Below, one piece after another: positions 1 to 33,762 of a stretch of DNA of 33,762 nt (within the stretch, counting starts at the first letter, position 1; the number at the start of each line of letters is the position of its first letter). The notes under the pieces are model-generated. The model was not told the origin of the DNA, made no database searches, and saw only the letters and a list, made by a program, of their open reading frames with translations. The position numbers were made by a program, and so were the translations under genes. The DNA is from Nitrososphaerota archaeon (GTDB lineage Archaea > Thermoproteota > Nitrososphaeria > Nitrososphaerales > Gagatemarchaeaceae): the NCBI GenBank assembly GCA_028866945.1, contig JAGWHE010000011.1, positions 1 to 33,762 of the forward strand. The letters are read 5' to 3'.

Positions 1-878
1 CTGTGCATCAAGGGATGGGCAAGCTCCAGGATCTTGACAGCGACCAGCTGGCTTCCCGCGGCTCCGAGTAAGAAGGCGGCGCCGAGCAAGGAAATGGCCG
101 TGCTTCCTGCGAGGACGCCGACGAACAAGCCTCCGATACCGGTGCCCTGGAGGGCCCAGCACAGCTTCGCCCACTTCTTCCTGTAGTCGCTCTGCCTGAA
201 CCCGACCGATCTTATCTCCACGGCATAGATCATCGACCCTGCGAACCCCACCAGCGCGAGGAGTACCATCTGTGGCGAGAACGTCTCGCCGAGGACTGGG
301 TACCAGGCGGCTTCTACGACCATCAGGAATGACATCAGGACGAGCGAAGCCGCTGACAGGGCGATGAGGGGGCTTGCCTCGGGGAACCCCCCAGACGGTC
401 TTGAAACGAGCGTTGCCGCCTGGGAGAAGAAGACGATGGAACCGGCAAGCACGAGGCCCGAGCCGACCATCATCGACGGAAACGATTCGGCCGGGAGGAC
501 CGAATAGAGAATGAAGCAAACGTTCGCAGAAGTGATCAGCGCGTATGCGACGTACCCAAAGACCACCCCGGGGACATTCCCTACCTTGAACCGAGGCAGA
601 AGTGAGTACTCGATCCCAACCACGAAGGACGCCAGGAACCCGTAGACCTGCAGATAGGGGTGGCTGGGAAACAGCCCCGTAGTCGATCCCACCTGCACCC
701 CCGAGAGCTGGCCGAGGTACAGGGCCCCAACAGCGCTCCCGATGAACGCGAAGGCGACTCCCGTTATGACGAAGAGCTCGGTGAGTGTCCTCTCCGGGCG
801 TTGCGCATGCCCGGCCGAAAGGGGGTGCGGAGTCTCCGCACCCGCCGCGCCTCCGCCCCGTTCAGTCGGTGCTTCCAT
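1..878 (-). CDS. Polytopic membrane protein, distantly NnrS/heme-copper-like (3' end beyond the window)
   Basis: The minus-strand frame is open from the window edge up to about 1056, so the C-terminus is missing. I place the start at the ATG at 878; ATGs at 947 and 956 in the same frame are possible. After a Gly/Ala/Pro-rich N-terminus of about 30 residues there are roughly eight hydrophobic segments. A segment reading HPYLQVYGFLASFVVGIEY followed by LLPRF resembles the helices of NnrS-like and heme-copper oxidase subunit I-like proteins, where the His could bind heme. That family link is from memory of motif style and is weak; the membrane protein call is firm. It lies downstream of the antiporter gene on the same strand with a gap of about 180 bases, so the two could be co-transcribed. 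Confidence 0.6.
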   Translation of the reverse strand, partial: MEAPTERGGGAAGAETPHPLSAGHAQRPERTLTELFVITGVAFAFIGSAVGALYLGQLSGVQVGSTTGLFPSHPYLQVYGFLASFVVGIEYSLLPRFKVGNVPGVVFGYVAYALITSANVCFILYSVLPAESFPSMMVGSGLVLAGSIVFFSQAATLVSRPSGGFPEASPLIALSAASLVLMSFLMVVEAAWYPVLGETFSPQMVLLALVGFAGSMIYAVEIRSVGFRQSDYRKKWAKLCWALQGTGIGGLFVGVLAGSTAISLLGAAFLLGAAGSQLVAVKILELAHPLMH

Positions 879-1055
879 GACCAGCACCCTCTCCCGGATC
901 ACCTGCCGAAGAGCCGGGGCATGGTGGCCCACCAATACCTGCGGCATCGCAGTCATGGTCCCTGGAACACGGCCGCGCCCTCGGACAGTCACGGATGCGG
1001 GTTGTCGACTCCCAAACCTCCGGTCGAGCCCTGACAACAAACGGGACCGTGGCCC

Positions 1056-2600
1056 TCACTCCGTTGGAGCCTTTCCTGCTTCTTTCACGAGCAGGTCATC
1101 GAGAGCCTCGAAGTACGACCTGGCTCCCTGGGGCATCGATCCCTTGGTGATCCTGATTGCAGCCAGGATGTATGGAATCGCGCCCTGGGACACCCTGATC
1201 TTCATCACCCTCTTTCCAGGGTCAATCCTGGGGACGCTCACCCTGCTCCTCACGTCGGGGGGCGCCGACTCCCTGGCGTAGTCTTCGACCTTCTTCCTCC
1301 AGCTCTCGACCTGCTCCGGATCGAGTCCGTCGACCATGCCGCTCAGCTCCCGCACGAGAGGGCTGATGGAAGCTAGGTTCCCAAGGTCGAGGCCTTCCCC
1401 CGGTTTCACGAGGATTCTGACTCCGGCAGCTGAGATGATGTTCGTGGATATGATGACCAGGGCGGCGATGGGGAGGATCTCAGTTGACCCGCTCACGGAG
1501 TTGGCGACCAGCGTCGTGGCCAGAAGGGCAGGCGTCAGCCCCTGCGCCATCATCGACTCGATCAGCCTTCTGTCCCTCGGGGTCTTCTTCGAGTCCGCCG
1601 TCTCGGTGCTCAGCAGTCTGGCAAAGACCAGGATCCCCAGCACCCCTGCGAACTCAAAGTACACGGTGGGCGACGTGAGGGTGCCTAGGGGGAGCGAGAA
1701 CCCCATGAAGAAAAGGAAGAAGGTCCGCAGGAAGAAGGCGATCTCCGTCTGGAATGCCGATATATAGTTCAGAGAAAGCGCGGGGATGGGCGTCGAGATC
1801 CCCAGCGACGGAGGGGCCTCGGAGAGGTTCTTCATGACGAGCCCGATGGCCAGGACGGTAATCACTCCGCTCCCACCAATCTCCCCGATCAGGATGTAGG
1901 TCAGAAGGACGTAGCCGACGGTTGCCACGTAGAAGTAGTCCGACTGGCCGAGGCTCTTGGCAACCCTGACCCAGCCGAGCCCCAGGAGGAGCCCACCGAC
2001 GAGGCCGATGGAAAGTTCTTCGAAGAAGCTCCTGGAGATGACCGTGAGCCCCTGGAGGTCCAGTGGGGCGCCCTGGTTGTAGCCGTTCAGCAGTACGGTG
2101 AACAGGATGATCAGGACGAGCGAGTCGAACACAGACTCGAGGGCCAGGTTCGAGACCAGACCGACTTCGGAGATCCTCCTGGCCAGATAGGGGACGATGA
2201 TCATGGATATCTCCCCGCCCACTATCGACCCGAGGAACAGAGCGTCGTACAGGTTCCAGTGGAGGACGACGGTGAACAGGAGCGTAATCAGCATGATCGA
2301 CAGCGCCATGTAGAGCAGCGTGCGGGTTATCGCCGACCTTCCTTCCGACATTATGTCGCGCAGCTTCATGCTCATCCCAATGTCGAAGACCACCATGGCG
2401 AGAGTGACCTGGGACAGTATGGGGAGCATGGCGTTCACCGTGGAGGACGGGAGCACCGCGAACCACTGGGTCGCCATGCCGGCGGCGATGAGGAAGAGGG
2501 TCTGGGGGATTCCCTTGCGGCTGAGAAGCAGGTTCCCGACGAACCCGATGAATATAATCGCTGAAACGACGAGGAGGAACGTCGGGGCTGAGAATGCCAA
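1056..2600 (-). CDS. CPA-type monovalent cation:proton antiporter
   Basis: A 514-residue protein with about 12 hydrophobic helices over residues 1-395, then a soluble tail of about 120 residues rich in charged residues. The layout fits cation:proton antiporters (CPA1/CPA2, NhaP/KefB-like) that exchange Na+ or K+ for H+ across the cytoplasmic membrane. In the helix that normally carries the ion-binding Asn-Asp or Asp-Asp pair the sequence is ESVFDS (residues 155-160). The pair therefore reads Asp-Ser rather than Asn-Asp by simple alignment. The ATG at 2600 lies just before the first hydrophobic helix, as expected. Substrate ion cannot be told from sequence. The family is fairly certain, the subfamily is not. 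Confidence 0.85.
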   Translation of the reverse strand: MAFSAPTFLLVVSAIIFIGFVGNLLLSRKGIPQTLFLIAAGMATQWFAVLPSSTVNAMLPILSQVTLAMVVFDIGMSMKLRDIMSEGRSAITRTLLYMALSIMLITLLFTVVLHWNLYDALFLGSIVGGEISMIIVPYLARRISEVGLVSNLALESVFDSLVLIILFTVLLNGYNQGAPLDLQGLTVISRSFFEELSIGLVGGLLLGLGWVRVAKSLGQSDYFYVATVGYVLLTYILIGEIGGSGVITVLAIGLVMKNLSEAPPSLGISTPIPALSLNYISAFQTEIAFFLRTFFLFFMGFSLPLGTLTSPTVYFEFAGVLGILVFARLLSTETADSKKTPRDRRLIESMMAQGLTPALLATTLVANSVSGSTEILPIAALVIISTNIISAAGVRILVKPGEGLDLGNLASISPLVRELSGMVDGLDPEQVESWRKKVEDYARESAPPDVRSRVSVPRIDPGKRVMKIRVSQGAIPYILAAIRITKGSMPQGARSYFEALDDLLVKEAGKAPTE

Positions 2601-3030
2601 CGCCTGTTACCCCTCCGATTCAGTTGGCCTTGCCGAGCGGGCCGCTCTGCCCCGGTGGCGCGGTCCAGTAATCAAGCGTCCTATACGCACGGAACTCGGT
2701 ATTTGAACAGGGAGGCGCCAATCATGTTACTGTTGCATTCCAAAGGGTCGCGGATTCCAAAAATTGCAGGAGGTGGTTTTCGCGGGACTGGAACAGGGTC
2801 GCTGCGAATACGATGGTTCCCTCCTCGGGCCTCTGATGAGACATTATGGACTGGGAGCTGTCACATCTTCGTCCTTCTGCCGAACATGCCCTTGTCCTGA
2901 GCCTCCAGCTGAACCCGCCGGGCAGGGTGAAGCCGAAGTCCACCCTCCCTTCCTTACACGCACGCAGGCCCCAAATGGGTCCTTAAGCGGGACTTGCCCA
3001 CGCGGCCTCCCGGAGCGATCAGAGCCAATT
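2601..3030. other. Non-coding interval between divergent genes
   Basis: This stretch separates the antiporter (minus) from the small duplicated membrane protein (plus). Short open frames here show no recognisable protein features and have low-complexity or odd composition. I see no tRNA, repeat array or convincing small RNA. It presumably holds the 5' region of the antiporter gene; an AT-rich patch near 2690-2706 could be its promoter, but it is about 100 bases from the start. Confidence 0.4.
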
Positions 3031-3038
3031 CTTAAATC
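3028..3038 (+). promoter_or_regulatory. TATA-like box for the duplicated membrane protein
   Basis: The AT-rich stretch ATTCTTAAATC sits about 30-38 bases before the ATG at 3067, the distance expected for an archaeal TATA box serving a near-leaderless transcript. Confidence 0.45.
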
Positions 3039-3066
3039 TCAAGGTCAGCAAACCAGAAGCTGAGAA

Positions 3067-3402
3067 ATGATAGTCGAAATCACGAACATCATCGCAGGAC
3101 TAGTCCTAGCTGCGGGCATCGTCACAAGCCTGCCAGCCATAGGACCAAGCATTGGAAAGGTCGCCAAGTGGCTGGGCGGCTTTCAAACAATCATCGGAAT
3201 AATCGCAATCATCGTCGGAATCATCTACTTCGGACTTCAAGGAATAGTGGCCGTAGTCGCCGGGCTTATCCTGGCCCTTGGAATCCTGCCGAGCATACCG
3301 GCGGTAGGGAAGAGCATCGAAAAACTCGCGAAATGGCTTGGTAGGTTCCAAACCATCATCGGCGTCATAGCAATCATCATCGGCATCTGGGGTCTACTCT
3401 AG
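3067..3402 (+). CDS. Small membrane protein made of two tandem 55-residue units
   Basis: A 111-residue hydrophobic protein of unknown function. Residues about 7-53 and 62-108 are two copies of one unit with a period of 55 residues. Each unit is helix, a turn with SLPAIG or SIPAVG, an amphipathic stretch with KxAKWLGxFQTIIG, then a very Ile-rich helix, so about four hydrophobic segments are expected in total. The copies are closer in protein than in DNA, so the duplication is old and both halves look constrained. Codons are more AT-rich and Ile-rich than in neighbours. It stands alone with its own TATA-like box and a stem-loop after the stop. Symmetric duplication of a helix pair suggests a pore, scaffold or membrane-shaping protein, but that is only an inference. 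Confidence 0.75.
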   Translation: MIVEITNIIAGLVLAAGIVTSLPAIGPSIGKVAKWLGGFQTIIGIIAIIVGIIYFGLQGIVAVVAGLILALGILPSIPAVGKSIEKLAKWLGRFQTIIGVIAIIIGIWGLL

Positions 3403-3409
3403 CCTGACA

Positions 3410-3440
3410 TTCGAGGAACACTATGGACGGGTTCCTCGAA
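3410..3440 (+). terminator. Stem-loop terminator candidate after the duplicated membrane protein
   Basis: A perfect 10-bp inverted repeat (TTCGAGGAAC and GTTCCTCGAA, arms 3410-3419 and 3431-3440) with an 11-base loop starts 8 bases after the stop codon. A pyrimidine-rich stretch CCCTTCTTTCT follows. It may end transcription or protect the 3' end. Confidence 0.5.
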
Positions 3441-3647
3441 ACCCTTCTTTCTGGTTACCGAATCTGCTAACTTCGATCACTGATTGACGTGGAGAGTCGC
3501 TTGACCAGGCCCAAAGGCTTGGGGTTGTAGAATTTCAGCAAGCTCCTTGCACCAGTCGGACCGTTTTCCGGGGCCTTCGGACCTCTCTTAGGATCGCACA
3601 CAATCTAGCCGAGCCTTGCAGCCTGCAGAAGAGAGAGGGAGTCGACG

Positions 3648-3740
3648 TGCGGTCGCTGGGATTTGAACCCAGGTTAGTAGCTTGGAGGGCTACTGTCCTA
3701 GACCAGGCTGTCCCCTCAGAGAGGACTGGACGACGACCGC
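3648..3740 (-). tRNA. tRNA-Gly(UCC) with an 18-nt insertion in the D arm
   Basis: Read on the minus strand from 3740, the acceptor GCGGTCG pairs with CGACCGC, followed by discriminator A at 3648; CCA is not encoded. The T arm is CTGGG-TTCAAAT-CCCAG. The anticodon stem is GTAGC/GCTAC with loop CCTCCAA, giving anticodon UCC and C at position 33 in place of the near-universal U. The D stem is GTCC/GGAC and, once 18 nt are removed, the D loop is AGCCTGGTCTA with the expected A14, G18G19 and A21. The spliced form would be 75 nt. G1-C72, C35, C36 and A73 agree with archaeal tRNA-Gly identity. The insertion looks like a non-canonical intron (see separate entry). A promoter box lies 24-33 bases upstream. 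If the insert is not removed this would be a pseudo-tRNA, but every stem is perfectly paired. Confidence 0.85.
3710..3727 (-). other. Candidate tRNA intron in the D arm
   Basis: These 18 nt interrupt the tRNA-Gly between the 5' D-stem strand and the D loop (about position 13/14). The exact register is ambiguous by a few bases because CAG occurs at both junctions. The insert forms its own hairpin, GTCCTC with GGGGAC (one T-G pair) and loop TCTGA. Archaeal tRNA introns at such places are known and are cut at a bulge-helix-bulge motif. I could not draw a textbook 3-4-3 motif here by eye; CCAG/CTGG might form part of a relaxed one. Confidence 0.6.
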
Positions 3741-3763
3741 ACGAGGCCCGAGCCTCGCCGAGT

Positions 3764-3773
3764 CTTTTTAATC
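3764..3773 (-). promoter_or_regulatory. TATA-like box for tRNA-Gly
   Basis: GATTAAAAAG on the minus strand lies 24-33 bases before the mature tRNA 5' end at 3740, the right spacing for an archaeal promoter. It overlaps the last codons and stop of nep1. A perfect 6-bp hairpin (CGAGGC/GCCTCG, 3742-3757) lies between box and tRNA. Confidence 0.55.
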
Positions 3774-4439
3774 GTTGAACCCCTTGGTCGCCTTCTCTAT
3801 CTCGTAGACCACTCTCGCGGCCACGACGTGGGCCTCCATCGGCCTCGAGTCGATCCTGACAAGCTCGTCCATGGTCTTCTCCACCTCCGCGGAAAAGTGG
3901 CCATGAGGGAACCCGCCAACGACCACGCAGGGGTCCTTCATGGCGACGACATTGGCCGCGAACTCAGGTATCCCCTCAAGCCTCCCCCTCACCGTCAGGC
4001 CGAACACTCTTCCGGGCTCGATGGTCTTGACCAGCTCCGGGAACCTCGCCTTGCGCACCCTGAGCAGCCCCCCCGTCGGCTCCTCCACCAGCGCCTTCTC
4101 CATGAGCCCCCTGAACCTCAGGTAGCTCTTGGGGATCCGCGTCTTCTCCGCGACTTCGATGACGGTGCCGGGATACGTATGGACGAACAGCCTGACCCTG
4201 CCCTCCAGGTAGAACGGGGTCGCCGTCACGCTCAGCATGGCTGCATGGACCAGGTCTGGCCTCCCTCGCTTCTCCGAGTCCAGGAGCTTCGCCATCGCCG
4301 TGTGGTGGAAGCTCCTGTCGAGCAGCATCTCGCCAGCCTTCATCCCCCGCCGACTGGCGTCGCTTGCTACCGCCGGGTGGCCGCATATCTCCCTGGGGAC
4401 CAGCTCCAGGGCAGACTCGGCGAAGACGAAGCTCAGCAA
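3768..4439 (-). CDS. nep1: rRNA pseudouridine N1-methyltransferase Nep1 (Emg1)
   Basis: A 223-residue SPOUT-class methyltransferase that methylates N1 of a pseudouridine in 16S rRNA during small-subunit assembly. Family marks are LDRSFHHTAM near residue 40, the following RGRPDLVHAAML stretch, and the C-terminal GGFPHGHF loop that belongs to the trefoil-knot S-adenosylmethionine site. Length matches archaeal Nep1. The start is a TTG at 4439; the residues that follow enter the family fold directly. It is divergent from rpp21 with 53 bases between starts, so a shared promoter region is likely. Confidence 0.9.
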   Translation of the reverse strand: MLSFVFAESALELVPREICGHPAVASDASRRGMKAGEMLLDRSFHHTAMAKLLDSEKRGRPDLVHAAMLSVTATPFYLEGRVRLFVHTYPGTVIEVAEKTRIPKSYLRFRGLMEKALVEEPTGGLLRVRKARFPELVKTIEPGRVFGLTVRGRLEGIPEFAANVVAMKDPCVVVGGFPHGHFSAEVEKTMDELVRIDSRPMEAHVVAARVVYEIEKATKGFND

Positions 4440-4492
4440 CCAGCGCCGATGGGACGGGGCATGGTTAAGTCCTTCCGGCCCGACCTGCTGCT

Positions 4493-4801
4493 GTGAGCTC
4501 CCGCAAACCCAAGGAGAGCGCGGCGTCGATCGTCAGGCTGCTCACCGAGTCTGCCGTCGCCCTGGCGCACACCGACCCAGCGATGGCCAAACAGCAGGCC
4601 GCCCTGGCGAGGAAGGTCAAGCTGAAGTTCAACGTCCGCCTTGACCCCTCGCTCCGCGCCTTCACCTGCAGGGGGTGCAAGGGGCTACTCGTGCCGGGGG
4701 TAAACGCGCGGGTCCGGCTCGGCCACGGGAAGCCCACCATCATCCGGGCGACCTGTCTCGACTGCGGCCACGTAAACCGCAAAGTTGTCGGAACGGCTTA
4801 A
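4493..4801 (+). CDS. rnp4: RNase P protein component 4 (Rpp21/Rpr2)
   Basis: A 102-residue basic protein starting with GTG. It has the Rpp21 layout: N-terminal helical region (residues 8-42), then a zinc ribbon with Cys59, Cys62, Cys88 and Cys91. In archaea it pairs with Rpp29 and supports tRNA 5' maturation by the RNase P ribozyme. A TATA-like TGGTTAAGTCC (4461-4471) lies about 25-30 bases before the GTG. It begins the run of plus-strand translation genes and its stop codon lies inside the putative TATA box of rps19e. Confidence 0.88.
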   Translation: MSSRKPKESAASIVRLLTESAVALAHTDPAMAKQQAALARKVKLKFNVRLDPSLRAFTCRGCKGLLVPGVNARVRLGHGKPTIIRATCLDCGHVNRKVVGTA

Positions 4802-4804
4802 ATA
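4797..4804 (+). promoter_or_regulatory. TATA-like box for rps19e
   Basis: CTTAAATA overlaps the stop codon of rnp4 and lies about 39-46 bases upstream of the ATG at 4843. A short 5' leader is implied. Confidence 0.45.
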
Positions 4805-4842
4805 GCGTCGCAGACGGCTCGAAATTTGCTACGTGAAACGTT

Positions 4843-5295
4843 ATGGTAAGCGCTCACGACGTCCCATCTGGCAAGCTGGTCTCCGCCCTAGCGGAGCAGA
4901 TGAAGTCGGTCTCGGCCGTCCAGGAGCCCGACTGGGCCCACTACGTGAAGACCGGCTCCCACGCTGAGAGGCCCCCGGCCAGTTCCGACTGGTGGTTCAC
5001 CAGGGCGGCATCGCTGCTCCGCAAGCTCTACCTCCACGGCCCCGTCGGACTGACCGACCTCAAGAGGGCATACGGGGGGACCAAGGCTTTGCACTACTTC
5101 CCGAAGCACCACAGGGACGCAGGCGGCTCCAACATACGCAAGATCCTGAAGCAGCTCGAGCAGGCCGAGCTGGTCTCCACAACCCCCAAGGGACGGGTAC
5201 TCACTCCGAAGGGACGGGCCCTTCTCGACAAGGTAAGCAAGGAGATCTTCACTTCCATGGCCGAGGGGAACAAGGCGCTCGCGAGGTACGCGTAG
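4843..5295 (+). CDS. rps19e: Ribosomal protein S19e
   Basis: A 150-residue small-subunit protein found only in archaea and eukaryotes, needed for 30S/40S maturation. It carries family stretches around DWAHYVKTG, DWWFTRAASLLRKLY and GPVGLTDLKRAYGG, a winged-helix-like core, then a C-terminal KGRVLTPKGRALLDK segment. Length matches the family. The ATG at 4843 follows a TATA-like box at a suitable distance, and the stop is 2 bases before pdcd5. Confidence 0.93.
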   Translation: MVSAHDVPSGKLVSALAEQMKSVSAVQEPDWAHYVKTGSHAERPPASSDWWFTRAASLLRKLYLHGPVGLTDLKRAYGGTKALHYFPKHHRDAGGSNIRKILKQLEQAELVSTTPKGRVLTPKGRALLDKVSKEIFTSMAEGNKALARYA

Positions 5296-5297
5296 CG

Positions 5298-5573
5298 ATG
5301 TCAGAGCAGCCGCAGAAGCAGCCCGACAAGGATGCCACAGAGCGCAGGATGATGAGGGAAGGGGCCCTGCGCATGGCGTTGACCTCCGAGGCCAGGCAGA
5401 GGCTCGCGAACGTGAAGATGGTCAGGCCGGACCTCGCCTCGTCCATAGAGGAGTACGTCATCCAGCTGGCGTCGTCAGGAAAGCTCAGGAAGCCAGTGGA
5501 CGACGAACAGGTGAAGCAGATGCTCGGCGCGCTGCAAGAGAAGAAGCGCGAAATCAACATCAGGAGGATTTAG
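5298..5573 (+). CDS. PDCD5/TFAR19-family DNA-binding protein
   Basis: A 91-residue, highly charged helical protein of the PDCD5 (TFAR19) family. It is conserved in archaea and eukaryotes; archaeal members bind nucleic acid in vitro and their cellular role is not settled. The core has [20 protein letters not shown] followed by a basic C-terminal helix, with a disordered Gln/Lys/Asp N-terminus. I use the ATG at 5298, just after the rps19e stop. The usual archaeal order S19e-PDCD5-L39e-L31e is kept. Confidence 0.92.
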
Positions 5574-5574
5574 C

Positions 5575-5733
5575 ATGGCACGGGTCAAAGACACTTCGAA
5601 GAAGAACCGGCTGGCCAAGGCGGGGAAGCAAGCGCGCTCGGTGCCCACATGGGTCATCGTGAGGACCAACAGGAAGGTAAGGTCCAACCCCAAGCGGAGG
5701 AACTGGAGGCAGCGCAAGCTGGGCCTCAGGTGA
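5575..5733 (+). CDS. rpl39e: Ribosomal protein L39e
   Basis: A 52-residue very basic protein (begins [10 protein letters not shown], ends [11 protein letters not shown]). L39e lines the ribosome exit tunnel in archaea and eukaryotes. Family marks are KKNRLAKA, the [10 protein letters not shown] stretch and the terminal RRNWR motif. The ATG at 5575 comes 1 base after the pdcd5 stop, and the gene ends 6 bases before rpl31e. Length is normal for the family. Confidence 0.95.
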
Positions 5734-5739
5734 TAGCGG

Positions 5740-6024
5740 TTGTCTGAAGCAAAGACGGAGGAGCTGACCCGGACCTACGTCGTCCCGCTGGGGGTCGTCT
5801 ACGAAGCTCCCCCATACAGGAGGGCCAAGAAAGCGGTCATGGCCATAAGGGCCTTCGCGACCCGCCACATGAAGGCGACCCAGGTCAGCATCGACGAGGA
5901 CGTCAACGAACTCATTTGGTCGAGGGGCATCAAGCACCCTCCAAGGCGCATCACCCTCGAGATGGAGCGGGACGAGGACGGCATCGTGAAGGTCAGACTC
6001 CCTCCAGCGCCAGAAAAAGTGTGA
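5740..6024 (+). CDS. rpl31e: Ribosomal protein L31e
   Basis: A 94-residue large-subunit protein that sits near the exit of the peptide tunnel. It shows the family stretches RTYVVPL, RRAKKAVMAIRAF and VNELIWSRGIKHPPRRI. The start is TTG at 5740; there is no ATG near, and the family begins at this place. It is embedded in the translation operon with 4 bases to aIF6. Confidence 0.94.
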   Translation: MSEAKTEELTRTYVVPLGVVYEAPPYRRAKKAVMAIRAFATRHMKATQVSIDEDVNELIWSRGIKHPPRRITLEMERDEDGIVKVRLPPAPEKV

Positions 6025-6028
6025 CCCG

Positions 6029-6694
6029 ATGGGTCTGCACCTGATGGACGTCTACCGGAGTCCAAACATAGGGATTTTCCTGAAGACCAACGAGAAGCAC
6101 CTCCTGGTGCCCAAGGGGCTCGCCCAGACCAAGACTGACAAGCTCTGCGAACAACTTCACGTGGCCGCGGTCCCGACCTCGATCGGGGAGTCCAGGCTGC
6201 TCGGCGCGCTCTCGTCCATGAACAGCAGCGGCATCATCCTCTCCAGGCTCGCGGAGGACTACGAGGTCAGAGAGATCAGCTCTGCCACAGGGCTGAATGT
6301 AGCCCGGCTGGAGTCCAAATTCACCGCCGCAGGCAACCTGGTGGTGGCCACCGACAAGGGCGCCCTCGCCTCTCCCCTCCTCGACCATAGGGCCCTCGCT
6401 CAGGTCAAGGACGTGCTGGGGACGGAGGTGCACACTACCCCCATCGGCGAGTACCACCAGGTCGGCTCGCTCGTCGTGGCCACCAACAGGGGAGCCGCGG
6501 TCTACCCGGGGCTGGACGAGAAGGAGGTCGCCAGGATCGGCTCGATGCTCGGCGTGGACGCGTATCCCTCCTCGGTGAACAGCGGGGTGCCATACGTCGC
6601 CTCGGGGCTGGTGGCGAACTCGAGAAACGCCATCGCAGGCAGCCAGACGACCGGACCGGAGCTTGTCTTTATAACGCGGGCACTGAGCGTTTGA
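6029..6694 (+). CDS. eif6: Translation initiation factor aIF6
   Basis: A 221-residue anti-association factor that binds the large subunit near L14/L24e and blocks premature joining. It has the five-fold repeated alpha-beta fold of the family, seen here as recurring units such as NLVVATDKGALASP and SLVVATNRGAAVYP, with N-terminal PNIGIF. Full length. The ATG at 6029 lies 4 bases after rpl31e. Its last codons hold a TATA-like box for the next gene. In many archaea rpl18a (LX) follows eif6; here only 13 bases separate it from prefoldin. Confidence 0.93.
   Translation: MGLHLMDVYRSPNIGIFLKTNEKHLLVPKGLAQTKTDKLCEQLHVAAVPTSIGESRLLGALSSMNSSGIILSRLAEDYEVREISSATGLNVARLESKFTAAGNLVVATDKGALASPLLDHRALAQVKDVLGTEVHTTPIGEYHQVGSLVVATNRGAAVYPGLDEKEVARIGSMLGVDAYPSSVNSGVPYVASGLVANSRNAIAGSQTTGPELVFITRALSV
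6667..6675 (+). promoter_or_regulatory. Internal TATA-like box inside the 3' end of eif6
   Basis: CTTTATAAC lies within the last codons of eif6 and about 33-41 bases before the ATG of pfdA. It could give pfdA-ftsY extra transcription independent of the ribosomal protein operon. Confidence 0.5.
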
Positions 6695-6707
6695 AAAGGT
6701 CCCGGCC

Positions 6708-7139
6708 ATGAGCAAGGAACCGACCGCCGAAGAGACCGTGAACGCGCTGGTCGTAGAGATTCGCATACTCGAAAGCACTTACAACGAGCTGTCTGCCAGG
6801 CAGAACCTCCTCGAGCGCGCCCTCCTGGAGGGGCGGGCAGCCCTGGAGTCGATCAAGGGGCTGGCGGGGCAGCACTCTGGCGAGATCCTCACTCAGATAG
6901 GAGGGGGCGCCATGCTGCGGTCCGAGCCTCCCACGACTGACACGGTCCTGATCAGCGTCGGCTCCAACGTCGTGATCGAGAAGCCCAAGGACGAGGCAGT
7001 GGCCATGCTCGAGGAGAGGAGCCGCGACATCGAGAAGACCATAGTGTCGATCATCGGGCAGCGCAACGAGATCGGGGCACGGCTCAACTCCGACAGGGAG
7101 CTCCTGAACAACCTCGTGGCAAGCGGCCAGCAGGGTTAG
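6708..7139 (+). CDS. pfdA: Prefoldin subunit alpha
   Basis: A 143-residue protein with N- and C-terminal coiled coils (about residues 8-52 and 95-138) around a central beta-hairpin section with Gly-rich GGGAMLRSEP and VLISVGSNVVIEK. This is the prefoldin alpha layout. Two alpha and four beta subunits form the jellyfish-shaped holdase that passes unfolded proteins to the thermosome. It precedes ftsY by 5 bases, the common archaeal order pfdA-ftsY. Confidence 0.92.
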   Translation: MSKEPTAEETVNALVVEIRILESTYNELSARQNLLERALLEGRAALESIKGLAGQHSGEILTQIGGGAMLRSEPPTTDTVLISVGSNVVIEKPKDEAVAMLEERSRDIEKTIVSIIGQRNEIGARLNSDRELLNNLVASGQQG

Positions 7140-7144
7140 TCCCC

Positions 7145-8053
7145 ATGTTCGACAAGCTGAAGCAGGCATTCTCCGCGGTCACCAGCGCCATCAAGGAGAA
7201 GGAGCTCAACGACAGGGACCTCGACGACGTTGCCTTCAACTTCCAGATCGCGCTCATCGAAAGCGACGTGGCCCAGAGCGTGGCCGAGGCCCTCACCTCC
7301 GAGGTCCAGAAGAGCCTGGCGGGGACCAAGGTCGAGAGGTCCGTCGACCCGTCCGAGGTGGTGGGCGAACGGCTCAACGCCGTCCTGAAGTCCGCCTTCG
7401 ACAAAGCGGGGACCGTCGACCTGGTCGCCAACATCAGGGAGAGATCCAGGGGCGGCGAGCCCTACATCATACTCTTCCTCGGGATCAACGGTACAGGGAA
7501 GACCACGTCTGTAGCCAAGGTGGCCAACTTCCTGAAGAAGCAAGGAGTCTCGGTGGTCTGCGCTGCTGGCGACACCCATCGGCCGGGGGCCATCGAGCAG
7601 CTCACTGAGCACGCGGAGCGGCTTTCCCTGAAGGTCGTCTCGCAGCGCTACGGAGCGGACCCTGCGGCCGTGGGGAGGGACGGCGTCCTCTACGCGAAGG
7701 CTCACCGGGTTGACTGCCTGCTCATCGACACCGCCGGAAGGATGCAGACGAACCAGAACCTGATGGAGGAGATGGCCAAGATCGCCCGGGTGGTCAGGCC
7801 AGACTTCCGCATCTTCGTGGCCGACGCCCTGACCGGGAACGACGCTGTATCGCAGGCCGACCTGTTCAACAAGCACGTCGGATTCGACGGCGCGATACTC
7901 ACGAAGGCGGACGCCGATGTCAGGGGAGGCGCAGCGCTCTCCATCGTCTACTCGACCGGGAAGCCCGTCATCTTCCTAGGCGTGGGCCAGTCATACGACG
8001 ACCTAGTCCCGTTCGACACCCAGAAGTTCCTGGGGTCGCTCCTCGAACGCTAA
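7145..8053 (+). CDS. ftsY: Signal recognition particle receptor FtsY
   Basis: A 302-residue SRP-type GTPase with N domain (about 1-95) and G domain. Visible motifs are the P-loop GINGTGKTT, the DTHRPGAIEQL insertion-box region, DTAGR and the TKADADVRGGAALS stretch. FtsY docks SRP-ribosome complexes at the membrane. The acidic A domain of some bacterial FtsYs is absent, leaving only a short N-terminal amphipathic helix, as is usual in archaea. Its end overlaps the converging hydrolase gene by 4 bases. Confidence 0.95.
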   Translation: MFDKLKQAFSAVTSAIKEKELNDRDLDDVAFNFQIALIESDVAQSVAEALTSEVQKSLAGTKVERSVDPSEVVGERLNAVLKSAFDKAGTVDLVANIRERSRGGEPYIILFLGINGTGKTTSVAKVANFLKKQGVSVVCAAGDTHRPGAIEQLTEHAERLSLKVVSQRYGADPAAVGRDGVLYAKAHRVDCLLIDTAGRMQTNQNLMEEMAKIARVVRPDFRIFVADALTGNDAVSQADLFNKHVGFDGAILTKADADVRGGAALSIVYSTGKPVIFLGVGQSYDDLVPFDTQKFLGSLLER

Positions 8054-8817
8054 CCCGGAAGCAGCGAGTCCCGAGGATAGGTCTTCTTCGCTTTCTCGGC
8101 AGCCGCCTGTTCGATCTCGACGGTGGCGAACGGCCTCTCCTTGGACGTGGTGGCCAGCACCTGCCCGTCCGGGTCGACGACCCACCCCAGGCCCCCGAAC
8201 CTGGCCGCACCCCGCTCTCCCGTCCTGTTCGAAGAGGCGCAGTACGCCCCCGAGACGACGGCAGCCACCCTCCCTCCAGCCAGCCACTTGTCGGTGCTCA
8301 GGCCGGTGCACCTCGGCACTGCGATGAGTCCGACCCCCTGCCTGCCATAGGACCGGGCGTCTCCCATCGACCAGAGGTCGCTGCATATGAGGAACCCGAC
8401 CTTCCACCCGCCCACGTCGAAAGGCACGAACCTCCTTCCTCCTCTGCCGTACCATCTCGCCTCGTAATAGCCCGCCTCGTCCGGCAGGTAGCGCTTGCGG
8501 TGCGAAGGGGCCACTCCACCCTTCGACCAGGCGAACCCCTCGTTGAACCTCCCCCTCCCAGTCCCTATCGGCCTGGACCCCAGCACCGCCTCTACCCCCA
8601 GCTCCGGTACCTTGCCCATCCACGTCCGGTGCTCCTCGACCGCGTCCTTCCAGACCCCGGCGTCGAACTTGGGATAGGCGAAGATCCAGCTGCTGAACGG
8701 GATTTCCGGCAGCAGCACCATGTCTGTCGCTTCCTTCTTCGCATGCCTGACCAGCCGCCCCCACTCGGAGGTGAACGCCGCCCTGTCGTCCGGGAGCTCG
8801 CACACTGTGATCTTCAT
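8050..8817 (-). CDS. Carbon-nitrogen hydrolase (nitrilase superfamily)
   Basis: A 255-residue single-domain enzyme with the full catalytic triad of the superfamily: Glu38 in LLPEIPF, Lys108 in HRKRYLPDE, and Cys145 in GFLICSDLW. Members hydrolyse or condense amide and nitrile bonds (amidases, carbamoylases, deaminated-glutathione amidases). The substrate cannot be assigned. It converges on ftsY with a 4-base overlap. Upstream, CGCGATAAGTGC (8842-8853) could be a promoter 25-36 bases before the ATG, so it may be transcribed apart from the ACT-domain gene 42 bases upstream. Confidence 0.88.
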   Translation of the reverse strand: MKITVCELPDDRAAFTSEWGRLVRHAKKEATDMVLLPEIPFSSWIFAYPKFDAGVWKDAVEEHRTWMGKVPELGVEAVLGSRPIGTGRGRFNEGFAWSKGGVAPSHRKRYLPDEAGYYEARWYGRGGRRFVPFDVGGWKVGFLICSDLWSMGDARSYGRQGVGLIAVPRCTGLSTDKWLAGGRVAAVVSGAYCASSNRTGERGAARFGGLGWVVDPDGQVLATTSKERPFATVEIEQAAAEKAKKTYPRDSLLPG

Positions 8818-8859
8818 CGCTTCACCCCCCAGCCGACTCCGGCACTTATCGCGTTCGCC

Positions 8860-9561
8860 CTACCCAAGCTTCCTCTGCTCCTCGCCGATCAGCTCGGTCA
8901 GGGCCTCGAAGGCCCTGCTGGCGTCCTTCATCTCGACAAGCATGATGGTGTCCGTGTAGCAGCTCACCGTGTCTTCCACGTTGATGCGCCTCCGAAAGAG
9001 CTGATTGTAGAAGGCGCTTATGCACCCGGGGGTCGTGACAATCTCCTGGGGGCTGTGGACCGTGATGGCAGCCTCCCCTTCCCCCTCGTCAAGGACCTCG
9101 GCGGCGGCCAGGGACCGCTTCACCCTTGAGTGGAGCTTGTCGTCGAAGATCATCGTGATGTACGAAGGAGACTCTGAGACCTGGATGAAGTCGTCGTGGT
9201 TGGCGGACAGGAGGGCCGTGACCGTCTGCAGGGTCCTCCTCGTCCTCTCCACCGAGAGGCGCGACACGCGGGTCCTCACGTTCACCACGCTCCCTGCGAT
9301 GACTTTCGTGACCCTGGGGGAAGCCGGAGCGTAGGACGCCCTAAGGCGTTTAAGGGCCGTGGCGACTCCCACCTCGCTCACCCCCTTGGCCTTCCTCCCT
9401 GTCCTCGCGGCGACTCTGGGCACAAGGACCCTGGCCAGGGCGCTCAGGTTGACGTAGTCTCGGGCGATGGCGTCCTGTATCGAGATGTCAGAGTCTATCT
9501 CCTCCTTGACCGCCCTGGCCACAGACGTGCCGCTGGCCAGTTTCGGGTCACGTTTGACCAA
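8860..9561 (-). CDS. ACT-domain protein, possible amino-acid-responsive regulator
   Basis: A 233-residue protein of no named family I can identify. Residues about 30-90 (DISIQDAIARDYVNLSALAR onward) are helical and rich in Arg, like the helical regulatory module found in some archaeal ACT proteins. The C-terminal part, about residues 168-230, has the ACT look: TTPGCISAFYNQLFRRRINVE, then DTIMLVEMKDASRAFEAL. ACT domains bind amino acids. It is divergent from argG with 59 bases between starts, and one AT-rich tract could serve both. Control of the arginine/lysine cluster is therefore an attractive but unproven role; it could instead be a free-standing metabolic sensor. Confidence 0.75.
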   Translation of the reverse strand: MVKRDPKLASGTSVARAVKEEIDSDISIQDAIARDYVNLSALARVLVPRVAARTGRKAKGVSEVGVATALKRLRASYAPASPRVTKVIAGSVVNVRTRVSRLSVERTRRTLQTVTALLSANHDDFIQVSESPSYITMIFDDKLHSRVKRSLAAAEVLDEGEGEAAITVHSPQEIVTTPGCISAFYNQLFRRRINVEDTVSCYTDTIMLVEMKDASRAFEALTELIGEEQRKLG

Positions 9562-9582
9562 AACATGTTCTTCCTGTCCATA

Positions 9583-9597
9583 ATCTATAAAAATATT
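9583..9597. promoter_or_regulatory. Shared AT-rich promoter tract between argG and the ACT-domain gene
   Basis: ATCTATAAAAATATT contains a strong TATA-like box for argG (start 9621). Its complement, about 22-36 bases before the minus-strand ATG at 9561, can serve the ACT-domain gene. No other TATA-like sequence lies between the two genes. Confidence 0.6.
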
Positions 9598-9620
9598 GTC
9601 CGGGGCGTCATCGTAGAAGC

Positions 9621-10865
9621 TTGCGCAGAACGGTCGTCCTTGCGTTTTCGGGCGGTCTAGACACCTCGGTATCGGTGAAGTGGCTCGGCGAGAAGTACGA
9701 CGCCGACGTCGTCACCGTCACCCTCGACCTCGGGCAGCGTGACGACCTCAAGGAGGTTGAAAGGCGCTCCCGGCAGATCGGGGCGAAGAACCACTACACC
9801 ATCGACGCCAAGACCGAGTTCCTCAAGGACTACGTGTGGCCCTCCATCATGGCCAACTCCCTCTACGAGGGGAAGTACCCTCTCAGCACGGCCCTGGGGA
9901 GGCCTCTCATCGGCAAGAAGCTGGTCGAGGTGGCAGAGAAGGAGGGGGCAGGCGCCGTGGCCCACGGCTGCACCGGCAAGGGGAACGACCAGGTGAGGAT
10001 CGACGTCACCGTGAGGGCCATGAACCCATCGCTCCAGGTGATCGCACCTGTCCGCGAGTGGAACATGAGCAGGGACGAGGAGATCGCCTACGCCCAGAAG
10101 CGGGGCCTCCCGGTGAAGCCGTCGAAGTCAATCTACAGCGTCGACCAGAACGTCTGGGGGAGGTCGATGGAGAGCGGCCCGCTCGAGAACCCCAACACCG
10201 AGCCCCCGGAGGACGCCTTCGAGTGGACGACCTCCCCGGAGGAGGCGCCCGACGAGCCGGGGTACCTCGACATCGCGTTCCAAGAGGGGGTCCCCACCAA
10301 GGTGAACGGGAGATCCATGGAGCCACTGAAGCTGGTGAGCTACCTGAACGAGTTCGCAGGCTCTCACGGAGTCGGCAGGATCGACCACATCGAGGATAGG
10401 CTGGTCGGGATAAAGTCTCGCGAAGTCTACGAATGCCCGGCCGCAGTCGCGATCATCGAGGCCCACAAGGACCTGGAGAAGCTGGTCCTCACCCGTCACG
10501 AGCTCGCTTTCAAGGCACAGGTCGAGCGTGAGTGGGCTTGGCTGGTCTACTCCGGGCTGTGGCTCGAGCCGCTGCGCACCGCCCTGGACCGCTTCATCTC
10601 CGCGACCCAGCACAGGGTCACCGGGAACGTCAGGCTGAAGCTCTTCAAAGGCTCGGCCAGGGTCGTCGGGAGGTCGTCGGACTACTCGGTCTACGACGTG
10701 GGGCTCGCCACCTACGGCCGCGGGTCGAAGTTCGATCAGAAGAGCGCCATAGGCTTCATTGAGCTCTGGGGGCTCCAGTCGAGGGTCGCCGCCGGTTTGA
10801 GCTCGCAAGTTGAGGGAAAAAGAGAGAATGGACATCCGAGGACCAAGGCTAAAGAAGCAAAGTGA
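9621..10865 (+). CDS. argG: Argininosuccinate synthase
   Basis: A 414-residue enzyme that joins citrulline and aspartate with ATP to give argininosuccinate. The ATP pyrophosphatase loop AFSGGLDTS is at residues 8-16, followed by HGCTGKGNDQVR and the DQNVWGRSMESGPLENP region, all typical. The start is TTG at 9621, about 27-36 bases after the TATA box, implying a short or absent leader. The C-terminal 20 residues are charged and overlap argH by 38 bases, suggesting translational coupling. It opens the arginine/lysine cluster. Confidence 0.95.
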   Translation: MRRTVVLAFSGGLDTSVSVKWLGEKYDADVVTVTLDLGQRDDLKEVERRSRQIGAKNHYTIDAKTEFLKDYVWPSIMANSLYEGKYPLSTALGRPLIGKKLVEVAEKEGAGAVAHGCTGKGNDQVRIDVTVRAMNPSLQVIAPVREWNMSRDEEIAYAQKRGLPVKPSKSIYSVDQNVWGRSMESGPLENPNTEPPEDAFEWTTSPEEAPDEPGYLDIAFQEGVPTKVNGRSMEPLKLVSYLNEFAGSHGVGRIDHIEDRLVGIKSREVYECPAAVAIIEAHKDLEKLVLTRHELAFKAQVEREWAWLVYSGLWLEPLRTALDRFISATQHRVTGNVRLKLFKGSARVVGRSSDYSVYDVGLATYGRGSKFDQKSAIGFIELWGLQSRVAAGLSSQVEGKRENGHPRTKAKEAK

Positions 10866-12303
10866 CGAGGCCCTCGAGTTCACCTCGTCCATGGCGGCGG
10901 ACGGACGCATCGCCCGCCGGGTCATCGAAGTGAACATGGCCCACATGGCTGCGCTCGTGAAGTCGAAGGAGGTGGGCGCGGATACCGGGGCCAAGTGCCT
11001 GAAGTTCCTCGCAAGAGCGTCTTCGAAGATCTCCTCCGACACCAGGTCCGAGGACTTCCACCAGCAGCTCGAGCAGGACGCCGTCGACTCCCTCGGGGTC
11101 GAGACCGCAGGCTTCCTGAACTACGGCAAGAGCAGGAACGACCAAGTCGCCACAGCGATACGCATGGAGCTGAGGTCTGCCATCATCGGATTCGTCGAAG
11201 CCATAGCGGGCCTGCAGCGTGCCCTGCTCAAGCAGGCCGCCAGACAGGGCGGCACCATGCTGCCGGGGTACACCCATCTCCAGCGCGCCCAGCCCGTCAC
11301 CCTGGCGCACCACTTCCTGGCCCACTTCGACGCTCTCCAGAGAGACGCCGACAGGGCCCTCCAGCTCTACGACCGGGTGAACCTCTCGCCCATGGGCTCG
11401 GCGGCCATGGCCGGCACATCGGTGAAGATCGACAGGCGCTACGTCGCGGGTCTCCTCGGGTTCTCAGGCTTGGTGAGAAACGCCATGGACGGCGTGTCGT
11501 CCAGAGACGTCGCCGTGGAAGCCCTCTCCTGCATGACAATGGCCATGCTCGACGCCAGCCGCCTGGCGGAGGAGCTGATACTCTGGAGCTCGGCCGAGTT
11601 CGGCTTCATCGAGCTCTCTGACGCCTACGCCGCTTCGAGCAGCATCATGCCTCAGAAGAAGAACGCCGTCGTGGCCGAGATGGTACGTGCCAAGGCCGGC
11701 TCGGTGATTGGCGACCTGGTGGCCGCCTGCGCCATCCTGAAGGCACTCCCCTACTCGTACAACCTGGACCTGCAGGAGGTGACTCCTCACCTCTGGCGCG
11801 CGGTCGACGACGCGACCACCTCACTGCGCCTCCTCTCCGGCATGGTCGGGTCAGTTTCGATAAGACCGAAGGCGACCAGGTCTGCGGCGGCAGGCGGGAA
11901 CTCCACCGCCGTCGCCCTTGCCAACTATCTTGCGAGCCACGCCGGCGTCTCCTTCCGCCAGGCCCATTCAATCGTGGGGGAGTTGGTGAGGATCTCGGAG
12001 AAGAGCAGAAAGCCGCTACAGGCGGTCGCCGCCTCCAAGCTCACGGAGGTTTCATCGAAGTTCGGAAGGAAGGTCGAGCTCGACGACGACACCGTCGGGG
12101 GCCTGCTCGATCCGGAGGCGTTCCTCGCGAACATCTTCACCGAGGGCGGCGCCAATCCCAGGCGGATCCAGACTGAGCTGAGTGCCCGCAGGCGGGACCT
12201 GGCCTCCACGGAGTCCTCGCTCTCCGGGCTCGGCTCGTCCCTGAAGACTTCCGAACGGAAACTGAATGCGGTGAGTTCGGGCATGGCCCGGGAGGTGAAC
12301 TAG
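10828..12303 (+). CDS. argH: Argininosuccinate lyase
   Basis: A 491-residue member of the fumarase/aspartase superfamily that splits argininosuccinate to arginine and fumarate. Signature SSIMPQKKN is present, as are KSRNDQVAT and TMLPGYTHLQRAQPV. I take the ATG at 10828; a TTG at 10810 would add six residues (MREKER), which the family does not need. The gene starts inside the end of argG in another frame. The C-terminus continues normally. It is followed 5 bases later by the first lysW. Confidence 0.94.
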   Translation: MDIRGPRLKKQSDEALEFTSSMAADGRIARRVIEVNMAHMAALVKSKEVGADTGAKCLKFLARASSKISSDTRSEDFHQQLEQDAVDSLGVETAGFLNYGKSRNDQVATAIRMELRSAIIGFVEAIAGLQRALLKQAARQGGTMLPGYTHLQRAQPVTLAHHFLAHFDALQRDADRALQLYDRVNLSPMGSAAMAGTSVKIDRRYVAGLLGFSGLVRNAMDGVSSRDVAVEALSCMTMAMLDASRLAEELILWSSAEFGFIELSDAYAASSSIMPQKKNAVVAEMVRAKAGSVIGDLVAACAILKALPYSYNLDLQEVTPHLWRAVDDATTSLRLLSGMVGSVSIRPKATRSAAAGGNSTAVALANYLASHAGVSFRQAHSIVGELVRISEKSRKPLQAVAASKLTEVSSKFGRKVELDDDTVGGLLDPEAFLANIFTEGGANPRRIQTELSARRRDLASTESSLSGLGSSLKTSERKLNAVSSGMAREVN

Positions 12304-12308
12304 TCAGA

Positions 12309-12482
12309 TTGAACACAAGCTGCGCAGAATGCGGAGCCGAGCTGAGCGTTCCCAACGACGCCATAGTGGGGGAGATCGTCTCGTGCAAGGACTGCTCCAC
12401 TGAGTATGAGGTAGCGGAGTTGACGAACGGCAACGTGCTCCTGAAACCAGCCGAGCAGGTCGGCGAGGACTGGGGAGAGTAA
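12309..12482 (+). CDS. lysW: LysW-type amino-group carrier protein, copy 1 (putative ArgW)
   Basis: A 57-residue acidic carrier starting with TTG. It has two zinc knuckles, CAEC and CKDC, and ends in the invariant EDWGE, whose terminal Glu gamma-carboxylate takes up the amino acid. The carrier protects the alpha-amino group of glutamate or 2-aminoadipate during conversion to ornithine or lysine. It directly precedes argX with no gap, and follows argH, so I infer it works in the arginine branch. A second, diverged copy lies 4.4 kb downstream. Confidence 0.93.
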   Translation: MNTSCAECGAELSVPNDAIVGEIVSCKDCSTEYEVAELTNGNVLLKPAEQVGEDWGE

Positions 12483-13334
12483 GTGAAGGTAACCATAACC
12501 TTCGACAGGCTCAGGTGGGAGGAGAAGGCGCTGAGCGACGCCGCCGAGTCGGCTGGGCTAGAGGTGTCTCTGGTCGACGTCAAGGGCCTGGTCTTCGAGG
12601 TCCCGAAGAGGCGCCCGGAGTTCGGTGACGTGGTGCTCCAGCGGTGCATCAGTCACTACAGGTCGTCGCTCCTCACCCAGACCCTGGAGGGGGCAGGGGT
12701 GCACGTGATCAACAACTTCGCGGTGGCCGAGACTTGCAGCAACAAGCTCGCGACGAGCATAGCCCTGGCCAACGCCAAGGTCCCCACTCCGCGCACCTTC
12801 CTTGCGCTGACCTCCGAGGCCGCGGAGGTTGCGGCTGAGAAGCTGGGCTACCCCCTCGTGATGAAGCCGTTCACCGGGAGCTGGGGGCGGATGGTGACCG
12901 TGGTCCGCGACAGGGCGACCCTGCAGTCTCTCATCGAGTTCAAGGAGGAACTGGCGAACCCCCAGGAGCAGCACATGTACTACCTCCAGGAGTATGTCAG
13001 GAGGCCGCCACGCGACATCAGGGCCATCGTGGCGGGAGACAGCATCGTGGCCTGCGTCCACAGGATAGCGCCCAAGGGTGAGTGGAGGACCAATGTGGCG
13101 AGGGGCGCGGTCTCCAAGGCGTTCAAGCCAGACAGCGAGTTGAGGGAGATAATCCTCAGCGCGGCCGAGGCCGTCGGCGGAGGGATCCTCGGGGTGGACG
13201 CCATGGAGCCCGAGTCTGGCTACCTCGTCCACGAGGTCAACAACACTGTGGAGTTCAAGGGGGCCCAGTCCGCGGTCGATGTCGACATCCCGGCCCAGCT
13301 CATCAAGTACGTGGCCCAGTCAGCGAGGCGGTAG
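12483..13334 (+). CDS. argX: LysW ligase, ATP-grasp, probably ArgX (glutamate-LysW ligase)
   Basis: A 283-residue ATP-grasp enzyme that attaches an amino acid to the C-terminal Glu of LysW. Visible are the N-terminal TFDRLRWEEKAL, the ATP-grasp segment VMKPFTGSWGRM, RPPRDIRAIV, and the metal/ATP end VHEVNNTVEFKG. The second ligase in this window ends EFKN-TGVDIPG, like Thermus LysX; this copy reads EFKG-VDVDIPA. That difference and the arginine-gene neighbours make glutamate the likelier substrate. The GTG start immediately follows the lysW stop. LysX or dual specificity is not excluded. Confidence 0.85.
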   Translation: MKVTITFDRLRWEEKALSDAAESAGLEVSLVDVKGLVFEVPKRRPEFGDVVLQRCISHYRSSLLTQTLEGAGVHVINNFAVAETCSNKLATSIALANAKVPTPRTFLALTSEAAEVAAEKLGYPLVMKPFTGSWGRMVTVVRDRATLQSLIEFKEELANPQEQHMYYLQEYVRRPPRDIRAIVAGDSIVACVHRIAPKGEWRTNVARGAVSKAFKPDSELREIILSAAEAVGGGILGVDAMEPESGYLVHEVNNTVEFKGAQSAVDVDIPAQLIKYVAQSARR

Positions 13335-13335
13335 C

Positions 13336-14397
13336 ATGGTAAGAGTGGGGATACTGGCCGCTTCAGGATACATCGGAGGAGAGCTGCTGCGGCTCCTGCT
13401 GCAGCACCCCGAGGCCCAGGTCACCACGGCCACCTCCAGGAAGTACGCCGGGGAGTACGTCTTCCGGGTCCACCCCAACCTCCGCGGCATGACTGAGCTG
13501 AAGTTCTCCGCCAACGACGCCACAAAGGTGATCGCAGACTCGGACGTGGTCTTCGCCGCCCTCCCGCACGGCGAATCGGTCAAGATCGTCCCCCAGATAG
13601 CGGACGCCGGACTCAGGGTCGTCGACCTCAGCGCGGACTTCCGGCTGAGCGACAAGGGGCTCTATCCGAGCTGGTACGGCTACGACCACCCGAGGCCCGA
13701 CCTGCTGGAGAAGTTCGTCTTCTCCATCCCTGAGATCAACAGGGACGAAGTGAGGGGCGCGCGCCTCGTCTCCTCTCCCGGGTGCATGGCGATCACGGCC
13801 ATCCTCGCCCTGGCGCCGCTACTGAAAGAGAAGGCTCTGGGGATTGACAGAGACCACATCGTAGTCGACGCCAAGGTGGGCTCTTCAGGGGCCGGCGGGA
13901 AGCCGTCCCTCTCCACGCACTTCTCCGAGAGGTTCAGCGTCGTCAGACCATACAGCCCGGCCGGGCACAGGCATTCGGCGGAGATCGAGCAGGTTCTCGC
14001 AGCGATGGCCGGAGAGCAGGTCAAGGTCTCCATGTCCGCCCACGCGGTCAACATGGTCAGGGGGATCCTCGTCACGTCTCACCTCTTCATGGCCAACGGC
14101 GCCAAGCCCCTCGACATCTGGAAGGCCTACCGCTCGATGTACGCCGGGAGCTACTTCGTCCGCCTAGTCAGGGACAAGCAGGGACCCTTCAGGCTCCCTG
14201 ACCCGAAGCTGGTGGTGGGATCCAACTTCTGCGACGTCGGGTTCGAAATCGACGAGAGGAACGGGCGCCTGGTCGCGCTCTCCGCCACTGACAACCTGAT
14301 CAAGGGAGCTGCCGGGAACGCGATCCAGTCGATGAACCTGATGATGGGGTTTGACGAGAAGACCGGCCTGGCGATGGCGCCCCTGCACCCGGTGTAA
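13336..14397 (+). CDS. lysY: LysW-glutamyl/aminoadipyl phosphate reductase (ArgC/LysY)
   Basis: A 353-residue NADPH-dependent reductase turning the carrier-bound acyl phosphate into a semialdehyde. The nucleotide loop is GILAASGYIGGELLRLL and the catalytic Cys150 is in SSPGCMA. GSSGAGGKPS and the HRHSAEIEQ His region also match the ArgC family. The ATG at 13336 lies one base after the argX stop; the ATG agrees with the family N-terminus (MVRVGILAASG). Only one copy is present, so it probably serves both arginine and lysine routes. Confidence 0.93.
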   Translation: MVRVGILAASGYIGGELLRLLLQHPEAQVTTATSRKYAGEYVFRVHPNLRGMTELKFSANDATKVIADSDVVFAALPHGESVKIVPQIADAGLRVVDLSADFRLSDKGLYPSWYGYDHPRPDLLEKFVFSIPEINRDEVRGARLVSSPGCMAITAILALAPLLKEKALGIDRDHIVVDAKVGSSGAGGKPSLSTHFSERFSVVRPYSPAGHRHSAEIEQVLAAMAGEQVKVSMSAHAVNMVRGILVTSHLFMANGAKPLDIWKAYRSMYAGSYFVRLVRDKQGPFRLPDPKLVVGSNFCDVGFEIDERNGRLVALSATDNLIKGAAGNAIQSMNLMMGFDEKTGLAMAPLHPV

Positions 14398-14401
14398 TCG
14401 A

Positions 14402-15211
14402 ATGAGGATAGTGGTCAAGATCGGAGGGAGCCTGATGAAGGAGGGGGTCCCAATGGCGCTCATCGAAGACGTCAGGGCTCTCGCGGCTTCACACCAGATC
14501 ATCATCGTCCATGGGGGCGGGGACGTGGTCACCCAATATGCCAACGGCCTCGGCAAGGAACAGCGTTTCGTCGTCTCGCCTGACGGCATCAGGAGCAGGT
14601 ACACGGACATGGAGACAGCCGAGATCTACCAGATGGTCATGAGCGGCCTCCTTGCCAAGCGCCTCGTGTCGGCTCTCACGAAGAGCGGCCTGAAGAGCGT
14701 CTCGCTCTCGGGCGCCGACGGGCAGCTTCTCCAGGGGAAGCGCAAGTCAAAGCTGGTCATCTTGGACGACAGGGGGAGGAAGGTCGCCATCGAAGGGGGG
14801 TATACGGGGAAGGTGGTCGGGGTGAACTTCGCTCTATTGCAGACCCTACTGTCGGAAGGCTACATCCCAGTCATCTCGCCTGTCGCCTCGGGCGAAGGGG
14901 CCGAGCCGCTCAACGTCGACGGAGACCGGGCTGCCTCCTCCGTCGCCTCCGGGGTCAAGGCCGACTGCGTGGTCTTCCTCACGAACGTCGCCGGCTTGAT
15001 GCTCGACGACAACCTCGTCCCGCATCTTACGGCCTCCGAGGCGTCCGCCAAGCTCCCTCACATCGGCTTCGGAATGCAGAAGAAAGTCATCGGAGCAGTG
15101 GATGCGGTGGAAGGCGGGGTGAAGGAAGCGATAATCTGTTCCGGCACCAGGCCGGGGCCCCTGTCACGCGCGTTGTCGCACGACACGTGCACGGTGATCT
15201 GCAACCAATGA
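14402..15211 (+). CDS. lysZ: LysW-glutamate/aminoadipate kinase (ArgB/LysZ)
   Basis: A 269-residue amino acid kinase that phosphorylates the side-chain carboxylate of carrier-bound glutamate or 2-aminoadipate. Motifs VKIGGSL at the N-terminus, VHGGGD for the substrate loop and LNVDGDRAAS near residue 180 are in place. I choose the ATG at 14402, four bases after the lysY stop, since the family starts directly with the first beta-strand. The stop overlaps the lysJ start (ATGA), a sign of coupled translation. Confidence 0.93.
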   Translation: MRIVVKIGGSLMKEGVPMALIEDVRALAASHQIIIVHGGGDVVTQYANGLGKEQRFVVSPDGIRSRYTDMETAEIYQMVMSGLLAKRLVSALTKSGLKSVSLSGADGQLLQGKRKSKLVILDDRGRKVAIEGGYTGKVVGVNFALLQTLLSEGYIPVISPVASGEGAEPLNVDGDRAASSVASGVKADCVVFLTNVAGLMLDDNLVPHLTASEASAKLPHIGFGMQKKVIGAVDAVEGGVKEAIICSGTRPGPLSRALSHDTCTVICNQ

Positions 15212-16395
15212 CCAGCACAGAGGGGCTCGAAGACGCCTACGGCGCCCCCGCTTTCAAGAAGTTCCCCATCGCCCTCGTCAGGGGAAAGGGGTCGCTCGTG
15301 TGGGACTCGGGCGGCAAGGAGTACGTCGACTTCATGAGCGGCATCGGGGTCGCCATCGTCGGCCACTGCAACGACGCGGTAATCGAGGCAGTCAGGGTAC
15401 AGTCGGAGAGGTTGATCACCTGCCACGGCTCCTTCTACAACGACGCCAGGGCCGGATTCATGGAGCGGTTGATGAAGGTCTCCCCCAAGGGCCTGGGCAA
15501 GGCGCTCCTCACCAACACAGGGACAGAGTCGGTCGAGGCGGCCATCAAGCTCGCCAGGCGCCACACGTCAAGGAAGAAGATCGTATCGATGAAGGGGGGC
15601 TTCCACGGCAAGACCTACGGCTCCCTCTCCGCCACCTGGAACAAGAAATACAGAGACCCGTTCGGACCCCTCCTAGAGGGGTTCGACTTCGCAGAGTACG
15701 GAGACCCCGAGTCCCTCGCGCAGCTCGTCGACGGCGACACCGCAGCGGTGATCGCCGAGCCCATCCAGGGGGAGGCAGGGATCATCGTCCCGCCGGCGGA
15801 CTATCTCAGGCAGGTCAGGGAGATCTGCGACCAGAAGGGGGCTCTGCTGATCCTCGATGAAATCCAGTCCGGGCTCGGCCGCACCGGAAGGATGTGGGCG
15901 TCGGGGCACTTCGGGGTCACCCCTGACATAATGACCGTCTCCAAGGGGCTCGGCGGAGGGCTCCCCATCGGTGCAGCCGTGGCCACCGACGAAGTCGCGG
16001 GGAGCCTGAAAGGCGGAGAGCACACCAGCACCTTCGCCGGCAACCCTCTCTCCTGCGCCGCGGGGTCGGCCACCCTAGACTTCATCACTCAGAACGACCT
16101 CCCCTCGAAGGCAAGGGCCAAGGGAGACGCGATGAAGGCTGCCCTGAACAAGATAGCGTCTGCTCACAGGCTGGTGAAGGAAGTGAGGGGGCTGGGGATG
16201 ATGCTTGGGATGCAGACGCGCGTGGACATCCTCTCGCAGCTGCAGTCTGCCCAGGCCAAGGGGGTCATATTCGCATACTCTGGCAGGGACACCTTCAGGT
16301 TCCTCCCTGCGCTGGTGATGGAGGAGACCCAAATATCCAGGGGGATGGAGGTTCTGGAGAGCGTCATTGGCGAAGCGGAAGCGGGCCGATTCTAG
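15208..16395 (+). CDS. lysJ: LysW-glutamate/aminoadipate semialdehyde aminotransferase (ArgD/LysJ)
   Basis: A 395-residue class III PLP aminotransferase. The PLP lysine is Lys246 in TVSKGLGGG; LLILDEIQSGLGRTG and the GTESVEAAIKLAR phosphate-binding stretch are clear. It moves an amino group from glutamate to the carrier-bound semialdehyde, giving LysW-ornithine or LysW-lysine. The ATG at 15208 overlaps the lysZ stop. Its last 29 bases overlap lysM. Confidence 0.93.
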   Translation: MTSTEGLEDAYGAPAFKKFPIALVRGKGSLVWDSGGKEYVDFMSGIGVAIVGHCNDAVIEAVRVQSERLITCHGSFYNDARAGFMERLMKVSPKGLGKALLTNTGTESVEAAIKLARRHTSRKKIVSMKGGFHGKTYGSLSATWNKKYRDPFGPLLEGFDFAEYGDPESLAQLVDGDTAAVIAEPIQGEAGIIVPPADYLRQVREICDQKGALLILDEIQSGLGRTGRMWASGHFGVTPDIMTVSKGLGGGLPIGAAVATDEVAGSLKGGEHTSTFAGNPLSCAAGSATLDFITQNDLPSKARAKGDAMKAALNKIASAHRLVKEVRGLGMMLGMQTRVDILSQLQSAQAKGVIFAYSGRDTFRFLPALVMEETQISRGMEVLESVIGEAEAGRF

Positions 16396-16804
16396 CAAGA
16401 CCGACGACCTGATCATCGGCATCCTGCGCGAGAACTCCAGGACCTCGAATACCGACATGGCTACCAAACTGGGCCTCTCGGAGTCGGCGGTCAGGAGGAG
16501 GATCTCGAACCTCGAGGCGACTGAGCGCATAAGGAAGTACACCGTCGAGGTCGACGATAGGGATCTCAGCAGTGCGATCACCTGGATCTCAGTCGATCCT
16601 GCTACCCCGACGAGACAGGTAAGCGAGAAGATCCGGGGGCTCAAGGGGGTCGAGTCGGTCTACGAGACCGCGGGCCAATTCGACATAGCCGTCGTCGTAA
16701 AAGGTGCGAATATCGGCGAAGTGAATGCTACCATAGAAGGAATGCGGCGCATCCAGGGCATCACAGGGACGAACACAACCATGGTGCTCCGCACAATTCG
16801 CTGA
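16367..16804 (+). CDS. lysM: Lrp/AsnC-family regulator, LysM-like
   Basis: A 145-residue regulator with an N-terminal helix-turn-helix (about residues 12-58, with TNTDMATKLGLSESAVRRRI-type spacing) and a C-terminal RAM ligand domain (about 65-142). In Sulfolobus the LysM member of this family controls the lysine genes and responds to lysine. Here it sits between the shared enzymes and lysW2-lysX-lysK, so the same role is likely. The start is TTG at 16367, inside lysJ; no better start exists. The ligand is inferred from context only. Confidence 0.87.
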   Translation: MAKRKRADSSKTDDLIIGILRENSRTSNTDMATKLGLSESAVRRRISNLEATERIRKYTVEVDDRDLSSAITWISVDPATPTRQVSEKIRGLKGVESVYETAGQFDIAVVVKGANIGEVNATIEGMRRIQGITGTNTTMVLRTIR

Positions 16805-16805
16805 T

Positions 16806-16817
16806 TTCGGCCGAGAA
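16806..16817. promoter_or_regulatory. Candidate operator upstream of lysW2
   Basis: TTTCGGCCGAGA is a 12-base dyad with one mismatched pair, placed right after the lysM stop and beside a weak TATA-like CGTTAAGA (16819-16826). ATG of lysW2 is 40 bases on. It is a candidate site for LysM or another Lrp protein; a chance palindrome is possible at this GC content. Confidence 0.3.
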
Positions 16818-16865
16818 TCGTTAAGACGGTTGGCTCCGTAACGCCTGTCGAGGAACGGGAGTAAC

Positions 16866-17036
16866 ATGAACTGTCTTGAGTGCGACGCCCAAGTCCCGGT
16901 GCCATCGGACGCCATCCAGGGCGAGATTGTGACCTGCAAGGACTGCGGCACTTCTTTCGAACTGGTGCGGGAGCAGGCAGGGAGCCTCTTCACTCTCCGG
17001 CAAGCCGAGCTGGAGGGAGAGGACTGGGGCGAGTGA
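16866..17036 (+). CDS. lysW: LysW-type amino-group carrier protein, copy 2
   Basis: A 56-residue acidic carrier with two zinc knuckles (CLEC, CKDC) and the C-terminal EDWGE that accepts the substrate. It differs from copy 1 at many positions, especially in the middle and before the tail (RQAELEGEDWGE versus KPAEQVGEDWGE), so it is not a recent duplicate. Its TGA overlaps the GTG of lysX, and lysK follows, which points to the lysine branch. The ATG at 16866 matches the usual start just before the first Cys. Confidence 0.93.
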   Translation: MNCLECDAQVPVPSDAIQGEIVTCKDCGTSFELVREQAGSLFTLRQAELEGEDWGE

Positions 17037-17892
17037 GCGGACGCACTCTTTTTCGCTTCTTTACGACACCATACGCTGGGAAGAGAAGGCAATCGTAGCC
17101 GCGGCGGAGAAGCGAGGCGTGCGCGCCGACCTCGTGGACTCCAAGGACTTCGCCATCGACCTCAGCTCGCGCGGGCCCTCGCTACCTGACCACGTGGTGC
17201 TTCAGAGGTGCGTGAGCTACTTCCGCAACGTCCACACTACCGCGGCACTCGAAGCGGCAGGCCACAGAATCGTCAACTGTTTCGCATGCGCGTGGACCTG
17301 CGGCAACAAGCTCTTCGGGACCCTCGAGCTCGAGAAGCACAGCATCCCGACTCCCCGCACCCTACTATCGCTGTCTGAAGACTCGGCCCTGAAGTCGGTC
17401 GAAGAGGTGGGGTACCCCGCGGTCCTAAAGCCCGTCGTCGGGAGCTGGGGACGAATGTCCGCCCTCCTGAAGGACAGGGACGCCGCCAGGGCAGTCATCG
17501 AAGACAGGGAGTACATGTTCCCCCTCTACCAGGTCTACTACGTCCAGCAGTTCGTGAAGCGCCCCCCTCGAGACATCAGGACCTTCGTCATCGGAAACGA
17601 GACGGTGGCCGCCATCTACAGATACTCCGGTAGCACGGAGTGGCGGACCAACACCGCCCGGGGAGGGCGGGCCGAACCATGCAAGGTCACCCCCGAACTC
17701 AACGAGCTCTCCCTCAGGGCAGCCAGGGCGATGGGGGGCGAGTTCGTCGGGGTCGACCTGATGGAAGGACCAGGCGGGCTCGTGGTCCACGAGGTCAACA
17801 ATACCACAGAGTTCAAGAACACCGTCCCGGCCACCGGCGTAGACATACCCGGAATGATCGTCGACTACCTGGTCTCCATCCAGAAGAGATGA
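17033..17892 (+). CDS. lysX: 2-aminoadipate-LysW ligase LysX, with apparent one-base frame break near its start
   Basis: An ATP-grasp ligase of about 286 residues with RWEEKAI, VLKPVVGSWGRM, RPPRDIRTFV and the C-terminal VHEVNNTTEFKN-TGVDIPG, close to Thermus LysX. The open frame has no ATG, GTG or TTG before 17119, which would cut off the conserved LLYDTIRWEEKAI segment. A GTG at 17033, overlapping the lysW2 stop, begins a frame that reads into the T5 run at 17049-17053. One more T, or a -1 slip at TTT, would join it exactly to the LysX frame as MSGRTLFSLLYDTIRWEEK. Otherwise that frame stops at 17096. A sequencing error in the T run is the simplest cause; programmed frameshifting is the interesting one. 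The rest of the gene is intact. Confidence 0.85.
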
Positions 17893-18995
17893 CCACAACC
17901 GCGAACGATTCTGTCAGGCTCCTCGTCGAGTCCCTGGCCATCTACTCCCCCACGACCAAGGAGACAGAGTTCGCGTCCTTCCTCGCCGACAAGCTGAAGT
18001 CGCTTGGCTATTCGAAGGTCCACCTTGACAGGGCTGGCAACGTCATCGGGGATGTGGGGAAAGGGCGGACGCGCCTCCTCCTGTGTGGCCACATGGACAC
18101 GGTCCCGGGCCGGCTGCCGGTCAGGAAGACCAAGGAGGCGGTCTATGGAAGGGGGGCGGCAGACGCCAAGTCACCGCTCTGTGCTCTGCTGGTCGCCGGG
18201 GCCGAAGCCGCAGACTCGGGCGTCAGGATCACCTTCGCGGGCGTCACCGAAGAAGAAGGAGATGGCGCCGGCATCGAGCAGCTCATCAAGAGCGGCCAGA
18301 AGTTCGACTATGCGGTTTTCGGCGAGCCGAGCGGGGCGGACCGCCTGACCATAGGTTACCGCGGGAGGGTGAGCCTTCACCTGACGGTGCGCACCCAGGG
18401 CGGCCACGCGGGGTCTCCCTGGGCCCACAGAAGCGCCTTCGACGAGTTCACCTCGGTGATGGCAAAACTGAGGGCGTACGAACGTTCGAAGGCGGTGGAG
18501 GGTGATTACTTCAGGTCGCTCTCCCTTTCTCCGACTCTGGTAAGGGCAGGCTCATACCAGAACGTCGTCCCCGGGTTGTGCGAAGCGACCCTCGACCTCC
18601 GCCTGCCGCCTTCGATCAAATCGTCTGCAGCCGTCCGGCAGATCCGCGCCATCGCCGAAGCCCCTGGAGACGGCGTCGAGGTCAGGCTTACAGCCGGCGC
18701 ACCAACCGAGGCCTACGAGGCTGACCCAGGTTCCACGCTTGTCAGGGCCTTTCAGAGGGCAATAATCCTCAGCCTAAAGGCCAGGCCCAGGCTGGTAAGG
18801 AAGACGGGCACCGGAGACATGAACACCTTCGCCCGCAGGGAGGGAGCCGACTGCTTAACCTACGGCCCCGCCCCGTCGGCCTCCAGCCACACCGACGGCG
18901 AGATGGTCGAGATCAGAGACTACCTGGGGAGCATCGAGGTGGTGAAAGAAGCCGTGAGTCAGCTGGCCGCCATCGGTCCGCGGGGGACCGGCTAG
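17889..18995 (+). CDS. lysK: LysW-lysine/ornithine hydrolase LysK
   Basis: A 368-residue M20-family metallopeptidase that releases lysine or ornithine from LysW. Metal-site marks are CGHMDTV (Cys66-Val72, with His68 and Asp70), GRGAADAKSP and the TEEEGDGAG Glu pair. The ATG at 17889 overlaps the lysX stop (ATGA). It is the only copy here and likely serves both branches. Its end overlaps the converging dtdA by 4 bases. I see no signal peptide. Confidence 0.92.
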   Translation: MTTTANDSVRLLVESLAIYSPTTKETEFASFLADKLKSLGYSKVHLDRAGNVIGDVGKGRTRLLLCGHMDTVPGRLPVRKTKEAVYGRGAADAKSPLCALLVAGAEAADSGVRITFAGVTEEEGDGAGIEQLIKSGQKFDYAVFGEPSGADRLTIGYRGRVSLHLTVRTQGGHAGSPWAHRSAFDEFTSVMAKLRAYERSKAVEGDYFRSLSLSPTLVRAGSYQNVVPGLCEATLDLRLPPSIKSSAAVRQIRAIAEAPGDGVEVRLTAGAPTEAYEADPGSTLVRAFQRAIILSLKARPRLVRKTGTGDMNTFARREGADCLTYGPAPSASSHTDGEMVEIRDYLGSIEVVKEAVSQLAAIGPRGTG

Positions 18996-19792
18996 ACCCG
19001 GACCTCTTCCAGCCCGAACTGCTTGACCAGCCTAACGATCTTCTCTTTGTGGGGGCCCAGCCCCTTCCAGTCGAGGACCGCATACTTGACCGGCCCGTTC
19101 GTCCTCTGAAGCATCTGGCCCACGATGCCTTCGTCGACGTATTCGAGGGCGTGCTTCGGCGCCACGAATGAGAATGCGTAGTCCCCCTCGATCAGGAGCC
19201 TGGTGAACTTCTCCGGATAGTGCGTCCCGCCGAACCCGACGGCAATCTTCGGCCAGATCTCCCTTTCCACGAGGCTCTCCATCAGGGCCCTCCCGACGAC
19301 CCCAGCCGCCTTCTTGTCCCCCCAGTACTTCTCGGAGGATCCGAGCTCCACGAAGAGCACGGGCTTCTGCAGGGATGTGGGGCCGTGGTGGGTCGCCTCC
19401 ATGGTAATCTCGTACCCTACGGCCTCCGCCCTATGCTTCCACAGCGCGCGCAGGTAGTTCTTCAACAGGGCCGGGTCAGTCCTTCCCAGCTCCTTCCCTG
19501 CGCCGCCGAACTTCGCCTCCACGGAGAAGTTCCCGGTGGTGTGCGCAGTCAGCGACGCGATCCCCGAGTCTGCCGAGTGCCGGGACAGGAAGATGTAGGC
19601 CTGGGGGTTGAAGTATTCGTCAAGGTCCGGCGGAAAGACTATCATCCCCTCGAACCTTGCCAGCAAGAACGAGCCCTTCTGATAGACGGGTTCTCCCCGC
19701 AGCTTTACCCCGGTCGACTCGAACCCCTCCTCCTCTACAAGGGCGCCTGCCAGGGTCCTGGACGCGAGGTCGGTGGTCGAAGACAAGATCAC
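18992..19792 (-). CDS. dtdA: D-aminoacyl-tRNA deacylase DtdA (archaeal type)
   Basis: This enzyme removes D-amino acids from mischarged tRNA. It shows the archaeal DtdA stretches SRHSADSG, LTAHTTGN, YEITMEATHHGPTSL, VELGSSEKYW and FGGTHYPEKFT. The frame is open from a Met at 19834, giving 280 residues. I prefer the GTG at 19792 (266 residues) because the family starts at this point: VILSSTTDLAS aligns with VIMTTKVDKAS of Pyrococcus, quoted from memory. It also puts the TATA-like tract at 19842-19850 at a better distance. It converges on lysK. Confidence 0.93.
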   Translation of the reverse strand: MILSSTTDLASRTLAGALVEEEGFESTGVKLRGEPVYQKGSFLLARFEGMIVFPPDLDEYFNPQAYIFLSRHSADSGIASLTAHTTGNFSVEAKFGGAGKELGRTDPALLKNYLRALWKHRAEAVGYEITMEATHHGPTSLQKPVLFVELGSSEKYWGDKKAAGVVGRALMESLVEREIWPKIAVGFGGTHYPEKFTRLLIEGDYAFSFVAPKHALEYVDEGIVGQMLQRTNGPVKYAVLDWKGLGPHKEKIVRLVKQFGLEEVRV

Positions 19793-19841
19793 CGTGGCCG
19801 GCTCGCCCTGGGGGGTCACAGCGGCCGTGGGCATGCACTAA

Positions 19842-19850
19842 GGATATAAG
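19842..19850. promoter_or_regulatory. Shared TATA-like tract between dtdA and secE
   Basis: GGATATAAG lies between the divergent genes. It is only 6-7 bases from the outermost possible starts on either side (19834 and 19857), but 28-36 and 50-58 bases from the inner starts at 19878 and 19792, which is a reason to favour inner starts. Confidence 0.45.
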
Positions 19851-19856
19851 CCGAAG

Positions 19857-20045
19857 ATGGAGGTCGCCCCTCTGAACATGGGGTTCCGAGACTTCCTGAG
19901 GTCGTCGGCGGCCATCTTCAGGCTTGCCCACAAGAGCGACAGGGACGAGTTCACCCTCTACCTGAAGCTCGTGGCCCTCGGAATAGCCGTGGTCGGCACC
20001 ATAGGCTTCATCATCAAACTGGTCGGAGCCATCTTCTTCGGATGA
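19857..20045 (+). CDS. secE: Protein translocase subunit SecE (Sec61-gamma)
   Basis: A 62-residue protein with an amphipathic N-terminal helix (FRDFLRSSAAIFRLAHKSDRDEF) and one C-terminal membrane helix (about residues 35-60). This is the archaeal SecE/Sec61-gamma layout, the clamp around the SecY channel. The first ATG is at 19857. An internal ATG at 19878 (MGFRDFL) gives 55 residues and fits both the family and the TATA-like tract better. It leads spt5 and the L11 operon, as in many archaea. Confidence 0.85.
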   Translation: MEVAPLNMGFRDFLRSSAAIFRLAHKSDRDEFTLYLKLVALGIAVVGTIGFIIKLVGAIFFG

Positions 20046-20049
20046 AAGG

Positions 20050-20057
20050 TTATTAGG
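20050..20057 (+). promoter_or_regulatory. TATA-like box for spt5
   Basis: GTTATTAG lies 27-34 bases before the GTG of spt5, at the normal archaeal distance for a leaderless transcript. Confidence 0.4.
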
Positions 20058-20083
20058 GAAACGAAATTCGGCCTGTTTTCGCC

Positions 20084-20572
20084 GTGGCCGTTATTAGCGA
20101 TCAAGAGAGAAGCAGCTCCATATTCCCGGTCAAGACCACCGGAGGTCAGGAAAGGACCGTGGCCACCTTCGTGGCCAACAGGGCAGTCCAGAAGCACAAG
20201 CCCATCTACTCCGTCCTTGCCCTGGACACCTGGAAGGGGTACGTCCTCTTCGAGGCTCCGAACAGCCAGGTGGTAGACGAGAGCATCCAGGGGTTCAAGC
20301 ACGTCAGGAGCAAGATCCCCGGCATGATGCAGTACTCTGACATCGAGAAGTTCCTGGTGACGAAGTCCATGGTCGCGGAGCTCAACGAGGGCGACACAGT
20401 GGAGATAGTGGCGGGGCCGTTCAAGACCATGAGGGCGAAGATCACCCGGGTGGAGAAGGAGAAGCAGGAGATCACCGTCTCGCTGCTGGACACCGCCTTC
20501 GCGCTTCCCATCACCATAGACGCCACCTACGTCAAGATCGTCGAGCGCGCGAAGCCGGAGCAGCCGAAGTGA
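20084..20572 (+). CDS. spt5: Transcription elongation factor Spt5 (NusG homologue)
   Basis: A 162-residue protein with an NGN domain (about 18-100) and a KOW domain (about 102-155, GDTVEIVAGPFKTMRAKITRVE). With Spt4 it clamps RNA polymerase and raises processivity, and it couples to ribosomes. The start is GTG at 20084; about 15 N-terminal residues precede the first NGN strand, which is a little long, so a later start is possible. The rpl11 start is 6 bases after its stop. Confidence 0.92.
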   Translation: MAVISDQERSSSIFPVKTTGGQERTVATFVANRAVQKHKPIYSVLALDTWKGYVLFEAPNSQVVDESIQGFKHVRSKIPGMMQYSDIEKFLVTKSMVAELNEGDTVEIVAGPFKTMRAKITRVEKEKQEITVSLLDTAFALPITIDATYVKIVERAKPEQPK

Positions 20573-20578
20573 TGTTAG

Positions 20579-21061
20579 TTGGGTGAAAAACAGGTAATCA
20601 ACGTCCTGGTGACCGGCGGCGAGGCGAACGCGGGTCCGCCCCTGGGCCCGGCGCTGGGTCCCCTCGGCGTCAACGTACTGGGCATCGTGAACGAGATCAA
20701 CAAGCAGACGGCCAGCTTCAAGGGCATGAGGGTCCCGGTCAAGGTCGAGGTCGACAAGGAATCCAAGCAGTTCTCCGTCGCGGTCGGCACCCCGACGACA
20801 TCGGCCCTGGTCGCCAAGGAGTCGGGCATCCCCAAGGGGTCGGCGAAGCCCAACGCGGACTTCGTCGGAGGGCTGACCATGGACCAGGTGGTGACCATCG
20901 CCAGGAGCAAGATCGCGGGGTCCTACGCCGCGAGCGTCCGTTCGGCCGCCAAGGAAGTGGTTGGGAGCTGCGTCAGCATGGGGGTCAAGGTAGAGGGGAA
21001 GGACGCCAGGGAGTTCATGAAAGAGATAGACGACGGAAAGTGGGACTCGAAGTTCGAGTAG
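20579..21061 (+). CDS. rpl11: Ribosomal protein L11
   Basis: A 160-residue stalk-base protein that binds the GTPase-centre rRNA. The Pro-rich NAGPPLGPALGPLGVNV loop and C-terminal RNA-binding domain with the RSAAKEVVGSCVSMGVKVEGK stretch are typical of archaeal L11. The start is TTG at 20579. It has 58 bases before rpl1, which has its own TATA-like box. Confidence 0.95.
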   Translation: MGEKQVINVLVTGGEANAGPPLGPALGPLGVNVLGIVNEINKQTASFKGMRVPVKVEVDKESKQFSVAVGTPTTSALVAKESGIPKGSAKPNADFVGGLTMDQVVTIARSKIAGSYAASVRSAAKEVVGSCVSMGVKVEGKDAREFMKEIDDGKWDSKFE

Positions 21062-21072
21062 AGGACATAACG

Positions 21073-21080
21073 CTTTTAAC
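21073..21080 (+). promoter_or_regulatory. TATA-like box for rpl1
   Basis: CTTTTAAC lies 40-47 bases before the rpl1 ATG, so rpl1-rpl10 may have their own transcript with a leader of about 15-20 bases. Confidence 0.45.
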
Positions 21081-21119
21081 CGATGTGCCAAGGCTCGGCA
21101 AGGAATTCGTGAAGAGTGA

Positions 21120-21770
21120 ATGCTCTCAAACCAGCAGCTCGCCGAACTGGTCAAGAAGGGGAAGGGCCAGTCCAAGGAGACGAAGTTCACCCAATCCGTT
21201 GAAGTAATGATTACTCTGAAGGAAGTCGACCCCAAGAAAACCGACCTCAACATCAACGAGATCGTCTATCTCCCGCACCCCACCTCCAAGCAGGCGAGGG
21301 TCGCCTTCATCGGCTCCGGGGACATGGCAGTCAGGGCGAAGAACGCGAAGGCCAACCTGGTGCTGGACCAGTCCCAGCTCGAGAACTACGGCGGCAGCAA
21401 GAGGGACGCAAAGAAGCTGGCGAGGTCGTACGACTTCTTCCTGGCAGACACCGCGCTGATGCCCAGGGTAGGCAAGGTGCTGGGCCAGGCGCTAGGCCCG
21501 AAGGGGAAGATACCTTCTCCTGTCCCGCCCAACTCCCCAATCGAGGCGATGATCAACAGGATGCGCACCGCCGTCAGGGTGAGGAGCAGGGGGTCGCTGG
21601 GCGTCATGGCGAAGGTCGGGGACAGCAAGCTGACCGAGCCCGAGCTGGCGGAGAACATAATGGCCGTCGTCAACGCGGTCACCAAGAAGCTCCCCAACGG
21701 CGACAAGAACGTCAAGACGATAATGGTCAAGACGACGATGGGCAAGCCGGCGAAGCAGGCGGTTGAGTAG
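21120..21770 (+). CDS. rpl1: Ribosomal protein L1
   Basis: A 216-residue two-domain protein of the L1 stalk, which guides E-site tRNA release. The motifs LGPKGKIPSPVPPNSPIE and GSLGVMAKVGDSKLTEPELAENI are clear. In other archaea L1 represses its own operon by binding mRNA; I could not recognise a convincing copy of the rRNA-like target here. It ends 1 base before rpl10. Confidence 0.94.
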   Translation: MLSNQQLAELVKKGKGQSKETKFTQSVEVMITLKEVDPKKTDLNINEIVYLPHPTSKQARVAFIGSGDMAVRAKNAKANLVLDQSQLENYGGSKRDAKKLARSYDFFLADTALMPRVGKVLGQALGPKGKIPSPVPPNSPIEAMINRMRTAVRVRSRGSLGVMAKVGDSKLTEPELAENIMAVVNAVTKKLPNGDKNVKTIMVKTTMGKPAKQAVE

Positions 21771-21771
21771 A

Positions 21772-22647
21772 ATGAGCAAGACAGTCCAGGTCCAGAAGAG
21801 GCACAATCAGCAGAAGGTCGACACGGTAGAGAAGGTCGCGAAGCTGGCCCAGAAGTACCCGGTCCTGGCGGTCACCAGCCTTTCGAAGGTCAGGGCGAGC
21901 CAGCTCATGGCCGTGCGCAAGGCGCTGAGGCAGCACGCCGAGGTGTTCGTGGTCAAGAACAAGCTGGCGGTCCTGGGGCTCAAGAAGGCCGGCATCAAGA
22001 ACGCCGACCAGCTGCTTTCTCACCTGACGGGGCAGAACGCGCTCATCTTCTCAACCTACGACCCCTTCAAGCTCTTCCTCACCCTGGACAGGAACAAGGT
22101 ATTCCTCGCCGCCAGGGCAGGGGACAAGGCCCCCGACGACATCATCGTCCCGGCGGGCAACACCAGCCTGCCTGCGGGGCCAGTCCTCAGCGAGTTCAGG
22201 GAAGCAGGCATCCAGACCAAGATCGAAGGAGGGAGCATCTGGGTGAACAAAGACTCGGTCGCGGTCAAGAAGGGCGGAGAGATCACGCCGAAGCTCTCGA
22301 GCCTGCTCTCGAAGCTGAACATCAAGCCGATCAGGGCCGGGCTCACCATCGCCATGGCCTATGAAAGCGGCCTGATCTATGCCGGCGAGCTCGTCACCAT
22401 CGACCTCGAGAAGTACAGGGCGAGCCTCATGGAGGCGTATTCGTCTTCGAGGGGCCTCGCGATCCTGATCGGATACGTGACGAAGGAAACGGCCCCAGAC
22501 ATCCTGGCCCGCGCCTACAGAGAGGCCCTGAGCCTCCAGGTGGAGGCGGGGCTCCTTGACAAGGAGACGGCGGCCATGATACTCGGAAGGGCGGAGGCGG
22601 AGGCTGCCGCACTGGAAGCCAAAGCCAAGGAAAAAGGACTGCAGTAG
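21772..22647 (+). CDS. rpl10: Ribosomal protein L10 (P0)
   Basis: A 291-residue stalk scaffold. The N-terminal rRNA-binding domain (about 1-105) includes VRASQLMAVRKALR and VVKNKLAVLGLKKAG. An insertion domain follows, then the C-terminal helical spine (about 225-285) that holds L12 dimers. The acidic Ala-rich tail ending in GLFG seen in many archaeal P0 proteins is missing; this one ends AKEKGLQ. I use the ATG at 21772, one base after the rpl1 stop. rpl12 does not follow in the same direction, which is unusual. Confidence 0.93.
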   Translation: MSKTVQVQKRHNQQKVDTVEKVAKLAQKYPVLAVTSLSKVRASQLMAVRKALRQHAEVFVVKNKLAVLGLKKAGIKNADQLLSHLTGQNALIFSTYDPFKLFLTLDRNKVFLAARAGDKAPDDIIVPAGNTSLPAGPVLSEFREAGIQTKIEGGSIWVNKDSVAVKKGGEITPKLSSLLSKLNIKPIRAGLTIAMAYESGLIYAGELVTIDLEKYRASLMEAYSSSRGLAILIGYVTKETAPDILARAYREALSLQVEAGLLDKETAAMILGRAEAEAAALEAKAKEKGLQ

Positions 22648-22717
22648 CAGAGCTCTCACCATCTGACCACGGCCGCAGCGGCCCATCCGCGCAACGCTTT
22701 TCCCTCGGCCGAGCCCC

Positions 22718-23074
22718 ATGCGCTCCATGCCAACAGACAGAGGACCCCTCGGTGTGGTGAAGTCATACATCGATGCACTGGACGACCAGCGCTACGCCGA
22801 AGCCCTGGGCCTCCTCCAAGGGAACGTCAGGGTGCGAGGCCCGTCGGGTGAGACCTTCGGGAGACCGACCGACTTCATCGAGATGCTGCGAAAATACCAT
22901 GGGAGGTACGACATCAAGAAAGTCTTCGTGGACGGCGACGATGTCTGCCTGCTCTACGACCTCAAGACGACCGGGCCGACCGTGTTCATGTCGTCGTGGT
23001 ATCAGGTCAAGGACGGGAAGATAGCATCGATTCACACCGTCTTCGACCCTCGGGCTTTCGGCCCGCCGAAATAG
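22718..23074 (+). CDS. NTF2/SnoaL-like protein
   Basis: A 118-residue protein with the cone-shaped NTF2-like fold pattern: N-terminal helices (VVKSYIDALDDQRYAEALGLL), then strands with FGRPTDFIEML, DGDDVCLLYDL and SWYQVKDGKIASIHTVFDPR. Such proteins bind small hydrophobic ligands or act as simple isomerases or hydrolases; the function here cannot be told. The Met at 22727 is an alternative start. It lies between rpl10 and the reversed rpl12, and a good hairpin terminator follows its stop. Confidence 0.78.
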   Translation: MRSMPTDRGPLGVVKSYIDALDDQRYAEALGLLQGNVRVRGPSGETFGRPTDFIEMLRKYHGRYDIKKVFVDGDDVCLLYDLKTTGPTVFMSSWYQVKDGKIASIHTVFDPRAFGPPK

Positions 23075-23088
23075 CAGGGGCCAGGCAG

Positions 23089-23107
23089 AGCTCACGCTGA
23101 GCTTTTT
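23089..23107 (+). terminator. Hairpin-plus-T-run terminator after the NTF2-like gene
   Basis: AGCTCA and TGAGCT form a perfect 6-bp stem with loop CGC, and a run of five T (23103-23107) follows at once. It lies 14 bases after the NTF2-like stop and between converging genes, where termination is needed. Confidence 0.6.
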
Positions 23108-23130
23108 GCAAGCGAGTGTGTTACTCGAGC

Positions 23131-23436
23131 TTAGCCGAAGAGCGAAGCGAGGCCCTGAAGCGCCTCTTCTTCCTTCTTCTCCTCTTCCTTCGGCTTCTCT
23201 TCCGCCTTGGCGGGGGCTGCGCCGGGCGCCGCGGCAGCCGCTGCCGGTGCAGCAGCCATGGTGGCCGCGTTCTTCAGCGCCTCGTCGATGTTGACCTCGC
23301 TGAGAGCAGAAGCCAGAGCCTTGATCTTCACTTCGTCGGGCGCAACACCGGTGGCCTTGACCACGCTGGTCAGGTTCGCTTCGCTCACCGGCTTGCCCAG
23401 CTTGTGAAGCAGGAGGGCAGCGTAAACGTACTCCAT
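23131..23436 (-). CDS. rpl12: Ribosomal protein L12 (P1-type stalk protein)
   Basis: A 101-residue archaeal stalk protein. The N-terminal helical dimerisation domain begins [18 protein letters not shown] poly-Ala/Pro hinge (about residues 60-78) follows, then a Lys/Glu run, and the conserved C-terminal LASLFG that contacts elongation factors. It is on the minus strand, facing rpl10, instead of directly behind it. It has its own promoter box. Confidence 0.95.
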
Positions 23437-23464
23437 GTGAATTCGGAAAGCCGAACTTAGTTCG

Positions 23465-23473
23465 GTATTTAAC
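23465..23473 (-). promoter_or_regulatory. TATA-like box for rpl12
   Basis: GTTAAATAC on the minus strand lies 29-37 bases before the ATG at 23436. A short leader would follow. Confidence 0.55.
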
Positions 23474-23551
23474 TATTTGAGGCAGAAACGCCGCCCGTTC
23501 CTCTCTTCGCCGCGCCAGTCCCGTCCGGGAGGCGCATCGGCGCCGTCCCAA

Positions 23552-23558
23552 GTTTATC
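23552..23558 (+). promoter_or_regulatory. TATA-like box for alaS
   Basis: GTTTATC lies 33-39 bases before the TTG start of alaS, in the 154-base gap to divergent rpl12. Confidence 0.45.
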
Positions 23559-23590
23559 TACTTCAGACCGGGGGACTCTTCCAAGCCTAG

Positions 23591-26314
23591 TTGAATGAAA
23601 AGAAGCAAGCCCTGAAGGCGAAGTTCTCCGCCGACTACAGGCGGTACTACTACGTCGACCTATTCAGGCGCGAGGGCTACGTAAGGAAGAAGTGCGAGAG
23701 CTGCGGGAAGTTCTTCTGGACGCTCGACCCTGAGAGGCGGCGCTGCGACGACCAGCCCTGCTCGCCCTACAGCTTCATCGGTTCCCCCCCAACCTCGAAG
23801 AAGTTCAGCTACGTCGAAGCCTGGAAGGCCGTCGAGTCGTTCTTCGCCAGGAAGGGCCATGCCATCGTGAAACGTTACCCTGTAGTCAGCCGCTGGCGCC
23901 CCGACCTCTACTTCACAGTCGCCTCGATCATCGACTTCCAGAGGGTAGAAGGGGGCAAGGTCGTCTTCTCCCTCCCCGTCAACCCGCTCGTCGTCCCCCA
24001 GATGTGCCTGAGGTTCAACGATGTCCCCACCGTGGGGGTCAACGGGAAGCACGGGACGTCCTTCTGCATGATCGGCCAGACCGCCCTGGCCAACAAGAAG
24101 GGGTACTGGAAGGACAGGACCATCGACTTGGACTTCGACCTGCTGACGAAGACCTTCGGGATAAAGAAGGAGGACATCACCTTCGACGAAGACGTCTGGA
24201 TGGGGTACGGGGCCTTCGGGTACTCGCTCCAGTACAACGTGCGGGGGCTCGAGACCGGGAACGCAGTCTTCACCGCCTTCGAGGGGAGCCCTGACAGGTA
24301 CGTCCCGCTCAAGGAGCCTGTCGTTGACATGGGCGCCGGCCTGGAGCGCCTCACCTGGCTCAGCCAGGGGACGCCGACCGCCTACGACTCCTACTTCGCC
24401 CCGATCCTCAAACGGATGAAGGAGGACAACCGCGTCGAGTACGACGAGAAGCTCTTCCGCCGCTACTCCGCCCTCGCGGGAGAGATCAACCTCGACGAGT
24501 ACCGCAACCTGGACGACGCCAGGCAGAAGATAGCGAAGGCGCTCGGGGAGGACCCCTCGCGGCTCTGGACCCAGTTCGGTGCCTTGGAGGCCATGTACGC
24601 CATCGCTGACCACACCAGGACCCTCCTCTTCGCCGTCGCAGACGGCATGCTCCCCAGCAACTCGGGCGGGGGCTACAACCTCCGGATGATCTTCCGCAGG
24701 GCCCGGAACTTCATCAATTACTACAAGTTCAAGCTGCAGGTCCCAGACCTGATTGACTGGCACATCTCCCAGCTCAAGGGGATGTACCCCGAGCTCGCCG
24801 ACCATGGCCCCGACGTCAAGGAGGTCCTGGGAGTCGAGGAGTCACGGTTCGCCTCCTCTTCGGAGCGGGTCGCGAAGATCGTGTCGTCTCTCTCCGGTCA
24901 GGGGAAGGAGGTGACCACCGACGAGCTGGTCAGGCTCTACGACTCGGACGGCGTCACCCCCGAGCAGCTGATCGAGGCCGGCGCCAAGGTCAGCCCTCCC
25001 GAAGGCTTCTACGAGAAGGTGCAGGCGCGCCATCTGACGAGAGAGCTCGAGCAGCCGAAGATGCAGTTCGACACGAGGAAGCTGAGGCCGACCAAGCTCT
25101 GGTACTACGAGGAAGGCGCACCCCTCGACTTCACCGCCAAGGTGGTCAAGGTCTTCAAGGGCGGGTTCGTCGTCCTCGACAGGACGGTCTTCTACCCCAG
25201 GGGCGGAGGCCAGGAGCCGGACCGGGGGACGATCGCAAGGGCGAAGGTGGTGGACATCGAGAAGTACGGCGACGTGGTGATCCACAAGGTCGAAGGGATG
25301 GCCCCAAGGGCAGGGGCGAGGGTCGAGTGCCACGTCGACCAGAGGCGCAGGAGGAGGGTCACCCAGATTCACACCGCGACCCACATCATCAACGGCTCGT
25401 CAAGGCAGGTTCTGGGGCCCTGGGTGTGGCAGCACTCGGCGTTCAAGGAAGAGGACTACGGAAGGATCGACATCACTCACTTCTCCCACCTCACGGAGGC
25501 ACAGGTGCAGAAGATCGAAGACCTCGCCAACGAGATCGTGAGGAAGAACCTGAAGATCAAGAACACCTTCATGCCGAGGCAGGAGGCCGAGTCGAAGTAT
25601 GGCTTCAGGCTCTACCAGGGAGGGGTCGTGCCCGGGAGCCTGGTCAGGGTGGTCGACATCGGAGGGTGGGACATTGAGGCGTGCGGGGGGACGCACGCGG
25701 AGTCGACCGGCGAAGTGGGGCTGATCAAGATAAAGAAAGCCGAGCGGGTTCAGGACGGAGTGGAGCGGCTCGAATTCGTGGCCGGGGAGGCGGCCATCGA
25801 GTACATGCACAAGATGGACTCGGAGCTGGGAGAGCTCTCTTCGATCCTAGGAACCCAGAGGGAGAACCTCCCCAAGGTGGCGCAGGGGATACTCGGTGAG
25901 CTGGAGGAGTCCCGCGTCCGGGAGAAGGTCCTGGGGGAGAAGCTCGTCGAGCTTTCGTCCACCGGCGTCGCCTCTGAAGCGAGGGTCGTGGGCGGCGCGA
26001 AGCTTTACGTTTCCAGGAACCCTCCTCTCGGCGAGGAACAGATCATTGCTCAGGGAGAGAAGAGCGTCGCTTCCGACCCCGCACTGGTCTACATAGCCGT
26101 ATTCTCGACCGGAAAATCGGCGCAGATCATCTGTTTTGCGGGCGCGACGGCGAGGCAGGCTGGGTTCACTGCGGTTGACATTGTGAAGAGGATAGCGCCG
26201 ATCCTCGGCGGGTCTGGGGGAGGCTCCCCCGCCTTCGCCCAGGGGGGAGGGCCTATGGTAGACAAGCTCGATGACGCCGCCAGCGCCGCGGAGAAGCTGG
26301 CTCCGGCGAGTTGA
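23591..26314 (+). CDS. alaS: Alanyl-tRNA synthetase
   Basis: A 907-residue archaeal-type AlaRS that charges tRNA-Ala and edits Ser/Gly errors. The N-terminal archaeal extension has Cys35, Cys38, Cys52 and Cys57, probably a zinc site. The class II catalytic core covers about 75-450. The editing domain has HTATH at 594-598 and CGGTH at 698-702, the four zinc-binding positions of the family. The C-terminal domain ends in the Gly-rich GGSGGGSPAFAQGGG. The start is TTG at 23591, at a good distance from the TATA box. leuS follows 5 bases after the stop. Confidence 0.96.
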   Translation: MNEKKQALKAKFSADYRRYYYVDLFRREGYVRKKCESCGKFFWTLDPERRRCDDQPCSPYSFIGSPPTSKKFSYVEAWKAVESFFARKGHAIVKRYPVVSRWRPDLYFTVASIIDFQRVEGGKVVFSLPVNPLVVPQMCLRFNDVPTVGVNGKHGTSFCMIGQTALANKKGYWKDRTIDLDFDLLTKTFGIKKEDITFDEDVWMGYGAFGYSLQYNVRGLETGNAVFTAFEGSPDRYVPLKEPVVDMGAGLERLTWLSQGTPTAYDSYFAPILKRMKEDNRVEYDEKLFRRYSALAGEINLDEYRNLDDARQKIAKALGEDPSRLWTQFGALEAMYAIADHTRTLLFAVADGMLPSNSGGGYNLRMIFRRARNFINYYKFKLQVPDLIDWHISQLKGMYPELADHGPDVKEVLGVEESRFASSSERVAKIVSSLSGQGKEVTTDELVRLYDSDGVTPEQLIEAGAKVSPPEGFYEKVQARHLTRELEQPKMQFDTRKLRPTKLWYYEEGAPLDFTAKVVKVFKGGFVVLDRTVFYPRGGGQEPDRGTIARAKVVDIEKYGDVVIHKVEGMAPRAGARVECHVDQRRRRRVTQIHTATHIINGSSRQVLGPWVWQHSAFKEEDYGRIDITHFSHLTEAQVQKIEDLANEIVRKNLKIKNTFMPRQEAESKYGFRLYQGGVVPGSLVRVVDIGGWDIEACGGTHAESTGEVGLIKIKKAERVQDGVERLEFVAGEAAIEYMHKMDSELGELSSILGTQRENLPKVAQGILGELEESRVREKVLGEKLVELSSTGVASEARVVGGAKLYVSRNPPLGEEQIIAQGEKSVASDPALVYIAVFSTGKSAQIICFAGATARQAGFTAVDIVKRIAPILGGSGGGSPAFAQGGGPMVDKLDDAASAAEKLAPAS

Positions 26315-26319
26315 CCGTC

Positions 26320-29151
26320 ATGTCTGCCCGAGAAAAGTACTGGCTGAAGGTTTGGGACGAGAAGCACGCCTTCGAGCCAGACCCCGTCGCAGGGAAGAAG
26401 AAGGTCTTCGTCACCTTCCCGTTCCCCTACATGAACGCGGCGGTCCACGTCGGGACCGCGTTCACCGCCAGCCACCTGGAGTTCTACTCCCGCTTCAAGC
26501 GCCTGCAGGGGTTCAACGTCCTCTTCCCCTGGGCTTGGCACTGGACGGGGCAGCCCATCGTTGGGATGAGCAAGAGGCTGAGGGAGGGTGACCCGGTGGT
26601 ACGGCGCACGTTCATCGAGCTGGACCACGTCCCCGAGAAGGAGGTCGCAAAGTTCGTCGAGCCGGAGTACCTGGCTTCATACTACACCAAGCAGAGCCGG
26701 CAGGTGATGAAGGAGACCGGCTTCTCCATCGACTGGAGGAGGGAGTTCCGGACCATCGACCCCGCCTTCAGGAAGTTCGTGGAGTGGCAGTACTTCCACC
26801 TTCGCGACCTGGGCTATGTGGTCCAGGGGACTCACCCGGTCGTGTGGTGCCCGTTCGACAAGAGCCCGACCGGCGACCACGACAGGATGGAGGGGGAGGG
26901 GGTGTCTCCCGCCGAGTTCAACCTCATCAAGTTCCATCTGGGCGAGTTCGCACTGGTCGCGGCGACCCTGCGGCCGGAGACCATCTACGGTGCGACGAAC
27001 GTCTGGGTCAACCCCGACGCAGACTACACCGAGGCTCGCGTCGACGGCGAGCTCTGGGTCGTAAGCTCCACTTCCCTTTCCAGGCTCTCCGAGCAGAAGC
27101 ACGACGTCGTGCCTGTCCGCGAGTTCAAGGGTTCCGAGCTGCTCGGGCGCTACGCCATCGCCCCGCTCACCGGCAAGTCCCTCCCAATTCTTCCGGGGAA
27201 GTTCGTAGACCCATCGCTGGCGACCGGGGTGGTATACAGCGTCCCGGCCCACGCCCCCTACGACCTGATGGCGCTCAGGGACATCCAGGAAGGGAGGGTC
27301 CAGGTCGGTCGCCAGGTCAAGGAGATCGCCGACGAGATCGCCCCGGTCCCAATCCTCACACTTCCTGGGTACTCCAAGGTCCCGGCAGACGACGTTGTCA
27401 GAAAGCTGAACATCAAGGACTCGATGGACCCGAACCTGGAGGCGGCGACCCAGGGGCTCTACAGCGCGGAGTTCCACAAAGGGGTGCTCACCCAGGCGTC
27501 TGGCCCCCTGGCTGGCCTCACAGTCGCCGAGGCCAAGGACAAGTCCCTGGTCCTAATGGCCAAGACAGAGCGGCTGTCCAAGATGTTCGAGCTGCCCGAG
27601 AAGGTGGTCTGCCGCTGCGGGACGAGATGCTACGTCAAGATCCTCGAGAACCAGTGGTTTCTGAACTACTCCAACCCCGAGTGGAAGGCCAAAGCCAGGC
27701 TCATCATCGACAGGGCGGCCATGTTCCCGGAGGAGGCCAGGCAGATGTTCTACTCCACCATCGAGTGGCTGAACGACTGGCCCTGCGCCAGGCGCTCGGG
27801 GATGGGGACGAGGCTCCCCTGGGACAAGGACTGGCTCGTGGAGACCCTTAGCGACTCTACGATCTACATGGCCTACTATTGCATAAGCAAGTTCGTGAAC
27901 ATGGAGAAGATCGGCCCCGACAACCTCACCTCTGACGTCTTGGACTACGTGCTTCTGGGCAAGGGGAACCCCGCGAGCATAGCAAAGGCTGCGAAGACCA
28001 CCGAGAGGGTCCTCAGAGACCTGAGGACGGAGTTCACCTACTGGTATCCGGTGGACCTGCGAAACTCGGGCAAGGACCTGATTCCCAACCACCTCACCTT
28101 CTTCGCATTCCACCACGCAGCCCTCTTCCCTGAGAAGTACTGGCCCCTCGGGTTCGGCATCAACGGGATGATCACCATCGAAGGGAAGCGCATGAGCAAG
28201 ACCAAGGGGAACTTCGTGAGCTGGGAAGACGCCAAGAAGAAGTACGGCGCCGACGCCTTCAGGCTCGCCCTGGCCCTTACAGCCGACGGCATGGACGACG
28301 CCGACTGGAGGGACCGGGCAGCCATGGACGCCAAGGAGAAGGTCGAGTCCCTGATGCCCTTCGTCAGGAAGACCCTGCGTTCCGCGTCCAACCGCGAGGA
28401 GAACGAACTGGACTCCTGGCTGATCTCCACCGTCAACGGCAGGATCGTGGCGGCCACGGCGGCGATGGAGGAGCTGAGGATGCGGCGCGCATCGGCGACA
28501 ATCTTCCTCGACATCTGGAACGATCTGAGGCACTACCTCCGCAGGGCCGAGAAGCCGCGCCGCCAGACCCTGACAGAAGTGTTCAGCGCCTGGGTGAGGA
28601 TGATCTCCCCCTTCACTCCTTTCATGGCCGAAGACCTCAACCACGAGCTGGGGGGGAAGGGGCTGATCTGCCAAGCCGACTGGCCCTCTCCCAGAGACTT
28701 CCCGGTCGACGAAGAGGCAGTGCTGGGGGAAGCTGTGCTCGGCAAGGTCATCGAAGACGCGAGGAACGTCCTCAGGGTGGTGAAGGGGAAGAGGTCCAGG
28801 CTTAACGTCTATGTCTCCTCGGACTCCGCCAGGAGCTACTTCTTCGAGATGGCGTCTGCCAAACGAAAGAAGGAGAACGTGGGTGCGGTGGTGAAGAAGT
28901 ACGCCCAGCTGAAGATCCAGCCGGACCGCGTCTTCAAGCTCGCGTTTGAAATTGGGGACGACAGGCTGACAAAGCTTCTCGCGCACAGGGGGTTCAACGA
29001 GTTCAAGGCCTTGTCGGGAGCTTCCGGCTTCATGTCCGCCGAGCTGGGGATACCGGTGGTGGTCCAGAAGGCGGGCTCAAAGACCATCAACGACCCGGCG
29101 AACAGGGCGAAGGACGCCCTGCCCACGAAGCCTGCCTTCTATCTAGAGTAG
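26320..29151 (+). CDS. leuS: Leucyl-tRNA synthetase
   Basis: A 943-residue class I synthetase of the archaeal/eukaryotic type. The HIGH-like site is HVGT at residues 43-46 and the KMSKS-like site is KRMSK at 623-627. The CP1 editing domain with LRPETIYGATNVWVNPD lies between them, before the second half of the Rossmann fold, as in the archaeal form. I choose the ATG at 26320; an upstream TTG at 26311 overlaps the alaS stop. Probably one transcript with alaS. It converges on a small zinc-ribbon gene. Confidence 0.96.
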   Translation: MSAREKYWLKVWDEKHAFEPDPVAGKKKVFVTFPFPYMNAAVHVGTAFTASHLEFYSRFKRLQGFNVLFPWAWHWTGQPIVGMSKRLREGDPVVRRTFIELDHVPEKEVAKFVEPEYLASYYTKQSRQVMKETGFSIDWRREFRTIDPAFRKFVEWQYFHLRDLGYVVQGTHPVVWCPFDKSPTGDHDRMEGEGVSPAEFNLIKFHLGEFALVAATLRPETIYGATNVWVNPDADYTEARVDGELWVVSSTSLSRLSEQKHDVVPVREFKGSELLGRYAIAPLTGKSLPILPGKFVDPSLATGVVYSVPAHAPYDLMALRDIQEGRVQVGRQVKEIADEIAPVPILTLPGYSKVPADDVVRKLNIKDSMDPNLEAATQGLYSAEFHKGVLTQASGPLAGLTVAEAKDKSLVLMAKTERLSKMFELPEKVVCRCGTRCYVKILENQWFLNYSNPEWKAKARLIIDRAAMFPEEARQMFYSTIEWLNDWPCARRSGMGTRLPWDKDWLVETLSDSTIYMAYYCISKFVNMEKIGPDNLTSDVLDYVLLGKGNPASIAKAAKTTERVLRDLRTEFTYWYPVDLRNSGKDLIPNHLTFFAFHHAALFPEKYWPLGFGINGMITIEGKRMSKTKGNFVSWEDAKKKYGADAFRLALALTADGMDDADWRDRAAMDAKEKVESLMPFVRKTLRSASNREENELDSWLISTVNGRIVAATAAMEELRMRRASATIFLDIWNDLRHYLRRAEKPRRQTLTEVFSAWVRMISPFTPFMAEDLNHELGGKGLICQADWPSPRDFPVDEEAVLGEAVLGKVIEDARNVLRVVKGKRSRLNVYVSSDSARSYFFEMASAKRKKENVGAVVKKYAQLKIQPDRVFKLAFEIGDDRLTKLLAHRGFNEFKALSGASGFMSAELGIPVVVQKAGSKTINDPANRAKDALPTKPAFYLE

Positions 29152-29177
29152 AGTAAGAGACGGGGCCCGGGCGGTCT

Positions 29178-29318
29178 TCAGCCGCCGATCTTGTACATGC
29201 CAGTGCCGCAGATGGGGCAGATCCCCTTCATGGCGTGGCGCCCATTCTTCATGGTCACGCTCTGCGGACTCTTCATTTCACGACTCGCCTTGCACTTGAC
29301 GCAATATGCGGTTACCAT
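29178..29318 (-). CDS. Small zinc-ribbon protein (DUF5679-like)
   Basis: A 46-residue protein starting MVTAYCVKCK with two CxxC knuckles, Cys6/Cys9 and Cys34/Cys37, a basic middle and the end GTGMYKIGG. This matches a small archaeal/bacterial zinc-ribbon family without known function (DUF5679 from memory). The frame is open upstream to 29405, but that part overlaps the promoter and has no family likeness. The ATG at 29318 is 32-40 bases after a TATA-like box. Nucleic-acid binding is plausible but unproven. Confidence 0.85.
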   Translation of the reverse strand: MVTAYCVKCKASREMKSPQSVTMKNGRHAMKGICPICGTGMYKIGG

Positions 29319-29349
29319 TTGTTGTCGGCCCCGACAGCGGCGCGACCCG

Positions 29350-29357
29350 CTATAAAC
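29350..29357 (-). promoter_or_regulatory. TATA-like box for the zinc-ribbon gene
   Basis: GTTTATAG on the minus strand lies 32-39 bases before the ATG at 29318, which supports that start over the longer open frame. Confidence 0.55.
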
Positions 29358-29399
29358 CACACCTTTGGAACGCTTCGGTGCCTCATCCTGCCGCTCATG

Positions 29400-29409
29400 G
29401 TTCAAATAC
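29400..29409 (+). promoter_or_regulatory. TATA-like box for the ferritin-like/VIT1 gene
   Basis: GTTCAAATAC lies 26-35 bases before the ATG at 29435 and supports that start over earlier codons in the same frame. Confidence 0.45.
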
Positions 29410-29434
29410 GGGAGAGGTGCCCGCGGGTCGTCGG

Positions 29435-30337
29435 ATGTCTTCGCGCGAGATGGCTCTCAAGGACGTCGCAAGGGTGAGGATGTCGGACGAATGGGCGGAC
29501 TACACTCTGTACGAGAGGCTCTCGAAGACGGTGGACGGGGGGAGCCCCTTCGCAGATGTGCTCAGGGCTCTGTCTGCCACCGAGCACGGTCACTACGAGT
29601 TCTGGCGGAAGTACGTCCCTGGCGAGGAACCCAGGCTGAGCAAGCTCAAGCTGTACTGGGTGCTGCTCCTCCGGAGGTTCTTCGGTCTAACCTTCGCTAT
29701 CAGGTACCTGGACAGGCATGAGGCCAAGGTGGTCGTTGAATACGGCGGACTCGCCCAACTGATCCCCGCGGAAGACAGGGCCGCGTTTGACGCCATGGTC
29801 GCAGACGAAAAGGAACACGAAAAGGCGTTCGCCATGAAGGCCGAAAGCTCCGCGGTCGCCTACATCTCCTTCGTCGTCCTCGGACTGGCGGACGCCCTGG
29901 TCGAGATTTCGGGCATCCACGCAGGGTGGCTGGGGCTCTTCGAGAAGACGGAGATAGCGGGCTTGGCCGGGATCATAGCCGGCGGGGCTGCGTCCCTGGC
30001 CATGGCCTCCGCAGCCTTTGCCCAGGCGAAGCAGGGTGGGTTCAAGGGGTCGGCCCGGCTCAGCGCGGCCTACACCGGAGTGTCCTATTTCGTCACCGCG
30101 CTCATGCTCGCGACCCCATACTTCCTTACCGGGAGCATGCCCTTCGCACTGGGAGGGTCACTGACGCTCGCCGTCATCATCTTGGCCATCACGACCTGGT
30201 ACAGCGTGGTGATCCAGGAGAAGCTGTTCCTAAGGGACTTCGTCGAAATCCTCCTCATCCTGTTCGCAACAACCATCGTTGTGTTCACGCTGGGCTATGT
30301 CGTCAGCGCGGCCTTCCCTGGGATCAAGGTCCTCTAG
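29435..30337 (+). CDS. Ferritin-like domain fused to a VIT1/CCC1-type iron transporter (MbfA-like)
   Basis: A 300-residue fusion. Residues about 15-135 are a rubrerythrin/ferritin-like helical bundle with Glu50 and His53, Glu96 and Glu102, and Glu125/Glu127/His128, suited to bind two iron atoms. Residues about 140-300 hold five membrane helices with the VIT1 signature-like VLGLADALVEISG. In bacteria, related MbfA proteins export Fe(II) and protect against iron and peroxide stress. The frame is open back to 29306, but the N-terminus before Met 29435 has no family likeness and overlaps the promoter. Direction of transport is inferred. It is followed by an alkylation-repair gene, so the area may be a stress cluster. 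Confidence 0.85.
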   Translation: MSSREMALKDVARVRMSDEWADYTLYERLSKTVDGGSPFADVLRALSATEHGHYEFWRKYVPGEEPRLSKLKLYWVLLLRRFFGLTFAIRYLDRHEAKVVVEYGGLAQLIPAEDRAAFDAMVADEKEHEKAFAMKAESSAVAYISFVVLGLADALVEISGIHAGWLGLFEKTEIAGLAGIIAGGAASLAMASAAFAQAKQGGFKGSARLSAAYTGVSYFVTALMLATPYFLTGSMPFALGGSLTLAVIILAITTWYSVVIQEKLFLRDFVEILLILFATTIVVFTLGYVVSAAFPGIKVL

Positions 30338-30369
30338 GGCGTCTGAGTCGCAAGATTCCGACAAAACGT

Positions 30370-30378
30370 CTTATTACC
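30370..30378 (+). promoter_or_regulatory. TATA-like box for the Ada-like gene
   Basis: CTTATTACC lies 29-37 bases before the TTG at 30407. Confidence 0.45.
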
Positions 30379-30406
30379 AAAGCCATCAGCCCGGTGTGAG
30401 AAGTTA

Positions 30407-31276
30407 TTGCAGAGCTCCATCGAGGTCAAGGCGCCGACCAGGAAGGCGGAATTGGCCAGGGCCGTCTGTGACTACATCCGGGAGAACTCGACGTCGCGCA
30501 TCACCCTGAAGACCCTCGGCGCCAAGTTCGGCGTGAGCCCCTTCCATCTGCAGAGGACCTTCACCGAGGTCATGGGGATGTCGCCCCGCGAGTACCTCGA
30601 GGAGTTCAGGCTGAGCAACCTGCGGCGACACCTCGCGAGGGGGGAGCCCGTGATTAGAGCCCTCCGTGGAACGGGATATTCCGCTCAGAGCTGGCTCTAC
30701 CAAGATTCGAAGAGGAGGCTGGGGATGACTCCTGCGACCTACCGCAACGGGGGCGAAGGGGCTTCCATCGTCTTCGCTACCGGACGGTCCTCTCTCGGGA
30801 GGCTACTGGTGGCGACCACAGATCACGGGGTATGCGCTGTCAAAGCGGGCAGGAGCGACGAAGACCTGGTGAGGGCCCTCCGGGCCGAGTTCCCGCGGGC
30901 GGACATCGAGCGTGCCCCCAGGGCCCGACGCCAGCTGGACGCTCTCAACAGGCACCTGAGCGGTCAGGAGGTGAAGTTCCCGCTGGACATACGGGGGACC
31001 GACTTCCAGATGAGCGTCTGGGCTGCCCTCAGAACCATCCCCCTGGGCGAGACCAGATCATATCACGACATCGCCGAGATGGTCGGGAAGCCGAAGGCTG
31101 TGAGAGCCGTAGCCAACGCCTGCGCTTCAAACCCCGTCCCTCTCATCATCCCATGCCACCGCGTCATCAGAAAGGATGGGAGCCTCGGAGGCTACGGCCT
31201 CGGCATCTACAGGAAGAAGGCGCTCCTCTCTAGCGAGAGGGCGATGGGGGCAGACCCGAAAAACGGATCTCGTTGA
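30407..31276 (+). CDS. Ada-like fusion: AraC-type HTH plus O6-alkylguanine-DNA methyltransferase
   Basis: A 289-residue protein. Residues about 14-112 form a two-part AraC-family DNA-binding domain (LGAKFGVSPFHLQRTF, then the second helix-turn-helix ending in RRLGMTPATYR). Residues about 120-280 are an O6-alkylguanine methyltransferase with acceptor Cys250 in IIPCHRV and the usual RAVANACASNP before it. The N-terminal zinc domain of bacterial Ada, which senses methyl phosphotriesters, is absent. It therefore resembles the C-terminal two thirds of Ada. AraC domains are rare in archaea, so gain from bacteria is likely. The start is TTG. The last base pairs overlap the EamA gene, so they are probably co-transcribed. 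Confidence 0.9.
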   Translation: MQSSIEVKAPTRKAELARAVCDYIRENSTSRITLKTLGAKFGVSPFHLQRTFTEVMGMSPREYLEEFRLSNLRRHLARGEPVIRALRGTGYSAQSWLYQDSKRRLGMTPATYRNGGEGASIVFATGRSSLGRLLVATTDHGVCAVKAGRSDEDLVRALRAEFPRADIERAPRARRQLDALNRHLSGQEVKFPLDIRGTDFQMSVWAALRTIPLGETRSYHDIAEMVGKPKAVRAVANACASNPVPLIIPCHRVIRKDGSLGGYGLGIYRKKALLSSERAMGADPKNGSR

Positions 31277-32148
31277 ACCTGAAGAGCCTCACGGCCTACT
31301 CAGGCCTGGTCGTCCTGAGCCTGATATGGGGCATGGCCTTCGTCGCCATCAAGGGGGTCGAGACCGAGCTCTCGCCAGTCAATCTGGCGCTTATGAGATG
31401 GCTCATCGCCGCGGTCCCATTCCTCATACTGCTCCCCATCATCGGGCGGCCCAAGGTTAGGTTCGAAAGGAAGGACGTCCCCCGGCTGCTTGTGATGGCC
31501 CTTGCAAACGTGGCCGGCTACCACCTCTCGCTGAACTATGCGGAGACGACCCTCTCCGCGGGGCTTTCTGCGCTTCTAATCGCATTCGGCCCCATATTCA
31601 TCGTCGCCCTGTCCTACCTGTTGCTGCACGAGAGGGTGGGACCGAGGATCCTCCTCGGCCTTGGGCTTGCATTCGCCGGCACCGCGGTCCTGTCGGTAGG
31701 CACGATCAGCGCAAGCGACTTCGCATCCGCTGCAGGGATTGTCGAAGCGCTTTTCACCGCGCTCTGCTACGGTCTCTTCACAGTGGTGGGGAAGCCGCTC
31801 GTGCACAAATATGGCTCAGCCCCGACCACAATCCTTGCCGGGCTGGTGGGGACTGCGCTGATGGTCCCGCTCCTTTCGGAGAGCTTCTTCACCCAGGCCG
31901 CCTCGCTGACCCTGTACGGCTGGCTCGGCGTCCTCTACCTCGCTCTGCTGAGCACCGTGTTCGGGTACCTGATGTTCTATGCCATGGTCAGCCGCGGCGC
32001 GGTTTCGAGGCTCTCGATCCAGCTATACCTCATCCCCGTCGTCAGCATAATCGGGGGAGCCCTACTCCTATCGGAGCAGATCACGGCGACCGTGGTCATC
32101 GGCGGAGGGATGATGCTGGCCGCAGTCGCCATCTCCACGTGGAAGTAA
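31273..32148 (+). CDS. EamA/DMT-superfamily permease
   Basis: A 291-residue membrane protein with ten hydrophobic helices in two EamA repeats (about 10-145 and 155-290). LSLIWGMAFVAIKGV starts the first, and the ending LSEQITATVVIGGGMMLAAV is typical of the second. Members export amino acids, nucleotides or drugs; the substrate is unknown. The TTG at 31273 overlaps the stop of the Ada-like gene, so the two are likely translated together. Confidence 0.9.
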   Translation: MNLKSLTAYSGLVVLSLIWGMAFVAIKGVETELSPVNLALMRWLIAAVPFLILLPIIGRPKVRFERKDVPRLLVMALANVAGYHLSLNYAETTLSAGLSALLIAFGPIFIVALSYLLLHERVGPRILLGLGLAFAGTAVLSVGTISASDFASAAGIVEALFTALCYGLFTVVGKPLVHKYGSAPTTILAGLVGTALMVPLLSESFFTQAASLTLYGWLGVLYLALLSTVFGYLMFYAMVSRGAVSRLSIQLYLIPVVSIIGGALLLSEQITATVVIGGGMMLAAVAISTWK

Positions 32149-32194
32149 ACGAACGAGTTCGGCATCAACTTCATCTACCACGACCGAGCGACAG

Positions 32195-33133
32195 GTGCAA
32201 GCCCGGGAATTGAGGAGCATACTTTCGGTCGCAGACCTTTCGTCACCCGAGATGGCGTCGCTGATCGAGCGCTCGGGGGCCCTGAAGAAGCAAATCCGCT
32301 CCGGCAGGCCACCGCCCGCACTTCGCGGGAAGGTCGTCGGCCTCCTCTTCGAGAAGCCCTCGACCAGGACCCGGACCAGCTTCGAGGTCGCGACCATTAG
32401 GCTGGGCGGGGACCCGGTCTACCTGTCTGCGAGCGAGCTGCAGCTGACCAGGGGAGAACCGGTGAAGGACACGGCGAGGATACTCGGAGGATATCTTGAC
32501 GTGATAGTGGGGAGGGTCTACTCACAGGAGACGCTGACGCAGCTCGCGAAGCACTCTGGGAGGCCCGTGGTGAACGCGCTCAGCGACGCCGAACACCCTA
32601 CGCAGATAATCTCAGACCTGTTCACCATAAAGGAGGCCAAAGGGCACCTGGAGGGCCTGACCACGGTGTTCGTCGGGGACGGCAACAACGTCAGCAATTC
32701 ACTCCTCCTCGGAGGCGCGCTCACCGGGATGAACGTGACCGTCGCCTGCCCGGAAGGCTACGAGCCGGACCAAGACATCTTCAGGAAGGCGAAGTCGCTG
32801 GCGGCGAAGTCGGGAGCCGAGCTCGAGGTGGTCAGAGATCCGAAGGGCGCTGTGGCGGAAGCAGACGTGGTGTACACCGACGTTTGGGTCAGCATGGGGG
32901 ACGAGTCCGAGAAGGAGAAGAGGATGGCCGCCTTCAGGGACTACCAGGTGGGCTCGACCCTGATGAAGGCAGCGCCCAAGGGCGCCATCGTGATGCACTG
33001 CCTGCCGGCTCACAGGGGACTAGAGATAACCGACGATATCCTTGAGGGGAGGCAGTCTGTCGCCTGGCGGCAGGGGGAAAACAAGCTGTATGGGGCCGCC
33101 GCCTCGCTCGAGTTCGTTAGCAAGAAGCAGTAA
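32195..33133 (+). CDS. argF: Ornithine carbamoyltransferase
   Basis: A 312-residue enzyme that makes citrulline from ornithine and carbamoyl phosphate. Signatures are STRTRTSFE at residues 56-64 for carbamoyl phosphate, HPTQIISDL in the middle, and HCLPAHRGLE near residue 270 for ornithine. The start is GTG at 32195. It supplies the step between LysK release of ornithine and ArgG, though it lies 13 kb from the cluster. I see no clear promoter just upstream. Confidence 0.95.
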   Translation: MQARELRSILSVADLSSPEMASLIERSGALKKQIRSGRPPPALRGKVVGLLFEKPSTRTRTSFEVATIRLGGDPVYLSASELQLTRGEPVKDTARILGGYLDVIVGRVYSQETLTQLAKHSGRPVVNALSDAEHPTQIISDLFTIKEAKGHLEGLTTVFVGDGNNVSNSLLLGGALTGMNVTVACPEGYEPDQDIFRKAKSLAAKSGAELEVVRDPKGAVAEADVVYTDVWVSMGDESEKEKRMAAFRDYQVGSTLMKAAPKGAIVMHCLPAHRGLEITDDILEGRQSVAWRQGENKLYGAAASLEFVSKKQ

Positions 33134-33179
33134 CCTCCGCCCCACAGGACATTCTCAACAGTAAGAATCGGCTTCTGGA

Positions 33180-33187
33180 TTTTATAC
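33180..33187 (+). promoter_or_regulatory. TATA-like box for the cyclic-DPG-synthetase-like gene
   Basis: TTTTATAC lies 30-37 bases before the ATG at 33217, separating this gene from argF transcription. Confidence 0.55.
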
Positions 33188-33216
33188 GCTAGCTCTGGGA
33201 ACAGCTTCGAAGTCAG

Positions 33217-33762
33217 ATGGCGGTGCGGAACGCGATTATCATGGGGGCTGCCGGACGGGACTTCCACAACTTCAACGTGTACTTCCGGGACAACACCGAG
33301 TTCAGAGTGGTCGCATTCACTGCAACGCAGATTCCCTACATAGCCGACAGGACCTATCCAGCTCTACTTGCGGGGCGGCTGTACCCCCGCGGGATACCCA
33401 TCCACCCCGAAGAGAAGCTGGGCGACCTTATCGAGTCTGAGAGGGTCACCGACGTCTATTTCTCATACAGCGACGTCTCCAACGAATATGTGATGACGAA
33501 GGCGTCCATCGTCCAATCTAGGGGCGCGACTTTCCACCTCCTCGGCCCGGGGGACACCATGATCAGGTCGTCGAAGCCCGTCGTCGCAGTCGTAGCCGAC
33601 AGGACGGGGGCAGGGAAGAGCACCATCAGCCGGATGGTCTCCGACATCATAGTGAGCATGGGGCTGAGGCCGGTAGTGGTGAGACACCCCATGCCGTACG
33701 GCGACCTCGCCGACCAGGCCGTGCAGAGGTTCGCCACGCACGAAGATCTCGAGAGATATCAC
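33217..33762 (+). CDS. Cyclic 2,3-diphosphoglycerate synthetase-like protein (N-terminal part, runs off the edge)
   Basis: The first 182 residues are present; the frame is open at the right edge. It starts MAVRNAIIMGAAGRDFHNFN, with FTATQIPYIADRTYPALLAG and a nucleotide-binding loop VADRTGAGKSTISRM near residues 133-147. This pattern fits the archaeal family related to cyclic 2,3-diphosphoglycerate synthetase, often annotated as GTPase. Full-length members have about 440-460 residues. Such genes are often found near argF or carbamate kinase genes in archaea (from memory), so the role may lie in phosphate or carbamoyl metabolism rather than in making cyclic DPG. Confidence 0.8.
   Translation, partial: MAVRNAIIMGAAGRDFHNFNVYFRDNTEFRVVAFTATQIPYIADRTYPALLAGRLYPRGIPIHPEEKLGDLIESERVTDVYFSYSDVSNEYVMTKASIVQSRGATFHLLGPGDTMIRSSKPVVAVVADRTGAGKSTISRMVSDIIVSMGLRPVVVRHPMPYGDLADQAVQRFATHEDLERYH

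Follow-up and report, generated by a model that had tools for sequence, protein, structure and literature searches.

Two LysW carrier genes, each adjoining its own ATP-grasp ligase gene, flank a single lysY-lysZ-lysJ-lysM set in a Nitrososphaerota archaeon

The stretch of DNA analysed here (the window, 33,762 nucleotides) comes from an archaeon related to the ammonia-oxidising archaea. On its plus strand it carries the gene order lysW1-argX-lysY-lysZ-lysJ-lysM-lysW2-lysX-lysK, with argG and argH upstream (Table 1). The initial annotation had described two carrier-ligase pairs placed around one lysY-lysZ-lysJ-lysM set and accompanied by a single lysK, and profile scores and gene order confirm this description: each of the four intervening genes is present in one copy between the pairs, and a search of the genome with lysK returned lysK itself as the sole match. 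A search of the same genome (G000) with PF21344 gave two matches only, lysW1 and lysW2. Another of its contigs (C34) opens with a second lysW1-argX-lysY-lysZ run, whose carrier is cut off and was missed by the LysW search.

Table 1. Genes of the carrier-dependent locus and associated arginine genes in the window
Gene and product	Position	Strand	Evidence
argG, argininosuccinate synthase	9621..10865	+	TIGR00032 530.8 bits, cut-off 268.2
argH, argininosuccinate lyase, start uncertain	10810..12303	+	TIGR00838 449.3 bits, cut-off 279.5
lysW1, carrier beside argX; Glu at residue 32, EDWGE end	12309..12482	+	NF041070 85.8 bits, cut-off 75; PF21344 45.2 bits, cut-off 27
argX, ATP-grasp ligase, Gly type, predicted glutamate; GTG start abuts lysW1 stop	12483..13334	+	TIGR02144 290.8 bits, cut-off 275.6; EFKGA signature
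lysY (argC-like) reductase, putatively shared	13336..14397	+	TIGR01850 405.3 bits
lysZ, [LysW]-aminoadipate/[LysW]-glutamate kinase, putatively shared	14402..15211	+	NF010662 273 bits, cut-off 194
lysJ, aminotransferase, putatively shared	15208..16395	+	TIGR00707 427.8 bits, cut-off 410.05
lysM-like Lrp/AsnC regulator	16367..16804	+	NF040947 141.7 bits, below cut-off 180
lysW2, carrier beside lysX; Ser at residue 30, EDWGE end	16866..17036	+	NF041070 76.3 bits, cut-off 75; PF21344 40.6 bits, cut-off 27
lysX, ATP-grasp ligase, Asn-Thr type, predicted 2-aminoadipate; probable ACG start, 4 nt past lysW2 stop	17041..17892	+	TIGR02144 328.3 bits, cut-off 275.6
lysK, [LysW]-lysine/ornithine hydrolase, single copy, overlaps lysX stop	17889..18995	+	TIGR01902 251.4 bits, cut-off 163.1; NF003367 266.7 bits, below cut-off 363
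argF, ornithine carbamoyltransferase, arginine branch	32195..33133	+	TIGR00658 391.5 bits, cut-off 280.85

The two carriers share 56% identity, and both keep the CxxC/CxxC motifs and the EDWGE end that had been annotated for them, the C-terminal glutamate of which is the predicted amino-acid acceptor in each. They pass the NCBIfam LysW model (NF041070) and the Pfam family PF21344, and neither reaches the other LysW model, TIGR01206 (44.1 bits for LysW1 and 21.1 for LysW2, cut-off 53.2). The ligases are 45% identical, both pass TIGR02144 and both contain GSWGR. They do differ at the substrate end as initially noted, with EFKG in ArgX versus EFKN in LysX; the full signature stretches read NNTVEFKGA and NNTTEFKNT, respectively. 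The signature residues are Asn-Thr in LysX and, in the ArgX of the window, Gly-Ala rather than the published Gly-Phe, the second position being Ala or Leu in ArgX across the order. According to the part of PMC10433800 drawn on here, Asn-Thr versus Gly-Phe decides between preference for aminoadipate and for glutamate. Going by this motif, ArgX would be a glutamate ligase and LysX a 2-aminoadipate ligase.

Since no ATG, GTG or TTG lies in frame upstream of the conserved RWEEK motif of lysX, its start is most likely the ACG at 17041 rather than the GTG at 17119 chosen by an ORF caller. A frameshift or lesion at this site was considered and rejected because relatives likewise have no usual start and carry an ACG conserved at one site. 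In the window's family, then, ACG appears to be the start codon of lysX; a literature search on ACG start codons in archaea found no relevant paper.

How old is the pairing of carriers with ligases? At least two LysW matches occur in 84 of the 89 order-level genomes in a phylum sample. The ligase tree splits ArgX from LysX, the two labels requiring 2 changes as compared to 41.6 in shuffles, in a test that used a quick method and labels derived from the signature residue itself. On the carrier tree, 35 of the 36 order-level LysX-partnered carriers cluster together, with no ArgX-partnered rows among them (SH-aLRT 98). The trees called for in the initial annotation thus sort by partner for all but one LysX-partnered carrier, that of locus L144, which is placed outside the W2 group; a topology test does not reject a single clade that takes in this carrier too (p-AU 0.415). 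Moreover, one residue past the last CxxC separates W1 from W2 without overlap in 33/33 two-pair loci belonging to several families: it is Asp (24), Glu (7), Asn (1) or Leu (1) in W1, hence acidic in 31 of 33, and Ser (29), Ala (3) or Thr (1) in W2.

Gene content points the same way. Among 61 relatives LysX is present in all 32 two-carrier genomes, so that none has two carriers without LysX, and it is present in 0/13 genomes with strong LysA (scored above cut-off; weaker LysA relatives below cut-off in many order members were left uncounted). Seventeen one-carrier genomes have no LysX; in 16 of them the carrier abuts ArgX, and the seventeenth (G058) has no ligase match. One-carrier relatives have the same operon minus lysW2, and in loci L036, L152 and L151 lysM-lysW2-lysX is absent while lysW1-argX and lysK are retained. 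In two genomes (G037, f2; G057, f8) W2-LysX is placed as a unit away from W1-ArgX. In the two-carrier loci lysY, lysZ and lysJ give one match each in 35/35 and lysK in 34, locus L112 ending ahead of lysK. A recent lineage-specific copy standing outside any pairing was looked for and not found. These patterns suggest that the pairing is old and that carriers and ligases have been inherited, lost and moved as pairs.

Signs of coevolution between neighbours, also anticipated in the initial annotation, were obtained for one pair and not for the other. W1-ArgX distances are correlated beyond the shared enzymes (partial r 0.27, p 0.0005) and W1-LysX distances are not, but the W2-LysX partial correlation of 0.08-0.10 (p 0.14 and 0.10) is not significant beyond descent. 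In addition, both ligases are accompanied by W2 only in genome G043 (99% complete) and by W1 only in G046 (89% complete), which has one LysW in total and lysS directly ahead of lysX; separate carriers are therefore not indispensable. Both ligases also occur with a single carrier in 15 one-carrier loci. Ligase residues that diverged only where a second carrier is present seemed striking at first and were dropped after reverse counts and sub-clade controls. Between two-carrier and one-carrier sets there are 10 such columns versus 4 the other way. The counts by sub-clade (f1, 14 versus 6; AOA set, 15 versus 13; others, 3 versus 6) and those between two-carrier sub-clades (15 versus 9, 11 versus 4 and 14 versus 10) look similar, so that there is no clear excess over the controls.

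We consider it rather probable that one shared, carrier-dependent enzyme set is entered through lysW1-argX for arginine and through lysW2-lysX for lysine. The C-terminal Glu of LysW1 would receive glutamate from ArgX and that of LysW2 would receive 2-aminoadipate from LysX, each ligase preferentially loading its own carrier, and LysZ, LysY, LysJ and LysK would process either loaded carrier to release ornithine or lysine. W2 would have a single origin, most likely one duplication close to the base of the order that put the copy into the slot ahead of lysX; the acidic residue past the last CxxC would then have changed to Ser, and the new carrier would have been inherited, moved and lost together with LysX. 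The observed gene identities, gene order, co-inheritance of the pairs and residue signature are the basis of this proposal. The specialisation of the carriers postulated in the initial annotation is partly supported: the old partner-specific pairing and the diagnostic residue speak for it, whereas the W2-LysX distances, the ligase columns and genomes G043 and G046 do not bear it out; together with locus L144 and the missing homocitrate synthase discussed below, we count these against our preferred reading.

But could the carriers not simply be interchangeable? The second copy would then sit beside lysX for translational coupling or dosage, since each ligase would need its carrier translated off a common message and in suitable proportion, and the residue differences would reflect drift or fit to other partners. 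The adjacency of carrier and ligase in both pairs agrees with this, as do the apparent need of lysX for coupled initiation at an ACG a few nucleotides past the lysW2 stop, the lineages that keep both ligases with one carrier and the non-significant W2-LysX correlation. Drift alone, however, would hardly preserve the separating residue on both sides throughout the two-pair loci of several families, and W1 tracks ArgX and not LysX; we regard this explanation as unlikely. A somewhat unlikely alternative concerns the window's genus, in which lysW2-lysX may no longer make lysine de novo: scavenged 2-aminoadipate might be finished to lysine, another amino acid might be loaded, or the branch might be disappearing. 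A homocitrate synthase homologue was not found in 20 of 31 genus members, including the window's genome; neither that genome nor its complete genus mate G004 has any match to the homocitrate/isopropylmalate synthase family, for which 14/14 controls were positive, and genus mates with strong LysA have no lysX. Yet 11 of the 31 members carry lysX as an open frame, its signature in the window is normal (EFKNT), and 11 of the 31 do have some synthase-family match, none above cut-off and some in fragments only. Counts of isocitrate dehydrogenase-family genes were of no help, as they could not separate homoisocitrate dehydrogenase from its relatives. DapB, sought as a sign of the full diaminopimelate pathway, is above cut-off in only one of the 13 LysA-positive genomes (G049), so that in the others scavenged diaminopimelate may be the substrate of LysA.

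Gln takes the place of the acceptor Glu at the end of one or both carriers in related ammonia-oxidiser families. When ligase columns were searched for any that track Gln- versus Glu-ended carriers, most of the best ones turned out to be shared with family f3, which has Glu-ended carriers; the top column not shared with f3, LysX position 277, matches the usual ArgX state with Glu carriers; compensation by the ligase is thus not shown. The string EDWGQ was not found in a literature text search. Deamidation preceding attachment has a precedent in Pup. A joint reading would have two mutually exclusive carriers sort arginine and lysine intermediates by the single diagnostic residue, the lysine carrier of ammonia oxidisers (in some members both carriers) having exchanged the acceptor Glu for Gln, whereby attachment uses another group or follows Pup-like deamidation, and LysX of the window's family being made only by coupled translation from the conserved ACG. 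We judge this combination to be improbable.

The LysW-borne arginine and lysine pathways are well known for sharing promiscuous enzymes. Duplication of the carrier with retention of the shared enzymes illustrates a way in which insulation of such pathways could be achieved without copying every enzyme, and the lineages with one carrier, two carriers, W1 lost or W2 lost provide a natural series for testing carrier recognition. The Gln-terminated carriers, if functional, would cast doubt on the accepted chemistry of attachment in archaea that are very abundant. No title on two LysW carriers appeared among the literature matches listed.

The best PDB match of the window's LysX is 3vpd, which we take to be from Thermus thermophilus. 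The LysW-LysX system of that bacterium is alike in combining an Asn-type LysX with LysW, but in the portion of PMC10433800 used here it serves lysine only, arginine being made by the classical route, whereas the window has a predicted arginine entry too. In Sulfolobus acidocaldarius, Gly- and Asn-Thr-signature ligases likewise feed one shared enzyme set and the EDWGE tail of the carrier and GSWGR of the ligases recur; there, however, ArgX and LysX have a LysW in common (Ouchi et al. 2013, as cited in the consulted part of PMC10433800), whereas here each ligase adjoins its own carrier and the carriers differ at a conserved residue. In Thermococcus kodakarensis (LysX-LysW, 5k2m), one enzyme set also gives both lysine and ornithine on the carrier, but, unlike here, both products depend on just one carrier and one bifunctional ligase (same excerpt of PMC10433800). 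The haloarchaeal ArgW-ArgX system of Natrinema gari J7-2, where ArgW E54A causes arginine auxotrophy (PMC10433800, in part), has a carrier that serves arginine as well, but no lysine carrier because lysine is made by the diaminopimelate route. Finally, in the ammonia oxidiser Nitrosopumilus maritimus SCM1 LysW (Nmar_1287) similarly adjoins ArgX (Nmar_1288); the metabolic model, in the section of PMC6038301 considered, names one LysW, whereas most of the order-level genomes studied here have two.

The window holds two carrier-ligase pairs, lysW1-argX and lysW2-lysX, together with a single lysK, and profile searches and ligase signatures bear out the initial annotation in this; gene identities and order are those of the table. 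Both carriers passed the archaeal LysW model and both ligases the archaeal LysX model, and when the genome of the window (1.27 Mb, 92% complete, the window lying on its contig C19) was searched, lysW1 and lysW2 were the sole LysW matches and the window lysK the only lysK returned. The EFKG versus EFKN difference reads in full EFKGA in ArgX and EFKNT in LysX, motifs from which glutamate and 2-aminoadipate, respectively, are the predicted substrates. According to an excerpt of PMC10433800, changing Asn-Thr of Sulfolobus LysX to the Gly-Phe of ArgX shifts preference from aminoadipate to glutamate. Our assignments follow this signature, although the Ala next to Gly in the window ArgX is a variant. 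A second lysW1-argX-lysY-lysZ run of the same order but different sequence lies at the start of another contig of this genome (L194); mixed strains, contamination or a further copy may account for it.

Features of the window and fetched loci with coordinates
Feature	Position	Strand	Remark
argG, argH, lysW1, argX, lysY, lysZ, lysJ, lysM, lysW2, lysX, lysK		+	in this order
argF	32195-33133		
lysX start site	17037-17043		no in-frame ATG, GTG or TTG before RWEEK; in the family, conserved ACG 1-4 nt past lysW2 stop
L194	G000:C34:1-2456		second run, own genome
L165	8247-10945		two pairs, beyond the order; divergent
L170	1-7288		two pairs, beyond the order; divergent; one ligase cut by contig end
L183	3925-15397		two pairs, beyond the order
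L113	7656-7829		LysW2 with GEDWGQ tail
L117	15772-15945		LysW2 with GEDWGQ tail

Two carriers are common. In a phylum sample of 397 genomes, at least two LysW matches occurred in 84 of 89 order-level genomes (among which the window's genome and its genus mate are counted) and one match in 5, counts which were made by hand, include some weak third matches and come mostly from a single family, f10. With weak extra matches left out, 32 of 61 relatives from genus to order level have two carriers, and all 32 have LysX. Among 65 fetched loci with both ligase types, a carrier stands beside each ligase in 41, beside ArgX only in 15, beside LysX only in 6 and beside neither in 3, the last three groups including contig ends and some genomes being present twice.

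The ligase split is old, since the ArgX and LysX labels need only two changes on a tree of 129 ligases, against about 41.6 in shuffles (quick method). The carrier tree, built on 56 columns for 126 carriers, is weak in its details. In it one group (SH-aLRT 98) takes in 35 of the 36 order-level LysX-adjoining carriers and no ArgX-partnered row; the remaining one, of locus L144, falls just outside, and a single clade of all 36 was not rejected (p-AU 0.415). In 33 two-pair loci of the order the carriers are told apart, with zero overlap, by the second residue past the final Cys-Gly, which reads Cys-Ser in the LysW1 of the window: Asp (24), Glu (7), Asn (1) or Leu (1) in LysW1 versus Ser (29), Ala (3) or Thr (1) in LysW2, the window having Glu32 and Ser30. 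Other strongly differing columns are Val versus Glu/Gln, Val versus Phe, and Glu versus Gln before the tail.

Comparison of the operons suggests a history for the carriers. Five one-carrier relatives (L057, L072, L074, L090, L153) share the order argG argH lysW argX lysY lysZ lysJ lysM lysS lysX lysK; those present in the ligase tree group with L153, a class-level relative, and we take them to lie outside the order, though L072 is labelled Nitrososphaerales. Most drawn two-carrier loci outside f1, the window's family, have this same order with lysW2 inserted between lysS and lysX, except that lysW2 precedes lysS in L145 and that lysS is missing at this place from L134 and from the f1 loci. The name lysS was given by position and length, the protein scoring below the cut-offs of the isopropylmalate and homocitrate synthase models. 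The pairs are co-inherited: some 150 kb separate lysW2-lysX from lysW1-argX in G037 (family f2), and in G057 (f8) the two are on different contigs, each carrier still with its own ligase, and in L088, labelled Nitrososphaeraceae, the pairs are contiguous. Beyond the order, loci of families f44 and f54 (L165, L183 and L170) carry two pairs in differing arrangements. The two-carrier state may have arisen more than once, since their LysX-adjoining carriers lie outside the LysW2 group and lack the diagnostic Ser; a single clade of all 44 LysX-partnered carriers was not rejected either (p-AU 0.144).

The second pair appears to be lost together with the lysine pathway that it serves. LysA exceeded the cut-off in 13 of the 61 relatives, and LysX is present in none of these versus 36 of the other 48; the Fisher p of 7.9e-07 is naive, ignoring kinship, 12 of the 13 being from one genus and several genomes incomplete, so that the pattern may reflect as few as two events. 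These genomes include G049 and, among others, the genus relatives G003, G005, G007, G008, G012 and G015. Of the 17 genomes that have one carrier and no LysX, 16 have this carrier directly beside ArgX. The loci L036, L152 and L151 lack lysM-lysW2-lysX and retain lysK; L033, unlike these, retains lysM. Among the 13, DapB passed the cut-off in G049 and in none of the other 12, so that a diaminopimelate pathway is made probable for G049 alone; the other 12 may take up diaminopimelate from outside and complete lysine from it.

Two features of the second pair vary by family. In the ammonia-oxidiser families f2, f8 and f10, represented in the trees by Nitrosocaldus, Nitrososphaeraceae, Nitrosopumilaceae and Nitrosotalea, LysW2 appears to end in Gln in place of the amino-acid-accepting Glu. 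A pattern search found EDWGQ-stop in 85 of their 86 sampled genomes and in 14 others (99 of 397), hits not each confirmed as LysW, from a pattern whose stop admits TGG and whose reversed control matched twice. LysW2 is the Gln-ended carrier in fetched f2 and f10 loci, both carriers being so in L088 and G057, and in 29 fetched carriers CAG or CAA precedes the stop; the GEDWGQ tail of LysW2 was seen in L113, L117, L088, L124, L128 and others. In f1 it is the start of lysX that is unusual: in 15 of 17 genomes (L101 assigned to f1 by tree only) no in-frame ATG, GTG or TTG lies between the lysW2 stop and RWEEK. L221 and L222 have a TTG there, and both, with L213 and L215, have in-frame starts further upstream, inside lysW2. 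At 33 nt upstream of the RWEEK Arg, 14 of the 17 have the codon ACG (the other three have ACC, GCG and TTG, once each); ACG thus makes up 14 of the 15 Thr codons found there, versus 27.5% in genes (naive binomial 1.6e-07, kinship ignored). A search for the homocitrate/isopropylmalate synthase family gave no match in 20 of 31 genus members, including the window's genome and the complete G004, and matches in 11, none above cut-off; lysW2-lysX is kept in the window's genome although no such homologue was found.

What would the second carrier be for? It had been proposed that the carriers are specialised. Most likely ArgX puts glutamate on LysW1 and LysX 2-aminoadipate on LysW2, shared enzymes handle both loaded carriers, and each ligase, we infer, prefers its own carrier. 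The main rival is that the second copy was retained for coupled expression and not for sorting. The proposed co-evolution of neighbours was examined by partial correlation of distances in 33 loci with lysY, lysZ and lysJ as kinship control, the permutation p-values removing kinship only partly. It held for LysW1-ArgX (0.27, p 0.0005) but not for LysW2-LysX (0.08, p 0.14; 0.10, p 0.10 with ArgX as extra control); the crossed pairs gave 0.08 (LysW1-LysX, p 0.19, not significant) and -0.01 (LysW2-ArgX), and ArgX-LysX 0.45. Ligase residues diverged solely in two-carrier genomes showed no clear excess over controls. Moreover, some members with both ligases have one carrier. G043 and three genus mates have one LysW each, that of G043 (L130) being LysW2 beside LysX, with ArgX lacking a carrier; the sole LysW of G046 (L104) adjoins ArgX, and lysS runs into lysX without lysW2. 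These are apparent carrier losses, and if both ligases function there a single carrier evidently can serve both. Carrier specialisation is thus plausible and partly supported, by the trees, the diagnostic residue, co-inheritance and LysW1-ArgX, but not proven, given LysW2-LysX, G043 and G046.

Alignment with solved LysW chains places Glu at the diagnostic position in 5k2m (Thermococcus) and in 3wwl, which we take to be from Thermus; 3vpb (Sulfolobus tokodaii) has Gln. LysW2 is therefore probably the changed copy. As a variant of the LysW pathway, the two-carrier arrangement is real and old, and it is widespread.
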